From Saccharomonospora viridis DSM 43017 (GTDB taxonomy: Bacteria; Actinomycetota; Actinomycetes; Mycobacteriales; Pseudonocardiaceae): a stretch of DNA of 64,000 nt. Position numbers and translations under genes: made by a program. Location: assembly GCF_000023865.1 (NCBI RefSeq), contig NC_013159.1, positions 956,001 to 1,020,000 on the forward strand, written 5' to 3'. Below the pieces are notes generated by a model, which was not told the origin of the DNA, searched no databases, and saw nothing but the letters and a program-made list of their open reading frames with translations. This document shows positions 1 to 64,000 of the stretch, in pieces (position 1 is the first letter of the stretch; the number at the start of each line of letters is the position of its first letter).

Positions 1-169
1 GGCGGTGCATCCGCAGACGGTGCGATATCGGATGCGGCAGTTGGAGTCGGTGTTCGGTGGGCGACTGCACGATCCCGACGCTCGGTTCGAGCTGGAGTTG
101 GCGTTGCGCACCATGCCGACGTCGAAGCCGACGTCGAATGTCTCCGTCGGTGAGGCGTACCGCTCGTGA
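1..169 (+). CDS. PucR-type transcriptional regulator, C-terminal fragment
   Basis: The reading frame enters from the left edge at base 2 and ends at a TGA at 167-169, giving the last 55 residues. It reads VHPQTVRYRMRQLESVFG followed by LHDPDARFELELALR, the classic C-terminal helix-turn-helix of PucR/CdaR-like regulators, in which the HPQTVRYR stretch is the recognition helix. Nothing can be said about the sensor domain or its ligand because the rest lies outside the window. A short tail after the HTH (TMPTSKPTSNVSVGEAYRS) looks unstructured. The gene converges on the mce operon. Confidence 0.8.
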   Translation, partial: AVHPQTVRYRMRQLESVFGGRLHDPDARFELELALRTMPTSKPTSNVSVGEAYRS

Positions 170-183
170 CGTGGACGGAAACC

Positions 184-257
184 GCGGACACGGCTACGCA
201 GTCTGCGGACACGGCTACGCAGTCTGCGGACACGACCGCACAGGCTGCGGACACGGT
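184..257. repeat. 21-bp tandem repeat, copy A
   Basis: Three full units of 21 bp begin at 184, 205 and 226 (consensus GCGGACACGGCTACGCAGTC plus T), with a partial fourth at 247. Units 1 and 2 are identical; unit 3 differs in the middle. The array fills the gap between the PucR end and the end of the mce operon. A related array with the same 21-bp period lies at 17492-17582 in opposite orientation. Confidence 0.85.
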
Positions 258-262
258 GTGGG

Positions 263-760
263 TCAAAGTTGGGTCAGGTCGGTCACCAGCCAGCGGTCGT
301 CGTGGCGTTCGACCGTGACCACGAGTTGGGCCGCGGCGTACGTCGGTTCGCCGTCGTCGCGGGTCGCGGTCTGCTCGGTGAACACGAGCACTTCCGCGCG
401 GTTTTTCGTCAACGACAGCACCGCCGTGTCCACCACGCGCGTGAGGACGCTGAGCCGCTGCTTTGGTGCGTGACCGCTCACGTGGGTGAACAGCCGTCGG
501 TATTCTTCGCGTGCGGCTCCGCGTAGCAGGCCCTCGGCGGCGTGGGCGGTGGCCTCCACGTCGTCGTGGTGGTAGGTCAGTATCTTGTTCACCGCCCGCG
601 TGACCGCCGAACGCACCTCCAACGTGGCGTCGACGTCGACATGGGCGAGATTACGCGCCGACGGTGACGTCCGCGCCTGCTCCGCCTGCAGGACGCCCAC
701 CGTCCCGATACCGGTGAGCAGGGCTGCGAGGACCAACGACGCCAGGACACGGCGATTCAC
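263..760 (-). CDS. Mce-associated membrane protein (second of two)
   Basis: A 165-residue protein with one N-terminal membrane segment (about residues 6-26) and an extracytoplasmic domain, ending in the VVTVERHDDRWLVTDLTQL pattern typical of Mam (Mce-associated) proteins. These accessory proteins are encoded after mceF in actinobacteria and are thought to stabilise the Mce lipid importer; the role here is inferred from family and position. The start is a GTG that overlaps the TGA of the preceding gene (GTGA). It is the last gene of the operon and stops just before the 21-bp repeat array. Confidence 0.8.
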   Translation of the reverse strand: MNRRVLASLVLAALLTGIGTVGVLQAEQARTSPSARNLAHVDVDATLEVRSAVTRAVNKILTYHHDDVEATAHAAEGLLRGAAREEYRRLFTHVSGHAPKQRLSVLTRVVDTAVLSLTKNRAEVLVFTEQTATRDDGEPTYAAAQLVVTVERHDDRWLVTDLTQL

Positions 761-1284
761 GACGCACCCCCGGCGGGCATCGGTTCGAACGCCGCGACCT
801 TCCAGCCGTCGTCGGTGTGCCGTAGTTGCGCGCGATACCGGTGGCGCACGTGCACCGGTTCGGTGTCCCCGGCCACGGTGGTGATCTCCACCGTGGCCAG
901 CAGCGTGGCGGTGCCGTGGTCGGCGTTGAACTCGCTGAGACCGGCCGCCAGCACCGCTCCGGTCGCCACCGTGCCCGCCCGTTCCACGGCGTGGAGTGTG
1001 GCCGGGTCGGTGTCCTCCAGTTCGGAGCGCAACGGGCCCGTGGTGACCTCCAACCAGCTCCGCAACCCGGCCTCGACGTCACTGTGGTCCATTGTGGTCA
1101 GGCGGGCGACGTGTTCCCGACCTGCCCGCAGGGCATCGTCGCGTGCGGCCGCTGTGGCCAGGTCCCCGTCACCGGCGGCGGACACCCAGGCCAGGACCCC
1201 CCACAGCGCGAACACCGCGGCGGCGACGGCCAGGGCGGTGGCCGCGCCGGTGAGCACGCGCCGTGCGGTCATTCGTCGAGCCAC
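757..1284 (-). CDS. Mce-associated membrane protein (first of two)
   Basis: A 175-residue protein with one membrane segment at about residues 12-35 and an outer domain of the Mam type (RYRAQLRHTDDGWKVAAFEP near the C-terminus). It resembles its downstream neighbour in layout, so the pair is probably an old duplication. I place the start at the GTG at 1284, which has GAGGGA six bases upstream and overlaps mceF by 16 bases. An internal ATG at 1272 would give an ATGA overlap but has no SD at a suitable distance. Probable partner of the Mce complex. Confidence 0.75.
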   Translation of the reverse strand: MARRMTARRVLTGAATALAVAAAVFALWGVLAWVSAAGDGDLATAAARDDALRAGREHVARLTTMDHSDVEAGLRSWLEVTTGPLRSELEDTDPATLHAVERAGTVATGAVLAAGLSEFNADHGTATLLATVEITTVAGDTEPVHVRHRYRAQLRHTDDGWKVAAFEPMPAGGAS

Positions 1285-2453
1285 AGCAGATCCCTCAACG
1301 AGGTGCGGGTGTTGTCGTCACCGGTGGACACACCCGGTGGCACCACCGGTGGTAGGCCGCCTTCCGGCACGTGCTGCGACCCTCGCACGGCACGCGGGTC
1401 CCCGTGGGGCACGGTGCACGCGGCATCGGTGTTGAACGGTGCGTCGCTGCCGTCCTCCCCGGCGCGGCGGGGGGTCCCTTCGTAACCGCGCAGACACGGC
1501 GGGGGGTCGAAGAACGTCAGCGCCACCGAGAATTGGTCACCGTCGAGCGCGGCGGACGTGGCCGCGGTCGCCTTCGGCAGCATGACGAACAGGTGCTCCA
1601 GCCCGTCCACCCGGTCGGAGAACAGTCGTGACGTGGTCACCAGATTCGCGATGAGCACCGACAGTCCGGGGTCGGTGTCGGACAGCAGGCCGCTGAGTTG
1701 CGTGGCCGCTCCGGGGGTGCGGGCGATGAGTTCGCGTAGATCCCCGTCGGCGCCGGCGAGTTCCCGGGCGAAGAGCTTGGTGTTGTCGGCGAACGAGCGC
1801 CAGGCCTCGGCCGATTCGGCCTGGGTGCGCAGCACGGTCGCGCCGTCCTCGATGAGGGTGGTGGTCTGGGGCAGGTACTCGGTGGCGGTGTGGGTGAACT
1901 CGCGTGAGGAGTCGAGGAGCACCTGGAGGTCGTCGCCGGTCCCCTGGAAAGCGGTGTACAACTCGTCCACGACGGTGCGCAGGGATTCGGTGGGCACGGA
2001 TTCGGTGAACGCGTTGAGGTTGCTCAGCAGGGTGTGCACGGGAAGGGGGAGGGTGGTGGACTCGCGCCGGATCACCGACCCGTCCTCGAGGTAGGGAGCC
2101 CGTCCGGTGGGGGAGCGCAGATCCACGTACTGCTCGCCGACGGCCGACCGGTTGGCGACCACGGCGTGGGAGTCGGCGGGGATCGCGGGTGCGTCCTCGT
2201 CGAGGACGAGAACGGCTTCCATGCCGTCGTCGGTGAGGTGGAGCCTGTCGACCTCGCCCACGGCGACGCCCAGATAGGTGACCTCGCTGCCGGGGAACAA
2301 GCCGCCGCCGTCGGCGAGTTGCAGGTGGACGGAGAGTCCGTCCCGGCCGAGGAGCCGGCCGAGCCCGGCGTAGCTGGCGCCGACGAACGTGGTGGCGGCC
2401 AAAGCCACCACGACGAATGCGATGACCTGGGTCTTGATCCGCCGGGTGAGCAT
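1269..2453 (-). CDS. mceF: MCE family protein, MceF position
   Basis: A 394-residue substrate-binding subunit of an Mce lipid importer. It has an N-terminal membrane segment (about residues 9-30), the MCE/MlaD domain (about 38-115, with FPGSEVTYLGVAVGEVDRL) and the long helical region that in this family forms a needle spanning the periplasm. The C-terminal tail is proline- and glycine-rich with three cysteines. The start ATG shares a base with the TGA of mceE (TGATG), and GGAGGTGA sits inside the end of mceE, so translation is probably coupled. Confidence 0.9.
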   Translation of the reverse strand: MLTRRIKTQVIAFVVVALAATTFVGASYAGLGRLLGRDGLSVHLQLADGGGLFPGSEVTYLGVAVGEVDRLHLTDDGMEAVLVLDEDAPAIPADSHAVVANRSAVGEQYVDLRSPTGRAPYLEDGSVIRRESTTLPLPVHTLLSNLNAFTESVPTESLRTVVDELYTAFQGTGDDLQVLLDSSREFTHTATEYLPQTTTLIEDGATVLRTQAESAEAWRSFADNTKLFARELAGADGDLRELIARTPGAATQLSGLLSDTDPGLSVLIANLVTTSRLFSDRVDGLEHLFVMLPKATAATSAALDGDQFSVALTFFDPPPCLRGYEGTPRRAGEDGSDAPFNTDAACTVPHGDPRAVRGSQHVPEGGLPPVVPPGVSTGDDNTRTSLRDLLWLDE

Positions 2454-3532
2454 CAGCGGTCACCTCCGTCGGTCGCGGCCGCGGTCGGGGTCGCGGTGGT
2501 GGGCAACGGCAACATGGGGGTCGGTGCCGCGTAGCCGTCGGCGGGGACGATCTCGACGAGGGTGTTGAGGTAGTCGCCCTCGATGCCGTCGAGCACGGCG
2601 TCGGTGAACGGGAACGAGGCCAGGATCTCCAGCGACCGGGGCAGGGACTGTCCCGCCTCGGCGAGGCCGTCGAGGACGGGGGCGAGCGCCTCGAGGTCGG
2701 CCACCAGGTCGTCCCTGGTCTTGTCGATCACGTTCACGGCGACGTCGGAGAGCTCGTCGAGCGACGTCAACATGGTCAGCAGCTGTTTGCGCTGATCCCG
2801 CAGTTCCGCCAGCCCCGGGGTCAGGTCGTTGAGGGCGTTTCTGACGTCGTCCTCCCGTTCGGCGAGGGTGGCCGACAGTCGGTTGAGGCCGTCGAGGGCC
2901 GCGGTGATGTCGTGGCGGTGGGAGTCGAGATCGGACACCAGGTGGTCGATGTGGTTCAAAAACTCCTTGATCTTGACCTCGTTCCCGGTCAGCGCCTCGT
3001 TCAACTCCCGGTTGATGGTGCGTAGTTGTGTGATGCCGCCACCGTTGAGCAGCAGGGACAACGCCCCGAAGACCTCTTCGACCTCGACGTGCCGGTTGGT
3101 GCGGGAGACGGGGATGAGCGCGCCGTCCGTGAGGGGGACTCTGGGTTCGTCGCCGTTGTGCCGGGGCGCTTCGAGCTCGACGAATTTCTCGCCGAGCAGG
3201 CTGGACTGGCGGACGTTGGCCACGGTGTCGGCGGGCAGGTCGACGTCCCCGTTGACGAGCAGGACGACTTCGGCCTGCCAGTCGTCGGTGTCGGCGAGTT
3301 CGATGGATTCCACCCTGCCGACGGCGACGTCGTTGACCTTCACCGCCGCGTTCGGCACGAGGTCGAGTACGTCGTCGAAGTGCGCCGTGACCCGATAGGG
3401 ATGATCGCCGAGGTCGGCGCCGCCGGGCAGGGGGAGGTCGTGGAGGCCGCCGAACTCCGCGGCACAGCCGGCGGACGTCAGCAGGCACGCCGCCGCGGTT
3501 CCGGCCGCGATGATGCGGGCGAGTCGTTTCAC
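2453..3532 (-). CDS. mceE: MCE family lipoprotein, MceE position (LprK-like)
   Basis: A 359-residue Mce subunit. The signal sequence ends in the lipobox LTSAGC, so Cys23 should be lipidated; a lipoprotein at the fifth mce position is the rule in actinobacteria. The MCE domain follows (about residues 46-125, with VPNAAVKVNDVAVGRVESI), then a long helical section and a threonine/proline-rich end. The GTG start overlaps the mceD stop (GTGA) and is preceded by GGGAGGTGG. It is expected to form a heterohexamer with the other Mce subunits. Confidence 0.9.
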   Translation of the reverse strand: MKRLARIIAAGTAAACLLTSAGCAAEFGGLHDLPLPGGADLGDHPYRVTAHFDDVLDLVPNAAVKVNDVAVGRVESIELADTDDWQAEVVLLVNGDVDLPADTVANVRQSSLLGEKFVELEAPRHNGDEPRVPLTDGALIPVSRTNRHVEVEEVFGALSLLLNGGGITQLRTINRELNEALTGNEVKIKEFLNHIDHLVSDLDSHRHDITAALDGLNRLSATLAEREDDVRNALNDLTPGLAELRDQRKQLLTMLTSLDELSDVAVNVIDKTRDDLVADLEALAPVLDGLAEAGQSLPRSLEILASFPFTDAVLDGIEGDYLNTLVEIVPADGYAAPTPMLPLPTTATPTAAATDGGDR

Positions 3533-4527
3533 CGGCCACCTCCCGAGGCGGAGACCAAAGGCAGGTATTCCAGCGGGGTGATGCGCCCTTGGAGGGTGCC
3601 GCTGTCCGGGTCGTAGACGTTGTAGGCGTTCTCGGCGGCGATGGGGGCGACGTCGAGTGCCTCGGCCAGCGAGGCGCGTCGGTCCACCACCAGTCGGGTG
3701 AGTTCGGCGAGTTTGTCCACGTTGGATTTCAAAGCCGCTCGGTTGTCGGCGACGAAGGACTGGACGTCGGCCAGCGCGTCGCCGAGGGTGGCCAAGGCGG
3801 CGGACAGCTCCTCGCGGTCGGCGGCGAGGGTGTCGGACACCCTGGCGAGCTGTTCGGTGGCTTCGCGCACCTGCTTGTCGTTGCCCGCGAGCATCGTGGT
3901 GAACGTCGACAGCGAGTCGATGGTGGCGAACAGGTCGTCGTCGGAGTCCGCGAGCGTGCGGGCCAGGTCGCCGAAGTTGCGCACGCTTTCGGAGAAGGAC
4001 GCGCCGGTGCCGTCGAGCACGTCGGCGCCGGCGTCGAGCAGGTCGGACAAGGCACCGTCGGCGTTGGCGCCCTCGGGGCCGAGTGCGGTGGCGAGGTCGT
4101 CGAGGCTGCGGTACAGCTCGTCGAGCTCCACGGGGACGGCGGTGCGATCGGACGGGATCACGGCGCCGTCCGCAAGCCGCGGGCCACCGTGGGCGAGGTC
4201 GGACAGTTGCACGTACCGGTCGGCGACCACGCTCGGCGACACGATCAGCGCGCGGGTGTCCGCGGCCACGGGGGCGTCGCGGTCCACGGTCATGGTCACG
4301 CGCACCCGGGTGCTTTCGGGAATCACCGATTCGACTTCGCCGACGCTGACGCCGAGCACCTTCACATCCGAACCCGGGTACACGCCGACGGCGCGGCTGA
4401 AGTAGGCCGTCACCGTTTTGTCGCCGTGATCGGCGAACACCCACCACAGGGCGCCCGCCGTGGCCACGGCGAGCACGGTCAGTACCGTGGCCAGCCGGGT
4501 CAACCTCCACCGGAACCGGGTCGTCAT
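3529..4527 (-). CDS. mceD: MCE family protein, MceD position
   Basis: A 332-residue Mce subunit with a membrane segment at about residues 10-30, the MCE domain (about 38-115, VYPGSDVKVLGVSVGEVESV) and a helical repeat-rich region. The ATG is chosen because GGAGGTGA lies five bases before it and it sits five bases after the mceC stop; the frame is open further upstream only as a shadow of mceC. Part of the eight-cistron Mce operon. Confidence 0.9.
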   Translation of the reverse strand: MTTRFRWRLTRLATVLTVLAVATAGALWWVFADHGDKTVTAYFSRAVGVYPGSDVKVLGVSVGEVESVIPESTRVRVTMTVDRDAPVAADTRALIVSPSVVADRYVQLSDLAHGGPRLADGAVIPSDRTAVPVELDELYRSLDDLATALGPEGANADGALSDLLDAGADVLDGTGASFSESVRNFGDLARTLADSDDDLFATIDSLSTFTTMLAGNDKQVREATEQLARVSDTLAADREELSAALATLGDALADVQSFVADNRAALKSNVDKLAELTRLVVDRRASLAEALDVAPIAAENAYNVYDPDSGTLQGRITPLEYLPLVSASGGGR

Positions 4528-4532
4528 CGATG

Positions 4533-5513
4533 TCACCTCCGTTCCGGGGCCTTGCAGGGATGACGGTTGTCGGCGACCAACCCGCACACGTACACGTCGA
4601 GCCAACGACCGCTGCCCACGGCGTTGTTGACGACCCGGAAGTACGGTCCGGCGAGTTCGAGCGTGCGGTCGAGTTCGTCGCGGTGCTGCTGCAGGATGTC
4701 CGTCACCGCGTCGAGTTCGGCGAGCGTGGGCGCAAGTTGTTCGGTGTTGTCGGCGACCAGTCCGGAGATCTGTTCGGCGAGGTCCTGGGCCCCGGCGAGC
4801 AGGTCGTGGATGGCCTCGCGCCGATGGTCGAGCTCGGTGAGCAGCAGGTTGCCGTCCTCGATGAGACGGTCGAATTCGTCGCTCGAGTCGGCGAGGGTGT
4901 CGGCGATGGTGTGCGCGTTGGCGAGGAGGTCGGCGAGTTCCTCGTCGCGGGAGGCGATGGTCCGTGACAGCGAGGTCAGTCCGTTCAGGGCGCTGCGCAC
5001 GTGTTCCTCCGCACCGTCGAAGGTCTGTCCGAGGGTGCGGAAGCTTCGGGCCAGTTGTTCGGTGTCGATGGAACCCGCCGTGGTGGCGAGTTGTTCGAAG
5101 GCGGTGGTGACGTCGTACGGCGTGGTGGTGCGGCCGAGTGGGATGGGGTCGTCCGGGTCCAGCACCGCGTCGCCCATCGGGTGGAGGGCCAGGTACTTCT
5201 GCCCCAGCAAGGTCTTGATCTTGATCTCGGCCGACGTCCTGTTCCCGATCCACGCGTCGGAGACGCGGAACGACACGAGGACCCGATCCTCGGCGAGTTC
5301 CACGTCGGTGACCTCTCCGACCTTGATGCCGGCCACCCGCACCTCGTTGGTGGGGGCGAGCCCGGCCGCCTCGGCGAACTCGGCCTGGTAGGTGGTGCCA
5401 CCGCCGATGAGGGGCAGGTTCTCGTAGTTCACCGTCGCCACGAGCACGCCGGCGAGCAGAGCGGTGCCCACCGCGCCGAGCACGAGGGGATTGCGTTCCT
5501 GAAAGGACTTCAT
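4533..5513 (-). CDS. mceC: MCE family protein, MceC position
   Basis: A 326-residue Mce subunit: membrane segment at about residues 10-27, MCE domain at about 37-115 (LAPTNEVRVAGIKVGEVTDV), then helical region and a short C-terminal WLDVYVCGLVADNRHPC section that resembles the end of MceB. I take the ATG at 5513, which overlaps the mceB stop as ATGA and has GAGGT eight bases upstream, rather than the GTG nine bases earlier that lacks room for a ribosome site. Confidence 0.88.
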   Translation of the reverse strand: MKSFQERNPLVLGAVGTALLAGVLVATVNYENLPLIGGGTTYQAEFAEAAGLAPTNEVRVAGIKVGEVTDVELAEDRVLVSFRVSDAWIGNRTSAEIKIKTLLGQKYLALHPMGDAVLDPDDPIPLGRTTTPYDVTTAFEQLATTAGSIDTEQLARSFRTLGQTFDGAEEHVRSALNGLTSLSRTIASRDEELADLLANAHTIADTLADSSDEFDRLIEDGNLLLTELDHRREAIHDLLAGAQDLAEQISGLVADNTEQLAPTLAELDAVTDILQQHRDELDRTLELAGPYFRVVNNAVGSGRWLDVYVCGLVADNRHPCKAPERR

Positions 5514-6520
5514 CGGGTGCACCTCGCCGGGAGGGGACCGTCGTTGATGTTCGTCGGCGGATCGGTCAGCAGGATTCCGTCACACAGGTAGACGTTCAGA
5601 AACGACCCGTACGAGGCCGCGCGGCCCAGTTCGGTGAACTTCTTCGGGGTCGTGACGAGGAACCGCTCCAGGTCGTCGGAGCCGGACACGAGGTTCGTCG
5701 AGACGTCCCGTAAGCCGGCGATGCTGTCCCGCAACGGTTCGCGGGCGTGCTCGAACAGGCCGGCCGTGGCCGTGGTGAGGGCGGCCATGCCCTCGATCGA
5801 CTCGCCGATGGCCTCGCGATCCTCGGCCAGTCCCGAGACCAGTTCCTGCAACGTCGAGACGAGGCCCGACAGCGCGTCGCCCTCGTTGTTGATGGTCTCG
5901 AGTACGGAGTTCAGGTTCGTGATGACCTCGCCGATCACCCGGTCGCGGTCGGCGAGTGTCTCGGTGAGCGACCCCGTGTGGCGCAACAGACTCTCCACCG
6001 TGCCGCTCTCCCCCTGCAACACCTGGATGATCTCGCCCGACAGCTGGTTGACCTCCTCGGGGTCCAATGCGGAAAACAGGGGTCGGAAGCCGTGGAACAG
6101 CTCGGTCAGGTCCAGGGCGGGCCGGGTGCGTTCCAGTGGGATCTCCGCGCCCGGCCGGAGCCGCTCGGAGCTCGGTGGGTCGCCGCGTTCCAAGGCGATG
6201 TAGCGCTGGCCGAGCATGTTGCGGTAGCGGATGGTGGCGGTGACGTCGGCGGGGAGCGGTCGGGTCGCGTCCACCGAGAAACGCACCCGGGCGATGTGCC
6301 GGTCGATGATCTCCAGTCCGTCCACCTGCCCCACACGCACGCCCGCGATGCGCACGTCGTCACCTACGTTGAGCGAGGTGACGTCGGTGAACCTGGCGCT
6401 GTAGCCGACGCGTTGCCCCACTCCGACGTTCGAGATGGACACGGCCAGCAACACCGTCGCCACGGTGGTGACGAGCACGAACGCCAGCCCTTTGAGCAGC
6501 GGCCCGACGAGTCCTCTCAT
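5510..6520 (-). CDS. mceB: MCE family protein, MceB position
   Basis: A 336-residue Mce subunit with a membrane segment at about residues 10-30 and an MCE domain (about 38-117, LNVGDDVRIAGVRVGQVDGL, RYRNMLGQRYIAL). The helical region ends in a LNVYLCDGI motif shared with MceC. The ATG overlaps the mceA stop (ATGA) and is preceded by GGAGGTGA. Confidence 0.9.
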   Translation of the reverse strand: MRGLVGPLLKGLAFVLVTTVATVLLAVSISNVGVGQRVGYSARFTDVTSLNVGDDVRIAGVRVGQVDGLEIIDRHIARVRFSVDATRPLPADVTATIRYRNMLGQRYIALERGDPPSSERLRPGAEIPLERTRPALDLTELFHGFRPLFSALDPEEVNQLSGEIIQVLQGESGTVESLLRHTGSLTETLADRDRVIGEVITNLNSVLETINNEGDALSGLVSTLQELVSGLAEDREAIGESIEGMAALTTATAGLFEHAREPLRDSIAGLRDVSTNLVSGSDDLERFLVTTPKKFTELGRAASYGSFLNVYLCDGILLTDPPTNINDGPLPARCTR

Positions 6521-7794
6521 CGCAGGGTCACCTCCGCACCCCGGTAGATCGGTCCGACGAGGACACTGCTCCAATCGGGGACCTCCTCGGCGGTGACCTC
6601 CAGGTCCCCGGCGAGCAGTGTGGACAGCAACTGTCGTTCCTGCGGGGAGTTGGGCAGCCCGAGGTCCGTTCCGGTCCCCGGGACGGTCGGGGACGCCGTG
6701 TCCCGCGCGGGTGGGGGTGGCGTGTCGTCCCGTGGTGTGATGCCGCTGGGATAGCAGCGAGGTCCGGTGTCGGCATGGGGACGCGGGTCGTCCCGGCCGG
6801 GCACGTACTTGCCACGCGGGGAGGTGGTGACGGTCCCCTGCATGCGCAGGGCGGGGACGTCGGTGCCTTCCCCGAGTACCGCGTCCATGGCGGGTTTGAG
6901 TTCGTCGAGGGCCTTGAGGGTGCACGCGAAGCCCGGGGAGTAGCGTGCGGCGGCTTCCAGCGGCGCCCGGCTTTCGGCCGACACCCGGATGAGGTTGTCG
7001 GCGTTGGCTCGCAGGAATCCGGTGAGGTCGGTGGCGGTGACGGTCACGTGCGCGTACAGGCCTCGCAACTGGGTGCCGCGATCCTGCACGGTGCCCAGCG
7101 TGACGCTCGCGTCGGTCAGCGCGTCGAGGATGTCGGGGGAGATGTCGCCGTACAGCTGAGCCACCTCGCCGAGGTCGCGAATGTTCTCGTGGAGCCTGGG
7201 CAGGTGGGGGTTGAACTCCTCGAGGTAGTTCGCCGCGGCCACGAGGGTGTCGCCGATCTGTTCCCCCCGGCCCTCCAGGGCCGTGGCCACCGCGCTCAGG
7301 GTGCTGGCGAGCTTCTGCGGTTGCACGGAGGTGAGTACGGGCAGCAGCTCGTCGAACACCCGCTCCAGTTCGATGGCGTTGCGCGACCGGTCCTGGGTGA
7401 TGACGTCACCGTCGGACAGCGGGGCCGCGGTGGAGTCGTCGGGGATGGACAGTTGCACGTAGCGTTCGCCGAACAGCGTCTTGGGGACGAGCAGGGCCGT
7501 CACGTCCTTCGGCAGTCGCGACACGGCGTCCGGTTCGAGGGCGAGGTCGATCTCCGCGCCGCCGGGCACCGCCCTGATCGCGCGGACCTCACCGACCAGC
7601 ACGCCTCTGGCTTTGACGTCGGAGTTCTGTCGCAACTGGTTGCCCACGTGGTCGGTGCGCAACGTGACCGACACCGATTCGGTGAACTCCTTGTTGTAGA
7701 CGCGGACGGACAGGTCCACCAGCAACACGAGGACGAGGCAGAAGGCCACGCCCGCGAGGCGGACCCCGAGTTTGCGCAGTCGTGTGTTCCTCAT
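6517..7794 (-). CDS. mceA: MCE family protein, MceA position
   Basis: A 425-residue Mce subunit, first of the six. It has a membrane segment at about residues 12-30, an MCE domain (about 38-120, with VKARGVLVGEVRAI and FGERYVQL), a long helical part and a C-terminal extension of roughly 110 residues rich in proline and acidic residues that is absent from its siblings. The ATG overlaps the yrbEB stop as ATGA, with GGGTGG upstream. Confidence 0.9.
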   Translation of the reverse strand: MRNTRLRKLGVRLAGVAFCLVLVLLVDLSVRVYNKEFTESVSVTLRTDHVGNQLRQNSDVKARGVLVGEVRAIRAVPGGAEIDLALEPDAVSRLPKDVTALLVPKTLFGERYVQLSIPDDSTAAPLSDGDVITQDRSRNAIELERVFDELLPVLTSVQPQKLASTLSAVATALEGRGEQIGDTLVAAANYLEEFNPHLPRLHENIRDLGEVAQLYGDISPDILDALTDASVTLGTVQDRGTQLRGLYAHVTVTATDLTGFLRANADNLIRVSAESRAPLEAAARYSPGFACTLKALDELKPAMDAVLGEGTDVPALRMQGTVTTSPRGKYVPGRDDPRPHADTGPRCYPSGITPRDDTPPPPARDTASPTVPGTGTDLGLPNSPQERQLLSTLLAGDLEVTAEEVPDWSSVLVGPIYRGAEVTLR

Positions 7795-8636
7795 CCGGCC
7801 ACCCGTACGGTTGTCGTGGCGCCCCAGATGGCGAGGCTGGCGAAGAAGTCGAGCAGGGCCACGGCGACGATGGCGGTGCGTACCGCGCGTCCCACGGCCA
7901 CGCCGACGCCCGCGGGGCCGCCGCTGGCGCGGAAGCCGTAGTAGCAGTGCGTCATGACCACCACGACGCTGAACAACAGCACCTTGCCGAAGGACCAGAG
8001 CACGTCCTCCGGTGGGAGGAACAGTTCGAAGTAGTGGTCGTAGGTGCCTTCGGACTGGCCGTAGAACCACACGGTGATCTGCCGTGAGGCGACGTAGGAG
8101 GTGAGCAGTCCTATGGCGTACAGCGGGATGATCGCGCAGAAACCCGCGATGACGCGGGTGGTGACGAGGTAGGGCACACTCGGTACGCCCATGACCTCCA
8201 AGGCGTCGATCTCCTCGGAGATCCGCATGGACCCGAGTTGGGCGGTGAACCCGCAGCCGACCGTGGCCGACAGCGCCAGTCCCGCCACCAACGGCGCGAT
8301 CTCCCGGGTGTTGAAGTACGCGGAGATGAACCCGGCGAAGGCGGCCGTGCCCACCTGGTCCAGCGCCGTGTAGCCCTGCAGCCCCACGACGATCCCGGTG
8401 AACATGGTCATACCGACCATCACGCCGATCGTGCCGCCGATCACGGCGAGCGCGCCGCTGCCGAAGCTCACCTCGGCGAGCAGTCGCACGATCTCGCGCG
8501 GATACCGTCTCAACGCGCGGGGGATCCAGGCCAGCGCGCGCAGGCTGAACAGGACCGACTCGCCGAGTGTGTCCAAAAACGATAGTCGCCGGTCGAGGGT
8601 GTGGGCGACACGTTGCCGGACGGGGGTCGTGGTCAC
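7791..8636 (-). CDS. yrbEB: MlaE/YrbE family ABC transporter permease, second copy
   Basis: A 281-residue integral membrane permease with about five to six membrane segments. The conserved cytoplasmic-loop signature reads GSMRISEEIDALEVMG, which in MlaE/YrbE proteins contacts the ATPase. With YrbEA it should form the inner-membrane channel through which lipids delivered by the Mce needle pass. The start is a GTG four bases after the stop of yrbEA. The ATPase partner (MceG/MlaF type) is not in this window and is usually encoded elsewhere in actinobacteria. Confidence 0.92.
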   Translation of the reverse strand: MTTTPVRQRVAHTLDRRLSFLDTLGESVLFSLRALAWIPRALRRYPREIVRLLAEVSFGSGALAVIGGTIGVMVGMTMFTGIVVGLQGYTALDQVGTAAFAGFISAYFNTREIAPLVAGLALSATVGCGFTAQLGSMRISEEIDALEVMGVPSVPYLVTTRVIAGFCAIIPLYAIGLLTSYVASRQITVWFYGQSEGTYDHYFELFLPPEDVLWSFGKVLLFSVVVVMTHCYYGFRASGGPAGVGVAVGRAVRTAIVAVALLDFFASLAIWGATTTVRVAG

Positions 8637-8640
8637 GGCC

Positions 8641-9444
8641 TCACATTCCCTTCGGCGGCACGAGTTGCAGGTACACGGTCGTCAGCACGAAGTTGATGAG
8701 GAACAGCAGCAGGAACGTGAGGACGACCGATTGGTTCACGGCGTCGCCGACGCCTTTCGGCCCGGCGGACGGGTTCAGACCGCGGTGGGCGGCGACGACG
8801 CCGGCGACGAACCCGAAGACCAGCGCTTTGATCTCACCGATCCACAGGTCGGGGAGTTGGGCGAGCGCGGAGAAGCTGGCGAGGTAGGCGCCGGGGGTGC
8901 CGTCCTGCATGATCACGTTGAAGAAGTAGCCGCCGCACACGCCGACGACGCTGACCATGCCGTTGAGGAACACGGCGACCGCCATCGCGGCCAACACGCG
9001 GGGGACGACGAGGCGTTGGATGGGGGAGACACCGAGGACCTTCAGGGCGTCGATCTCCTCGCGGATGGTGCGTGAGCCCAGGTCGGCGCACATCGCCGAA
9101 CCGCCCGCGCCCGCGATGAGCAAAGCGGTGACGATGGGGCTGGCCTGTTGGATGATGGCCAGCACGCTCGCGGCCCCGGTGAACGACTGCGCCCCGATCT
9201 GGGTCGTCAGCGATCCGACGTGCAGTGCGATCACACCGCCGAACGGGATGGCCACCAGTGCGGTGGGCAGGATCGACACGCTCGCGATGAACCAGAACTG
9301 CTGCACGAACTCGCGGAATTGGAACGGCCTGCGGGGAATGCACCGCAGTACCTCGAGGGCGAGTGCGTACAGTTTACCGGCCTGGCGTATCGCGGCGGCT
9401 CCGAGAAACGAGCGCCCGTGTCCGCGGTCGACGTCGATGGCCAC
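8641..9444 (-). CDS. yrbEA: MlaE/YrbE family ABC transporter permease, first copy
   Basis: A 267-residue permease, first gene of the mce operon. The MlaE signature is present as GSRTIREEIDALKVLG (about residues 130-145), with about five membrane segments. The start is placed at the GTG at 9444 because GAAGGAGA lies eight bases upstream; the frame stays open much further but that section is arginine-rich and unlike the family. The promoter must lie in the 470-base divergent region shared with the secreted-protein cluster. Confidence 0.92.
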   Translation of the reverse strand: MAIDVDRGHGRSFLGAAAIRQAGKLYALALEVLRCIPRRPFQFREFVQQFWFIASVSILPTALVAIPFGGVIALHVGSLTTQIGAQSFTGAASVLAIIQQASPIVTALLIAGAGGSAMCADLGSRTIREEIDALKVLGVSPIQRLVVPRVLAAMAVAVFLNGMVSVVGVCGGYFFNVIMQDGTPGAYLASFSALAQLPDLWIGEIKALVFGFVAGVVAAHRGLNPSAGPKGVGDAVNQSVVLTFLLLFLINFVLTTVYLQLVPPKGM

Positions 9445-9914
9445 TCGCGATCTCCTTCGGTCGGTGAAAACCGAATTCCGTTTTCCTGTGAAACTGTTGT
9501 TTTGCCTGTCGGTATGTCTCCGTTGTGTGTTCGCTGACAATAACGCTGCCCGGCTCCCGAGGTTACGGCCGATTTTTAGTGTTCTTGTGACAAATTTCCG
9601 GTCGATGTTCGTACTGTTGTGAGTGTCCCGTATCCGTGCAGCTGGTTGCGCTGTTGATCTGCTCGCCGGAACAAAATTCCCGAAGGAATTGATCGGATCA
9701 TGACAATCGTTGCGCCGAACGAGCGAGTAAATCTTTCGGAAGTGTCGACATTTCTTGTTCATCGCTCGACGAACGACTAACGTACCGGCTGGTAGGTTTG
9801 CTTCCGCCTACCGGCAAGCATCGTCGGCCGATGTTCACCGCGGAATTGAGAACCACAGTCCTCCGCGTCGCTTGCTTTCGATCGTTCCCTGCTCCCGTTC
9901 GGAAAGGAATCGCT
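9445..9914. other. divergent intergenic region, mce operon / secreted-protein cluster
   Basis: This 470-base stretch has no convincing gene. It is visibly richer in A and T than its surroundings and must carry the promoters for yrbEA (leftward) and the secreted protein at 9915 (rightward). I could not fix a -35/-10 pair with confidence. The one clear structure is the repeat at 9783-9815. The frame extending upstream from yrbEA through here is only an open shadow. Confidence 0.7.
9783..9815. promoter_or_regulatory. inverted and direct repeat, candidate operator
   Basis: GGTAGG at 9791-9796 is mirrored by CCTACC at 9807-9812, and TACCGGC occurs as a direct repeat at 9783-9789 and 9809-9815. 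It lies about 100 bases before the secreted-protein start. It could be a repressor site or an RNA hairpin in the leader; there is no T-run to make it a terminator. Confidence 0.4.
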
Positions 9915-10538
9915 ATGCGTAGGCGTGTTTCGGGCATCGTCGCCACCAGTGCCGCGGCAGCGCTCGCCCTCGGCTTCACCGCGATGTCGGCATCAGCCGA
10001 GCAGCAGGAGTGGATCGTCGACCCCGGTGGTGTGTACGAGGCCACCGCCGGTACCACAGTGCTGACCAACACCGCCAACGGTGTACAGCTCACCTGCACC
10101 GGGTCCGACGCGAACGGAGTTCTGGAAAGCAGCGCCAGCGGGACTCCTGCACAGCTTGGGACCATCGAGAACATCACCTTCGACGACTGCTCGGGCCCGC
10201 TCGGTCTGAGCTTCGGCGTCGTTCCCGGTGGGAACGAGGCCTGGACCATCAACGGTGAGTCCTATGCGGACGGTGTCACCACCGGCTACATCGGTGGGGT
10301 CGTGGCCACCCTCACCGGCATCGGCTGCGAGGCCACCGTCGAGGGAGAGGCGCCGGGCACCTACGACAACGCCACCAACACGTTGGCCCCGGCGCCGCGC
10401 ACCGGGTCGGGTCACGAATTGGTGGTCACGTCCGTCGACCCGAGTGCCAACTGCTTCGGCCTGATCAGCGAGGGCGACGTCGTGACGTTCGAGGCGGAGT
10501 ACTCCGTGTCCCCGGCCCAGCAGGTCAGCCTGCAGTGA
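9915..10538 (+). CDS. secreted protein of unknown function
   Basis: A 207-residue protein with a Sec signal peptide (RRR, hydrophobic core, cleavage likely after ASA at about residue 27). The mature part is glycine/threonine-rich, probably all-beta, with four cysteines suited to two disulfides, and holds ITFDDCSGPLGLSFGV and VVATLTGIGCEATVEG, a pattern I associate with small secreted proteins of Nocardia, Streptomyces and Pseudonocardiaceae. The ATG follows AAAGGAA. No catalytic motif is visible. It is the first of three exported proteins in a row, divergent from the mce operon. Confidence 0.8.
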   Translation: MRRRVSGIVATSAAAALALGFTAMSASAEQQEWIVDPGGVYEATAGTTVLTNTANGVQLTCTGSDANGVLESSASGTPAQLGTIENITFDDCSGPLGLSFGVVPGGNEAWTINGESYADGVTTGYIGGVVATLTGIGCEATVEGEAPGTYDNATNTLAPAPRTGSGHELVVTSVDPSANCFGLISEGDVVTFEAEYSVSPAQQVSLQ

Positions 10539-10572
10539 CTCGGTGGCCCTCCCGGGCCTTCACGGAGTGAGT

Positions 10573-10615
10573 GAGCTGTCCGGCCCGGCTGTGTTGCCGC
10601 CTGGCCGGACAGCTC
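10573..10615 (+). terminator. strong stem-loop after the first secreted protein
   Basis: GAGCTGTCCGGCC at 10573-10585 pairs perfectly with GGCCGGACAGCTC at 10603-10615, a 13-bp stem with a 17-base loop. There is no T-run, as is common for actinobacterial terminators. It separates the first secreted-protein gene from the second. Confidence 0.7.
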
Positions 10616-10693
10616 CTCTCGGTGGGCGGGCAGCCCCGTCCTCGGGACCGCCGGCGACGCCGACGGAGTCGACCCACGAGCGGAAGAGAGAGT

Positions 10694-12187
10694 ATGAAAC
10701 CGACCCGATTCGCCCGTCCCCGCAGAGCAGTTCCGACCGCCGTGCTGGGAGCGGCGGTGTTGGCGGGCGTATTCGGTGTCCCCAGCGCCTCCGGCGGACA
10801 ACCCGCGCCGGACGGTGAGCGACTCGGACACGAGAGCCCGGAACTGGTCTACCTCTGCGACACGGGAACCGAACGGTACGAAGCGAAGGTGTCGATCGGA
10901 TTGTCGCTGCCCGCGACCTCATCCGCCGGTACGTCGGTCGAACCGACCGATGTGGCGGTCCGGTTGGCGTTGAGCGAGTCGGCCGTCGCCGCACTCATCG
11001 AACGCGGAGCGACGTCGGTGACCGGCAGCGCGCGATTCCACGCCGAGGTCACGACCAGCGCGCAGGACGACGCCGTGCCGCGTGTTCTCGCGTTCCCCGA
11101 GGCGGACATCACCTCCACGTCACTGCCGGACAGCGGTGAGCTGCGCGTGACCGCCGCCGGTGTCGGTCCCGAGATCACCCCTGAGGCGCCCGGCGAACTG
11201 ACCCTCTCGGCGGGTCGGCTCAATCTCATCCTCGGTTGGGAGCCCGAGCCCTCCGTGCCGGAGGACGGCTCCGATGCCGACCCGGAGAGCGCCGACGATC
11301 CCGAGGTCCCTGACGACGGCGCCGAAACGGACGTGCCCGCCATGGCCTTCGACTGCGCGCCGAAACCGGGCCAGGACACGACGATCGGGGGCTTCACCGT
11401 CCACGGTGCTCCGCCGGGGGAATCGGAGGACGGGCGGTCGGCGCCGACACCCGGCGGGGAATCGTCGTCCCCCGGCGATTGGACCACGTCGAAGGGGGAG
11501 CTCGCCCAGGGGGAGATCCCCGACGAATGCGAGCAGATCAGGGATGAGGGCGTGGCTTGGTGCGCCTATATCGGCGGGTACAGCAATATCGACAGCTTGG
11601 ACGCCGCCAGCCGGATCGAGCCGGGGATCATGAATCTGTCGGTGGGATCGGCGATGCTCTGCGAGGACCGCCCGGGGTTCTGCCAGAAGACGATCGGCGA
11701 GCTCAACTATCAGGGGAAGAACCAGTTCCCGCCGAGTAGGAACCATTTCCATGCTTTTGGCTTCATGCCGAACTCGGCGATGGTCGAATTGAGCCAACTC
11801 GGGCCGATGGAGATCGAGATCTTCTTCCTGCCGACACCGCCGTACGACGGCCTCGTGACCGCCAACGTGGACATGTCCATCCGGATCTACGACGTCGAGG
11901 TGAACGGCACGCCCCTGGAGGTCGGCGACAGCTGCCGTACCGCGGAGCCGATGCGGGTCGTGTTGACCGCGACCTATCCCAGCTACGACGTCGACTCCGG
12001 TGGTGTCCTCGACGGCTTCACCGATATCCCACCGTTTTCCGGATGTGGGAAGAACGGGGAACTCGACGCACTCATGACAGGGCTGATCTCGGGTGAGGAA
12101 TATTACGTGAAAATGACCCAGGGAGCGATTTGCGAACTCCGCAACGGAAACGGTTGTCCGCCTCCCGTCCCCGTTCTGCAGCAATAG
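10694..12187 (+). CDS. secreted DUF6801-like protein
   Basis: A 497-residue exported protein. A signal peptide (about residues 1-36) is followed by a domain at about 50-180 that resembles DUF6801 (opening with LVYLCDTGTERYEAKVSI), a low-complexity acidic/proline linker (about 185-290), and a cysteine-containing C-terminal domain (about 295-490). The C-terminal part, with VDMSIRIYDVEVNGTPLEVG and CGKNGELDALMTGL, parallels the end of the next protein. The ATG lies a few bases after GGAAGAGAGA. Function unknown; probably a surface or matrix protein. Confidence 0.75.
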   Translation: MKPTRFARPRRAVPTAVLGAAVLAGVFGVPSASGGQPAPDGERLGHESPELVYLCDTGTERYEAKVSIGLSLPATSSAGTSVEPTDVAVRLALSESAVAALIERGATSVTGSARFHAEVTTSAQDDAVPRVLAFPEADITSTSLPDSGELRVTAAGVGPEITPEAPGELTLSAGRLNLILGWEPEPSVPEDGSDADPESADDPEVPDDGAETDVPAMAFDCAPKPGQDTTIGGFTVHGAPPGESEDGRSAPTPGGESSSPGDWTTSKGELAQGEIPDECEQIRDEGVAWCAYIGGYSNIDSLDAASRIEPGIMNLSVGSAMLCEDRPGFCQKTIGELNYQGKNQFPPSRNHFHAFGFMPNSAMVELSQLGPMEIEIFFLPTPPYDGLVTANVDMSIRIYDVEVNGTPLEVGDSCRTAEPMRVVLTATYPSYDVDSGGVLDGFTDIPPFSGCGKNGELDALMTGLISGEEYYVKMTQGAICELRNGNGCPPPVPVLQQ

Positions 12188-12228
12188 TTTTTGGTCTGGA
12201 AAGCACTGATCACAAAGGAGTGTTGGCG

Positions 12229-13221
12229 ATGAGACCGAGAAGAACCGGCGGTTCCGCGCGACGACCGGGCCCCAGACGCGGAGCGCTCGTCGGCGGGGTA
12301 CTGGCCGCCGCCGCGTTGGTCACGGCGACGATCACGAGCCCGGCCACGGCCGCCGAGGCCGACGTCGCCGGTGGCGTCGAATCCACACTGGCCGGACACT
12401 GGGCCCCCTTCGACCGTTGTCCGGTGGACGCTCCGGAGATGCTGGCCGCCGACGGGGCCGAGCTGGCCGCCCTGTGCCTGGCGTCGTCGTCGGCGTCCGG
12501 GACGATGACGATCGGGAAGAAGACCGTCCCCACCGCGGGTACCGATCTGCAGATCGGACTTCTCGGCGACGGCAACGACTACACCTCCGTGTCCCCCGAG
12601 GGTGCGGGCATCCGGGCCGAACCCGTGGTCGTGCCCGGGGGACTGCTCAACCTCATGTGCCCCAGCGACATCCCCGTGCTCACCACGCTGTGCGAGAAGG
12701 CCGCCGACAGCAGGCTCAACCGCGTGGTGGCCACCGTGGAACCGGCGGGCACGCCCACGGACTTCAGTCTCACCGCCGGCCTCTCCGTGGGGCAGCCGAT
12801 CATCACCTTGCCGGTGAAGATCCGGCTCGACAACATCCTGCTGGGCGGTAACTGCTACATCGGCTCCGACGAGGACCCGATCCTGTTGCGGCCCCGCAAC
12901 ACCGCCCAACCCACGTTGGAGCTCGTGCGCTACGCCCCCGACGGCACCGACCAGGTCGACGGCGTGATGAGCAACATCGTCCTGTCCGGGGCCGACCAGG
13001 CCGATGACTCGTTCTCCGTGCCCAAGGCGAACGGCTGCGGACTCTTCGGCGCGCTCGACTGGGCCGTCAACGCACAGCTCGGCCTGCCCTCACCCGAGGG
13101 GGCCAACAGCCTCGTCCTCGATTCCGCCTCCACCGTCACCGGTGGTTTCTACAACCCCGCCGCCCACGCGCCCGACCAGGGACGTCTGCTGTCCGACTAC
13201 TGGCACGCCGCCGCGCGCTGA
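12229..13221 (+). CDS. secreted protein of unknown function
   Basis: A 330-residue exported protein with a signal peptide ending near ATAAEA (about residue 42). The mature chain has several cysteines (RCPVD, LCLAS, LMCPSD, LCEKA, NCYIGS, NGCGLFG). Segments IRLDNILLGGNCYIGSDEDP and CGLFGALDWAVNAQLGLP line up with the C-terminal domain of the preceding protein, so the two are probably paralogous in that part. AAAGGAG lies eight bases before the ATG. The 41-base gap suggests co-transcription with the gene before it. Confidence 0.75.
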   Translation: MRPRRTGGSARRPGPRRGALVGGVLAAAALVTATITSPATAAEADVAGGVESTLAGHWAPFDRCPVDAPEMLAADGAELAALCLASSSASGTMTIGKKTVPTAGTDLQIGLLGDGNDYTSVSPEGAGIRAEPVVVPGGLLNLMCPSDIPVLTTLCEKAADSRLNRVVATVEPAGTPTDFSLTAGLSVGQPIITLPVKIRLDNILLGGNCYIGSDEDPILLRPRNTAQPTLELVRYAPDGTDQVDGVMSNIVLSGADQADDSFSVPKANGCGLFGALDWAVNAQLGLPSPEGANSLVLDSASTVTGGFYNPAAHAPDQGRLLSDYWHAAAR

Positions 13222-13229
13222 CGTCGCAT

Positions 13230-13264
13230 CCGGCCATCCCGCGATGTTCAGGCGGGATGGCCGG
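13230..13264. terminator. bidirectional terminator
   Basis: CCGGCCATCCCGC (13230-13242) pairs with GCGGGATGGCCGG (13252-13264): 13 bp with a 9-base loop. It lies between convergent genes and includes the last codons and stop of the nitroreductase, so it can serve both strands. Confidence 0.75.
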
Positions 13265-13958
13265 TGGCGAACAGCATCGTGGGGATCTCGTGTTCCGGCA
13301 GTCCCAACATGGTGCTGAGCGCCGCGTCGTCGAAACCGGCGACCGCACATCCGGCCAAGCCCAGAGCCGTGTTCACCAAGTACAGGTTCTGCACGGCCAC
13401 GCCCGAGTCCACGTGCAGGGTCCGGTAATGCCGCAGCGGGTACGTGCCGAACGCCACGTCGAGACGTGCCGTGATGGCCACGGTCGCGGCCGCGTGCCAC
13501 GCGAACTCGTCCTGGAGATACACCTGCTCCAGTTCCGGCCCCGGATCGGTCTCGGTGAGCTGCACCAGCTCGTGGGACACCGGTTCGTAGCGGTACACGC
13601 CCTGGTCCAGCCCGGCCACCCGACGCACCACGGCGTAGGCGCGGAGGATGTCCAGGCCACCCGCGCTGGGAGCCATGCTCAGCGGGTACTCCTCCACGCC
13701 GTAGGCGGGGACGAACCGTTGCACGCCCATCGAGAACCGCAGCAACGCGCTCAGCGCCGACAGCGTGAGGTCCTCGTCGGAGTACTCGTACGACGAGTGT
13801 CGCCGGGCCAGGGTCGCCACCAGTCCCGCCTTGGGTGGATGAACGTCCGGCAGGGGAATGCGTCTGGCCAACGGCAACGGCCGCACCGGTACGGGCCGTT
13901 GCGCGTTCAGCAGGCGATGCACCGCCAACGCACGTTCGGTGATTTCCTGAGGAGTCAC
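13248..13958 (-). CDS. nitroreductase-family (SagB-like) oxidoreductase
   Basis: A 236-residue FMN-dependent oxidoreductase of the nitroreductase fold. RRHSSYEYSDEDLTLSALS and the MAPSAGGLDILRAYAVV segment are characteristic of SagB-type dehydrogenases, which oxidise azoline rings in thiazole/oxazole peptides in some clusters. No cyclodehydratase or precursor peptide gene is nearby, so a peptide-maturation role is not supported and a general flavin reductase is possible. The GTG start has GGAG upstream. It converges on the secreted-protein cluster and stands alone. Confidence 0.8.
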   Translation of the reverse strand: MTPQEITERALAVHRLLNAQRPVPVRPLPLARRIPLPDVHPPKAGLVATLARRHSSYEYSDEDLTLSALSALLRFSMGVQRFVPAYGVEEYPLSMAPSAGGLDILRAYAVVRRVAGLDQGVYRYEPVSHELVQLTETDPGPELEQVYLQDEFAWHAAATVAITARLDVAFGTYPLRHYRTLHVDSGVAVQNLYLVNTALGLAGCAVAGFDDAALSTMLGLPEHEIPTMLFATGHPA

Positions 13959-14073
13959 AACGGCTCCTGCCGCTTCGCCACGTCACCGACCACGGCCGCA
14001 TCGTAACCCGTTCGGGTGCTTCGATGCGGCGAATCGGGAATGCCGGCCATGCACGACCCCTAAGCCGCGCCGA

Positions 14074-16206
14074 TCACTTCTCGGGTGTCAGCCAGGCGTC
14101 GTCGGAGGCCAGCACCGTGAGCTGTTGCGTGGCCCGCGTCAACGCCACGTACAGCACCCGCCGTCCCGTCAGCGACTCGGTGATCAGCTCCGTCGGCTCC
14201 ACCAGCACCACGGCGTCGTACTCCAGGCCCTTCGAATCGAGGCTGCCGACCACCTTCAGCCGGTCCTCGGCATCCGAGAACCATCGTTCGACCTCGGGAA
14301 CCCGGTCCATGGCGCAGATCACGCCCACGGTGCCCTCGACGGCGTCGAGGAGTTCCTTGGCGGCCGTCTGCGCGGCGTTCTCCAGGGCGTCCGGCTCGAC
14401 CCGGCGGATCTGCGGCCGCACCCCGGTGGTCCGTACCGCACGGGGCAGATCGTCCGGTCGGGCGTGGTCCGCGACCACCCGGGAGGCGAGTTCGAAGATC
14501 TCCGCCGAGTTGCGGTAGTTGGTGCGCAGCGCATAACGCCTGCGCTTGGCGTGCGGCCCGAACGCCTGGTCCCGCGCCTTCGCGGCCTCCTCGGGGTCCG
14601 GCCACGAGCTCTGCACGGGATCGCCCACGACGGTCCAGCTCGCGTACTTACCCCGGCGGCCCACCATGCGCCACTGCATGGGGGACAGATCCTGCGCCTC
14701 GTCCACGACGATGTGGGAGTACTCGTCGTAGTGCTCGGGACGACGCCGGGACCCGTCCGGCGAGTGCTCGGGTTCCGTTTCCACACGCCCTCGGCGCCGC
14801 CGTTTCGGCGGCGGCCCGAGCAGCACCCGCAGTTCGTCGAGCAGGGCGATGTCAGCCACCGTCCACTCGCGATCCCGATCGGCCAGCGACCGCGAGAGCA
14901 GCGCGATCTCCTCGGCGGTCAGCACGTTCTTGGCCGCGCGCGCCAGCCGGCGTTCGTCGCCGAGCCACCGCAGCACCTGCGCCGGGTACAGCACCGGCCA
15001 CCACGTCACCAGGAACCGGTGGAAGTCGAGTCGTTCGCCCAGCTCGGTGATCAGTTCGGCTCGGTCGATGACACGGCCGTCGGCGCTGGCGTACTCCTCC
15101 GCCTTGTCCGCCAACGCCTCCAGGAGCGCTTCGGCGGCCCGGACGCGCGAGCGGTTCGGTGGGTGCCCGTGGCCGTGTACCTTGCGCCGGACCTTGTCGA
15201 GCTCCTTGGCGTTCAGCCTCAGGACCTCGCCCTTGTAGACGATCTTCATCTCGGTGGGGGCGTCCGGCGGCGTGTCACGCAACGCCCGGCTGAGCACCTT
15301 CCGCATCCGCAACGAGCCCTTGATGGCCGCCAGCGGGGCCGGGTCGTGGCGGGTGGCGTCCAAACCGTCCAGCACCTGGCCCAGGGACCGCAGCTCGACG
15401 TTGGTCTCGCCCATCGACGGAAGCACGCGGGAGATGTAGTTCGTGAACACCCCCGAAGGGCCCACCACGAGCACGCCCGCGCCCCCGAGCTGACGCCGGT
15501 ACCGGTACAGCAGGTACGCGGCCCGGTGCAGTGCCACGGCGGTCTTCCCCGTACCCGGCCCGCCGGTGATCTCGGTCACCCCGCGCCACGGCGCGCGGAT
15601 GACCTCGTCCTGCTCCTTCTGGATGGTGGCGACGATGTCGCGCATCGTGTCGCCTCGCGAACGGCCCAGTGCCGCCATCAGCGCGCCTTCGCCGACCACG
15701 TTCATGTCGTCCGGAACCGCTTCCGGCATCAACACGTCGTCGTCGATGTCGAGCACCGACTGACCCGAGCAGCGGATCACCCGACGGCGCACCACGCCCA
15801 TCGGTTCCTCGGCCGTCGCTTGGTAGAACGCCGCCGCCGCCGGCGCCCGCCAGTCGGTGACGAGGTTGTTGAACTCCGCGTCGCGAATGCCGAGCCGTCC
15901 GACGTAGACGGTTTCCGAACCGATGTGGTCGAGTCTGCCGAACACCAGTCCCTCGTACTCGGCGTCCAACGTCTGGAGGGTCTGGTTGGCGTGGAACACC
16001 ATCATGTCGCGCTCGTACAGCATCGACGCCTGTTCGAACACGGCCTCACGTTGCGCGCCATGACCCAGCTCATAGCCACGGGCGCGCATGGCCTCCGCCT
16101 GCGCACGCAGCTCCGCGAGCCGGACATACACCCGGTCCACGTGTGCTTGTTCGATGGCGATCTCGGCCCGTTTGATCCGGGACTCCGACACTCGCGCTCC
16201 TCGCAC
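14074..16206 (-). CDS. HelD/HelR-family RNA polymerase recycling ATPase
   Basis: A 710-residue UvrD-like superfamily-1 protein. The N-terminus is a coiled-coil arm (about residues 10-90), Walker A is GGPGTGKTA (about 217-225), Walker B is IVVDEAQDLS (about 500), and motifs TNYRNS, SLDSKGLEYDAVVLV and YVALTRATQQL follow. HelD-type enzymes release stalled RNA polymerase; actinobacterial HelR members can also displace rifampicin. No 19-bp rifampicin-associated element is visible upstream. Two GTG starts (16206 and 16191) both have SD-like GAGG sites; the longer is given. Divergent from rsmD. Confidence 0.85.
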   Translation of the reverse strand: MRGARVSESRIKRAEIAIEQAHVDRVYVRLAELRAQAEAMRARGYELGHGAQREAVFEQASMLYERDMMVFHANQTLQTLDAEYEGLVFGRLDHIGSETVYVGRLGIRDAEFNNLVTDWRAPAAAAFYQATAEEPMGVVRRRVIRCSGQSVLDIDDDVLMPEAVPDDMNVVGEGALMAALGRSRGDTMRDIVATIQKEQDEVIRAPWRGVTEITGGPGTGKTAVALHRAAYLLYRYRRQLGGAGVLVVGPSGVFTNYISRVLPSMGETNVELRSLGQVLDGLDATRHDPAPLAAIKGSLRMRKVLSRALRDTPPDAPTEMKIVYKGEVLRLNAKELDKVRRKVHGHGHPPNRSRVRAAEALLEALADKAEEYASADGRVIDRAELITELGERLDFHRFLVTWWPVLYPAQVLRWLGDERRLARAAKNVLTAEEIALLSRSLADRDREWTVADIALLDELRVLLGPPPKRRRRGRVETEPEHSPDGSRRRPEHYDEYSHIVVDEAQDLSPMQWRMVGRRGKYASWTVVGDPVQSSWPDPEEAAKARDQAFGPHAKRRRYALRTNYRNSAEIFELASRVVADHARPDDLPRAVRTTGVRPQIRRVEPDALENAAQTAAKELLDAVEGTVGVICAMDRVPEVERWFSDAEDRLKVVGSLDSKGLEYDAVVLVEPTELITESLTGRRVLYVALTRATQQLTVLASDDAWLTPEK

Positions 16207-16233
16207 TCCTCGCCTCGGAAAGGGCGAAGAACG

Positions 16234-16239
16234 ACTTTA
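16234..16239 (-). promoter_or_regulatory. -10-like hexamer for the HelD-family gene
   Basis: Read on the minus strand the bases are TAAAGT, matching the actinobacterial TAnnnT -10 pattern, about 27 bases before the GTG at 16206. No clear -35 was recognised. Confidence 0.4.
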
Positions 16240-16300
16240 CGCGATGGCTGTGCGACCCCGACCGCGTCCCGCCGTTTGGGCCGGGTGCGAGCATGAGGGT

Positions 16301-16870
16301 GTGACGAGGATCGTGGCCGGGAAGGCAGGCGGGCGGAAATTGCGGGTGCCGCCCAGGGGAACCAGACCGACGACGGAGCTCGTGCGGGAGGCGTTGTTCA
16401 GCTCCCTGGAGGCCGCCGGGGAACTCGACGGTGTGCGCGTGCTCGACCTGTACTCGGGCTCGGGTGCGCTCGGGCTGGAGGCACTGTCGCGCGGCGCGCG
16501 GGAGGCGATGTTCGTGGAGGCCGACCGGACCGCGGTCGAGGTCCTGCGCGGCAACATCGCGCGCGTCGGCCTCGGAGGTGTCGTACGGCAGGGCAAGGTC
16601 GAGACCGTGGTGGCCGAGCCCGCGCCCGAGCCGTTCGAGTTGGTGCTGGCCGATCCGCCCTACGCGGTCGACGCCGAGACCTTGGGCGTGGTGTTGACCC
16701 GGTTGGTGGAAGGGGGCTGGTTGGCGCCCGACGCGCTCGTGGTGGTCGAACGCCGGTTGCAGGACGGCCCTCCGCGTTGGCCGGATGCGTTGCGGGTGCT
16801 GCGGACCCGTCGATACGGGGACAACGGGCTGTTCCGCGCCGAGTACCCGGCCGAGCATTCGGCCGATTGA
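16301..16870 (+). CDS. rsmD: 16S rRNA (guanine(966)-N2)-methyltransferase
   Basis: A 189-residue SAM-dependent methyltransferase acting on 16S rRNA during small-subunit assembly. It opens RIVAGKAGGRKLRVPP, has the SAM-binding LDLYSGSGALGLEALSRGA (about residues 47-65) and the catalytic D/NPPY motif as LADPPY (about 113-118). Length is normal for RsmD. The GTG start after GAGGGT is chosen by homology; the frame is open upstream. The rsmD-coaD pairing is conserved in actinobacteria. Confidence 0.93.
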   Translation: MTRIVAGKAGGRKLRVPPRGTRPTTELVREALFSSLEAAGELDGVRVLDLYSGSGALGLEALSRGAREAMFVEADRTAVEVLRGNIARVGLGGVVRQGKVETVVAEPAPEPFELVLADPPYAVDAETLGVVLTRLVEGGWLAPDALVVVERRLQDGPPRWPDALRVLRTRRYGDNGLFRAEYPAEHSAD

Positions 16871-16927
16871 GGTCGGCAGGGTCGGCAGGGTCGGCGGGGT
16901 CGGCGGGGTCGGCGGGGTCGGCAGGGT
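16871..16927 (+). repeat. 9-bp tandem repeat between rsmD and coaD
   Basis: Six units of 9 bp, GGTCGGCAG or GGTCGGCGG, run from the rsmD stop (16871) to 16924, with a partial seventh. The unit order is A A G G G A at the variable eighth base. This looks like slippage-prone simple sequence; copy number may vary between strains. Confidence 0.85.
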
Positions 16928-16955
16928 CTCTGCGGCGAGAGCCGTTGCTCACATC

Positions 16956-16986
16956 TTGCGCACGACGCCCTCGTGCTTGATAGCGT
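16956..16986 (+). promoter_or_regulatory. candidate coaD promoter, near-leaderless
   Basis: TTGCGC (16956-16961) and TAGCGT (16981-16986) are separated by 19 bases; TAGCGT fits TAnnnT. The ATG of coaD is only 7 bases beyond, so the transcript would begin at or near the start codon. No SD is seen before the ATG, consistent with leaderless translation. Confidence 0.45.
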
Positions 16987-16993
16987 CCGCGCC

Positions 16994-17476
16994 ATGCGGC
17001 GAGCGGTTTGTCCCGGTTCCTACGACCCAGCGACCAACGGGCACCTCGACATCATCGAACGTGCCGCGAAGTTGTTCGACGAGGTCGTCGTGGCCGTGCT
17101 CATCAACAAGAAGAAGCAGGGCCTGTTCACCATCGAGGAACGGCTCGACATGCTGCGTGAGGTCACCAAGGACCTGCCGAACGTGCGGGTGGACTCGTGG
17201 CACGGTCTGCTCGTGGACTACTGCCGTGAGCACGACATCCCCGCCATCGCCAAGGGGCTGCGCTCGGTCAGCGATTTCGACTACGAGTTGCAGATGGCGC
17301 AGATGAACCGGGAGCTGACCGGGGTGGAGACGTTGTTGATGTCGAACAACCCGGAGTACAGCTTCCTGTCGAGCTCCCTGGTCAAGGAGGTCGCCACCTA
17401 CGGCGGCGACGTCTCCGACATGGTGCCTCCCGTCGTCCACGAGCGGCTCCTGGCGAAACTCGCGGAACAGGCCTGA
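16994..17476 (+). CDS. coaD: pantetheine-phosphate adenylyltransferase
   Basis: A 160-residue enzyme that transfers AMP to 4'-phosphopantetheine in coenzyme A synthesis. It has the nucleotidyltransferase motif [14 protein letters not shown] (TxGH form), [19 protein letters not shown] and the SSSLVKEVA motif near the C-terminus. Length is standard. It lies after rsmD, from which a 9-bp repeat and a separate promoter divide it. Confidence 0.96.
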
Positions 17477-17491
17477 CACCCGATTCGACTT

Positions 17492-17582
17492 CGTGTCCGC
17501 AGCCTGTGTCGCCGTGTCCGCAGGTTGCGTAGCCGTGTCCGCCTCGTGCGGCGCGAACACGACGACGGGCGCTGCGGACACG
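17492..17582. repeat. 21-bp tandem repeat, copy B (inverted relative to copy A)
   Basis: CGTGTCCGC recurs at 17492, 17513 and 17534, exactly 21 bases apart, as the reverse complement of the GCGGACACG core of the array at 184-257. The middle unit GTGTCCGCAGGTTGCGTAGCC (bases 17514-17534) is the closest match to copy A. A further core in the other orientation, CTGCGGACACG, ends at 17582. It lies between coaD and the SepIVA-like gene. Confidence 0.8.
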
Positions 17583-17733
17583 ATGGGACACGATGGAGCT
17601 TTCGGCGGGTCTCACGTTCCGGGCACCTTGCGTAGTCAGTGGGACACGCCTGACACGGCGATTACCGCCAATCGGGCGGTGAAGGCGGCAGACTATTGGG
17701 GTCGCGTGGAATCGATGCCGCGAGGGAGTTGCC

Positions 17734-18423
17734 GTGTACCGGGTTTTCGAGGCGCTCGACGAGCTCGTCACGATCGTCGAAGAGGCTCGTGGGGTCCCGA
17801 TGACGTCGAGTTGTGTCGTTCCACGGGGGGACGTGCTGGAGCTGCTCGACGACATCCGGGACGCCCTGCCCGGTGAGGTGGACGACGCCCAGGACGTGCT
17901 GGACAAACGCGACGAGATCATCCGTATGGCGCAGGACCAGGCCGACGAGATGGTCAGTTCCGCCAAGGCCGAGGCGGAACGGATGATGGAGGAGGCCCGC
18001 GCGCACGCGGAGCGGATCCTGGCCGAGGCCAAAGCGGAGGCCGATCGCACGATCGCCGAGGGTGAGGCCGAGTACGCCGAGGTCACCGAGCGTGCCCGCA
18101 CGGAGGCCGACCGGATGGTGCAGGCCGGCCGGGACGCCTACGAGCGGGCCGTCGAGGACGGTAAACGGGAACAGGCGCGCTTGGTGTCGCAGACGGAGGT
18201 CGTGCAGGCCGCGCACGACGAGGCCGCCCGCATCATCGACGAGGCGCACGAGGAGGCCGACCGGCAGCGCGCCGACTGCGACGCTTACGTGGACGGCAAA
18301 CTCGCCGAGTTCTCCGACCTGCTCGCCACCACGCTGCGTACGGTCGACTCGGGCCGCAACCACCTGCGCTCGCCGCTGCCGTCCACCGCGCGGCAGGCGG
18401 TCTACGATTATCAGGCCCAATAG
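17734..18423 (+). CDS. SepIVA-like DivIVA-domain coiled-coil protein
   Basis: A 229-residue, alanine/glutamate-rich coiled-coil protein. The N-terminus YRVFEALDELVTIVEEARGVPM and the DVLELLDDIRDALPGEVDDAQDVLD stretch match the actinobacterial SepIVA group (Rv2927c type), which helps direct septation and polar growth in mycobacteria. The coiled coil spans about residues 60-200 with repeated AEAERM/EADR heptads. The GTG start follows GAGGGAG. Always found between coaD and yceD in actinobacteria, as here. The exact role in this organism is inferred. Confidence 0.82.
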   Translation: MYRVFEALDELVTIVEEARGVPMTSSCVVPRGDVLELLDDIRDALPGEVDDAQDVLDKRDEIIRMAQDQADEMVSSAKAEAERMMEEARAHAERILAEAKAEADRTIAEGEAEYAEVTERARTEADRMVQAGRDAYERAVEDGKREQARLVSQTEVVQAAHDEAARIIDEAHEEADRQRADCDAYVDGKLAEFSDLLATTLRTVDSGRNHLRSPLPSTARQAVYDYQAQ

Positions 18424-18537
18424 CGTCCGGGCTCGCGTACCCTGAGGGGGACGGCCGGTCCGGCGTCGCCGTGGTGTCTGGCCGTGCCCGTCCCATCATT
18501 TCGCGAATCGCGCAGAAAGCCACGCAAAAGAACTCTG

Positions 18538-19140
18538 ATGTCTGAAGAGACCCCCAACCCGCAGCGTGCCAAGACACGCAATCCGTGGTTGTTCGACACC
18601 CATGAACTGAATCGCCGCGCCGGTTCGAGCTTCCACCTGCACCGAGAGCTGCCCGTCACGACGACGCTCGGCGTGCCCGAGGTCATCGAGGTGCCCCAGG
18701 ACTCGGTGGTGGAGGTGGACCTCCTGCTGGAGTCGGTCGTCGAGGGGGTGCTGGTGAGCGGCACTGCGTCGACCGTGACGCGGGGGCAGTGCTCGCGCTG
18801 CCTCGACCCGGTGTCGGGTAAGGCCGAGGTGAATGTCACCGAGTTGTTCGCCTACCCGGATTCGATGACGGACGAGACCACCGAATCCGACGAGGTCAGC
18901 AGGATCGTCGACGACTGGATCGACCTGGAGCCGTTGGTCCGGGACGCCCTCGTTCTCGCGCTTCCCCTGGTCCCGTTGTGCAGCGAGGACTGCAGGGGAC
19001 TGTGCTCCGGTTGCGGTATGAAATGGGCCGAACTCGAGCCCGGACACGGGCATGAGACCATAGACCCTCGGTGGGCCGCGCTGGTGCAGCGCCTGGAGGA
19101 GACTTCGGGTGGCGACACGGCGAGCGGCTCCGACCGGTAA
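18538..19140 (+). CDS. YceD family protein (DUF177)
   Basis: A 200-residue YceD/DUF177 protein. The C-terminal half carries paired cysteines (QCSRCLDP and CSEDCRGLCSGCGMKW), likely a metal site, and LEPLVRDALVLALPLVPLC. YceD in other bacteria is implicated in 23S rRNA processing and is almost always co-transcribed with rpmF, which follows 68 bases downstream. A TACCCT hexamer at 18438-18443 could be the -10. The SD before the ATG is weak. Confidence 0.88.
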   Translation: MSEETPNPQRAKTRNPWLFDTHELNRRAGSSFHLHRELPVTTTLGVPEVIEVPQDSVVEVDLLLESVVEGVLVSGTASTVTRGQCSRCLDPVSGKAEVNVTELFAYPDSMTDETTESDEVSRIVDDWIDLEPLVRDALVLALPLVPLCSEDCRGLCSGCGMKWAELEPGHGHETIDPRWAALVQRLEETSGGDTASGSDR

Positions 19141-19208
19141 ATAGTCCTTCGACGTATTCGCAAGACCGCTCGCTGACCGCGAGCAGACCTGTGTGAGGAG
19201 ACCCAGCC

Positions 19209-19391
19209 GTGGCCGTCCCCAAGCGGAAGATGTCGCGTTCCAACACTCGCTCGCGCCGCTCGCAGTGGAAGGCGAGCCCGGTGCAGTTGGTGCCCTGCCA
19301 GAACCGCGCGTGCCGGCAGTTGAAGCCGCAGCACGTCGCGTGCCCGACGTGTGGCCAGTACGCCGGCCGTCAGGTTGTCGAGCCTGCGTAA
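19209..19391 (+). CDS. rpmF: 50S ribosomal protein L32
   Basis: A 60-residue basic ribosomal protein beginning [19 protein letters not shown], the L32 hallmark. It retains zinc-ribbon cysteines (CQNRAC and CPTC), so it is the zinc-binding form. The GTG start has GAGGAG about eight bases upstream. It sits between yceD and rnc, the usual order. Confidence 0.97.
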
Positions 19392-19401
19392 GGTCGTCGG
19401 T

Positions 19402-20154
19402 ATGGGGGGTAAGTCGCCAACCGGACCGACAGCTGATCCCACATCCCTGCTCGAAGCGCTCGGTGTCGAGATCGACAGCGAGCTGCTGACCCTCGCCCTG
19501 ACGCACCGGTCGTACGCCTACGAGAACGGCGGGCTTCCGCCGAACGAGCGACTGGAGTTTCTCGGCGACGCGGTGCTCGGGCTGGTGGTCACCGACCACC
19601 TGTACCGGCAGCACCCGGATCTGCCTGAGGGACAGTTGGCGAAGCTACGGGCCAGCGTGGTGAACATGCACGCGCTGGCCGGAGTGGCGAGGAGTCTCGG
19701 CGAGGGAGGGCTTGGCGCGCACCTGCTGCTCGGCAAGGGGGAGGAACTCACCGGCGGCAGGGACAAGGCGAGCATCCTTGCCGATGGTCTCGAGGCCGTC
19801 ATCGGTGCCGTCTACCTGGAGCACGGTATCGAGACCGCTCGGTCGCTGGTGCACCGTCTGTTCGGCAGGTTGCTCGCCGAGGCGCCGCGCCGGGGAGCGG
19901 GCCTGGACTGGAAGACCAGTCTTCAGGAGCTCACCGCGTCGGCCGGGCTTGGCGTGCCGGAGTACAAGGTCGTCGACACCGGCCCTGACCACCGCAAGGA
20001 GTTCAGTGCGGTGGTCCTCGTCAATGGCCGTGATCTCGGGCGGGGTGACGGCACCACCAAGAAGGAAGCCGAGCAGAAGGCCGCCGAGGCCGCCTGGCGT
20101 GCGCTCGACGAGGAGTTGACGGCCGCGGGCCAGGCCGAAGAGCAGACGGAGTAG
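19402..20154 (+). CDS. rnc: ribonuclease III
   Basis: A 250-residue double-strand-specific endoribonuclease for rRNA and mRNA processing. The catalytic signature reads [16 protein letters not shown] (about residues 46-62), the second acidic motif is [14 protein letters not shown], and a double-stranded RNA-binding domain fills about 165-240 ([16 protein letters not shown] to [13 protein letters not shown]). The ATG starts 10 bases after rpmF; upstream codons in frame overlap rpmF and are discounted. Confidence 0.95.
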
Positions 20155-20160
20155 CGGCGC

Positions 20161-21024
20161 GTGCCCGAGCTGCCTGAGGTCGAGGTTGTACGGGCCGGTC
20201 TTGAAAAGCACGTGCTCGGGCGGATCGTCTCCTCGGTCGAGGTGCTGCACCCGAGGGCGATCCGTCGGCACGTGCTCGGCGAGGCCGATTTCGTCGGTCG
20301 TCTCGTCGGCGCGAAGATCACGGCGGTGTGCCGTCGAGGAAAGTACCTGTGGTTCGAGCTGGCCGACGGCACGGCTGTGCTCGCACATCTCGGGATGAGC
20401 GGCCAGATGCTGATCCAGCCTCGGGGCGTGGTCGACGAGAAACATCTGCGGGTGCGCTTCCGGTTCTCAGACGACGGGCCGGAGTTGCGGTTCGTGGATC
20501 AACGCACTTTCGGTGGTCTGTCGTTGACGGACCTGGTGGAGGTCGAGGGCACGGTGTTGCCTTCGGCCATAGCCCATATCGCGCGTGATCCGCTGGACCC
20601 GCTGTTCGACGTCGTGGCCACGGCGCGTGCGTTGCGGACGCGTCGTACCGAGGTCAAGCGCGCGTTGCTGGACCAGACCTTGGTGTCCGGGATCGGCAAC
20701 ATCTATGCCGATGAGGCGTTGTGGCGGGTCGGGTTGCATTGGGCCCGGCCCGCGGATCGTCTCACCGCGACGCAGGCCCGTGGTGTGCTGGCGGCCGCGG
20801 CCGAGATGATGGTCGAGGCGTTACGAGTGGGCGGCACGTCGTTCGATGCGCTCTATGTCAACGTCAACGGTGAGTCGGGGTACTTCTCCCGATCCCTCGA
20901 TGCCTACGGCCGGGAGGGTGAGCCTTGTCGTCGCTGCGGTTCGTTGATCGTGCGTGAGGCGTTCACGAACCGGTCATCCTTCAGTTGTCCTCGGTGTCAG
21001 CCGAAGCCGCGTTCGCGGCGTTGA
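20161..21024 (+). CDS. mutM: formamidopyrimidine-DNA glycosylase
   Basis: A 287-residue base-excision repair enzyme that removes oxidised purines such as 8-oxoguanine. After the start residue it begins PELPEVE, providing the catalytic N-terminal proline and Glu; Lys of RRGKYLW and the helix-two-turn-helix [12 protein letters not shown] are present, and a C-terminal zinc finger is formed by CRRCGSLI and CPRC. Start is GTG six bases after rnc. The rnc-mutM pair precedes smc in many actinobacteria; here an accessory block separates them. Confidence 0.96.
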
Positions 21025-21058
21025 GAGTCCGACGTCTTCTCGTTTGTTTTTTTGTCCG

Positions 21059-21083
21059 CACTACTGTGCAATGCATGGTAGTG
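21059..21083. promoter_or_regulatory. imperfect palindrome upstream of padR, candidate PadR operator
   Basis: CACTAC (21059-21064) and GTAGTG (21078-21083) flank TGCA-A-TGCA, making 10 of 12 positions per arm symmetrical around base 21071. TACTGT (21062-21067) within it fits a -10, so binding would block padR. PadR-like repressors commonly bind such sites and control their own genes. Confidence 0.6.
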
Positions 21084-21108
21084 TTCGGAGCGCAGAAGGG
21101 AAGGGCCG

Positions 21109-21432
21109 GTGGAAACGAGTCAACTGCTGAAGGGCGTACTCGACCTCGCGGTTCTGGCGGTGCTCCGTCACGAGGACGGCTACGGCTATGACGTGGTGCG
21201 CAGGCTGCGCAAAGCGGGTCTGGACGAGGTCGGGGACGCCTCCGTGTACGGCACGCTGCGGCGGCTGTACAAAGCCGGACTGCTGACCACGTACGTCGTG
21301 GCCAGCGAGGAAGGCCCACACCGCAAGTACTACAGCCTCAACGAGCTGGGCCGGGCGCGGTTCGTCGAGTCGGCGAAGACATGGCGAGGTTTCGCGGCCA
21401 CGATGGAGCGCCTGTTGGGAGAGGAGCTATGA
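21109..21432 (+). CDS. PadR family transcriptional regulator
   Basis: A 107-residue winged-helix repressor. LLKGVLDLAVLAVLRHEDGYGYDVVRRLRKAG is split over the first helices and DASVYGTLRRLYKAGLL is the recognition region; KYYSLNELGRARF forms the wing and linker. The protein is short, so dimerisation relies on a single C-terminal helix. Start GTG with GGGAAGGG upstream. It overlaps the next gene by ATGA, and this PadR plus HAAS-membrane pairing is a recurrent regulatory module. Confidence 0.92.
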   Translation: METSQLLKGVLDLAVLAVLRHEDGYGYDVVRRLRKAGLDEVGDASVYGTLRRLYKAGLLTTYVVASEEGPHRKYYSLNELGRARFVESAKTWRGFAATMERLLGEEL

Positions 21433-22562
21433 GCACACACACTCAGCCCGCTGTCCGTGCCTATCTGGCCCGCGTGCGGACGGCGTTGTCCGATCTGCCG
21501 GCGGGCGAGGTCGACGAGATCGTCGACGACGTGCGACCCCATCTGGCCGAGATCGCCGAGAGCCTGGGCGAGCGGGCGAGCGTGGACGCCATGATCGAGG
21601 AGTTGGGGACACCCGAGAGCTACGCGGCCGAGGTGCGGGCCGCGGGTGACTACCCACCTCCTCCGTCGGTGAACACGGGGGAGGGTGACCGGAAGTCGGG
21701 CCGGGCCGGGGCACGGATGTCCCTGTGGGGGTTGGTGCTCGGTGCGTTCGGTGCCATGGTGATGGGCATCGTCATCGGTTCCAGCCGGAACGACGAGGCG
21801 CTGGTGCCGTTGCTCGTCGTGGCGGTCCTGGCCGCGGCAGCGGCCGCGTATGTCTGGATCAACGGGCCCGGGGTCGTGCGGTCGCTTCCCGAGGTTCGGT
21901 GGTTCGTCGCCGGATCCGGCGGTGTGTGGTCCCAGCGGCTGAACACCGCTTTGCAGGCGCTCAACCCGGTGTGGTGGTGGCTGTCCGCGGCGTTGCTGAC
22001 TTTGCTGGCCATCGTCCTGGTGGCCGAGTGGTACAACGGCGTGCTGGGGCTGCCGGTGCTGTTGGCCGTGGCCGCGTTGGCGTTGTGGGCGGGGCCGAAG
22101 AGCCGTACCGACCGGAGGATGCTGTGGGCGGCCGTTCCCGTGTCGGCTTTCGTGGTGGGCGCGGGGCTGGGTCTTGCGGGACACCTGATCGAGTCCGCTC
22201 ACGGCCACTCCGGTGATTTCCACGCGTACGAGGCCACGAACACCACCATCGACGGAGAACCGTTGCTGCTCTACGGCCAGGAGGAGGTGGAGAACCTCTA
22301 CCTGTTCGACTCCGAGGGCACGCCACTGACCGACGTCTACATCTACACCGACGACGGCAGGCCGTTGCTGGCCCAGCGTTACGGGTGCGAACAGCACACG
22401 CAGGAGAAGATCCCGGTCGGGCGGGACAATCACTTCCCCCGGCCCCACATCGAGCAGGGCGGTGTGGACGAATTCGGCACCGTCAACGGGTACAACGCCT
22501 ACCGGGCGTTCTGTCAGGAGGTCGACGAGGTGCCGTTCACGGTGGCCGTGCCCGTCGAATGA
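21429..22562 (+). CDS. HAAS-domain membrane protein
   Basis: A 377-residue membrane protein. The first 70 residues form a helical HAAS-like domain (YLARVRTALSDLPAGEVDEI, then GTPESYAAEVRAA), followed by about six membrane segments (residues 100-260) and an extracytoplasmic C-terminal domain of about 110 residues. HAAS proteins are regularly encoded directly after PadR repressors and are thought to act in the same envelope-stress or signalling circuit. ATG overlaps the padR stop. The C-terminal domain is not recognised. Confidence 0.8.
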   Translation: MSTHTQPAVRAYLARVRTALSDLPAGEVDEIVDDVRPHLAEIAESLGERASVDAMIEELGTPESYAAEVRAAGDYPPPPSVNTGEGDRKSGRAGARMSLWGLVLGAFGAMVMGIVIGSSRNDEALVPLLVVAVLAAAAAAYVWINGPGVVRSLPEVRWFVAGSGGVWSQRLNTALQALNPVWWWLSAALLTLLAIVLVAEWYNGVLGLPVLLAVAALALWAGPKSRTDRRMLWAAVPVSAFVVGAGLGLAGHLIESAHGHSGDFHAYEATNTTIDGEPLLLYGQEEVENLYLFDSEGTPLTDVYIYTDDGRPLLAQRYGCEQHTQEKIPVGRDNHFPRPHIEQGGVDEFGTVNGYNAYRAFCQEVDEVPFTVAVPVE

Positions 22563-22569
22563 GGTGACC

Positions 22570-22599
22570 CGGCCGGGTCCGTCGGATACAGCCCGGCTG
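22570..22599. terminator. candidate terminator between convergent genes
   Basis: CGGCCGGG (22570-22577) pairs with CCCGGCTG (22592-22599) with one G-T pair, an 8-bp stem and 14-base loop. It lies in the short gap between two convergent genes. Weaker than the other terminators here. Confidence 0.4.
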
Positions 22600-22605
22600 A
22601 GTCCC

Positions 22606-23127
22606 TCAGAGGTCGTGGCGCCCGGACATCGCCAACTGGGCCAGCAGGTTGCGTCCGTTTTCGGCGTTGCGTGGCTGGCACAGCACGTCGTAGCGGCGGG
22701 CCACCAGCTGGCTGTGGGAGATGAAGTTACGGCGTTTCCGCATGACGGCGTAGTTCGCCGCCGCGAACGCCAGTCCGAAGCCCACGCCGGACAGCACGCC
22801 GATGAGGATGGGGGTGAATACGGGGCCGGGGGTGGCCAGGCTGAGCAGCACCCCGACGAACAGGCCGAACCATGCGCCGGACATGGCTCCACCACCGAGC
22901 ACCTTGCCCCAGGTCAGCCGCGTGGCGACGCGTTCGACCAGCAAGGGGTCCACGCCGACGATCGTCACGTCCTGTACGGGGAAGTCCTTGCCGGCGAGGT
23001 GGTCGACCGCGCGCTGCGCTTCCGCGTAGGTGTCGTAGGAACCGATGGGCCAGCCCGTGGGCATGGTCGGCAGCCCCGGTGCCTGCGACGTCGGGGAGAA
23101 CACCGGCTGGGAAAACGCGTGGGTCAT
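22606..23127 (-). CDS. GSP17M-like general stress domain membrane protein
   Basis: A 173-residue protein. Residues about 25-70 (PIGSYDTYAEAQRAVDHLAG to VTIVGVDPLLVERV) match the general stress protein 17M/YflT domain, and two membrane segments follow (about 78-100 and 103-125), before a basic cytoplasmic tail. Such proteins are widespread and uncharacterised in actinobacteria. The ATG has GAGGTGA five bases upstream. It is monocistronic and converges on the HAAS gene. Confidence 0.78.
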   Translation of the reverse strand: MTHAFSQPVFSPTSQAPGLPTMPTGWPIGSYDTYAEAQRAVDHLAGKDFPVQDVTIVGVDPLLVERVATRLTWGKVLGGGAMSGAWFGLFVGVLLSLATPGPVFTPILIGVLSGVGFGLAFAAANYAVMRKRRNFISHSQLVARRYDVLCQPRNAENGRNLLAQLAMSGRHDL

Positions 23128-23250
23128 GCTCTCACCTCTGGGGTGACATTGTCGTGCTCTACATCAGTATCAACGTCCCAGGGTGACCGATCAGTGCCCG
23201 GAAGGACACAGCTCACAGTGATTCGAGGTGGCACGGAGGGTCACGTGGGG

Positions 23251-24534
23251 TCAAGCCCGTTGGGCGACGCCGTTCGTCCCGTGTAGGTCGGCGATACCGC
23301 TCGGGGAACCGGCCGGGAGCCATTTACCGAAGTGCCGTACGGAGAACAGCTCGTCGAGCACCATGTAGGCGGCGCCGACGAGCCCGCCCTCCTCACCGAG
23401 CCGGGCCTTCTCGATGCGGAGCTCGCGGGTGGACAGCGGGAGGGAACGGCGGTAGATGGTTTCGCGGATGATGGCGAGGAACAGATCACCCGCTTCCGCG
23501 ATCTTGCCGCCGAGGAGGATGGTGGACGGATTGTAGAAGTTCACCATCGTGGCGAGCATGGCGCCGATGCGTCGGCCCGCGGCCACGAGCAACTGCACGG
23601 CGTGATGGTCACCCGCGCCCGCGGCCGTGGTGACGTCGGCGGCAGTGATGGTCCCCTTGGTGTTGAGGATGGCGGCGAGCACGGGGCTCTTTCCGGAACG
23701 GGCCAGCTGTTCGCCGTCCCTGGCGAGCGCGGCTCCTCCCGCGACGGCTTCGAGGCAGCCGGTCTTGCCGCAGCGACAGACGACGGTGTTGTCGTCGGTG
23801 ACGGCGGCGTGGCCGATGTCACCGGCGCAGCCCTGGGCGCCGCGGTGTAGGTGTCCGGCGTGGCTTATTCCCGCGCCGATGCCGGTGCCGATCTTGACGT
23901 AGAGCAGGTCACCCAGGTCGTCCGACATGCCGGGTGCGCGGAGTTCGCCGAGGCACAGCAGGTTGACCTCGTTGTCCACCCACACCGGCGCGTTGTACCG
24001 CGCGACGAGCCGTTCCCGCACCGGATAGTTGTTCCAGCCGGGCATGATCGGTGGCTCGGACGGTCGGGCGGTGGCGAATTCCACCGGTCCCGGAAGCCCG
24101 AGGCCGACGCCCCACACATCCGACGGCGCGCCGTCGATCTCCCGCAGCAGCTCGTCGAGTGTGGACTCGACTTCGGAGAGGACGGGATCCGGGCCTTGGG
24201 CGATGTCGCAGTCTCGATGCCGCTTGGTGAGCACCGTGCCCATGAGGTCGGTGATCCCCGCCGTGAAACCGGTGGCGCCGAGTTCCGCGGTGAGGATGCG
24301 ACCGGCGTCCTTGCAGAAGCGCAGAGTTCTGGCCTGCCGACCTCCCGTGGAGGGGTTGAGGTCTCCCTCCTCCAACAGTCCCGCGTCGAGAAGCGTGGTG
24401 GTGCGTTGGGTGATGGCCGTTCTGCCGAGGCCGGTGCGTTGGCTCAGAGCGGGACGGGTATCGGCGACACCGCTGCGTACAAGATCGAGCAGGCGTGCAT
24501 AGCTTTCCAGTAGTTCCGTACTGGGCTCATCCAC
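23251..24534 (-). CDS. ROK family transcriptional regulator
   Basis: A 427-residue regulator of the NagC/XylR type. An N-terminal winged helix-turn-helix (about residues 10-70, SQRTGLGRTAITQRTTTLLD) is joined to a sugar-kinase-like ROK domain with GVGLGLPGPV, GIGAGI and the zinc motif CRCGKTGCLEAVAGG (about 252-266). Such proteins sense sugars and control uptake or amino-sugar genes. The GTG start follows a G-rich SD (GGGGGT). No sugar genes lie beside it, so its targets are unknown; the anmK operon 8 kb away is a tempting but untested candidate. Confidence 0.88.
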   Translation of the reverse strand: MDEPSTELLESYARLLDLVRSGVADTRPALSQRTGLGRTAITQRTTTLLDAGLLEEGDLNPSTGGRQARTLRFCKDAGRILTAELGATGFTAGITDLMGTVLTKRHRDCDIAQGPDPVLSEVESTLDELLREIDGAPSDVWGVGLGLPGPVEFATARPSEPPIMPGWNNYPVRERLVARYNAPVWVDNEVNLLCLGELRAPGMSDDLGDLLYVKIGTGIGAGISHAGHLHRGAQGCAGDIGHAAVTDDNTVVCRCGKTGCLEAVAGGAALARDGEQLARSGKSPVLAAILNTKGTITAADVTTAAGAGDHHAVQLLVAAGRRIGAMLATMVNFYNPSTILLGGKIAEAGDLFLAIIRETIYRRSLPLSTRELRIEKARLGEEGGLVGAAYMVLDELFSVRHFGKWLPAGSPSGIADLHGTNGVAQRA

Positions 24535-24541
24535 CGGCGGA

Positions 24542-24635
24542 CCCCCTTATGTCTAAGTCCGCTCATCATATCTCTGGTAGAGCAAAACTTCTGTTTGTGT
24601 CAGACATTAGAGGGTAGATCGAATACTTAAGGGGG
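24542..24635. promoter_or_regulatory. nested inverted repeats upstream of the ROK regulator
   Basis: CCCCCTTA (24542-24549) is mirrored by TAAGGGGG at 24628-24635, and ATGTCT (24549-24554) by AGACAT at 24602-24607. The region is AT-rich compared with its flanks and contains CTCTGGTAGAG. It probably holds the ROK promoter and operators; I could not assign a spaced -35/-10 pair. Confidence 0.4.
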
Positions 24636-24729
24636 GTGTTCGCGAGGGCTCGACTACGGAGCGGATTTCAATGAATGGAAGAGAAGCCGGAGTGATTCCG
24701 CCACCCGGGCGAAGGGAGACGCGGAAGCG

Positions 24730-25455
24730 TCAGAACCCGATCGTCGGCGTGACCGGCGACGTGGGGTCGGACGGCGTCGTCGGTGTCGTGGGCGGGGAAT
24801 CGATCCGGCTCGTGCTGGTCGGGGAAGCCGGGGGCACGCCGGTGGGTGAAGCGCCGCCACCCGTCGAGGAGGGTGGTTCATCGTCGGGTTCATCGTCGCC
24901 GGGATCGGGTTCGGTGTTCGACGGCGGCTCAGGGTCGTTGGTCGAAGGTGGCGGCTCGGGCGGTTGCGGCGGCGTGTTCGACGGATTCGGACCCGGAGTC
25001 GACGTGGACGAACTCGGCGGTGCCGGGTGGCTGCTGTCCCCGCCCCCGTCGGTGGAGGAGGACGGCCCGCCGGTTGAGGGCACGTGCGTCGGCGAGTGGA
25101 CCGATGTACGCGGATTGCCGTGTTCGTCGGTGGTGACGATCGTCGTCGGCGCGTCGGGGCTGCTGGGGAGGGAACCGGTCACCGCGACACCGTCGATGAT
25201 GACGGTGGCCTCGGCGGGAACGGCTTGCCCGGGGACGAGTTCGGCGTGGCCCCCGCCGGCGGGCTGGTTGGTCCCGGCGACCGGCCGCTGTGTGGTCGGC
25301 TCGTCGGGCTGGCTGAGCTGTGCGATGGTGGCGAACACCGTGCACAGCGCCAAGCCGCTGGCGGCGAGGGCGAAGTAACCCTTACGCTGCGGCCGTCCCG
25401 TGGACTCGGGCGGCGCGATCCGCTCGCGTGGCGGCTGCCCTGGCGAGTTGGTCAT
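24730..25455 (-). CDS. proline/serine/threonine-rich single-pass membrane protein
   Basis: A 241-residue protein. A short cytoplasmic N-terminus (about 35 residues) leads to one membrane segment (YFALAASGLALCTVFATIA) and then an extracytoplasmic tail. About residues 65-120 look folded (VIIDGVAVTGSLPSSPDAPT), and the last 115 residues are low-complexity Pro/Ser/Thr/Asp. The ATG has GAAGGAG six bases upstream. No family recognised; such tails often cross the cell wall or carry glycans. The glycine-rich open frame on the opposite strand is a shadow of this gene. Confidence 0.65.
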   Translation of the reverse strand: MTNSPGQPPRERIAPPESTGRPQRKGYFALAASGLALCTVFATIAQLSQPDEPTTQRPVAGTNQPAGGGHAELVPGQAVPAEATVIIDGVAVTGSLPSSPDAPTTIVTTDEHGNPRTSVHSPTHVPSTGGPSSSTDGGGDSSHPAPPSSSTSTPGPNPSNTPPQPPEPPPSTNDPEPPSNTEPDPGDDEPDDEPPSSTGGGASPTGVPPASPTSTSRIDSPPTTPTTPSDPTSPVTPTIGF

Positions 25456-25594
25456 GCACGACTCCTTCGACAGATGCCGACAGATCTCCCGAGTCTTGCG
25501 CCGCACAGTATCACCGGCGCGGACCCGGCGATGAACGCACTCGCTCGGGTGGGTTGGCCGTATCACCGCCATCGCGCTGCGGCACGATGGCGGT

Positions 25595-25891
25595 GTGGGT
25601 AACGAGAGCCATGACACTGAGGCGGTGCGGCTGACGGCGTGGGTGCACGGCCTGGTCCAGGGGGTCGGTTTTCGCTGGTGGACACGTAGTCGGGCGTTGG
25701 AACTGGGCCTGGTGGGCAGGGCGACGAACCTGGCCGACGGCCGGGTGGAGGTCGTCGCAGAGGGGCCGAAGGACGCGTGCGAACGCCTGTTGGCCGCGCT
25801 TCGTTCCGGAAATACACCCGGTCGGGTGGACCACGTGGCGGAGCGGTGGTCGGAACCCAAGGGCAATCTGACGGGGTTCGTCGAGCGTTGA
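25595..25891 (+). CDS. acyP: acylphosphatase
   Basis: A 98-residue small hydrolase of acyl phosphates. The active-site signature [17 protein letters not shown] supplies the phosphate-binding arginine, and [15 protein letters not shown] supplies the catalytic asparagine. Length is normal. The GTG start has no clear SD. Acylphosphatase just upstream of smc is a conserved actinobacterial arrangement. Confidence 0.93.
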
Positions 25892-25931
25892 GCCAGGCGT
25901 CGGGCACGCGCTGAAACCGGTGGGTAACGGT

Positions 25932-25979
25932 GAGTCGACGGGCCGACGGATCGGCGAGTCGACGAGTCGACGAGTCGAC
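25932..25979 (+). repeat. GAGTCGAC repeats upstream of smc
   Basis: The octamer GAGTCGAC occurs at 25932, 25956, 25964 and 25972; the last three are perfectly tandem. They lie in the 272-base gap between acyP and smc, where no gene or clear promoter was recognised. Confidence 0.8.
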
Positions 25980-26163
25980 ACTGAACGGGCACGGTGCCGT
26001 ACCGACACCGAGGCGGCTACGAACGTCGAGTCGGATATCGCCCGTGCCACGCCGAGGCCCGCCTACCACGTTCCTGACCTGGGCAAGCGGTAGCATCATC
26101 CGATCGGAAGACGCCTCCGCGGATCGAGACGAGAGCAACCGGTAAGGGAAGGGTCCACGCCGC

Positions 26164-29100
26164 GTGCATTTGAAAAGCTTGACGCTCAAAGGCTTCAAGT
26201 CCTTCGCGTCGGCGACCACCCTGCGCTTCGAGCCGGGCATCACCTGTGTCGTCGGACCCAACGGGTCGGGCAAATCGAATGTGCTGGACGCGCTGCGATG
26301 GGTCATGGGCACCCAGGGCGCCAAGGACCTGCGCGGCGGCAAGATGGAGGACGTCATCTTCGCCGGCACCTCCGGGCGGGCTCCATTGGGCCGCGCCGAG
26401 GTGACACTGACCATCGACAACTCCGACGGCGCGTTGCCCATCGAGTACACCGAGGTGTCGATCACGCGGCGGATGTTCCGTGACGGTGCCAGCGAGTACG
26501 AGATCAACGGCAACGCGTGCCGCCTGCTCGACATCCAGGAGTTGTTGTCCGACTCCGGCATTGGCCGGGAGATGCACGTCATCGTCGGCCAAGGCCAGTT
26601 GTCGGAGATCCTGCAGGCCAAGCCCGAGGAACGGCGGGCCTTCATCGAAGAGGCCGCCGGGGTGCTCAAGCACCGCAAACGTAAGGAGAAGGCCCTGCGC
26701 AAGCTCACCGCCATGCAGGGCAACCTCGACCGGCTGAACGACCTGACCACGGAGCTGCGGCGGCAGCTGAAGCCGTTGGGAAAGCAGGCCGAGATCGCGC
26801 GGCGCGCTCAGGTGATCCAGGCCGAACTGCGCGACGCGAAACTGCGACTGTACGCGGACGACCTCGTCACCCAGCGCAAGGCGATCGAGAAGGACGAGGC
26901 CGACGAGAAGGCCGCCCGGGCCCGCCGGGCCGAGGTCGAGCAGATGTTGGAGCTCGTCACCTCGGAACAGGCGGAGCTGGAGGCCGCGCTCGCCGCGGAC
27001 GCGCCGAAACTCACCGCGGCCCAGGACACCTGGTACCAGCTGTCCGCGCTGGCCGAACGGCTGCGAGGCACCGTGCGCCTGGCCGCCGAGCGCAAACGAC
27101 ACCTGTCGGCCGAGGTCGACACCGGTGGCACCGGTCGGGACCCGGAGGAACTGCTCGCGGAGGCCGAGCGGGCCGCCGAGCGGGAGGCCGAGCTGAACGA
27201 GGCCGTCGTGGAGGCCCGATCGACCCTCGCCGAGGTCGTGGAACGGCGGGAGCACCTCGAACAGGTCCTGCAGGCGGCCGAACGCGCACACCTCGCCGCC
27301 GTGCGCGCCATCGCCGACCGACGTGAGGGAATCGCGAAGTTGTCGGGGCAGGTCGAGGCGCTACGGAGCAAAAGCAGCGCCACCGCCGAGGAGATCGACC
27401 GCCTCACCAGCAGCATCGAGGAGGCCGTCGCCCGCGCCGAGGCCGCGATGGAGGAACTGGAGACGGCCCGGGTCGAAGGCGGTGTCGAGGACTCCGACGA
27501 CGAGGGGCTTCGGGAACGTCACCAGCGTGCCGTGGAGGCCGAGAAGGCCGCCAAGGCACGGGTGGACGAGCTGGTCAAGGCCGAGCGGGCCGCCGAACGC
27601 GACATCGCTTCCGAGAAGGCGCGGGTCGACGCGTTGTCGATGGGATTGGCCCGCAAGGACGGCGCCGGTGCGCTCCTGGCCGCGGCGGACGACGTGCCGG
27701 GGTTGTTGGGGTCGGTGGCGGCACTGCTCACCGTCGACCCCGGTTACGAGGCGGCCCTCGCCGCGGCGCTCGGACCGGTCGCCGACGCCGTGGCCGTGTC
27801 GGCGCGGGACGACGCGGTCGCCGCGCTCCGCTATCTCAAGGGCAACGACGCCGGACGCGCGGAACTGTTGATCGGTGACACGCCGGCATCCAGCGACCCG
27901 GCCACGTGGCCCGCGTTGCCGGAGGGGGCCCGGTGGGCGCGTGAGGTCGTCACCGCACCCGACGCACTGCGGCCCGCCGTGGAGCGGGCGTTGGAGCGGG
28001 TGGCAGTGGTGCCCTCGCTCGACGACGCCCGCGCACTCGTGTCCGCTCATCCGGAGGTCACCGCGGTCACCGGTGACGGCGACGTCCTCGGTCCCCACCG
28101 GGCCACCGGTGGTTCGGCTCGGGACGAGAGCGTCATCGAGGTGCAGGCCGCCGTCGACGAGGCGCAGGATCGGCTCGCCGCGGCCGAGCGGGTGTTGGAG
28201 CGTACGGCGGCCGAACTGGAGGGGGCCCGCGCCGAACACCGGGACCGGCGGGCCGAACTGGAACAGGCCAAGGAAGCCCTCAACGAGGCCAAGGTGCGCA
28301 AGGCGCGGTCCGCCGAGCGGGTGTCCAGCCTGGAGAAGGCCGCTCGCTCGGCGCAGTCGGAGGTCGAACGGCTGCGCGAGGCACGGGCGAAGGTCGAACG
28401 CACCCGCGACGACATCCTCGTGCAGTTGGAGGAGCTGGAGGAACGACTGGCGGTCGTCTCCGAACAGCCGGTGGACACCGACATCGACACCAGCGAGCGG
28501 GACGAGGCTGCCGAGATGTTGGCGAAGGTGCGGCAGGAGGAGATGGACGCCCGCCTCGCTCTACGTACCGCCGAGGAACGTGCTCGCAGCATCGCCGGTA
28601 AGGCCGATTCGCTGCGCCGTGCGGCCGAGGCCGAGCGCCAGGCCCGGGAGCGTGCCGAGAAGGCCAGGATCGCGCGGGAGCGTGGGGCGGCCATCGCGGC
28701 CGCCGTGGTCGAGGGCGGCGAGATCGCGCTCGACCGCATCGAGAAGTCGTTGCAGCGGGCCGCCGTCGAACGGGACACCATCCAGGCGCGTCGTGAACAC
28801 ACCGAGCAGGCGCTGAACCAAGTGCGCAACCGGGTGCGGGAGCTGACGACGGAGTTGGAGAAGCTCACCGACGCCGTGCACCGCGACGAGGTGGCGCGGG
28901 CCGAGCAGCGGCTGCGGTTGGAACAACTCGAAACCAAGATCGCCGAGGAGTTCGGTATCGGTCTCGACGACCTCGTCGCCGAGTACGGCCCGGACGTTCC
29001 CGTGCCTCCCGGTCCCGCGGAGCTGGCCGAGTACGAGGCCGCCAAGGAACGCGGCGAGACGGTGGTCGAGCCGCAACCCATCCCGTACGACCGGGACACG

Positions 29101-29763
29101 CAGGCCCGCCGCGCCAAACGGGCCGAGAAGGACCTCGCGCAGCTCGGCAAGGTCAATCCACTGGCGTTGGAGGAGTTCGCCGCGCTGGAGGAGCGCTACA
29201 AGTTCCTGTCCACGCAGCTGGAGGACCTCAAGGCGACCCGCAAGGACCTGCTGACCGTGGTCAAGGAGGTCGACGACAAGATCCTCGAGGTGTTCACCAG
29301 CGCCTACCACGACGTGGCACGGGAGTTCGAGACCGTGTTCTCCGTGCTCTTCCCGGGCGGGGAGGGGCGCATGGTGCTCACCGAACCCGACGACATGCTC
29401 ACCACGGGGGTGGATGTGGAGGCACGTCCACCCGGCAAGAAGGTCAAGCGTCTGTCGCTGCTGTCCGGTGGGGAGAAGTCCCTGGTGGCGGTGGCGATGC
29501 TCGTGGCGATCTTCCGGGCCCGGCCCTCGCCGTTCTACGTCATGGACGAGGTCGAGGCCGCGCTCGACGACACCAACATGCGCCGGCTCATCGGGCTGTT
29601 GGAACAGCTGCGCGAGAACTCGCAGCTCATCATCATCACGCACCAGAAACCCACGATGGAGATCGCCGACGCGCTGTACGGCGTGAGCATGCAGGGCGAC
29701 GGCATCACCAGGGTCATCTCACAGCGGCTGCGGTCGGCCGAGGCCGTGGAACAGCCCGCGTGA
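26164..29763 (+). CDS. smc: chromosome segregation protein SMC
   Basis: A 1199-residue condensin ATPase that compacts and segregates the chromosome. Walker A is GPNGSGKSNVLDALRW (about residue 32), two long coiled-coil arms flank a hinge at about 500-640, and the C-terminal head has the ABC signature LSLLSGGEKSLVAVAM (about 1097) and Walker B FYVMDEVEAALDD (about 1123). It should work with ScpA and ScpB, not encoded here. Start GTG by homology (HLKSLTLKGFKSFA). Confidence 0.97.
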   Translation: MHLKSLTLKGFKSFASATTLRFEPGITCVVGPNGSGKSNVLDALRWVMGTQGAKDLRGGKMEDVIFAGTSGRAPLGRAEVTLTIDNSDGALPIEYTEVSITRRMFRDGASEYEINGNACRLLDIQELLSDSGIGREMHVIVGQGQLSEILQAKPEERRAFIEEAAGVLKHRKRKEKALRKLTAMQGNLDRLNDLTTELRRQLKPLGKQAEIARRAQVIQAELRDAKLRLYADDLVTQRKAIEKDEADEKAARARRAEVEQMLELVTSEQAELEAALAADAPKLTAAQDTWYQLSALAERLRGTVRLAAERKRHLSAEVDTGGTGRDPEELLAEAERAAEREAELNEAVVEARSTLAEVVERREHLEQVLQAAERAHLAAVRAIADRREGIAKLSGQVEALRSKSSATAEEIDRLTSSIEEAVARAEAAMEELETARVEGGVEDSDDEGLRERHQRAVEAEKAAKARVDELVKAERAAERDIASEKARVDALSMGLARKDGAGALLAAADDVPGLLGSVAALLTVDPGYEAALAAALGPVADAVAVSARDDAVAALRYLKGNDAGRAELLIGDTPASSDPATWPALPEGARWAREVVTAPDALRPAVERALERVAVVPSLDDARALVSAHPEVTAVTGDGDVLGPHRATGGSARDESVIEVQAAVDEAQDRLAAAERVLERTAAELEGARAEHRDRRAELEQAKEALNEAKVRKARSAERVSSLEKAARSAQSEVERLREARAKVERTRDDILVQLEELEERLAVVSEQPVDTDIDTSERDEAAEMLAKVRQEEMDARLALRTAEERARSIAGKADSLRRAAEAERQARERAEKARIARERGAAIAAAVVEGGEIALDRIEKSLQRAAVERDTIQARREHTEQALNQVRNRVRELTTELEKLTDAVHRDEVARAEQRLRLEQLETKIAEEFGIGLDDLVAEYGPDVPVPPGPAELAEYEAAKERGETVVEPQPIPYDRDTQARRAKRAEKDLAQLGKVNPLALEEFAALEERYKFLSTQLEDLKATRKDLLTVVKEVDDKILEVFTSAYHDVAREFETVFSVLFPGGEGRMVLTEPDDMLTTGVDVEARPPGKKVKRLSLLSGGEKSLVAVAMLVAIFRARPSPFYVMDEVEAALDDTNMRRLIGLLEQLRENSQLIIITHQKPTMEIADALYGVSMQGDGITRVISQRLRSAEAVEQPA

Positions 29764-29841
29764 TCCGACGTTCGTCCCGAACCGCCCTGGAATTCACTCG
29801 ATAAGGTCCCTTCGGACGTGGGGTTCTGCGACGATGCGCGC

Positions 29842-30675
29842 ATGACCGAGCAGACCGAGCAGATCGAGCGGACGGAGCACGGTTGGCCGTCGGGGGACCC
29901 GCGCCGGTTCTTCGATGCCCCCATCGACCGGGAGCATCTGCGGGCGAGCAGTCCGAACGTCTATCGGCGTGTCCTGTGGCTGTCGATCGGCGTTTGCGTG
30001 GGTGGTCTCCTGATCGGTCTAGGGGTGTGGTCGATCGCTGAGGGCATGGACAGCGCGGCCCCCTCGTGGTGGGCGATGGTGCTGGGTGTGGTGGCCGTGC
30101 TGGTCGGTGTCGGGGTGTTCCTGCGCGGACTGTTGGCGGGCAACGCCACGAAGCCGTTCCGGGGAGGGCAGCTCGTGCCCGGCATGGTGGTGGAGCAGGC
30201 CGACTCCACCGTGCAACTTCTGGTGCTCGCCGACATCTCCCGGGACCCGGCCGCGCCCCCGGAATTCGCGTATCGGCTGGTGACCTTCGAGGCGAGGGAG
30301 GGGACGCGGTTCGTGCCCGGCCGTCCGGTGCCGTGTGTGACGCACGGGTTCATCGCGCCGCCGTGGAGCAGGCGGTGGTGGAGTCTCGAGGCGTCGCCGG
30401 TGGCGTGGGCGACCGCGGACGAGCACGTGCTCGAGGCCGCAGGTAAGGCGATCCCACCCGCTGAATGGGACCAGTTGCTCGCCGGGGCCGAGCGGGTGGC
30501 CGAGATCCGGCGCCGTCCTTCCCGGCTGGGTCGTATCAGCTACGAGGACCTGCACGAGTCGCTGCGTCGGCCCTCGACCCGTCTCGGTGTCCCCGTGGAG
30601 TGGCAGCCGGACGGCAGGGCCCGGTTCGTGGGGTCGGTCGCACACAGCACGTCCCGCACCACCCCGAGGATGTGA
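29842..30675 (+). CDS. membrane protein of unknown function
   Basis: A 277-residue protein with an acidic N-terminus, two adjacent membrane segments (about residues 42-62 and 75-97) and a soluble C-terminal domain of about 170 residues (VPGMVVEQADSTVQLLVLAD, GRPVPCVTHGFIAPPWSRRWW, and YEDLHESLRRPSTRLG at the end). It may be related to the DUF3239 group, which I cannot confirm by eye. I use the ATG at 29842; TAAGGT about 40 bases upstream could be a -10. It lies between smc and a strong terminator. Confidence 0.65.
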   Translation: MTEQTEQIERTEHGWPSGDPRRFFDAPIDREHLRASSPNVYRRVLWLSIGVCVGGLLIGLGVWSIAEGMDSAAPSWWAMVLGVVAVLVGVGVFLRGLLAGNATKPFRGGQLVPGMVVEQADSTVQLLVLADISRDPAAPPEFAYRLVTFEAREGTRFVPGRPVPCVTHGFIAPPWSRRWWSLEASPVAWATADEHVLEAAGKAIPPAEWDQLLAGAERVAEIRRRPSRLGRISYEDLHESLRRPSTRLGVPVEWQPDGRARFVGSVAHSTSRTTPRM

Positions 30676-30710
30676 AACGGCCGGGCCCCACGAAGGGGAC
30701 CCGGCCGTTT
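30675..30710. terminator. strong terminator between convergent genes
   Basis: AAACGGCCGGG (30675-30685) pairs with CCCGGCCGTTT (30700-30710), and CCCC/GGGG inside extends the stem past a one-base bulge. The A run before and T run after make it work on both strands. Confidence 0.85.
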
Positions 30711-30747
30711 CGGTGATCGATCCGATGTGCTCGGTGATCCGGCCGAT

Positions 30748-32253
30748 TCAGGCTGTTTCCTTCACCCGTTCCAGCTCGTCCGGGCCCGGGGCACGGTGCC
30801 GCAGCGACAGCAGTCCACCGAGCACCAGCGTGGTCACCACGCCGAGCGGCACGTACCACGGGAACGCCAGCGACTTGTCCTCGCCGTCGACGGTGAACGT
30901 CACGCCCAGGACCATCACGGCGGAGACGACGATCGTGCACAGGAACGCGATGATCGCGTCGGACTGCTGCGCCCGCTTGACGAGGATGCCGAGCGCGAAC
31001 GAGCCCAGCAGCGCGCCGTAGGTGTAGCTGGCGATGCTCAGCCCCACCTCGACCACAGGCTGGTCGGTGCTGGTGAACATCGACGCGAACACCACGAACA
31101 CGACCGCCCAGATCAGCGTCCACAGTTTCGCCTGCTTCAGCACGACCTCGTCCGGCAGCTCCTTCTTCGTCACCCGCTGGTAGATGTCGCTGACGGTGGA
31201 GGTCGACAGCGAGTTCAGCGACGAGGAGATCGTGCTCATGGCGGCGGCCAGGATGCCCGCGATCAGCAGGCCGGACAGGCCGGTGGGCAGCTGTTCGACG
31301 ATGAACATCGGGAACAGCTCGTCGTTGTTCGACAGGCCCATCGACTCCGGGGCGGCACCGTCGTAGAACGCCCACAGCATCGCGCCCACCAGCAGGAACA
31401 GCGCGAACTGGAGGAAGACCACCACACCGCTGGCGACCACGGCCTTCTGGCTGTCACGCACGTTCTTGCAGGCCAGCAGGCGCTGCACCATGAGCTGGTC
31501 GGCGCCGTGCGAGGCCATCGCGAACAGCGCGCCACCCACGACGGCGGTGATGAACGCGTACTGGTTGGTGACGATGTTGGACGTGAAGTCGAAGAACTGG
31601 AACTTGCCCTCGTCGGCCAGCGAACCGAACCAGCCGTCGGGCAGTTTGCCCGCGAGGAAGAACACCGCGGCCACCGCGCCGAGGATGTAGATGCCCATCT
31701 GGATCGCGTCGACCCAGATGACCGCCTTGATCCCACCCAGGTAGGTGTAGATGACGGCGACCAACGCGATAGCGGCGATGATCACCCAGTAGGGGACGTC
31801 GAGACCGAGTGCGGCGAGCACCATCTTGACCGGGATCGCGGTCGCGAACAGCCGCACACCGTCAGCGAGCAGTCGGGTGAGCAGGAACGTCACCGAGGCG
31901 GTGCCCTGCATGCCCTTGCCGAAGCGTTGCCCGAGGAGACCGTAGGCGCTGACGAGGTTGCCGCTGTAGTAGCGCGGCAGGAGTACGAAGGCCACCAGGA
32001 CACGACCGATGAGGTAACCGATCGCGAGCTGGAGGTACGTGACGTTGCCCAGGTAGGCCACGGTCGGCACGCTGATCACCGTCAGCGTGGACGTCTCCGT
32101 GGCGACGACGGAGAACGTCACCAACCACCAGGACACCCGTCTGTTGCCGACGAAGTAGTCGGCCGACGACTTCTGTTTGCCGCCGAGCCAGATGCCCAGC
32201 AGCGGCGAACCGACCAGGAATATCGCGATGATCGCGAGGTCCAGTGCGCGCAT
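30748..32253 (-). CDS. sodium:solute symporter (SSS) family protein
   Basis: A 501-residue carrier with about 13 membrane segments. Features typical of SSS transporters include GGKQKSSADYFVGNRRVSWW at the N-terminus, TYLGGIKAVIWVDAIQ and STISSSLNSLSTSTVSDIY. It starts with an ATG with GGAG upstream, 10 bases after anmK, so the two form an operon under a DasR-like box. That suggests an amino sugar such as anhydro-MurNAc or GlcNAc-related substrate, but substrate is inference only. Confidence 0.88.
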   Translation of the reverse strand: MRALDLAIIAIFLVGSPLLGIWLGGKQKSSADYFVGNRRVSWWLVTFSVVATETSTLTVISVPTVAYLGNVTYLQLAIGYLIGRVLVAFVLLPRYYSGNLVSAYGLLGQRFGKGMQGTASVTFLLTRLLADGVRLFATAIPVKMVLAALGLDVPYWVIIAAIALVAVIYTYLGGIKAVIWVDAIQMGIYILGAVAAVFFLAGKLPDGWFGSLADEGKFQFFDFTSNIVTNQYAFITAVVGGALFAMASHGADQLMVQRLLACKNVRDSQKAVVASGVVVFLQFALFLLVGAMLWAFYDGAAPESMGLSNNDELFPMFIVEQLPTGLSGLLIAGILAAAMSTISSSLNSLSTSTVSDIYQRVTKKELPDEVVLKQAKLWTLIWAVVFVVFASMFTSTDQPVVEVGLSIASYTYGALLGSFALGILVKRAQQSDAIIAFLCTIVVSAVMVLGVTFTVDGEDKSLAFPWYVPLGVVTTLVLGGLLSLRHRAPGPDELERVKETA

Positions 32254-32263
32254 TGGCTGTCTC

Positions 32264-33469
32264 CTACGGTGTGTCGGGGGGTGTGACCCGGAGTCGGGTC
32301 ACGGGTCGGGGGTGTGGTGTGGGCGGCAGTAACGGACCCGCCCCCGGGGTGATGGCGCCGAGCAGGCGCGCGCCGGCGGCGCCGGTCGCACTGGGCACGT
32401 TGGCGGGCAGTCCGTTCCAGGTCAGCCAGCCGAGCAGCGCGGTGAGGTAGGCCTCCTTGCCGTCGGAGGGCAGACCTTTGTCGTCACTGGGCACCACGGT
32501 GACCCGGGCACCCAACGCTGTCATGAGGGCGGGATTACGCAGTCCGCCGCCGGAGGCCACGACGGTGCTGACGCCGTGGCGCTCGCATTCGGCCGCCACC
32601 GTCGCCGCCGTGAGCTCGGTGAGCGTGGCGAGCAGGTCGGGGCCGTCGATCTCCGGCAGTCCCTCGACGGCCTGACGGAGATAGGCGGCGTGGAAATACT
32701 CCTTGCCGGTCGACTTCGGGGGGACCTGGGAATAGTACGGATCGGCCAGCAATCGCGATAGGAGGTCGTCGCGTACCGTCCCGCGTGCCGCGAGCGCGCC
32801 GTCGACGTCGCTGTGTTGCGCGCCGCCGGTCACCTCGGCGGCGGCGATGTCCAACAGCGCGTTGCCGGGACCGGTGTCATAGGCCAGTACCGAGCCGTCG
32901 GGGCGCACCACGGTGAGGTTGGCGATGCCGCCGATGTTGAGAGCGGCGACGGGCTTGCCCTCCCGTTCCGCTTCGGCGCGCAGCCACAGGGCGTCGAGTG
33001 TGCTCGCCAGCGGGGCGCCGTGCCCGCCCGCGGCGACGTCCCGCACCCGCAGATCCGCCACGACGGGTAGTCCGGTGCGTTCGGCGATCCACGCGGGCTG
33101 GCCGAGCTGGAGCGTTCCCTCGACCCTGCCTTCCTCGACCCAGTGGAACACGGTCTGGCCGAGGGAGGCGACGAGGTCGGCGCGGCCGTCCGCTATCTCG
33201 TCGATGACGGTGGCGGCGGCATCGGCGAACGCCTGCCCGATACGGGTGTCGAGTTTGGTGAGCTGCTCCGCGCTGCAGCCTGCGGGCGGGAGGGCGGCGA
33301 GGATGTCGCGCCGTAGTTGCTCGGGGTAGTCAAGCTCGCGGTAACCGAGCGGGGTCAGGGTGAGTTCGTCTTCGTCGGCGTGGAACGCGGCCACGGCCAC
33401 GTCGATGCCGTCCACCGACGTGCCGGACAGCAATCCGACGACTCGAAACTCGGACTTGCTTTCAACCAC
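32264..33469 (-). CDS. anmK: anhydro-N-acetylmuramic acid kinase
   Basis: A 401-residue kinase that phosphorylates and opens 1,6-anhydro-MurNAc, a cell-wall turnover product, to MurNAc-6-phosphate. The ATP-binding GLLSGTSVDGIDVAVAAF (about residues 12-29), NIGGIANLTVV and YDTGPGNALLD motifs are all present. The GTG start is only 4 bases from a DasR-like operator and has no SD, fitting a leaderless transcript. Located between smc and ftsY, an insertion relative to the usual core order. Confidence 0.94.
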   Translation of the reverse strand: MVESKSEFRVVGLLSGTSVDGIDVAVAAFHADEDELTLTPLGYRELDYPEQLRRDILAALPPAGCSAEQLTKLDTRIGQAFADAAATVIDEIADGRADLVASLGQTVFHWVEEGRVEGTLQLGQPAWIAERTGLPVVADLRVRDVAAGGHGAPLASTLDALWLRAEAEREGKPVAALNIGGIANLTVVRPDGSVLAYDTGPGNALLDIAAAEVTGGAQHSDVDGALAARGTVRDDLLSRLLADPYYSQVPPKSTGKEYFHAAYLRQAVEGLPEIDGPDLLATLTELTAATVAAECERHGVSTVVASGGGLRNPALMTALGARVTVVPSDDKGLPSDGKEAYLTALLGWLTWNGLPANVPSATGAAGARLLGAITPGAGPLLPPTPHPRPVTRLRVTPPDTP

Positions 33470-33472
33470 GCC

Positions 33473-33488
33473 AGTGGTCTAGTCCACG
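33473..33488. promoter_or_regulatory. DasR-like operator (dre)
   Basis: AGTGGTCTAGTCCACG matches the Streptomyces DasR consensus A(C/G)TGGTCTAGACCA(C/G)T at 14 of 16 positions and is palindromic in GTGG-N6-CCAC. DasR is the GntR-family repressor of amino-sugar genes released by GlcN-6-P. The site ends 4 bases from the anmK start and overlaps its predicted -10. Confidence 0.75.
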
Positions 33489-33504
33489 GCGGCCTCGTAC
33501 GCAA
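33476..33504 (-). promoter_or_regulatory. anmK promoter
   Basis: On the minus strand TTGCGT (33504-33499) is followed after 17 bases by TAGACC (33481-33476). The -10 lies inside the dre-like palindrome and the GTG of anmK follows after 6 bases, giving a leaderless, repressor-blocked arrangement. Confidence 0.5.
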
Positions 33505-33602
33505 GATGTTCGGTAAAGGATTGTCCGAAAAGATTTGTAATGAGTTGAACGCTGACCGTGCTTGTAGAGGGCGAACTGCCGCCGACGAGGCTGGATGCGA
33601 GG

Positions 33603-35153
33603 ATGACAAGCGTGTCGAACACCTGGTTGTGGATCATCGTCATCGCGGCCGTTGTGCTGTTGGTCGCACTCGCGGCCGGGCTGACGATCGCACGCAAGCG
33701 CCGGATCAGCCTGGAGCGCCGCGAGGAGGAAGAACGGCCCAAGGGCGGTCGGTATCAGGCCGGCGGCAGTATCACGCTGGCGCCGGGTGGGGAGAAGAAA
33801 ACGCCGATCCAGCCCCAGGCGCCACCGGAGCCGCCCCCGCACCCGGTGTCCGAGCGGACCGAGACCGACGGTGAGCCGGGGGTGGGCGAAGACGCCGCCG
33901 TCCCGCGGGACGCCCCTCGCCGGGACATCGTGGACGTCGGCCTGCCCGAGCAGACGCTTGAGGCTCCGGAGACGAAGCCTGTACCGAAACCGCGTCCGGA
34001 ACCCGAACCGAAGGCCGAACCCGAGGCGGCCCCCGAGCCGGCTGCCGAGGCCGCGCCAAAGGCCCAGCCCGTCACGGACGAGGCGACGCAGGCTCCCGCG
34101 CCCGAGAAGCCCGAAGCCGAGCCCGAGGTCGAGGCGGCTCCCGAGGCCGCGCCCGAGGTGCCCGCGCCCGCTCCTGAGGCGCCCGCTCCTGAGGCGCCGC
34201 CCGTGCCGAAGGAGGAGGTCGCGCCCGCGACCGGCCGGATCGAGCGACTGCGCGGTCGGCTGTCGAAGTCCCGTTCCGCGCTCGGGCAGAGCCTGCTGGG
34301 TCTGTTGGGCGCCGGTGACCTCGACGAGGAGTCGTGGGAGGACGTCGAGGACACGCTGCTCATCGCCGATCTCGGTGCCGCCACCACCACCGAGATCGTG
34401 GAGACGTTGCGTACCGAGCTGTCGGCCCGCGGTGTTCGGACGTCCGAACAGGCACGGGCGTTGCTGCGGGAGGTACTCGTCAACGCTCTCGGGCCGGACT
34501 CCGATCGCTCCGTACGCGCCCTGCCGCACACCGTGGACGGGACGAAGCAGCCCGCTGTGGTGCTCGTGGCCGGGGTGAACGGCACCGGCAAGACGACGAC
34601 CACGGGCAAACTCGCCCGGGTGCTCGTCGCCCAGGGACACGACGTGGTGCTGGGCGCTGCGGACACCTTCCGGGCCGCCGCGGCCGACCAGCTGCAGACC
34701 TGGGCGGAGCGCGTGGGAGCCGAGGTGATCCGCGGCAAGGAGGGCGCCGACCCGGCTTCGGTGGCGTTCGACGCGGTGAAACGCGGCATCAGCAGCGGCG
34801 TGGACGCCGTGCTCATCGACACCGCGGGCCGCCTGCACACCAAGACCGGCCTGATGGACGAGCTCGGCAAGGTCAAGCGGGTGGTGGAGAAGCAGGCGAA
34901 GGTGGACGAGGTGCTGCTCGTCCTCGACGCCACCACCGGCCAGAACGGTCTCGCTCAGGCCCGTGTCTTCTCCGAGGTCGTGGACGTCACCGGGATCGTG
35001 CTCACCAAGCTGGACGGCACCGCCAAGGGCGGCATCGTCTTCCAGGTGCAACGTGAGCTCGGCGTTCCGGTGAAGCTGGTGGGCCTGGGTGAAGGGCCTG
35101 ACGACCTCGCGCCGTTCGAGCCCGAGGCGTTCGTCGACGCGCTACTCGCCTAA
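33603..35153 (+). CDS. ftsY: signal recognition particle receptor FtsY
   Basis: A 516-residue SRP receptor GTPase for co-translational membrane targeting. It has an N-terminal membrane anchor (WLWIIVIAAVVLLVALAAG), a Pro/Glu/Ala-rich A domain (about residues 45-215), then the NG domain with P-loop GVNGTGKTTTTGKLA (about 325), DTFRAAAADQL, DTAGRLHTK (about 405) and TKLDGTAKGG. The ATG is chosen by the anchor; the frame is open 45 bases further up. Works with Ffh, encoded 9 kb downstream. Confidence 0.95.
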   Translation: MTSVSNTWLWIIVIAAVVLLVALAAGLTIARKRRISLERREEEERPKGGRYQAGGSITLAPGGEKKTPIQPQAPPEPPPHPVSERTETDGEPGVGEDAAVPRDAPRRDIVDVGLPEQTLEAPETKPVPKPRPEPEPKAEPEAAPEPAAEAAPKAQPVTDEATQAPAPEKPEAEPEVEAAPEAAPEVPAPAPEAPAPEAPPVPKEEVAPATGRIERLRGRLSKSRSALGQSLLGLLGAGDLDEESWEDVEDTLLIADLGAATTTEIVETLRTELSARGVRTSEQARALLREVLVNALGPDSDRSVRALPHTVDGTKQPAVVLVAGVNGTGKTTTTGKLARVLVAQGHDVVLGAADTFRAAAADQLQTWAERVGAEVIRGKEGADPASVAFDAVKRGISSGVDAVLIDTAGRLHTKTGLMDELGKVKRVVEKQAKVDEVLLVLDATTGQNGLAQARVFSEVVDVTGIVLTKLDGTAKGGIVFQVQRELGVPVKLVGLGEGPDDLAPFEPEAFVDALLA

Positions 35154-35184
35154 GCCGTCGCGCGAGTACGCGTGCTCACACGAT

Positions 35185-35229
35185 CACGAAGGCCACCTTC
35201 GCCGTTTCGGCGGGAAGGTGGCCTTCGTG
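35185..35229. terminator. strong terminator after ftsY
   Basis: CACGAAGGCCACCTTC (35185-35200) pairs with GAAGGTGGCCTTCGTG (35214-35229), 16 bp, and GCCG/CGGC extend it inside. It separates ftsY from the convergent LCP gene and is symmetrical enough to serve both. Confidence 0.88.
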
Positions 35230-35256
35230 GTGTCGGGATCCCGGAAGGGACGGTCC

Positions 35257-36318
35257 TCAGTTCACACAGGGTAGTTCGCCGTCGGGCAGTGAGTGGTCAG
35301 GCCGATCGCCGTCGGGGGTCTTGCCATCGAGGAACGGTGAGGTGAAAGCACGCACCTGTTCCACGTCGACGTCGATCACGCCCCTTCCGTCCGGCAACGT
35401 CCCCTCCTCGTGGGAGAGTGGGATCGTGGCGACGGACAGGGTCGGCCGTTCCATGTCGGCCAGCCGCTCGGCGAGGCCGAGTACGTCCAGTTCGGCATCG
35501 GTGCGTACGTGTCCGGCGATGACGTCGGCCACTTCCTTCAGCCGCTGCCCGTCGTTTCGGAGCACGGAGTCGAACAGCGATCGGGCGAACGCCTGCAGCC
35601 GCACGATGCGGTCGAGGTCTCCGTGGGGGAGGTCGCGGCGCTGCTTGAGGAAGGCGAGCGCTTCCTCCCCACTCAACTTCCGTCGCCGCTCGGCGTCCGG
35701 GCCGTCGAGAGGGGGATGCACGCACACCTCCACCCCACCGACGGCCTCCGTCACGGCACCGATGACGTCGGTGTCGACGAGCGCGTAGTGGTCGACGGTC
35801 GTGCCGGTGAGGTCGGCGACCGTCGAGACGAGGGTCCGAGCGCCCGCGCGGTCGGCGGCCTCGGCGTCCTTCCCGTCGGCCAACGCCGCTTCACGGCCGT
35901 GCCGGTAGGCGGAGTTCAGTTGCTGCTCGCCGTGGCCGGGAACGTCCGTCCGGACGTTCCTGGGCAGCGACACCAGTGAGACGCCGTCGGGACGCACGCG
36001 GGTGAGCAGGATCGAATCGGTGTGACCGTGGTCGTCCATGCCCGCGACCAGCACGGTGACGGGTGTCGAACCACCGGTCGCCGACGCGAGCCGTTCATCC
36101 GGCGTGTCCTGTCCCAGCAGGCGCGGGACCACCACGACGGCGGTGAGGACGACCACGGCGACGGCCACGGCCACGCCGATCAACGCGGGACCTCTGCGCC
36201 GGGCCGACCTGCTCATGCGATCGTTCAGCCGGGCCTGTACCACCCCGGGGTCGACGGCGCGGTTGGCCTCGTATTCCAGTGCTTCCCTGAGCAGGGCTTC
36301 GGTGCGGTCGTCGGTCAT
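35257..36318 (-). CDS. LytR-CpsA-Psr (LCP) family protein with sigma-partner-like N-terminus
   Basis: A 353-residue membrane protein. The first 55 residues are cytoplasmic and helical (LLREALEYEANRAVDPGVVQ), one membrane segment follows (about 57-78), then an extracytoplasmic LCP domain with VLVAGMDDHGHTDSILLTRV, LVSLPRNVRTDVPGHG, LNSAYRHG and the catalytic-type arginines. LCP enzymes attach polymers to peptidoglycan. It overlaps the ECF sigma gene by ATGA, the usual place for an anti-sigma factor, so the N-terminus may regulate the sigma. Confidence 0.85.
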   Translation of the reverse strand: MTDDRTEALLREALEYEANRAVDPGVVQARLNDRMSRSARRRGPALIGVAVAVAVVVLTAVVVVPRLLGQDTPDERLASATGGSTPVTVLVAGMDDHGHTDSILLTRVRPDGVSLVSLPRNVRTDVPGHGEQQLNSAYRHGREAALADGKDAEAADRAGARTLVSTVADLTGTTVDHYALVDTDVIGAVTEAVGGVEVCVHPPLDGPDAERRRKLSGEEALAFLKQRRDLPHGDLDRIVRLQAFARSLFDSVLRNDGQRLKEVADVIAGHVRTDAELDVLGLAERLADMERPTLSVATIPLSHEEGTLPDGRGVIDVDVEQVRAFTSPFLDGKTPDGDRPDHSLPDGELPCVN

Positions 36319-36866
36319 GAGTGAGCCCCCTTGACGGTTTCGGTGGTGCGAGCGTGTGCGGCCTCGGCCGCGCGCAGTTTGGTGAGTGCTCGCGAGATGT
36401 GGCTGCGGACGGTTCCGGCCCCGCATCCCAGTACCTCGGCGATCTCGGCGTCGCTGAGGTTCTCGTAGTAGCGCAGCACCAGGGCTGCCCGTTGTTTGCG
36501 GGGCAGCGTGGCGATCCGGGCACGCATAGCGTCGCGTTCGGCGTACCGCGAGGCGTGGTCGGCCACGGGACGGGCCAAGGTCTCCAGCGTTTCGTGGGTG
36601 GAGGCGACCTGCCGAGCCGCGCGATGTCGGCGCCACGACAGGTATTCGTTGGTCACCATGCGGTGGACGTAGGCTTCCGGCGCGTGCAGGGTGGCGATCC
36701 GCTCCCACCGGGCCTGGGCACGCAGCAGGACCTCCTGGACGATGTCCTGTGCCAGGTGCGGATCGCAGGACAACGCCGTCGCGTAGCGCAGGAACCGGTC
36801 CAGTCGCTGCCGGACGAAGTCGTCGAAGCGGTAGGGCGCCGCTTCGCGGGGTATTCGTTCTGTCAC
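36315..36866 (-). CDS. ECF RNA polymerase sigma factor (SigE-family type)
   Basis: A 183-residue group 4 sigma factor. Region 2 includes FLRYATALSCDPHLAQDIVQEVLLRAQARWERI and VTNEYLSWRRH; region 4 includes LPRKQRAALVLRYYENLSDAEIAEVLGCGAGTVRSHISRAL in pieces, the helix-turn-helix. Regions 1 and 3 are absent, as expected. GTG start with a poor SD. Its only operon partner is the LCP-domain protein, so it probably responds to an envelope signal and may control its own operon. Confidence 0.92.
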   Translation of the reverse strand: MTERIPREAAPYRFDDFVRQRLDRFLRYATALSCDPHLAQDIVQEVLLRAQARWERIATLHAPEAYVHRMVTNEYLSWRRHRAARQVASTHETLETLARPVADHASRYAERDAMRARIATLPRKQRAALVLRYYENLSDAEIAEVLGCGAGTVRSHISRALTKLRAAEAAHARTTETVKGAHS

Positions 36867-36941
36867 GCCGACTGAGATGCCGACGACCCCGTCGATTGTT
36901 GAACGAGGGCCGAAAAAAGTTACCGGTTCACTCGTCCCGGC

Positions 36942-37733
36942 TCACTCGTCGTTGCGTTGGACGAGGTGTTCCGCCAGTCGCGCCGCCGTTCGCCGCACAG
37001 CGGGTGCGATGTCGCGTACGGCTTCGTCGGTCAAGCGTCCCTCCGGGCCTGAGACGGACACCGCCGTGGGTGCCGGAGCGCCGGGAACGGCCGCCGCGAT
37101 ACACCGCACGCCGAGTTCTTGTTCGCTGGAGTCGAGGGCGTAACCCTGTTCGGAGATCTCGGCGAGGTGGTCGAGCAGGGAGTCGATGTCGGTGTGGGTG
37201 TGCTCGGTGTAGGCGGGCATGCCGGTGCGCTGTAACAGGGCCCGCGCGTCGTCCGGGGCCAGTGTGGCCAGCATGGCCTTGCCGACTCCCGTACCGTGGG
37301 GGAGCAGTCTGCGACCCACCTCGGTGAACATGCGCATCGAGTGCCGGTTCGACGCCACTTGCGCCACGTACACGACCTCGTCGCGTTCCAGTACGGCCAG
37401 GTTCGCGGTCTCACCGACCTCGTCCACCAGTTCGGCCAGCAGCGGTCGGGCCCAGGTGCCGAACTGGAGACTGGCGTTCTCCCCGAGTCGGATCAGCCGT
37501 GCCCCCAGCGCGTAGCGGCGATTGGTGTTCTGCCGGACGTAGCCGAGGGTGACGAGAGTGCGGATGAGCCGGTGGATCGTGGGCATGGGCAGCCCGGACG
37601 AGGCGGCCAGTTCCGACAGGCTCGCCTCACCTCCCGCGTCGGCGAGTCGCTCCAGCAGTTCGAATGCGCGCTGAAGCGATTGGACGCCGCTGTTGCCCGA
37701 TCTGGCAGACGCCACCGATGACTCCTCTCGCAT
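36942..37733 (-). CDS. IclR family transcriptional regulator
   Basis: A 263-residue repressor with an N-terminal winged helix (SLSELAASSGLPMPTIHRLIR split over helices, about residues 32-62) and a C-terminal effector domain (about 85-250, with GTGVGKAMLA and DSSEQELGVRCIAAAV). It is divergent from malate synthase across a 68-base gap carrying two copies of one box, so it very likely controls aceB. Streptomyces AllR, an IclR protein sensing glyoxylate/allantoate, is a plausible model. Confidence 0.9.
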   Translation of the reverse strand: MREESSVASARSGNSGVQSLQRAFELLERLADAGGEASLSELAASSGLPMPTIHRLIRTLVTLGYVRQNTNRRYALGARLIRLGENASLQFGTWARPLLAELVDEVGETANLAVLERDEVVYVAQVASNRHSMRMFTEVGRRLLPHGTGVGKAMLATLAPDDARALLQRTGMPAYTEHTHTDIDSLLDHLAEISEQGYALDSSEQELGVRCIAAAVPGAPAPTAVSVSGPEGRLTDEAVRDIAPAVRRTAARLAEHLVQRNDE

Positions 37734-37761
37734 TGAGGTTCCGCAATGTAGAAACTATAGT
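37733..37761 (+). promoter_or_regulatory. aceB promoter
   Basis: TTGAGG (37733-37738) and TATAGT (37756-37761) are 17 bases apart, a good vegetative-type promoter about 40 bases before the aceB start. The first IclR box fills the spacer and the second lies at the predicted transcription start. Confidence 0.65.
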
Positions 37762-37775
37762 CCGTTATGCAGAAG
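37740..37775. promoter_or_regulatory. two IclR-type operator boxes
   Basis: TCCGCAATGTAGAAA (37740-37754) and TCCGTTATGCAGAAG (37761-37775) share TCCG-N2-ATG-N-AGAA and are spaced 21 bp, two helical turns. Each is a loose inverted repeat (TTC...GAA in box 1). The placement over the aceB -10 and start point indicates repression. Confidence 0.6.
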
Positions 37776-37801
37776 GTTTCTGTTGTGTTTGGGGTGTTCG
37801 G

Positions 37802-39376
37802 ATGTCTGATGTGCGCGTGCTCGGCCCGGCTGTCGAGCGTGGCGACGAAATCCTGACGGACGAGGCGTTGGAGTTCCTCGCCGGTTTGCACGAGTCCTTC
37901 GCTGCTACGCGGGACGAGCTGCTGGAGGCCAGGAAGCGGCGCCGGGAGGAGGCCAAACGGACCGGCAGGCTCGACTTCCTACCGGAGACCAAGCACATCC
38001 GCGAGTCCGAGTGGAAGGTCGCCGAGGCCCCGCCCGCGTTGCGCGACCGTCGGGTGGAGATCACCGGCCCCACCGACCGCAAGATGACCATCAACGCGTT
38101 GAACTCCGGCGCGAAGGTGTGGTTGGCCGACTTGGAGGACGCCAACACCCCGCATTGGCGCAACGTCGTGTCGGGGCAGGTCAACCTGTACGACGCGGTC
38201 CGCAAGACCATCGAACTCACCACTGAGAAGAAGCACTACAAACTGCGTGACGACATCGAGCACGCCACGATCGTCGTGCGCCCGCGGGGTTGGCACCTGG
38301 ACGAACGCAACATCGAGATCAACGGCCGTAAGGCCGTCGGCGCGCTGGTTGACTTCGGACTGTACTTCTTCCACAACGCCAAGGAACTGTTGAAGCGGGG
38401 CGTGGGCCCGTACTTCTACCTCCCCAAGATGGAGAGCCACCTCGAGGCCCGCTTGTGGAACGACGTGTTCACCCACGCCGAGAAGACGCTCGGCATCGAG
38501 CACGGCACCATCCGCGCCACCGTGTTGATCGAGACGATTCCCGCCGCGTTCGAGATGGAGGAGATCCTCTACGAGCTGCGGGAGCACGCTTCCGGGCTGA
38601 ACGCGGGCCGGTGGGACTACCTGTTCAGCGTCATCAAGTACTTCCGTGACGCGGGGGAGAAGTTCATCCTGCCCGACCGTAACAGCGTCACGATGACGGC
38701 GCCGTTCATGCGCGCCTACACCGAATTGTTGGTGCGTACCTGCCACAAGCGGGGTGCGTTCGCGATCGGTGGCATGGCCGCGTTCATTCCGAGCAAGGAC
38801 CCCGAGATCAACGAGAAGGCGTTCGCCAAGGTCCGGGACGACAAGGCCCGGGAGGCGGGCGACGGCTTCGACGGCTCGTGGGTGGCGCACCCGGGCATGG
38901 TCGAGCTGTGCAGGGAACAGTTCGACAAGGTGCTCGGGGACAAGCCGAACCAGCTCGACCGGCTGCGGGAGGACGTGTCCGTGACCGCCGAGCAGCTGCT
39001 CGACGTGGCTTCGACCGAGGGACGCGCCACCAAGGAGGGCCTGCGTGGCGCAGTGGACGTCGGTGTGCGTTACATCGCCTCCTGGCTGAGCGGTAACGGC
39101 GCGGCGGCCATCCACAACCTCATGGAGGACGCGGCCACCGCCGAGATCTCGCGGTCGCAGGTGTGGCAGTGGGTGCGCAACGGCGTCGAACTCGACACCG
39201 GCGAGAAGGTCACCGAGGAGCTGGTGCGTTCGGTCCTCGCAGAGGTGCGCGACGAATTGGCCGAGCAGATCCCGGCGGAGACACTCAGTGAGTCGGTGGA
39301 GCTGTTCGAGCAGGTGGCTCTGGCCGAGGAGTTCGTCGACTTCCTCACCCTGCCCGCCTACGAGCGGATCCAGTGA
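37802..39376 (+). CDS. aceB: malate synthase A
   Basis: A 524-residue enzyme condensing glyoxylate with acetyl-CoA to malate. It has the A-type features: ATIVVRPRGWHLDERNIEI (catalytic Arg, about residue 160), the signature REHASGLNAGRWDYLFSVIK (about 260-279), GAFAIGGMAAFIPSKDPEIN and the C-terminal catalytic-base region NLMEDAATAEISRSQVWQW. Length matches isoform A. GGGGTG lies before the ATG. No isocitrate lyase is nearby, so the glyoxylate may come from C2 or ureide metabolism. Confidence 0.96.
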   Translation: MSDVRVLGPAVERGDEILTDEALEFLAGLHESFAATRDELLEARKRRREEAKRTGRLDFLPETKHIRESEWKVAEAPPALRDRRVEITGPTDRKMTINALNSGAKVWLADLEDANTPHWRNVVSGQVNLYDAVRKTIELTTEKKHYKLRDDIEHATIVVRPRGWHLDERNIEINGRKAVGALVDFGLYFFHNAKELLKRGVGPYFYLPKMESHLEARLWNDVFTHAEKTLGIEHGTIRATVLIETIPAAFEMEEILYELREHASGLNAGRWDYLFSVIKYFRDAGEKFILPDRNSVTMTAPFMRAYTELLVRTCHKRGAFAIGGMAAFIPSKDPEINEKAFAKVRDDKAREAGDGFDGSWVAHPGMVELCREQFDKVLGDKPNQLDRLREDVSVTAEQLLDVASTEGRATKEGLRGAVDVGVRYIASWLSGNGAAAIHNLMEDAATAEISRSQVWQWVRNGVELDTGEKVTEELVRSVLAEVRDELAEQIPAETLSESVELFEQVALAEEFVDFLTLPAYERIQ

Positions 39377-39395
39377 ATCGGATCCAGTAAACACG

Positions 39396-39440
39396 CCGTG
39401 CCCCGGCCCTGACACACTGTGCGGGTCGGGGCACGGTTTT
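39396..39440 (+). terminator. rho-independent terminator after aceB
   Basis: CCGTGCCCCG (39396-39405) pairs with CGGGGCACGG (39427-39436), followed by TTTT. One of the few here with a T-run. Confidence 0.85.
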
Positions 39441-39551
39441 CGCGTGGACGAGGACCGAGACGCTTCCTCCGATCCGATCGAAGGGTGCCGAGGAGTCCAG
39501 GGTGTCCTGGCCGAAAGGGCAGGGCCGCCCGCTGTGGTCGAGGAAGGGAAG

Positions 39552-40217
39552 ATGCGCAGGATGTCGTGGACGCGCAGTGTGATCGCTCTCATCGTCGGGT
39601 GTGCCCTCGCGGTCGTCGCCGGCTGTGACACCACGACCTCGGGTACACCGTCGACTCCGACGGATGCCGGGAGCGAGGAACAGTCCACGGCCTCGCCCAC
39701 CACGCCACAGTCCCCCGGGGCCGCTCCGGTCGCCGAATTGCCGGTGCCGATCGAGTTCTCGTTGCCGGACGGTTGGCAGTCGGTGCCGCCCAGCGAGGTC
39801 AATGCCGACAATGCCGCTTTCGTGGCCGTACATCCGGGCTTCAGCGGCGACGGGTTCACCCCCACGATCGTCATCGCCGGTGACGTCCACGACGGTGGGA
39901 CGACGCTGACCCAGCTCGCGGAGGAGGAGTTGGAGCAGCTGCGGACCGTGGACCCGGATGTGCGGGTGGAGGAACGCAGGGAGAGCGGTACGGCGGACCA
40001 CCCCGGACTGACGCAGGTGGTGCGCCTTTCCATGCAACAGAACGGAAGCGCCCAGGAGCTTTTGCAGATCCAGACCCTCATCGGCATGCAGGACACCCAG
40101 GACCCGGACCGTAAGGCGGTTCTGCGTTTCGCGCTGACGACTCAGCCGGAGCATTTCGAGCGGCTGGCCGGTGACTTCCAGGAGTTCCTCTCCACGGTTC
40201 GCCCGGAAGGGGCGTGA
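39552..40217 (+). CDS. LpqN/LpqT-like lipoprotein
   Basis: A 221-residue lipoprotein. The signal sequence ends in the lipobox VVAGC (Cys25), followed by a Ser/Thr/Pro-rich linker (about 26-62) and a compact domain beginning VPIEFSLPDGWQSVPP that resembles the LpqN/LpqT family of mycobacterial lipoproteins, with PTIVIAGDVHDGGTTLTQLA after it. Function in that family is poorly known (cell-envelope biogenesis has been proposed). ATG after GGAAGGGAAG. Stands alone after aceB. Confidence 0.75.
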   Translation: MRRMSWTRSVIALIVGCALAVVAGCDTTTSGTPSTPTDAGSEEQSTASPTTPQSPGAAPVAELPVPIEFSLPDGWQSVPPSEVNADNAAFVAVHPGFSGDGFTPTIVIAGDVHDGGTTLTQLAEEELEQLRTVDPDVRVEERRESGTADHPGLTQVVRLSMQQNGSAQELLQIQTLIGMQDTQDPDRKAVLRFALTTQPEHFERLAGDFQEFLSTVRPEGA

Positions 40218-40372
40218 CCCGCGCTTCCGGTGTGGTCGGCCCGTCGGACATCGAACATTCCCGACCGCGGTTTCCCCGTCACGGCGCTGGGCCGGCGGTG
40301 ATGAGACGCTGCCGGCCTGTGCTCTCCAACGTGTTCCGGGCCGGCTCCTGCCGGGTGTGGTCGGGCCGCGAT

Positions 40373-40378
40373 TACGCT
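40373..40378 (+). promoter_or_regulatory. -10-like hexamer for pxpA
   Basis: TACGCT fits TAnnnT and lies 7 bases before the GTG of pxpA. With no SD before that start, transcription and translation may begin together. Confidence 0.4.
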
Positions 40379-40385
40379 GACCCCC

Positions 40386-41147
40386 GTGGGCGCGGAGATC
40401 GACCTCAACAGTGACTTGGGTGAAGGATTCGGCGCGTGGCCACTCGGTGACGACGAGGCCTTGTTGGACGTGGTGACCAGCGCCAACGTGGCATGTGGGT
40501 TCCACGCGGGTGATCCGAGTGTGCTGCGCCGGGTCACCGAGCGGGCGGTGGAGCGTGGCGTCGTCATCGGGGCCCAGGTCGGTTATCGCGACCTCGCCGG
40601 ATTCGGGCGTCGGTTCATCGACATGGATCCGCGCGAGCTCACCAACGACATCATCTACCAGATCGGTGCGCTCGACGGGTTCGCCAGGATCGCCGGGTCG
40701 TCGGTGCGTTACGTCAAACCCCACGGCGCGCTCTACAACGCCGTGGTCACCCACGCCGAACAGGCCGCCGCCGTGGTCGAGGCGATCCGGAGTTACGACG
40801 CCGAGCTGGCCGTGTTGGGGCTTCCGGGGTCGGAACTGCTCCGTCAGGCGGAGGCGGCGGGACTCTCGGTCGTGCCGGAGGCGTTCGCCGACCGTGCTTA
40901 CACGGCCGAGGGCGGTTTGGTGCCGCGGCGACAGCCCAACGCCGTCGTACGTGATCCGGACGAGGTCGTGCGGCGCAGCGTCCGGATGGTGGTGGAAGGG
41001 CTCGTGGAGGCGATCGACGGCAGCGGTTTGACGTTGAGCCCGCGTTCCCTGTGCGTCCACGGTGACACCCCCGGCGCCGTTGACCTGGCCCGGCGCGTGC
41101 GTAAGGCGCTGACCGACGCCGGTGTGTCCCTGCGATCGTTCGTGTGA
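40386..41147 (+). CDS. pxpA: 5-oxoprolinase subunit A (LamB/YcsF family)
   Basis: A 253-residue PxpA protein; with PxpB and PxpC it forms an ATP-dependent 5-oxoprolinase that clears pyroglutamate. The signature [36 protein letters not shown] and [10 protein letters not shown] are all intact. pxpB and pxpC are not next to it, unlike the usual operon, so the partners must be elsewhere or absent. The gene ends 8 bases before a convergent gene with no terminator between. Confidence 0.93.
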
Positions 41148-41155
41148 GTCTCGGG

Positions 41156-41566
41156 CTACGGGGAGCTCAGGGACAGCCTCCGCCCGGTGAACTGGCCCGG
41201 ACGGATCCGCAGGTAGTGGTCGCTGTGTCGGGTGTCCCACCGCCGAGGGCCGACAGCGGTCACCCGCCTCAGTTCCTCGGCGTCGGTGAGGGCGGTCGCG
41301 GTGCCGAGCAGGACGACGCTCCACCCCGTGTGGGCGGCACTGTCGATGCGGTCCACCTCGAACGCCACCACCGCGCCGGCCACTCGGTGGGTCCACGCCT
41401 CGGGAACTGTTCGGATGACCACGTCCCGTCCGGCGAGCATGAAGTTCACCGGACGAATCGCGGGCAGCGCGTTCTCGGTGAAGACGAGTCGTCCGACGAC
41501 TTCGGTTTTCAGCAGGTCGAGGCATTCGGCCTCGGTGAGCGGGTACATCTCGGCGGGGGCGGTCAT
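41156..41566 (-). CDS. pyridoxamine 5'-phosphate oxidase-fold protein
   Basis: A 136-residue split-barrel protein. ECLDLLKTEVVGRLVFTENA, PAIRPVNFMLAGRDVVIRT and VAFEVDRIDSAAHTGWSVVL match the PNPOx-like family that binds FMN, F420 or haem. True PdxH motifs are missing, so vitamin B6 synthesis is unlikely; an F420- or FMN-dependent reductase, or a stress-related flavin-binder, fits. ATG with CTGGAG upstream. It is 187 bases downstream of the FhuF-like gene on the same strand. Confidence 0.8.
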   Translation of the reverse strand: MTAPAEMYPLTEAECLDLLKTEVVGRLVFTENALPAIRPVNFMLAGRDVVIRTVPEAWTHRVAGAVVAFEVDRIDSAAHTGWSVVLLGTATALTDAEELRRVTAVGPRRWDTRHSDHYLRIRPGQFTGRRLSLSSP

Positions 41567-41688
41567 CGTTTCTCCAGGCCGTGGCTGTGTTGCTGCCGGC
41601 TGCTGCCGGTCATCGTCGACCGCTGTCGATCGTGTCGATGACAGCGACTGACCTCGACTCTGCGGCACGATTCCGGGAAGATGCAGAG

Positions 41689-41725
41689 CACAAAGACCCG
41701 TCGAACCCACAAAGACCCGTCGAAC
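41689..41725 (+). repeat. direct repeat, two 18-bp copies
   Basis: CACAAAGACCCGTCGAAC occurs at 41689-41706 and again at 41708-41725, separated by one base. It lies between the FhuF-like gene and the PNPOx-like gene, about 125 bases before the latter's start. It could be an operator pair or slippage duplicate. Confidence 0.8.
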
Positions 41726-41753
41726 CGCCGTCCAACGGCCGGGATCGAGCGAT

Positions 41754-42428
41754 TCAGGGCCCCAGCAACGTGCGCAGTCGCCGTTCTCGCTCGGTGGGGG
41801 TCTGCCGGGGACAACTGACGCATTTCGCGCCGAGCGTGGCCGGGGCCTCGTAGACCAGGCAGCACGACGAACGCCGCACCACGAGACGTCCGCCCACCGT
41901 CGTGAACCTGGGTCTCGGCGAACCGTTCCACACACAACCGGGCACGTCGTGCGCTGCGTGCGCCATGTGTTCGGCCAGTTCCTCGGCCGAGCGTTTGGCC
42001 GCGTCCGCATCACCTGTGGTCGAGCCGGCCCACAGCAGGCGGTTGGCGATCGAGTCGATGGCGATGGCCCACAGTGCCCGTGGCGATGCGCCGCTGGCCC
42101 GGGAGAACGCCGTGACCACCGCGTCGATGGTCCGGACGAGCGCCGCCGCGAGCTCGCCGGGGGCCGGGCCCAACGTCCGGGTCGAGTACGCGTCGAGGAA
42201 CCGGCCGTCGTCGGTGATGTCGAATGTCACGGCGTCCAGGGCGGGATCGCGGGCCACGCCGGTGTGCACCCACGGTTCGAGTGTGGGGGCGACCAGTACC
42301 GAGGAGGCCGAGTACCAGCGGATGGTGCCGAGTACGACGGGTCCGGCGGGACCGTGGAGTCGCCGTGCCCGTCGTAGGTCGTCGGCCAGCCATGCGGGGT
42401 CGGTCAAGGAGGTCGCGGGCAATTCCAT
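41754..42428 (-). CDS. FhuF-like ferric-siderophore reductase (2Fe-2S)
   Basis: A 224-residue protein whose C-terminus has SSCCLVYEAPATLGAKCVSC: a CC pair followed by CxxC, the 2Fe-2S ligand pattern of FhuF-type siderophore-iron reductases. The N-terminal part (LGTIRWYSASSVLVAPTLEP) also matches that family. It would reduce iron released from siderophores in the cytoplasm. It starts 7 bases after the RlmA-type gene, so they may be co-transcribed. No siderophore transport genes are close. Confidence 0.82.
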   Translation of the reverse strand: MELPATSLTDPAWLADDLRRARRLHGPAGPVVLGTIRWYSASSVLVAPTLEPWVHTGVARDPALDAVTFDITDDGRFLDAYSTRTLGPAPGELAAALVRTIDAVVTAFSRASGASPRALWAIAIDSIANRLLWAGSTTGDADAAKRSAEELAEHMAHAAHDVPGCVWNGSPRPRFTTVGGRLVVRRSSCCLVYEAPATLGAKCVSCPRQTPTERERRLRTLLGP

Positions 42429-42435
42429 CGCGGTC

Positions 42436-43344
42436 TCACCCCCGCCGCGCGTAGGCCGCCACCGTGAACGACGTCGTCACGGTCATCGGTTCCGTGACGG
42501 CGGCGAGCCGGTCGCCGAGACCGCCGCGGTGGAGGTGGTGGGCGTTGGGTCCCATGAGAACGACGTCGCGCACGTTGTCAGGTGTCAGGACGACCTGTCC
42601 GGCCACACGGGTGCGCTCGACGAGTGTGAAGCCGTCCGACAACGTGTCCTCGAGTCGTTCGGACTTGTCGGCGTCCACGTCGAGCAAGCCGAGTGACTCG
42701 GCCAGTTCGCGGAGGTGGTCGGGGCCGGGAACCGCCACCAGCAATACGCCGTTCGGGACCAGCACGCGACGGAACTCCTCCACGTTCCGAGGTGCGAAGA
42801 CGTTGACGATCAGATCGGCGACGCCCGTCGCCACCGGCCAGGGCCACCACAGGTTCCACACGGCCGCGCCCAGCCGCGGATGAGCCCGCGCGGCCCGGCG
42901 CAGGGCCGGTGCGGACACGTCGAGCGCGAGTCCCGTGGCGTCCGGGAGTGCGTCCAGCACGTGTGCGAGGTAGTAACCCGTTCCCGCCCCCGCGTCCACC
43001 ACCAACCGGCCTCGCCTTTGGTCCGCGTTCGTGTCGGTGGTGCGAGCGGCTTCAGCGGTTCTGCCGGCGGTGTCGGCGAGTGTCCGGGCCAGTGGTTCGT
43101 AGAAACCGCCCCGCAGGAACGCGTCCCTGGCCGCCACCATCTCCGTCGTGTCGGCGGTGCCCTTCGGGACCTTGGCGTGCAAGAGGTTGACGTAGCCCTG
43201 GCGGGCGAGGTCGAACGTGTGGCCCCGTTCGCACCGCAGTGCCCGGTCCCGCAACGTGACCGGTTCACCGCAGACCGAGCAGCGCAATGCGGACACGGCG
43301 GCGTCGGGCAGAGCCGGGGCCGGGGGAGAGGAACGTGCGGGCAT
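42436..43344 (-). CDS. 23S rRNA (guanine-N1)-methyltransferase, RlmA type
   Basis: A 302-residue methyltransferase. An N-terminal zinc ribbon (LRCSVCGEPV and LRCERGHTFD) precedes the RlmA-typical DLARQGYVNLLHAKVPKGTADT, then a SAM domain with LVVDAGAGTGYYLAHVLD (about residues 118-135). RlmA enzymes methylate G745 or G748 of 23S rRNA; the G748 form (TlrB) gives tylosin resistance. Which position is used cannot be read from sequence. The ATG is chosen at the start of the conserved part; there is no good SD. Confidence 0.85.
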   Translation of the reverse strand: MPARSSPPAPALPDAAVSALRCSVCGEPVTLRDRALRCERGHTFDLARQGYVNLLHAKVPKGTADTTEMVAARDAFLRGGFYEPLARTLADTAGRTAEAARTTDTNADQRRGRLVVDAGAGTGYYLAHVLDALPDATGLALDVSAPALRRAARAHPRLGAAVWNLWWPWPVATGVADLIVNVFAPRNVEEFRRVLVPNGVLLVAVPGPDHLRELAESLGLLDVDADKSERLEDTLSDGFTLVERTRVAGQVVLTPDNVRDVVLMGPNAHHLHRGGLGDRLAAVTEPMTVTTSFTVAAYARRG

Positions 43345-44091
43345 GGCCCTATTCGACCACGGCCGCGGCATCCGGAGAGCATGGTCGTGAACGGAAAGAC
43401 CGCGGGGCCGTGCTACCCCGCCATCCCGCCACCCGCCCGTCACGCCGGATCCCCTCATCGCGACGAACCCGGCTGCGGTCGTATCCCGACGCCGCGTGGA
43501 AGTGCAACGCCGGTGGACCCTGGTCACGCTGCTCGCTCTCGATGCCGGAGGTGGAGACGCACGGGCGAACGCGATGCGCGTGCCGTGGCGTGGGTGGAGG
43601 CGGCCCCGTGGCCGACGCTCCTGTGGCCGACGGAACCGATCGGTGAGCGGAATCGCCGCGGTTCGGTTATGGAAAACCGTGGTCCAGCCGGGGATGATGG
43701 GCTCTCGTCGGCCCCGGGTCGAAGGGGTCTCTCGCCGGAATTGCGTAGAACTACTCACGGGTTACTCAGTGGCTTCACTCTGCCGCCGCTTCGCTCCACC
43801 GGGCAATCTGTAGTTGCTCCCGATGAGGTGCTCGGCCCGGCCGAACGGTCGCCAGTTGCTGGGGGTCTGGCGAACGTCGACGAACGCCGCCGGACCCAAC
43901 GGCACCTCATCGGGGCAGGCCCGCCCGGTCGGTGAGGGGGACGCACTGGGGGGAGTGTCCGACCGGGCGGGCTGGGGGGTGTGTCCGTCAGGCGGGCCGA
44001 CCGTCGTCCGGGTGTGGTCGTCTACCCTTGGAGACCGTGGTCGGCCCGCAGACCGGCCCCGACACCCACGACCCGCTGGAGCGTGCACCCC
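43345..44091. other. 747-base region without a convincing gene, upstream of ffh
   Basis: Open frames exist here on both strands, but none has an SD, family motif or plausible composition. The left part reads like decayed coding sequence. The right part holds the long inverted repeat at 43819-43914, and TACCCT at 44031-44036 may be the ffh -10. No tRNA or SRP RNA was found. Confidence 0.6.
43819..43914. repeat. 12-bp inverted repeat enclosing smaller hairpins
   Basis: CCCGATGAGGTG (43819-43830) is perfectly complementary to CACCTCATCGGG (43903-43914), and a C-G pair extends it inside. Between them TCGGC/GCCGA (43832-43844) and CGCCAG/CTGGCG (43850-43872) form two more hairpins, giving a multibranched fold. 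It may be a structured RNA, a regulatory leader or the remnant of a small mobile element. Confidence 0.6.
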
Positions 44092-45630
44092 GTGTTCGAC
44101 ACACTCTCCGATCGGCTCACGTCGGTCCTGCAGAACCTGCGCGGCAAAGGGAAGCTCTCGGACGCCGACATCGACGCGACGGCGCGCGAGATCCGCATCG
44201 CCTTGCTGGAAGCGGACGTCGCGTTGCCGGTGGTGCGCGAGTTCATCAAGCACGTCAAGGAGCGGGCCAAGGGCGCGGAGGTTTCGCAGGCCCTCAACCC
44301 GGCCCAGCAGGTCATCAAGATCGTCAATGAGGAGCTCATCGCCATCCTCGGTGGCGAGACCCGCAGATTGAACCTCGCCAAGACCCCGCCTTCCGTGATC
44401 ATGCTGGCGGGTCTGCAGGGGTCCGGTAAGACCACGCTGGCGGGCAAGCTCGCGCGATGGCTGAAGAAGCAGGGACACACGCCGCTGCTCGTGGCGTGTG
44501 ACCTCCAGCGGCCGAACGCGGTCACTCAGTTGCAGGTCGTCGGCGAGCGGGCGGGGGTGACCACGTTCGCTCCCGAACCGGGCAACGGGGTCGGCGATCC
44601 GGTGGACGTCGCCCATCGGTCGATCGAGGAGGCGCGCCGGGCCCAGCACGACGTGGTCATCGTCGACACGGCCGGTCGGCTCGGTGTCGACGAGGAGATG
44701 ATGCGGCAGGCCGCCGACATCCGCGATGCCATCTCGCCCGACGAGACCCTGTTCGTCGTGGACGCCATGATCGGTCAGGACGCCGTGACCACGGCGGAGG
44801 CGTTCCGCGACGGTGTCGGCTTCACCGGCGTGGTGCTCACGAAGTTGGACGGTGACGCCCGCGGTGGTGCGGCCCTGTCGGTGCGGCACGTGACGGGCAA
44901 GCCGATCCTGTTCGCCTCCAACGGCGAGAAGTTGGAGGACTTCGACGTCTTCCACCCGGACCGGATGGCCAGCCGCATCCTCGGCATGGGCGACGTGCTC
45001 ACCCTGATCGAGCAGGCCGAGCAGGCGTTCGACCAGGAGAAGGCCGAGGAGGCCGCGGCCAAACTCGGCACCGGTGAGCTCACCCTGGAGGACTTCCTGG
45101 AGCAGATGCAGGCCGTCCGGCGTATGGGACCGATCGGCAACCTGCTCAGCATGCTGCCCGGTGCGGGCCAGATGAAGGAGCAACTCGCCCAGGTCGACGA
45201 CTCCCAGCTCGACCGCCTGCAGGCCATCATCCGCGGTATGACCCCGGCCGAGCGCGCCAACCCGAAGATCATCAACGCGTCCCGCCGGCAACGTATCGCC
45301 AAGGGTTCCGGTGTGACCGTGCGCGAGGTCAACGATCTGGTGAACCGGTTCTTCGAGGCCCGCAAGATGATGCAGCAGATGGCGGGCCGGTTCGGGTTCG
45401 GCGCGGGGGTCAGTGCCACGAAGAAACGCAAGGGCAAGAAGGGGAAGAAGGGCAAGCACAAGGGACCCACGCCGCCCAAGGTCAAGGGCGGTTTCCCCGG
45501 CGGCTTCCCCGGCGGGTTCCCGCAAGGGGGCGGCATGCCCGATCTGTCCCAGCTCGGGGGCGGGTTGAACGAACTGCCGCCCGGTTTCGATCCGTCGAAG
45601 CTGAACCTGCCGAAGAAAAAGAAGAAGTAG
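44092..45630 (+). CDS. ffh: signal recognition particle protein Ffh
   Basis: A 512-residue SRP GTPase. The NG domain has P-loop GLQGSGKTTLAGKLA (about residue 106), DTAGRLGVD (about 191) and TKLDGDARGG (about 250); the M domain (about 300-435) carries NLLSMLPGAGQMK and INASRRQRIAKGSG for signal-peptide and RNA binding. The C-terminus is an unusual Lys/Gly/Pro-rich tail with GGFPGGFPGGFP repeats. GTG at 44092 follows GGAG; an in-frame GTG lies nine bases earlier. Confidence 0.96.
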   Translation: MFDTLSDRLTSVLQNLRGKGKLSDADIDATAREIRIALLEADVALPVVREFIKHVKERAKGAEVSQALNPAQQVIKIVNEELIAILGGETRRLNLAKTPPSVIMLAGLQGSGKTTLAGKLARWLKKQGHTPLLVACDLQRPNAVTQLQVVGERAGVTTFAPEPGNGVGDPVDVAHRSIEEARRAQHDVVIVDTAGRLGVDEEMMRQAADIRDAISPDETLFVVDAMIGQDAVTTAEAFRDGVGFTGVVLTKLDGDARGGAALSVRHVTGKPILFASNGEKLEDFDVFHPDRMASRILGMGDVLTLIEQAEQAFDQEKAEEAAAKLGTGELTLEDFLEQMQAVRRMGPIGNLLSMLPGAGQMKEQLAQVDDSQLDRLQAIIRGMTPAERANPKIINASRRQRIAKGSGVTVREVNDLVNRFFEARKMMQQMAGRFGFGAGVSATKKRKGKKGKKGKHKGPTPPKVKGGFPGGFPGGFPQGGGMPDLSQLGGGLNELPPGFDPSKLNLPKKKKK

Positions 45631-45645
45631 GCCGGGGAAGGAGCC

Positions 45646-46710
45646 ATGTACCACCTGCGCGGGGTCGTGCTTCCCGATGGTGTGGAGCGCGACGTCTGGA
45701 TCGACGACGGCCGGATCACGTTCGAACCGGTCGAGGGCGCCCGGACGTTGGACGGGGCGTTCCTGGTGCCGGGTCTGGTGGACGCGCATTGCCATCCCGG
45801 TATCGGCGCCGACGGGCCCACCACCCTGGAGCAGGCGAGTGAACAGGCACTGCGGGACAGGGACGCCGGAACACTGTTGATCAGGGACTGCGGTCTGCCG
45901 ATCGATGTGCGGCCCCTGCAGCAGCGTGACGATCTACCTCGGATCATCCGCAGTGGTCAGCACCTGGCGTTGCCCAAACGCTATCTACCCGGCCTCGGGC
46001 TCGAACTCGACCATCCCGACCAGCTGCCGGACGCGGTCGCGGCGCAGGCCGCCGCCGGCGACGGCTGGGTCAAGCTCGTCGGGGATTGGATCGACCGGTC
46101 GGTGGGTGATCTCGCCCCGTTGTGGCCCGACGACGTGCTCGCCGAGGCCGTCAAGGTGGCCCATGACGCCGGGGCGCGGGTCACCGCCCACGTGTTCGGT
46201 GAAGCGGCTCTGCCCGGTCTGATCGAGGCGGGCATCGACTGCCTCGAACACGGTACGGGACTTTCACCCGACCAGATGGCCGAACTCGCCCGGCGGGGTA
46301 CGGCTTTGGTTCCCACGCTCATCAACATCGAGAACTTCCCCGGCATCGCCGATCGGGCGGTTCGATACCCCACCTATGCAGCCCATATGCGGGCGTTGCA
46401 CGCGGGGGTGTACGACATGGTCGGTGCCGCCGTCGACGCCGGGGTCGCCGTCTACGCCGGGTCCGATGCGGGTGGCATGGTCGAGCACGGCAGGCTGGTC
46501 GACGAGATCGAGGCCCTGCACCGGGCTGGGATGACTCGGGAGCAGGCGTTGGCCGCGGCGTCCTGGGCGGCACGGGAATGGTTGGGGTTCGAAGGCCTCG
46601 CCGAGGGTGCTTCCGCCGATCTGTTGGTGTTGGACGCCGACCCACGCGAGGACCTGTCCGCACTACGCCGTCCTCGTCACATCATCCTGCGTGGGGTAGT
46701 GATCGACTGA
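45646..46710 (+). CDS. amidohydrolase family protein
   Basis: A 354-residue metal-dependent hydrolase. The HxH motif is VDAHCHPG (about residues 46-53), further metal and active-site candidates are GWVKLVGDW, TAHVFGEAAL, DCLEHGTG and YAGSDAGGM, and the C-terminus returns to the small beta-sandwich (ADLLVLDADPREDL). Such enzymes cleave cyclic amides, imides or dipeptides; the substrate cannot be read here. ATG with GGAAGGAG upstream, 15 bases after ffh, so probably co-transcribed. Confidence 0.88.
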   Translation: MYHLRGVVLPDGVERDVWIDDGRITFEPVEGARTLDGAFLVPGLVDAHCHPGIGADGPTTLEQASEQALRDRDAGTLLIRDCGLPIDVRPLQQRDDLPRIIRSGQHLALPKRYLPGLGLELDHPDQLPDAVAAQAAAGDGWVKLVGDWIDRSVGDLAPLWPDDVLAEAVKVAHDAGARVTAHVFGEAALPGLIEAGIDCLEHGTGLSPDQMAELARRGTALVPTLINIENFPGIADRAVRYPTYAAHMRALHAGVYDMVGAAVDAGVAVYAGSDAGGMVEHGRLVDEIEALHRAGMTREQALAAASWAAREWLGFEGLAEGASADLLVLDADPREDLSALRRPRHIILRGVVID

Positions 46711-46730
46711 CGCGATCGACCGCTCCACCG

Positions 46731-46736
46731 TAGGGT
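46731..46736 (+). promoter_or_regulatory. -10-like hexamer before the first CPBP gene
   Basis: TAGGGT fits TAnnnT, 43 bases before the predicted start. No -35 recognised. A similar TAGGCT at 47546-47551 precedes the second CPBP gene, so each may have its own promoter. Confidence 0.3.
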
Positions 46737-46778
46737 TGTTCGCAGGGGCCGTCGGCGTCTGCGGACCGGGAGGTGTGG

Positions 46779-47528
46779 GTGGAGCACGACGAGGGCTCGC
46801 CGGCTGACGAGGGCTCGCCGTCGATTCGAGACGGCCTCGTTCTCGGCGCACATTGGGGACTGCTCGCCTTCATCATCTCCCTCAGCCTCTATTACCTGTT
46901 GTCATTGCTGCTGACGGGACTGGTGTTCGGCGGCCTCGTGAGCACGTGGGATCCGTCCGACCTCGGTCCTTTGGTCCTGTTGGCGTTTTTGCCCAATCTG
47001 CTCCTCGGACTCGGTCCGGTGTACGCCTCGCGGAAGTGGGGCAGCGGCATGCGCGGCGACTTCGGGTTGCTGCCCACCGGTCGGGACGTGCGGGTCGGAC
47101 TGGCGTGCGGCGGGTTCTCCCTGCTCACGGCGTATCTGTTGAACCTGCTGCTGCTCCAGGTCTACGGCAGCGAGTACCTGTCCGATTCGGCCACGAACGT
47201 GCTGCAGAACCTGATGTCCGGGATCGGATGGCTCATCCTCGCCGCGATCGTGGTGGTCGTGGTCGCGCCGCTGACCGAGGAACTGCTGTTCCGCGGGGCG
47301 TTGTGGGGTGGACTGGCGTATTACCGGGTGCCGCCCTGGGTGATCCTCGTGCTCACGGCGCTCGTGTTCGCCCAGGTGCACGGGGAACCGTCCCGCATGC
47401 TCGCGCTGTTCGGGCAGGGCATCGCCATCGGCGCGGCCCGGATGATCACCGGGAGGGTGAGCGCGAGCATCGTCGCCCACGCCACCAACAACCTCCCACC
47501 TGCGTTGTTGCTCCTCAGCGGAGCATGA
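46779..47528 (+). CDS. CPBP family intramembrane metalloprotease (first of two)
   Basis: A 249-residue integral membrane protein with about seven membrane segments. The three CPBP/Abi motifs are present: EELLFRG (EExxxR), FAQVHG (FxxxH) and HATNN (HxxxN/B), so it is predicted to be a Rce1-like glutamate-type protease. I take the GTG at 46779, which GGGAGG precedes; an in-frame GTG at 46773 overlaps that site. Function in actinobacteria is unknown; relatives serve in bacteriocin self-immunity or protein maturation. Confidence 0.85.
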   Translation: MEHDEGSPADEGSPSIRDGLVLGAHWGLLAFIISLSLYYLLSLLLTGLVFGGLVSTWDPSDLGPLVLLAFLPNLLLGLGPVYASRKWGSGMRGDFGLLPTGRDVRVGLACGGFSLLTAYLLNLLLLQVYGSEYLSDSATNVLQNLMSGIGWLILAAIVVVVVAPLTEELLFRGALWGGLAYYRVPPWVILVLTALVFAQVHGEPSRMLALFGQGIAIGAARMITGRVSASIVAHATNNLPPALLLLSGA

Positions 47529-47589
47529 TCGACCGGAACGCGAAGTAGGCTCAGGCGGAAGATCGTGACACGGCGGAGGGAACGCGCGC

Positions 47590-48432
47590 GTGAGGGCATC
47601 GGACTCGCAGGATCCGGCACGTGAGATCGAGCCTGTCGGAACCGATGCGGGAGCGTCGTTCCCCGACGAACCGAGGCGGGAAGCGTCGAACGAGTCGACC
47701 GCGGAGCTGAGATACCGGCCGCGCACCCATCGATGGGGATTCGGCGCGTTCCTGTTCGTGGAGGGTGTGCTGCTGGCGACGGCGGCGTTCGTGGGAGCCG
47801 TGCTCGGACCGAACACGGTCGAGTCGCTTCCTGTACGGGACGTGCTCATCGGCACGATGACCCCCACCGTGTTCGCGGCGCTTGTGGCGTTGGCCATCAC
47901 CAAGCTCCGGGGCAATGGTCCCGCTGCCGATCTGTGTCTGGTGTGGCGCTGGGACGACGTGAAGATCGGGCTGAAGTTCGGTGTGCTCGGCCTGGTGTGC
48001 ACGGTGGTGGGGGTGCTGGTCTGGACCCGAGCGGTGGGCGAGGACAACGCGACCTCGGCCATCCGCATGTTGGTGGAGGACAAGCCGATGTCGATGTCGG
48101 CGGCCGTGACGATGTTCCTCTACCTGTGGCTGCTGGGACCGATCTGTGAGGAGATCATCTACCGCGGGCTGCTGTGGGGCGCGGCCGAACGGCTGGGATG
48201 GGGCAGCGAGCGATGGGGCCGGTTCGCGGCGTTCGTGTTGTCCACCGCGGTGTTCGCGGTCAGCCATCTCGAACCACTGCGGACGTCGCTGCTGCTGGTC
48301 ATCGCCATTCCGATCGGACTGGCCCGCCTGGTGACCGGGCGGTTGCTCGGCAGTATCGTCGCGCACCAGATGAACAACTTCCTCCCGGCGTTGGCTATTC
48401 TGTTGACCTCGCTGGGGGTTCTCACCGATTGA
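47590..48432 (+). CDS. CPBP family intramembrane metalloprotease (second of two)
   Basis: A 280-residue protein with a hydrophilic N-terminal tail of about 45 residues and about seven membrane segments. The motifs EEIIYRG, FAVSHL and HQMNN are intact. It resembles the preceding gene in layout and is likely a diverged duplicate, 61 bases downstream. The GTG start has only a weak SD. No small peptide gene was seen between or next to the two. Confidence 0.85.
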   Translation: MRASDSQDPAREIEPVGTDAGASFPDEPRREASNESTAELRYRPRTHRWGFGAFLFVEGVLLATAAFVGAVLGPNTVESLPVRDVLIGTMTPTVFAALVALAITKLRGNGPAADLCLVWRWDDVKIGLKFGVLGLVCTVVGVLVWTRAVGEDNATSAIRMLVEDKPMSMSAAVTMFLYLWLLGPICEEIIYRGLLWGAAERLGWGSERWGRFAAFVLSTAVFAVSHLEPLRTSLLLVIAIPIGLARLVTGRLLGSIVAHQMNNFLPALAILLTSLGVLTD

Positions 48433-48651
48433 CGGGTATCGCCGGACGGGTTCCGCGCAGCAGTGGCGCGTTCCCGCTCCCCGGCATAAACCGGGCTCGT
48501 CCGATCTGGCAAAATAGTGGCTTGCCTGCTCCGGTTCGGGCCCTCTCACCGTGCCGGGGCGATCCATACACCTGCGGGCACCCGGATCCGGCTCCCCACT
48601 CGGATCGTGTCCCGACCCGAGTACGAGAAGACGACAGGAGTACCCACACCC

Positions 48652-49143
48652 GTGGCTGTCAAGATCAAGTTGCAGCGCCTCGGCAAGATTCGTGCGCCCT
48701 ACTACCGCATTGTGGTCGCGGACGCCCGCACCCGTCGTGCCGGCAGGGCCATCGAGACCATCGGCAAGTACCACCCGAAGAACGAGCCCAGCTACATCGA
48801 GGTGGACTCGGAGCGTGCTCAGTACTGGCTGAAGGTTGGCGCTCAACCTACGGAGCCCGTGCAGCGCATCCTGGAGATCACCGGCGACTGGCAGAAGTTC
48901 AAGGGGCTGCCCGGTGCTGAGGGCAAGCTCCGTCACCCGGAGCCCAAGCCCTCGAAGGAGGAGCTGTTCAACGCCGCGCTGGCCGCTGCCAACGAGGAGC
49001 CTGCGGTCGAGGCCACCACGCCCAAGAAGAAGGGCGGCAAGAAGGCCGACAAGGCCGACAAGGGTGAGAAGGCCGACAAGACCGAGAAGTCGGAGAAGGC
49101 CGAGTCCGGTGACTCGGCGGAGAAGAAGGCCGACGAGGCGTGA
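48652..49143 (+). CDS. rpsP: 30S ribosomal protein S16
   Basis: A 163-residue S16; the ribosomal part is the first 85-90 residues ([35 protein letters not shown]). It continues into a long tail, of which the last 40 residues are Lys/Ala/Asp/Glu low complexity, much longer than in most bacteria but seen in actinobacteria. GTG start chosen by homology; the SD (AGGAG) is about 13 bases away. It overlaps khpA by GTGA and begins the rpsP-khpA-rimM-trmD operon. Confidence 0.95.
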
Positions 49144-49379
49144 GTTTTCTCGCCGATTCCCTCGAACACCTGGTGCGCGGCATCGTCGACAACCCCGATG
49201 ACGTGCAGGTGGAGTTGATCACCACTCGTCGGGGTCGGACCCTGGAGGTGCATGTGCACCCCGACGACCTCGGCAAGGTGATCGGCCGGGGTGGCCGTAC
49301 GGCCACCGCTCTGCGCACCGTGATGGGAGCTGTCGGCGGTCGCGGCGTCCGGGTGGACGTCGTCGACACTGACCGATAG
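49140..49379 (+). CDS. khpA: KH-domain RNA-binding protein KhpA
   Basis: A 79-residue single-KH-domain protein with the RNA-binding GxxG loop in [15 protein letters not shown]. KhpA is a small RNA chaperone-like factor, linked to cell-size control in some Gram-positives, and is almost always encoded between rpsP and rimM. The GTG overlaps the rpsP stop. Confidence 0.94.
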
Positions 49380-49398
49380 GTCGCGAAAGGCACCCGGC

Positions 49399-49923
49399 GT
49401 GCAGGTCGTTGTGGGGCGGATCGTGAAGCCGCACGGTATCCGCGGTGAAGTCGCCGTGGATGTGCGCACCGACTCCCCGGAGGAGCGTTTCGCGCCGGAA
49501 ACGGTGCTCACGGGGAAGATGCGGGACGGCCGCACCCGACCGCTGACCGTCGCAGCCGTCCGCCCTCACGGCGGACGGCTGCTCGTGCGGTTCCTCGAGG
49601 TCCCGGATCGGACGGCGGCCGAGGAGATCCGCGGCGCCACGCTGCTGATCGATGTCGACGAACTACCGCCGATCGACGATCCCGACGAGTTCTACGATCA
49701 CGAGCTCGAAGGGCTTCGGGCCGAACTCGACGACGGCACGGTGGTCGGCACCGTGCGTGAGGTCGTGCACTCGCCCGGTGGTGAGTTGCTGGCCGTGGAG
49801 GTCGAGGAGTCCGGAAGGCGACGCGAGGTGTTGGTACCGTTCGTGGCCGCGATCGTGCCGCGTGTCGAGGTCGACCGAGGGCGGATCGTGCTCGACCCGC
49901 CCGAGGGGCTGCTCGATGTCTGA
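49399..49923 (+). CDS. rimM: 16S rRNA-processing protein RimM
   Basis: A 174-residue 30S assembly factor that binds S19 and matures the head of the subunit. It opens VVVGRIVKPHGIRGEVAV, the RimM hallmark, and the PRC-barrel C-terminal domain (about residues 95-170) includes DEFYDHELEGLRAELDDG and VPFVAAIVPRVEVD. GTG start; GAAAGG lies upstream. Confidence 0.95.
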   Translation: MQVVVGRIVKPHGIRGEVAVDVRTDSPEERFAPETVLTGKMRDGRTRPLTVAAVRPHGGRLLVRFLEVPDRTAAEEIRGATLLIDVDELPPIDDPDEFYDHELEGLRAELDDGTVVGTVREVVHSPGGELLAVEVEESGRRREVLVPFVAAIVPRVEVDRGRIVLDPPEGLLDV

Positions 49924-49962
49924 TCCGACTGTTGCCCGTGTCCGAGGTGGGAGAAGGAACAG

Positions 49963-50793
49963 GTGAGCGAGTCGGGCTCCCCCCAGGAATCCTCGCCGCA
50001 GGCCGGCGCGGAGCGGACGGAGGGGGAATCGTCACGGCCGCCGCTGCGCATCGACGTCATCACGATCTTTCCGGAGTACCTGCAGCCGTTGCGCGCGGCC
50101 TTGTTGGGCCGGGCCCTCGACCGTGGGCTGTTGGAGCTCGGTGTCCACGATCTGCGGGATTGGACGCACGATGTGCACCGAGCCGTCGACGACGCCCCTT
50201 ACGGCGGTGGTCCCGGCATGGTGATGAAGCCGCAGGTCTGGGGCGAGGCGCTCGACGACGTGTGTGGCGAGCACACCCGTTTGATCGTGCCCACTCCCGC
50301 CGGTCGACGGTTCGACCAACAGGTGGCCCGGGAGTACGCGCGTGAGCGCCACCTCGTGTTCGCCTGCGGTCGTTACGAAGGCATAGACCAGCGAGTGATG
50401 ACCGATGCCGCGCGCCGCATGCGTGTGGACGAAGTCTCGATCGGTGATTACGTGCTGGTCGGGGGAGAGGCGGCGGTGCTCGTGATCGTCGAGGCCGTCG
50501 TGCGGTTGCTGCCGGGTGTGTTGGGCAACCCGGTCTCGGCCGAGCAGGACTCGTTCTCCGACGGTTTGCTGGAAGGACCGAGCTACACCCGCCCCGAGGT
50601 GTGGCGGGGGCTGGCCGTGCCGTCCGTGCTGCGTTCGGGCAATCACGCGCTCATCGACCGGTGGCGCCGGGACGAGTCGTTGGCGAGGACCTTCCACCGC
50701 AGACCTGATCTGTTGGAGCGATTGCCGGAAGGTAGTCTGGACGAGCGTGACCTCCAAGTGCTTGACCGGCTTCGCCGGGAGGCCGATGAGTGA
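49963..50793 (+). CDS. trmD: tRNA (guanine(37)-N1)-methyltransferase
   Basis: A 276-residue SPOUT methyltransferase that forms m1G37 and prevents frameshifting. [27 protein letters not shown] and [19 protein letters not shown] form the trefoil-knot SAM site. An extra N-terminal stretch of about 28 residues precedes the usual [12 protein letters not shown]; the GTG is kept because GAAGGAA lies just upstream, but a start inside the tail is possible. Confidence 0.95.
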
Positions 50794-50810
50794 CTCTCGG
50801 GCGCATCTGC

Positions 50811-50816
50811 CATACT
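50811..50816 (+). promoter_or_regulatory. -10-like hexamer for rplS
   Basis: CATACT resembles the consensus TATAAT-type -10, with GTGACT 15 bases upstream as a possible -35. It implies a leader of about 120 bases for L19. Confidence 0.4.
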
Positions 50817-50945
50817 TGCGAGGTTGGCGCGACCGGTTCATGCGCCGAAACTCCTGGGCCGCCCGCTGTCGGTGACACTGGCTGACAAGCGCGCGCCCGG
50901 ATCATGTGAAGCCACACTGCCACACAAGGACGAGGACGGACACCG

Positions 50946-51305
50946 ATGAACACGCTGGACGCGTTGGACGCCGAGTCGCTGCGTTCTGACATCCCCTACT
51001 TTCGCCCGGGCGACACGCTGAAGGTCCACGTCCGCGTCATCGAGGGCAACCGCGAGCGCAACCAGGTGTTCGAAGGCGTGGTCATCCGCCGCCAGGGCGG
51101 TGGTGTCCGCGAGACCTTCACCGTGCGCAAGGTCTCCTTCGGTGTCGGCGTGGAGCGTACGTTCCCGGTGCACTCGCCGAACATCGCCAAGATCGAGGTT
51201 GTCAAGCGCGGTGACGTGCGTCGTGCGAAGCTGTACTACCTCCGCGACCTGCACGGCAAGGCCGCCAAGATCAGGGAGCGTCGCGAGACGCCCTCTGCGT
51301 CCTGA
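50946..51305 (+). CDS. rplS: 50S ribosomal protein L19
   Basis: A 119-residue ribosomal protein at the subunit interface. [40 protein letters not shown] and [17 protein letters not shown] are typical. ATG start. It follows trmD after 152 bases, probably with its own promoter. Confidence 0.97.
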
Positions 51306-51324
51306 GCAATCAGGCCGGCTACCG

Positions 51325-51330
51325 TAATCT
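51325..51330 (+). promoter_or_regulatory. -10-like hexamer for lepB, leaderless type
   Basis: TAATCT fits TAnnnT and ends 6 bases before the GTG of lepB, with no SD between. Transcription probably begins at the start codon. An overlapping TACCGT sits five bases earlier. Confidence 0.45.
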
Positions 51331-51336
51331 GACGAC

Positions 51337-52374
51337 GTGGTGGAGTCAGTGCCCTCGAACGCTGCGGAAGACGAGCCGGGTCGCCCCGACGACGAGAATG
51401 ACACGAAGGCGTTTCCGAACGCCGCCTCATCCGAGTCGGGCGATCCGCCTCCTTCCGGAGCGCGGGAGCCTGCTGACTCAGAGGTGTCCAAAGCCCCCCG
51501 AACGCCCGAGGGCTCTGAGGAGCAGGAGAAGGCGAAGAAGCAGGCCAAGCAGCGTTCCTTCTGGAAAGAGCTGCCGATCCTCATCGTCGTCGCGCTCGTA
51601 CTGGCGTTTCTCATCCAGCAGTTCGTCGCCCGGGTGTACATGATCCCGTCGGGCTCGATGCAGCAGACGCTGCACGGCTGTCCCGGGTGCACCCCGGACC
51701 GGATCCTCGTCGACAAGATCACTTACCGCTTCACCGATCCGAGTCCGGGGGACGTCGTGGTCTTCCGCGGGCCCGATCCGTGGGTGGAGGACGATCCCCC
51801 GACGAACTCGTCCAGTAATCCGATCGCGGGCTTCTTCCAGAACATCGGGGCCGCGTTCGGGCTCGCTCCTCCGGACGAGCGGGATTTCGTCAAGCGCATC
51901 ATCGCCGTCGGTGGGCAGACCGTCGAATGCTGCGACGAGGAGAACCGGGTCGTGGTCGACGGCAAACCGCTGCACGAGCCGTACATCTACTGGCAGGGCG
52001 GCGAGCGCGAGCAACGTGAGTTCGGTCCCGTGACCGTGCCGGAGGGGACCGTCTGGGTGATGGGGGACAACCGCAACAACTCATCCGACTCCCGCTACCA
52101 GGGCGGCGGTGGTGAACGCGGTGTCGTCCCCGAGGAAAACATCATCGGCAAGGCGCGGTTCATCGTGCTGCCTCCGTCCCGTTGGGGCGTGGTGAGCGAC
52201 TACAACCCGCAGGTGCACGCCGAGCCGGTCTCGGCGATGAACGCGCCGGCATGGCAGCAGGGACTACCTTTGGCGGCGGGTATCCTGGCGGCTTGGCCCA
52301 CGCTCTTCGTGGGGCGGAAGATCGGCGCGGGAGTGCGCCGGGCAGTGACGAGGTTGGTCGGACGGGAGCGGTAG
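51337..52374 (+). CDS. lepB: signal peptidase I
   Basis: A 345-residue membrane protease that removes Sec/Tat signal peptides. A disordered N-terminus (about 70 residues) precedes the membrane segment ([19 protein letters not shown]); the catalytic Ser is in [10 protein letters not shown], the catalytic Lys in [13 protein letters not shown], and the C-terminal box is [19 protein letters not shown] near the Ser and a CC pair after the Lys could form disulfides. A second hydrophobic stretch lies near the C-terminus. The start is GTG; see the leaderless promoter. Confidence 0.95.
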
Positions 52375-52378
52375 CGCA

Positions 52379-53221
52379 GTGAGCGCTGACGGTGTGGGCC
52401 TCCTTCGCCCACCTCGTGCCGTTATCCGTGGCGACATCTCGTGGGCGTTGCAAGCGGCCTTGGACCGGCGGGGGCTGGGGCCCGTGGTCGGCGTCGACGA
52501 GGCCGGTCGAGGAGCCTGTGCCGGCCCGCTCGTGGTGGCCGCGTGTGTGTTGCGTCCCGGGGACGGGGCGAAGCTGCCTGAACTTGCGGATTCCAAGTCG
52601 CTCACGCCATTGGCGCGGGACCGCGTGTACGAGCGGATCCTGCGGCGGGCGTTGGATTACTCGATCGTGGTGATCCCACCCGCCGAGATCGACGTGCAGG
52701 GTGTCCACACCGCGAACATCGAAGGGATGCGGCGGGCGGTCGCGGCGTTGTCGCAGCGGCCGGGCTACGTGTTGCTCGACGGTTTCCGCGTGCCGGGACT
52801 GCCCGCGCCGAGTGTTCCGGTGTTGAAAGGCGATCGTGCGGTGGCGTGTGTCGCGGCGGCCTCGGTGCTCGCGAAGGTGACCAGGGACCGGATCATGGTG
52901 GGACTGCATGCCGAGTACCCGGTGTACGGCTTCGAGGTGCACAAGGGGTACACGACCGTCGAGCACCGCACGGCGCTGGCCGAGCACGGACCTTGTGAGG
53001 CGCATCGCTGGTCGTTCGCGAACGTGGCTTCCGCGGCGGCCGCGCACGGCTTGCATCCGCCCCGGCGGGTCCTGCTCAGCGCTGCCGCGTTGCGGGCGGA
53101 GGTCGCCACTGGTACGCATGTCGTCGCGGCGGCGGGTGCCGGTACACCGGTAATGAGGGAGAATGGAGCTTCTGCCGACGACGAATTGCAAGGCGCGCGA
53201 GGAGGAGCTCGAGTTTCATGA
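52379..53221 (+). CDS. rnhB: ribonuclease HII
   Basis: A 280-residue enzyme that cuts RNA in RNA-DNA hybrids, including single ribonucleotides. The DEAGRG motif is [20 protein letters not shown] (about residues 38-57); further acidic residues lie in [13 protein letters not shown] and LLDGFRVPG. The C-terminal tail (about 40 residues after the conserved core) is low complexity. GTG start, 4 bases after lepB, and ATGA overlap with the next gene. Confidence 0.95.
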
Positions 53222-53541
53222 GCGCAGAGGATCTCGAGAAATACGAGACCGAGATGGAGCTGTCGCTGTACCGCGAGTACCGCGACATCGTCGGGCAGTT
53301 CTCGTACGTCGTGGAGACGGAGCGGCGCTTCTACCTGGCCAATGCCGTGGACGTGCAGGTACGTGACGGTGGTGGCGACGTGTATTTCGAGGTGAGGATG
53401 TCCGACGCCTGGGTGTGGGACATGTATCGCCCGGCGCGCTTCGTCAAGAACGTTCGGGTGATCACCTTCAAGGACGTCAACGTGGAGGAGCTCGACAAGC
53501 CGGAGTTGCGTCTGCCCGACGACGGCCCCTTCAGCGCCTGA
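53218..53541 (+). CDS. DUF2469 family protein
   Basis: A 107-residue acidic protein starting [20 protein letters not shown], highly conserved in actinobacteria next to rnhB and known as DUF2469. No function is established. [20 protein letters not shown] and [20 protein letters not shown] are conserved. The ATG overlaps the rnhB stop and a strong terminator follows the gene, closing the unit. Confidence 0.9.
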
Positions 53542-53544
53542 TTT

Positions 53545-53586
53545 CAGCACTGTCCCCGCCACGCCACGGTGGCGGGGACAGTGCTG
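53545..53586 (+). terminator. very strong terminator
   Basis: CAGCACTGTCCCCGCCAC (53545-53562) pairs perfectly with GTGGCGGGGACAGTGCTG (53569-53586): 18 bp and a 6-base loop. It ends the lepB-rnhB-DUF2469 unit. Confidence 0.9.
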
Positions 53587-53639
53587 TTGCCGGGGTCGGT
53601 TAGCACATCGAGCTTTACCGCGCGTGACGCTACGGCAAG

Positions 53640-53666
53640 TTGTCCACAGGGGGTCGGCTGTCCACA
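53640..53666 (+). promoter_or_regulatory. two DnaA-box-like sites before yraN
   Basis: TTGTCCACA (53640-53648) matches the actinobacterial DnaA box exactly and CTGTCCACA (53658-53666) at 8 of 9; both are followed by GG. They lie about 90-110 bases before yraN in a 211-base gap. They could titrate or respond to DnaA. Confidence 0.45.
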
Positions 53667-53752
53667 GGTCCGTGCTCGTGACCTGTTGTCCCGATGTTCG
53701 TGCTGGCAGCGTGAGGGTGCACCAGTGAGGGAGAACATCGGGGGTGGGGTGC

Positions 53753-54157
53753 GTGAGCGCCGTCAATGCTGTAAGCACTGTGAGCGTCCCGGATGAGAAG
53801 GGGGAATCGCGAGTCGCTCTGGGACGACGTGGTGAGGACCTGGCCGTCGAGCATCTCCGGCGACAGGGCCTGGTGATCCTGGAACGTAACTGGCGGTGTC
53901 GCGAGGGAGAGCTGGACATCCTCGCCACCGACGGCCGGACACTCGTCGTGTGTGAGGTGAAGACCCGGTCCGGGCGTGGTTACGGGATTCCGACGGAAGC
54001 CGTCACCCAGGACAAGCGCAACCGCATCCGCAGGTTGACCTTGCGCTGGTTGGCGAGTCGACGGGTGGCATGGTGCCCGTTGCGTTTCGACGTGATCGCC
54101 ATCGAGTGCTCTCCGAAAGAGCCACCGCGGCTCCGGCATGTCGTGGGGGCGTTCTGA
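53753..54157 (+). CDS. YraN family (UPF0102) nuclease-fold protein
   Basis: A 134-residue protein with the restriction-endonuclease-like core: ALGRRGEDLAVEHLRRQG, NWRCREGELDILATDGRTLV and VCEVKTRSGRGYG give the E-D-ExK pattern. Its role is unproven; the link with comM and dprA suggests DNA processing. I start at the GTG at 53753 with GGGGGTG upstream; a GTG at 53744 is also in frame. Confidence 0.88.
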   Translation: MSAVNAVSTVSVPDEKGESRVALGRRGEDLAVEHLRRQGLVILERNWRCREGELDILATDGRTLVVCEVKTRSGRGYGIPTEAVTQDKRNRIRRLTLRWLASRRVAWCPLRFDVIAIECSPKEPPRLRHVVGAF

Positions 54158-54158
54158 G

Positions 54159-55670
54159 ATGGCGCTGGCTCGAACCTGGTCGATCGCCTTGCTCGGCATC
54201 GAAGGACGGCTGGTCGAGATCGAGGCGGATATCGGTGCCGGCATGCCCGGCACCAAACTCGTGGGACTGCCCGATCCCGGGTTACGTGAGGCCAAGGACA
54301 GAGTCCGGGCCGCCGTTCGGAACAGCCGCCAGACCTGGCCCGACACCAAGGTCACCCTGGGGCTTTTCCCCGCGAACCTGCCCAAGGTCGGTTCGTCGTA
54401 CGACCTCGGTATCGCGGTGGCTGTGCTCGCGGCTTCGGCGTCCGTGCCCGCGGACAAACTCGGTGGCACGGTCTTACTCGGGGAATTGGCGCTGGACGGT
54501 CGTCTCCGTAGTGTTCCCGGGGTGTTGCCGGCCCTCCTGGCGGCACGCCGCGTCGGTTACCGGCGTGCTGTCGTTCCCGTCGGCTCGGTGCCGGAGGCGG
54601 CGCTCGTCGAGGGGGTCGAGGTGTTCGGCGCCGCCAGCCTGGTCGACGTCGTCGGCTGGTTGCGTGGGGAATCGGAGTTGTGCCGCCCTGATCCGGCCGA
54701 GCCGATAGACATTCGGAATGTTCCCGATCTGGCCGACGTGGTGGGGCAGCCGGAGGCGCGGTGGGCCTTGGAGGTGGCCGCTGCGGGGGGACATCACTTG
54801 CTCCTCACCGGGCCACCCGGTGTCGGCAAAACCATGCTCGCCACTCGTCTGCCAGGGTTGCTCCCACCGTTGTCCAAGGACGAAGCACTGGAGGTGGCGG
54901 CCATCCGATCGGTGGATGGTTCGTTGCCCCGGTCGGAGCCACCCACCTGTGTGCCGCCGTTCGTCGCGCCTCATCACTCGATCTCGCCGGCAGCGTTCGT
55001 CGGGGGCGGTAACGGACTCGCGGCTCCGGGGGCCATCAGCAAAGCCCATCGTGGGGTTCTGTTCCTCGACGAAGCCGCGGAGCTCGGGTCGGACCGGTTG
55101 GAGGCCCTGCGCACGGTGCTCGAAGAGGGGGAGATCCGTCTTGCTCGGGTCAAAGGCGTCGTGCGGTATCCGGCCTCGTTCCAATTGGTCCTTGCGAGCA
55201 ATCCCTGTCCGTGTGCGCCGCCTCGGGAAACGGAATGCACCTGTACCCCGGCTGCGCGACGCCGATACCTGAGCAGACTGTCGGGGCCTTTGCTCGACCG
55301 AGTGGACTTGCGGGTCCGCATGCGTCCGGTCACCGCTATGCGGGTCTCCGACCTACAGCGACCCGAGTCCACCGAGCGGGTGCGGCAGCGTGTTGTGGCG
55401 GCGCGGGAGCGCGCGGCCGCACGTTGGGCCGACTACGGATGGCGTGTCAACGCCGCCGTACCCGGCCCCGCTTTGTGGCGGGAGTTCGCTCTACCCCGCG
55501 ACGTCACGGCCCTGGTGGAACGCGGACTGCGGCGTGGAGCGCTTACGGCCAGAGGCGCCGACCGTTGCCTCCGTGTCGCCTGGACGTTGGCCGACCTCGC
55601 CGGAGCGTCCCAGCCCGATGGCGATCACGTCGCCGCCGCTCTCGAATTCCGCGAACGAAGGGCGGCGTGA
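54159..55670 (+). CDS. comM: YifB/ComM family Mg-chelatase-like AAA+ ATPase
   Basis: A 503-residue ATPase. The N-terminal domain (WSIALLGIEGRLVEIEADIG, PDPGLREAKDRVRAAVRNS) is followed by the AAA+ core with Walker A LLTGPPGVGKTMLATRLPGL (about residue 219) and Walker B GVLFLDEAAE (about 300), then SNPCPCAPP with cysteines and the C-terminal Mg-chelatase domain. ComM in Gram-negatives is a branch-migration helicase in transformation. One base after yraN; overlaps dprA. Confidence 0.93.
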   Translation: MALARTWSIALLGIEGRLVEIEADIGAGMPGTKLVGLPDPGLREAKDRVRAAVRNSRQTWPDTKVTLGLFPANLPKVGSSYDLGIAVAVLAASASVPADKLGGTVLLGELALDGRLRSVPGVLPALLAARRVGYRRAVVPVGSVPEAALVEGVEVFGAASLVDVVGWLRGESELCRPDPAEPIDIRNVPDLADVVGQPEARWALEVAAAGGHHLLLTGPPGVGKTMLATRLPGLLPPLSKDEALEVAAIRSVDGSLPRSEPPTCVPPFVAPHHSISPAAFVGGGNGLAAPGAISKAHRGVLFLDEAAELGSDRLEALRTVLEEGEIRLARVKGVVRYPASFQLVLASNPCPCAPPRETECTCTPAARRRYLSRLSGPLLDRVDLRVRMRPVTAMRVSDLQRPESTERVRQRVVAARERAAARWADYGWRVNAAVPGPALWREFALPRDVTALVERGLRRGALTARGADRCLRVAWTLADLAGASQPDGDHVAAALEFRERRAA

Positions 55671-56821
55671 TGACCGATGCGAAGCGTCTTGCCCGGGCCT
55701 ACTTGCTTCGAGTCGCTGAACCGCCCGCGCCCGCACTGCATCGGTTCGTCGCCGAGCACGGTCCGATCGAAGCGGCGAGACGGGTGCGTGAGGCGGCCGT
55801 ACCCGAGGCAGTGGCCGCCGAGACGGCCGCACGCCGGGGACTCGACAGAGCCGAGCGAGACCTGGACAGCGCAGCGGAACACGGTGCTCGATTGGTGATC
55901 CCAGAGGATGCCGAATGGCCCGCATGGCCGTTGCTGTCTCTCGAGGTCGCGAACGGACGTGGGGTCACGGGCATGGCCCCGCCGTTGGGACTGTGGGTCC
56001 GTGGTCCGATATCACTCGACGACGCGCTCGATCCGGCCGTCGCGATCGTCGGTGCGCGGGCGGCCACAGACTACGGCGAACACACGGCGGCCGAATTCGC
56101 TTACGAGCTCACCCAGTCGGGAATGACCGTCGTGTCCGGGGCCGCCTACGGCATCGACGGTGCGGCTCATCGTGGGACGCTCGCGGCCGAGGGGGTCACC
56201 GTCGCCGTGCTCGGCTGTGGCCTCGACGTGGGCTACCCGGCGGGGCATGTGGGACTGCTCAATCGAGTGGCACGACGTGGCGCCGTGGTGTCGGAGTATC
56301 CGCCCGGCACACAGCCGGCACGCCATCGCTTCCTGGTCCGTAATCGGCTCATCGCCGCCTTGTCGGCGGGCACCGTCGTGGTCGAGGCCGGCCGTCGCAG
56401 TGGAGCTCGGAACACGGCCACCACGGCGGGAACGCTCGGCAAGGTGGTCATGGCGGTGCCAGGGCCTGTGGGATCGGCGTTGTCGGTGGGGTGTCATCGC
56501 CTGATTCGTGATTCCCAGGCCACGCTGGTCACCTCCGTCGCCGACGTCGTCGAAAGCGTCGGCAAGGTGGGCAGTGGGCTCACCGAACCAGGTGACGGAC
56601 CGCGGCGCCACACCGATGGCCTGGAGCCGGAAGCGCTACGTGTGTTCGAAGCTCTGCCCGCTCGTGGTGGCCGTTCGGCCGAGGAGGTCGCCGTGGAATC
56701 GGGGGTGGAGCTTTCGCGGGTACGGGCGTTGCTACCAGCCCTGGAGTTCGACGGACTGGTGCAGCGGTGCGACATCGGATGGCGGAGACGGTCGGAGCGC
56801 GCCGGCTCGGCGAGGGGATGA
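55670..56821 (+). CDS. dprA: DNA-processing protein DprA
   Basis: A 383-residue protein that loads RecA onto single-stranded DNA. The Rossmann core has VAIVGARAATDYGEHTAAEF, VVSGAAYGIDGAAHRGTLA, AVLGCGLDVGYPAGHVGLL and RNRLIAALSAGTVVVEAG; a winged helix at the end (about residues 315-370) completes the family form. The ATG overlaps the preceding stop (TGATG). Competence itself is not implied; dprA and comM occur in many actinomycetes not known to be transformable. Confidence 0.94.
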   Translation: MTDAKRLARAYLLRVAEPPAPALHRFVAEHGPIEAARRVREAAVPEAVAAETAARRGLDRAERDLDSAAEHGARLVIPEDAEWPAWPLLSLEVANGRGVTGMAPPLGLWVRGPISLDDALDPAVAIVGARAATDYGEHTAAEFAYELTQSGMTVVSGAAYGIDGAAHRGTLAAEGVTVAVLGCGLDVGYPAGHVGLLNRVARRGAVVSEYPPGTQPARHRFLVRNRLIAALSAGTVVVEAGRRSGARNTATTAGTLGKVVMAVPGPVGSALSVGCHRLIRDSQATLVTSVADVVESVGKVGSGLTEPGDGPRRHTDGLEPEALRVFEALPARGGRSAEEVAVESGVELSRVRALLPALEFDGLVQRCDIGWRRRSERAGSARG

Positions 56822-56889
56822 CGATCACGATCTGGGTCCCGCGCGTGGCGATGCTTGACTAGGCGAGCGCGGCGGCGCAGCGTCATGGC

Positions 56890-57918
56890 ATGACGACAAC
56901 GGGTCCTCATCGTGGGACGCGTTCCATTGTGGCGCGGCTGCGTGCCGCCCTTCCGCCGCAGGCGGCGGAGATCGTGGCCGACTACGAGGACCACCTGCGT
57001 GATGAGCGCATGCTGTCGCAGCACACCACGCGTGCCTATGTCGGTGACGTGGTGTCCTTGCTGGCGTTCCTCCACGGAGTGAACGAGGACGGGGCCGACG
57101 GGCCGAGCGCCCACGAGGAACACCCGGACGGTGAACACTCGGACGGTGTGAACGGGCTTCACGTCGGCGTGCTCAGGGCATGGCTGGCGCGGCAACACGA
57201 AGCGGGTTGCAGCCGCGCTACCGTGGCCCGCCGAGTGGCGTCGGCCAGGACGTTCACGGCATGGGCGTACCGGCGTGGACTGTTACCGTCCGATCCGGGC
57301 ATTCGCTTGGCCTCTCCTCGCCCGCACCGTCGACTTCCCGGCGTATTGCGCATGGACGAAGCCACCGAACTCATGCGTGTCAGCGAGGCCGGAACCGCGA
57401 CAGGTCACCCCGTTGCTTTGCGTGATCACGCCCTGATCGAGTTGCTGTACGCCACAGGTGTGCGAATCTCAGAACTGTGTGGACTCGACATAGATGACGT
57501 CGACTTCGACCGCCGGGTCGTCCGCGTCCTGGGAAAGGGGAGGAAACAACGAATGGTGCCGTTCGGCCTGCCTTCGGAGCGCGCGCTTCGGCTATGGCTG
57601 CGGCAGGGTCGTCCGGAAGTGGCCACCGCCGACTCCGGTGCAGCTCTTTTCCTCGGTGCCCGAGGAAAGCGGGTGGACCCGCGAACGGTACGTCGTGTCG
57701 TGCACGACGCGGTAGCGGCGGTGCCGGGCGCCGCCGATATCGGCCCCCACGGACTTCGGCACTCCGCGGCCACGCACATGCTCGACGGCGGAGCTGACCT
57801 TCGTAGCGTCCAGGAGCTACTCGGTCACGCTACGCTGGCGACGACGCAGCTCTACACTCACGTGACAGTCGAGCGGCTGAAGGCGATCCATGACCAGACC
57901 CACCCCCGTGCCCAGTGA
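56890..57918 (+). CDS. xerC: tyrosine recombinase XerC
   Basis: A 342-residue site-specific recombinase resolving chromosome dimers with XerD at dif. Catalytic residues are Arg in [13 protein letters not shown], Lys in [10 protein letters not shown], HxxR in [12 protein letters not shown], the second His in [11 protein letters not shown] and Tyr in LYTHV. An acidic/glycine-rich insertion of about 30 residues ([20 protein letters not shown]) interrupts the N-terminal SAM-like domain at about 65-95, unusual for XerC. ATG start after an unhelpful leader. Confidence 0.93.
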
Positions 57919-58870
57919 GGCCGCCAGCGCCGAGGTGGCCGCAGCGGCTCTGCCGCAGCATGGGCAAGGAAGCGGGCAGGTCATGAGCGTGTCGACCACC
58001 GAAGAGCCGGAACCCGCCCTCCAGCCGGATGCGGTGACGGCCACCGGTGACAAGGTGCCGGCCACCGGTGACAAGACGGGCGCTGATGAGGCAAACACCG
58101 CCGATTCGGCCATCCAGGCCCTGTGGAAGGAATTCGTACGCTCGCCGAGCCAGCGCGTCCGTGACCGCCTCGTGCTGCACTATGCCCCGCTCGTCAAGTA
58201 CGTGGCGGGTCGAGTGGGAACGGGACTACCCACACACATCGATGTCGCAGACCTGATCCAGTCGGGCATCTTCGGCCTGGTCGACGCCATCGAGAAATTC
58301 GACCCGGAGCGGGGGTTGCGCTTCGAGACGTACGCCATGCAGCGTATCCGTGGTGCCATCCTCGACGATCTACGTTCCCAGGACTGGGTGCCCAGGGCCG
58401 TGCGGAGTAGGGCCCGTGAGATCGAACGCGCTCACGAACGCTTGGGCGCGCGTCTGCGCCGGACCCCGACCGACGCGGAAGTCGCCGCGGAGTTGGGGAT
58501 CACGCTGCGGGAATTGCGGGACCTGTACGGCCAGCTGCGGTTGACGAGCGTGCTCGCGCTCGACGACCTCATGGGGGCGAGCAAGGACAACGGCAACGGC
58601 ACGGGCTCACCCGCCGACACCCTGCCCGACGATGGTGCTGTCGACCCGGCCGCCGTGCTGGTCGACCAAGACAACCGCAGGCAGCTCGCCGAGGCGATCG
58701 CGCAGCTCAACGAGCGTGACCGCATCGTGGTCAGCCTCTATTACTTCGAGAACCTGACGTTGGCCGAGATCGGCAAGGTGCTGGGGGTCACCGAATCGCG
58801 GGTCAGCCAGCTTCACACGCGCGCTGTGTTGCGACTTCGGGCCAAGCTCGTCGAGAACGCCAATTCCTGA
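57890..58870 (+). CDS. whiG: WhiG-type RNA polymerase sigma factor (FliA family)
   Basis: A 326-residue sigma factor. Region 2 reads [20 protein letters not shown] and [18 protein letters not shown]; region 3 [20 protein letters not shown]; region 4 [21 protein letters not shown]. This is the FliA/WhiG group, which in Streptomyces launches spore formation in aerial hyphae. The long start overlaps xerC by 29 bases (GAAGG upstream); an ATG at 57983 is an alternative. The N-terminal tail has an ATGDK duplication. Same xerC-whiG-M23-rpsB order as in Streptomyces. Confidence 0.88.
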
Positions 58871-58904
58871 ATGCCCGGGGAAGGTCGAGGGAGTACGTCA
58901 CGCG

Positions 58905-59564
58905 TCACGAATGCGCGACCACTCCCTCCCACGGCTTGAGCCGTAACGGGGCGGCAGGCAGGACGAGTCGCAATGGGTCGAGGTAGTCGGTGTTCGCGGT
59001 GCCGTCGCGTCGTACACCCCAGTGCAGGCACGCCTCGACCGGGCAGCCGTCGTGCCCGGGTGCGACCGTGCCGATGACCTGGCCACGGCGAACTCGCTGT
59101 CCGGGCGACACCGACCACCGCACGGGTTCGTACGTCGTCCGTAAGCCATCGTTGTGACGGATCGAGACGACACCGCGCCCGGCCACGCGACCTGCGAAGA
59201 TGACAACTCCCTCGGCGGAGGCCAACACGTCCTGTCCCGGTGTGGCTGCCAGGTCGACCCCGCGATGTCCGGGCCCATACGTGCTCGACGGACGGTGGAA
59301 GAGCCGGACCACGTCCGGTTCCCCGGACAACGGCCAGGAGAACCGCGGCGCTTCGGTGGTGCGGTCGGGCACGCGTTCGGCGGGCAGCGCAGCACCGTTC
59401 GCGCCGTTCGGGGCCCCGTACGCATGGGCGGGTCCCGGTGTGACGAGCTCGGTAAGGCCTCCTGGCGCCGCCAACGCCGTCGCCAGGAGGCCGACACTCA
59501 CCAATGTGGCGATGAGTGCCGTACGGGGTGTTCCCGCTTCGTTCCGGGGGAAGAGAGCTGGCAT
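58905..59564 (-). CDS. M23-family (LytM-type) peptidase
   Basis: A 219-residue exported protein: signal peptide (about residues 1-48, ending AHAYG), a short linker and an M23 domain. Metal ligands are in [14 protein letters not shown] (His and Asp) and the last ligand in ACLHWGVR. The usual HxH reads CxH, a change I associate with this actinobacterial subgroup; the catalytic His is thus missing and activity is uncertain. YLDPLRLV ends the domain. No SD is evident. Convergent with whiG and divergent from rpsB. Confidence 0.82.
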
Positions 59565-59617
59565 GAAGGTCAGCGTGGTTGGTGCGTCGGACTTGAGGGA
59601 AGCCCGTTTTTCCGTCC

Positions 59618-59699
59618 TGTGGACAACTGGCGTTCGAGCACCGCGAAATCGGTCGACGACGATCCAGTTTGTGGACGTCATGATCCAGCCTGTGGACAA
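59618..59699 (-). promoter_or_regulatory. cluster of DnaA-box-like sites
   Basis: TGTGGACAA, the reverse of TTGTCCACA, occurs exactly at 59618-59626 and 59691-59699; a weaker TGTGGACGT is at 59670-59678. The last two lie in a direct repeat GATCCAG-N2-TGTGGAC at 59661 and 59682, spaced 21 bp. All are upstream of the M23 gene start and of the rpsB promoter. Confidence 0.5.
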
Positions 59700-59735
59700 C
59701 CTGCCGCCGAGTCGAAGGCCGACCACTCGGCGTCG

Positions 59736-59741
59736 TACACT
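59736..59741 (+). promoter_or_regulatory. rpsB -10 element
   Basis: TACACT fits TAnnnT well. It would give rpsB a leader of about 236 bases, long enough for autoregulation by S2. The -35 is not clear. Confidence 0.5.
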
Positions 59742-59984
59742 GGTCCCCGCAGTCTGTGCTGTCACAGGCTGACTTCGCGTGCACGCGCGCGTTCCGCGAC
59801 ATCGGCCGGTGGTCGAACCGGGCGACGACGCGGGACAGGGTGCTCGGCGGTCTCCCCGGGCGGTGGGTCCGTGGAGTCCGAGTGCCCGCGCGGCACCAGG
59901 GCGGAGGGTCACCCGATTCTCCGCGACAACCGGCCACGCGTGCCTCGACGGCACGCTCAACACAGAAGAGGTGCGAATCCGGCC

Positions 59985-60821
59985 ATGGCCGTCGTCACCA
60001 TGAAGCAGTTGCTCGATTCCGGCGTGCACTTCGGGCACCAGACCCGCCGCTGGAATCCGAAGATGAAGCGCTACATCCTCACCGAGCGCAACGGCATCTA
60101 CATCATCGACCTGCAGCAGACGCTGTCCTACATCGACCGCGCCTTCGAGTTCGTCAAGGAGACGGTCGCCCACGGGGGCACCATCCTGTTCGTCGGCACG
60201 AAGAAGCAGGCGCAGGAAGCCATCGCCACCGAGGCGGGGCGGGTCGGCATGCCCTACGTCAACCAGCGTTGGCTGGGTGGGATGCTGACCAACTTCCAGA
60301 CCGTGCACAAGCGTCTGCAGCGGCTCAAGGAGCTGGAGGCGCAGGAGCAGACCGGCGGCTTCCAGGGCCTGACCAAGCGCGAGATCCTCACGCTCACGCG
60401 GGAGAAGGACAAGCTGGAGCGGACCCTCGGCGGTATCCGCGACATGTCGAAGGTGCCCAGCGCCGTGTGGATCGTGGACACCAAGAAGGAGCACATCGCC
60501 GTCAACGAGGCGCGTAAGCTCAACATCCCGATCGTCGCGATCCTCGACACCAACTGCGATCCCGACGAGGTGGACTACCCGATCCCCGGTAACGACGATG
60601 CCATTCGTTCGGCCGCTCTGCTGACCAAGGTCGTCGCCGAGGCCGCGGCCGCGGGTCTGATGGCACGTGCCGGCCGTAACCGTGCGGCTGCCGAGGGCGA
60701 GGACAAGCCCGAGGCCGGTGCAGCGTCCGACCAGCCGCTTCCCGAGTGGGAGCAGGAGCTGCTCGCCGGCTCCGACGCCACCGCTTCCGGGCAGTCGAGC
60801 GAACAGACATCTGCTTCCTGA
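59985..60821 (+). CDS. rpsB: 30S ribosomal protein S2
   Basis: A 278-residue ribosomal protein. After [20 protein letters not shown] come [23 protein letters not shown] and [20 protein letters not shown], all S2 hallmarks. A C-terminal extension of about 50 acidic/alanine-rich residues is added. AGAGGTG lies before the ATG. Followed by tsf, as nearly always. Confidence 0.97.
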
Positions 60822-60863
60822 CCATTTTCCCGCGCACCGCACATAAGGAACGGACAACGCACG

Positions 60864-61682
60864 ATGGCGAATTACACCGCGGCAGACGTCAAGCGCCTCC
60901 GCGAGCTCACCGGCTCGGGCATGATGGACTGCAAGAAGGCCTTGGAGGAGAACGGCGGCGACTTCGACAAGGCCGTCGAGTACTTGCGGATCAAGGGCGC
61001 CAAGGACGTCGGCAAGCGTGCTGAGCGCGCGACCGCCGAGGGCCTCGTCGCCGGTGACGGCGGCGTGTTGATCGAGCTGAACTCCGAGACCGACTTCGTC
61101 GCCAAGAACGAGGAGTTCGGCGCGCTGGCCGACAAGATCGTCGAGGTCGCGAAGAAGCTGCGCAGCAGCGACGTGGAGCAGCTCAAAAACGCCGAACTGG
61201 AGGACGGCAAGACCGTCGCCGACGCGATCCAGGAGCTCTCCGCCAAGATCGGCGAGAAGCTGGAGCTGCGCCGTGTGGCGGCCTTCGACGGGAAGGTCAA
61301 CACCTACCTGCACCGTCGTGGTGCCGGACTGCCTCCGGCGGTCGGTGTGCTCGTCGAGTACACGGGCGACAACGAGGAGGCGGCCCACAACGCCGCGCTG
61401 CAGGTGGCGGCGCTGAAGCCGAAGTACCTGACCCGTGATGACGTGCCCGCCGACGTCGTCGAGAACGAGCGGCGCATCGCCGAGCAGACCGCTCGGGACG
61501 AGGGCAAGCCGGAGCAGGCCATCGCGAAGATCGTCGAGGGCAAGGTCAACGCGTTCTTCAAGGATGTCGTGCTGCTGGAGCAGCCGTCCGTCACGGACAG
61601 CAAGAAGACGGTGAAGCAGCTGCTCGACGAGGCGGGTGTGACCATCACCCGGTTCGCGCGTTTCGAGGTCGGCCAGGCGTAG
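60864..61682 (+). CDS. tsf: elongation factor Ts
   Basis: A 272-residue nucleotide-exchange factor for EF-Tu. The UBA-like N-terminus has [20 protein letters not shown] and the core [15 protein letters not shown] (the conserved TDFV). Length is standard. AAGGAAC precedes the ATG by about 13 bases. Second gene of the rpsB-tsf unit, closed by a terminator. Confidence 0.97.
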
Positions 61683-61700
61683 GCCTGTGTGAAGTAGGCG

Positions 61701-61746
61701 ACTGTGCCCCGTCTCCCGCCAGTTCGTTCAGGAGGCGGGGCACAGT
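61701..61746 (+). terminator. terminator after tsf
   Basis: ACTGTGCCCCGTCTCC (61701-61716) pairs with GGAGGCGGGGCACAGT (61731-61746) over 16 positions with a single T-G pair and a 14-base loop. Confidence 0.85.
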
Positions 61747-61792
61747 TGTGAAAAGCGCAGCACACCCCAGCACTAGAGCGGGCGGAGGCGAA

Positions 61793-62545
61793 ATGAACGG
61801 GGAGGACGGCACAGTCAGGTCAAAGCGCGGTTACCGGAGAGTGCTGCTCAAATTGGGTGGGGAGATGTTCGGCGGTGGTTCCGTCGGAGTCGACCCCGAT
61901 GTAGTGCATTCGGTGGCGGCGCAGATCGCCGACGTCGTCCGTAACGGCGTGCAGGTGGCTGTGGTCATCGGGGGTGGCAACTTCTTCCGCGGCGCCGAGT
62001 TGTCACAGCGTGGCCTGGACCGTGATCGGGCGGACTACATGGCCATGCTGGGCACAGTCATGAACTCGCTGGCGCTGCAGGACTTCCTGGAGAAGGAAGG
62101 CGTGCCCACTCGGGTGCAGACGGCGATCACGATGGGACAGGTCGCCGAACCCTACATCCCGCGCCGTGCCGAGCGCCACCTGGAGAAGGGGCGGGTCGTG
62201 ATCTTCGGTGCGGGTACCGGGATGCCGTACTTCTCGACCGACACCGCCGCCGCCCAGCGGGCGTTGGAAATCGGTTGTGACGTGGTGTTGATGGCGAAGG
62301 CCGTCGACGGCGTTTACTCTGCTGATCCACGCACGGACCCTGGCGCGAAATTGTTCGACGAAATCGCTCATCGCGATGTTCTGGAGCGGGGTCTTAAGGT
62401 CGCCGATGCCACGGCCTTCAGCCTGTGCATGGACAACAACATGCCGATCATCGTGTTCAACCTGCTCACCGAGGGCAACATTGCTCGTGCGGTGAATGGT
62501 GAGAGGATCGGCACATTGGTCAGTACACCAACACATCTGGAGTAG
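61793..62545 (+). CDS. pyrH: uridylate kinase
   Basis: A 250-residue UMP kinase of the amino-acid-kinase fold. [64 protein letters not shown] and [13 protein letters not shown] are diagnostic. ATG with GGAGG upstream; an upstream in-frame GTG lies inside the tsf terminator and is unlikely. Confidence 0.97.
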
Positions 62546-62547
62546 CC

Positions 62548-63105
62548 GTGATCGACGAGACCCTCTTCGATGCCGAAGAAAAAATGGAAAAAGCGGTCTC
62601 CTTCGCCAAGGAGGAACTGGCGTCGGTACGCACCGGTAGGGCTACTCCCGCGATGTTCTCACGCATCGTTGTGGAGTATTACGGAGCGCCGACGCCGCTC
62701 AACCAGCTCGCGAGCGTCAACATTCCCGAGGCCAGGATGGCCATCATCAAGCCTTACGACGGTTCGCAGCTCGCGAATATCGAGAAGGCGATCAGGGAGT
62801 CCGACCTCGGTGTGAACCCGACCAACGACGGCAGCATCATCCGTGTGGTGATTCCTCAGCTCACCGAGGAACGTCGCAAGGAGATGGTCAAGATCGCCAA
62901 GGGGAAGGGTGAGGAGGCTCGGATCTCCATTCGCGGCATCCGGCGCAAGGCCAAGGAGGAGCTCGACCGGATCGCCAAGGACGGTGAGGCCGGCGAGGAC
63001 GAGGTCGCCCGCGCCGAGAAGGAGCTGCAGAACCTGACGGACCGCTATGTCCATCAGGTCGACGAGCTCGTCAAGAACAAGGAAGCCGAGCTCCTCGAGG
63101 TCTGA
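62548..63105 (+). CDS. frr: ribosome recycling factor
   Basis: A 185-residue factor that splits post-termination ribosomes with [43 protein letters not shown] and [16 protein letters not shown] are typical. GTG start two bases after pyrH, and the stop overlaps cdsA (TGATG), so the three genes form one operon. Confidence 0.97.
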
Positions 63106-63995
63106 TGACAACAGTGAGCGACCACCAGGGGGAGCGCGAGAGCGCGGCGGAACCCGACGGGTCGGCGAAACTCAGCGGGAAGACATCCAGAGCGGGACGT
63201 AATCTTCCTGCGGCCATCGCTGTCGGGGTCGCGCTGGGGGCAGCGATCCTGGGGTCCTTATTCACCGTCCGCTACCTGTTCCTCGGGATCATCGCGGCGG
63301 CGATCGTGGTCGGCACCGTCGAGCTGGCGGCCGCGTTCCGGCGGGCGGCGGGTATCAGGGTCTCGCTGGTTCCCGTGCTCGTCGGTGGCCAGGCCATGAT
63401 CTGGTTGACGTGGCCGTTCGGGCAGCAGGGCGCGGTGACGGCGTTCGTCGTGACCGTGATCGGATGTCTGCTGTGGCGCCTGCCCTCGGGCGCGGACGGC
63501 TATCTGCGCGATGTGAGCGCCTCGGTGTTCGCGGCGGCCTATCTGCCGTTGTTCGCGTCGTTCGCCGCGATGCTGGTGTTGCCCGAGGACGGGGTCGGCA
63601 GGGTTCTGTCGTTCATGATCGTGGTCGTGGCGTGCGACACCGGCGGCTACGTGGCCGGGGTGTTGCGCGGCAGACATCCGATGGCACCGAAGATCAGTCC
63701 CAAGAAGACGTGGGAGGGCTTCGCGGGTTCGCTGTCCGCCGGAGTCATCGGTGGGGCGTTGTCGGTGACGTTGTTGCTCGACGGTCACGTGTGGGAGGGC
63801 ATCCTCTTCGGCGCGGCTGTCGTGCTCTCGGCCACGCTCGGTGATCTCATGGAGTCACTGCTCAAACGTGATCTTGGGATCAAGGACATGGGCAACACCC
63901 TGCCGGGGCACGGTGGGCTCATGGACCGTCTGGACTCCCTGCTGCCGTCGGCAGTCGTGTCGTGGCTGCTGCTGAGCGCGTTCGTACCCGTGTAG
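63105..63995 (+). CDS. cdsA: phosphatidate cytidylyltransferase
   Basis: A 296-residue membrane enzyme making CDP-diacylglycerol for phospholipid synthesis. A hydrophilic tail of about 33 residues is followed by about eight membrane segments; the signature reads SLLKRDLGIKDMGNTLPGHG then GLMDRLDSLL (about residues 250-280), and KISPKKTWEGFAG is the other conserved loop. The gene is complete, its stop lying five bases from the window edge. Confidence 0.96.
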   Translation: MTTVSDHQGERESAAEPDGSAKLSGKTSRAGRNLPAAIAVGVALGAAILGSLFTVRYLFLGIIAAAIVVGTVELAAAFRRAAGIRVSLVPVLVGGQAMIWLTWPFGQQGAVTAFVVTVIGCLLWRLPSGADGYLRDVSASVFAAAYLPLFASFAAMLVLPEDGVGRVLSFMIVVVACDTGGYVAGVLRGRHPMAPKISPKKTWEGFAGSLSAGVIGGALSVTLLLDGHVWEGILFGAAVVLSATLGDLMESLLKRDLGIKDMGNTLPGHGGLMDRLDSLLPSAVVSWLLLSAFVPV

Positions 63996-64000
63996 CAGAT

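Follow-up and report, generated by a model that had tools for sequence, protein, structure and literature searches.

In Streptomyces the regulator DasR (GntR/HutC family) connects the supply of amino sugars with the production of antibiotics; breakdown of the cell wall is one source of the sugars, and both GlcNAc-6-P and GlcN-6-P release DasR in this genus (PMC12680351, excerpt). The dre consensus is printed as A(G/C)TGGTCTAGACCA(G/C)T in PMC4398421 (excerpt), and DasR ChIP-seq data have been reported for Saccharopolyspora erythraea (PMC11076491, excerpt). For the related NagR, the relevant part of PMC4333415 describes an operator complex in which base contacts are made at G-7, G-5 and G-4 of the crystal DNA GTGGTCTAGACCAC, positions -3 to -1 being touched through the backbone only. 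A literature search of main texts found no paper naming DasR together with anmK, the gene for anhydro-N-acetylmuramic acid kinase. Works which pair DasR with anhydro-MurNAc or MurNAc, or with murQ (PMC12617635 and PMC12680351, excerpts), do not report control of anmK in the portions available, and the main text of the Streptomyces coelicolor DasR ChIP paper (PMC4398421) contains neither "anhydro" nor "murein". On the basis of the analysis described below, anmK is put forward as a new predicted target of this known regulator. A box beside its start codon is read as a DasR operator lying over the -10 element of a leaderless promoter shared by anmK and a sodium:solute symporter (SSS) gene, from which DasR would be released by GlcNAc-6-P or GlcN-6-P, a reading to which a probability of roughly 0.8 is given.

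Genomic Context of anmK

The window (the whole stretch of 64,000 nucleotides that was analyzed) carries anmK and the SSS gene on the minus strand, the latter beginning 10 nt past the end of the former, and the two probably share one transcript (Table 1). The gene for the SRP receptor, ftsY, is the divergent neighbor, for which the ATG at 33603 is a possible true start. No start codon for anmK is available farther upstream, because an in-frame TAG lies inside the box. This gene order is well kept among 35 named loci classed in the host family, which we take to be Pseudonocardiaceae: the SSS gene lies behind anmK in all 35 (one locus, L015, covers it partly) and ftsY is divergent in 34, the remaining locus (L030) ending before ftsY. 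Outside the host family a relative of the SSS gene also adjoins anmK, upstream in Microbispora and Nocardia and downstream in two Brevibacterium (L042, L079, L081, and L084). Any substrate proposed for the symporter is a guess from the position of its gene beside anmK. In the genome murQ was identified above its family cut-off.

Table 1. Features of the anmK region, in coordinates of the window.
Feature	Coordinates	Strand	Evidence and remarks
anmK, anhydro-N-acetylmuramic acid kinase	32264..33469	-	GTG start, probably leaderless; PF03702, E 3.4e-104; NF007146 above cut-off
Sodium:solute symporter (SSS) gene	30748..32253	-	PF00474; TIGR00813 above cut-off
ftsY (SRP receptor), divergent neighbor	33558..35153	+	PF00448, PF02881
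Putative -35, TTGCGT	33499..33504	-	TTGC (58) or TTGT (5), 17-18 nt from the -10, in 63/63 anchored loci
Putative -10, TAGACC	33476..33481	-	Inside the predicted operator; TANA in 33/33 one-per-genus sites, these sites being selected by TANACCAC match
Predicted DasR-type operator (dre)	33473..33488	.	14/16 to consensus; half-sites largely kept across 33 genera
Half-sites GTGG and CCAC	33487-33484 and 33477-33474	-	6 bases between them

The Box at anmK and Its Match to dre

The 16-mer AGTGGTCTAGTCCACG at 33473-33488, which reads CGTGGACTAGACCACT on the reverse strand (33488-33473), agrees with the dre consensus at 14 of 16 positions. The original prediction had placed such a match over the predicted -10 and near the anmK GTG, and this was confirmed by re-reading the sequence, with one correction: the gap between box and GTG (33469-33467) is 3 bases (33472-33470), the 4 bases first given being the difference of the coordinates. 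All six guanines read by a HutC regulator are present across the two half-sites, and the sole difference between the box and the NagR crystal DNA is at position -3.

The string match by itself is near chance and not significant. When ANTGGTCTAGACCANT was searched against the window with at most 3 mismatches allowed, it matched AGTGGTCTAGTCCACG alone, where shuffled windows gave 0.83 matches on average. Across the whole genome (4,308,349 bases, one contig) the anmK box is the sole exact occurrence of TGGTCTAGWCCA; when up to 2 mismatches were allowed, this pattern gave 270/282 against 273/289 for its reversed control, which is no excess. The full 16-mer occurs at 5 places in 4.31 Mb with at most 2 mismatches; relaxing the limit to 3 raises the number to 39, when the reversed control yields 33. 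The box is credible as an operator because it is conserved in relatives, and not through its resemblance to the consensus. The near-chance match speaks to some degree for an account that we consider improbable, namely that the conserved sequence is the promoter of a leaderless gene alone (-35 TTGC, -10 TANACC) and resembles dre by coincidence; the evidence from related genomes, given below, bears on it from both sides.

Three of the five best genomic matches to the 16-mer, that at anmK included, are found at amino-sugar genes. One of the other two occupies the intergenic region of dasR and a SIS gene, the latter being similar to GlmS and NagB-II models but scoring under their cut-offs; the other is likewise intergenic, with a nagE-like PTS gene (also under its cut-off) on one side and the gene of a second HutC regulator on the other. 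The two remaining matches look like chance, one being ~240 bases before an ORF (L101) and the other within an ORF (L102). A promoter-operator pattern derived from anmK gave 22 matches in 297 genomes (14 at anmK, 3 at GH18 chitinases and 5 others). The same pattern read backwards gave 18, so the number of matches beyond anmK is within chance; moreover, the gap in the pattern is one base too long for the site in the window itself, and the result can serve neither as a census nor as strong evidence. In Streptomyces, DasR has chitinase genes among its targets, and the kind of gene matched is suggestive only. The arrangement TTGC - GTGGNNTANACCAC was observed ahead of GH18 chitinase genes in three relatives (L199, L200, and L204), two of them of one genus.

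Conservation of the Box in Related Genomes

Sequences upstream of anmK were read in 79 host-family genomes, a chosen subset of the 224 out of 297 that possess anmK. The right half of the box, TANACCAC, was used as an anchor wherever 6 or 7 of its 7 bases matched near the start, which was the case in 63 of the 79 upstream sequences. One anchored locus was retained per genus (n = 33, including G035, which is without DasR). Counts for the right half are biased by anchoring on that half. In the left half, the 33 genera have G at -7 in 26, T at -6 in 31, G at -5 in 31 and, at -4, G in 21 and C in 9. Position -3 is A in 21, C in 8, T in 3 and G in 1, and position -2 is mixed. The mean match to GTGG was 3.3 of 4 bases in register, compared with 0.15-1.52 in 18 other registers. 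This is the footprint to be expected of a HutC dimer, because the base contacts of NagR fall on G-7, G-5, and G-4. A chance palindrome was set aside on this family-wide footprint, near to chance though the match alone is. When G-7 and the GG pair were counted together, one site per genus, both were kept in 14, G-7 only in 12, GG only in 5 and neither in 2; the counts lean toward a compensation of the kind described for Bacillus sites and prove nothing.

The footprint also weighs on two of the alternatives. Neither promoter hexamer includes GTGG, which is nevertheless largely kept across the 33 genera in one register only, and this is not what a promoter alone would lead one to expect. A reader that belongs to a different family, for instance a MurR/RpiR-like protein whose gene lies close to murQ, is suggested by a weak SIS-domain match just before murQ on the same strand, the product of which may be MurR-like, and by the MurR-like gene that S. 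coelicolor has beside murQ (PMC5061867, excerpt). The conserved bases, however, are those of the NagR half-sites at six-base spacing, and such a reader is considered highly improbable. The DasR reading is in keeping with the same bases, and the regulation proposed by the original prediction gains support from sequence comparison in that relatives keep both the bases which NagR contacts when bound to dre and the geometry of the promoter.

In the second collection, the 35 named loci of the family (mostly Amycolatopsis; L006 is a MAG), the right half was present in all 35, and the score of the GTGG-CCAC pair at the anchored place was 7-8/8 in 17, 6 in 11 and 4-5 in 7. Eight Amycolatopsis (L019, L025, L026, L030, L031, L033, L034, and L036) carry CTAAACCCC with a score of 4-6/8; here the promoter is kept and the left half has decayed, which would fit a promoter alone. 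Five of them (L019, L030, L031, L034, and L036) have a 7/8 pair, GTGGGTTGCGTCAC, over the -35 instead, possibly a shifted operator or a chance feature common to close relatives. In 45 loci from outside the family the right half was found in 4, none of which scored above 6/8 on the pair. A pair of 7-8/8 anywhere in the 155-base stretch was seen in 6 of these 45 loci, compared with 24 of the 35 inside the family.

The box was further compared with the presence of DasR. A match of 7-8/8 to GTGG-N6-CCAC at the best right half was found in 54 of 64 upstream sequences from genomes with DasR (the other 10 falling below 7/8) and in 3 of 15 from genomes without it. This contrast is weak evidence because the location of anmK differs, so that it is not independent of orthology: 12 of the 15 anmK-bearing genomes without DasR are without the box, and at least two of these (G028 and G042) have anmK beside murQ. 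The three which keep the box are G035 (99% complete) and G061 and G247 (92% complete, with congeners that have DasR). G035, assembled in 30 contigs, keeps a box of 7/8; a search for DasR at E 1e-60 found none there, and the single UTRA protein scores 65.7 bits. Its congener G069 has DasR and no anmK; a recent loss of DasR or an assembly gap is possible. Co-occurrence of anmK and dasR is strong: across the 297 genomes, both genes were found in 209, anmK only in 15, dasR only in 19 and neither in 54, counts which are uncorrected for phylogeny and rest on the best 6 (anmK) and best 9 (dasR) candidates per genome. Eight genomes (G078, G119, G167, G211, G219, G235, G243, and G250) have two DasR-like proteins (E 1e-80) and no anmK match (E 1e-60).

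A Probable Leaderless Promoter Overlapping the Predicted Operator

The pair TTGCGT-17-TAGACC lies where it had been claimed (33504-33499 and 33481-33476), and on the reverse strand TAGACC is followed by 6 bases and then the GTG. A generic promoter scan of the region called no promoter. Of the 63 anchored loci, 61 have their first ATG or GTG 4-6 nt past C+7. The -10 is situated ~6-8 nt ahead of the start codon, with no space for a ribosome site, and anmK is thus probably translated from a leaderless transcript. The conserved spacing of -35, -10 and start indicates that promoter and leaderless geometry are kept together with the predicted operator. The -35 and the -10 are the most constant parts of the region, as a promoter alone would have it. 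Against this stands the sixth position of the -10, which is C in all 33 anchored sites (TANACC in place of TANNNT; sites picked by the right half). The sigma-70 consensus prefers T at this position. The odd -10 would be understandable if operator and promoter shared bases, and the right half of the box may also serve the promoter. An extended -10 (TGn) as the reason for the conserved left half was rejected on the reasoning that the conserved T-6 and G-5 are too far upstream.

It had further been suggested that repression at the start codon itself is an uncommon layout. The sequence analysis gave no evidence for this; the predicted operator lies beside the start codon because a leaderless promoter places the -10 there, and by this reasoning its position is no new mode of repression.

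DasR and Other HutC Regulators

Absence of any DasR-type protein from the genome had been named as grounds for abandoning the prediction. An orthologue is present, matching S. coelicolor DasR (PDB 4zs8/9i0v) with E 1.5e-84, so no refutation arises here. Its residues aligned to Arg38, Arg48, and Gly69, with which NagR reads its DNA, are R, R, and G (with an inferred numbering offset of 3). Upstream of dasR, GGTNTAGACCA(A/T)T was found in 30 of 30 genomes read, that of the host included, and this site differs in flavor from the anmK box. The description of the regulator as responsive to GlcN-6-P holds for that compound and is incomplete, since the effectors named in the available parts of PMC4333415 and PMC12680351 are GlcNAc-6-P and GlcN-6-P.

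The genome encodes five UTRA-domain proteins, so that the box could be read by a HutC-type regulator other than DasR. One of them, L002 (1405-2340), is the second HutC regulator referred to above; its E-value is better against B. subtilis NagR than against DasR, and its gene adjoins the nagE-like PTS genes and has its own dre-like site (L100 1501-1516). A NagR-like protein of this sort, or another UTRA protein, could also account for the box of G035, which is kept without DasR. In 12 genomes which keep the box at 7-8/8, however, the only L002 match (E 1.9e-36 to 5.5e-39) falls on the DasR gene (G024, G008, G018, G027, G030, G033, G044, G045, G056, G013, G023, and G038; the best 38 candidates were scored in ten of these). 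One of the 12, G044 (one contig, 99% complete, all candidates scored), has no UTRA protein other than DasR, and its box is a full match (8/8). L002 was set aside as the reader on these grounds, and a HutC reader other than DasR is regarded as quite unlikely, somewhat more so than a promoter alone.

Proposed Mechanism

With DasR as the regulator, a dimer would bind GTGG-N6-CCAC over the -10, beside the start codon, and block RNA polymerase. AnmK would form MurNAc-6-P, MurQ would convert this to GlcNAc-6-P, and NagA would yield GlcN-6-P. A rise in GlcNAc-6-P or GlcN-6-P, both downstream of AnmK, would then cause DasR to leave the anmK promoter. The salvage operon would in this way be turned on by compounds formed further along its own pathway, as well as by GlcNAc, because the products of the MurQ and NagA steps are the sugar phosphates that release DasR. 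As far as can be predicted from sequence, it is thus probable that recycling of cell-wall sugars is activated by the products of that same breakdown.

A more far-reaching proposal, offered tentatively and with doubts that outweigh our confidence, is that in Pseudonocardiaceae the salvage of muramic acid is under direct DasR control by way of a conserved anmK-SSS operon, and that the SSS protein imports anhydro-MurNAc or MurNAc, driven by sodium. Products of cell-wall turnover would induce their own uptake in such a feed-forward loop. In other bacteria, import of anhydro-MurNAc and MurNAc is carried out by AmpG or PTS proteins. If a conserved DasR operator on anmK proves true, it would give the sensor a direct link to that half of wall recycling which handles muramic acid, and would name the SSS protein as a candidate importer.

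Comparison with Known Systems

The locus shares with the DasR regulon of S. coelicolor and S. erythraea a DasR orthologue, a dre-type site, and targets in amino-sugar metabolism. It differs at position -3, where the canonical dre has T and the anmK box has A. With the dre sites of NagR (YvoA) in Bacillus subtilis it has in common the GTGG-N6-CCAC arrangement, the contacted guanines and a regulator of the HutC family, whereas NagR has other targets and, in the native sites of Bacillus, one of the half-sites is the weaker (PMC4333415, excerpt). As in the AnmK-MurQ pathway of Gram-negative bacteria (PMC5061867, excerpt), genes for both the kinase and the MurNAc-6-P etherase are present. Unlike in that pathway, anmK is paired here with an SSS symporter gene and with a predicted DasR-type operator.
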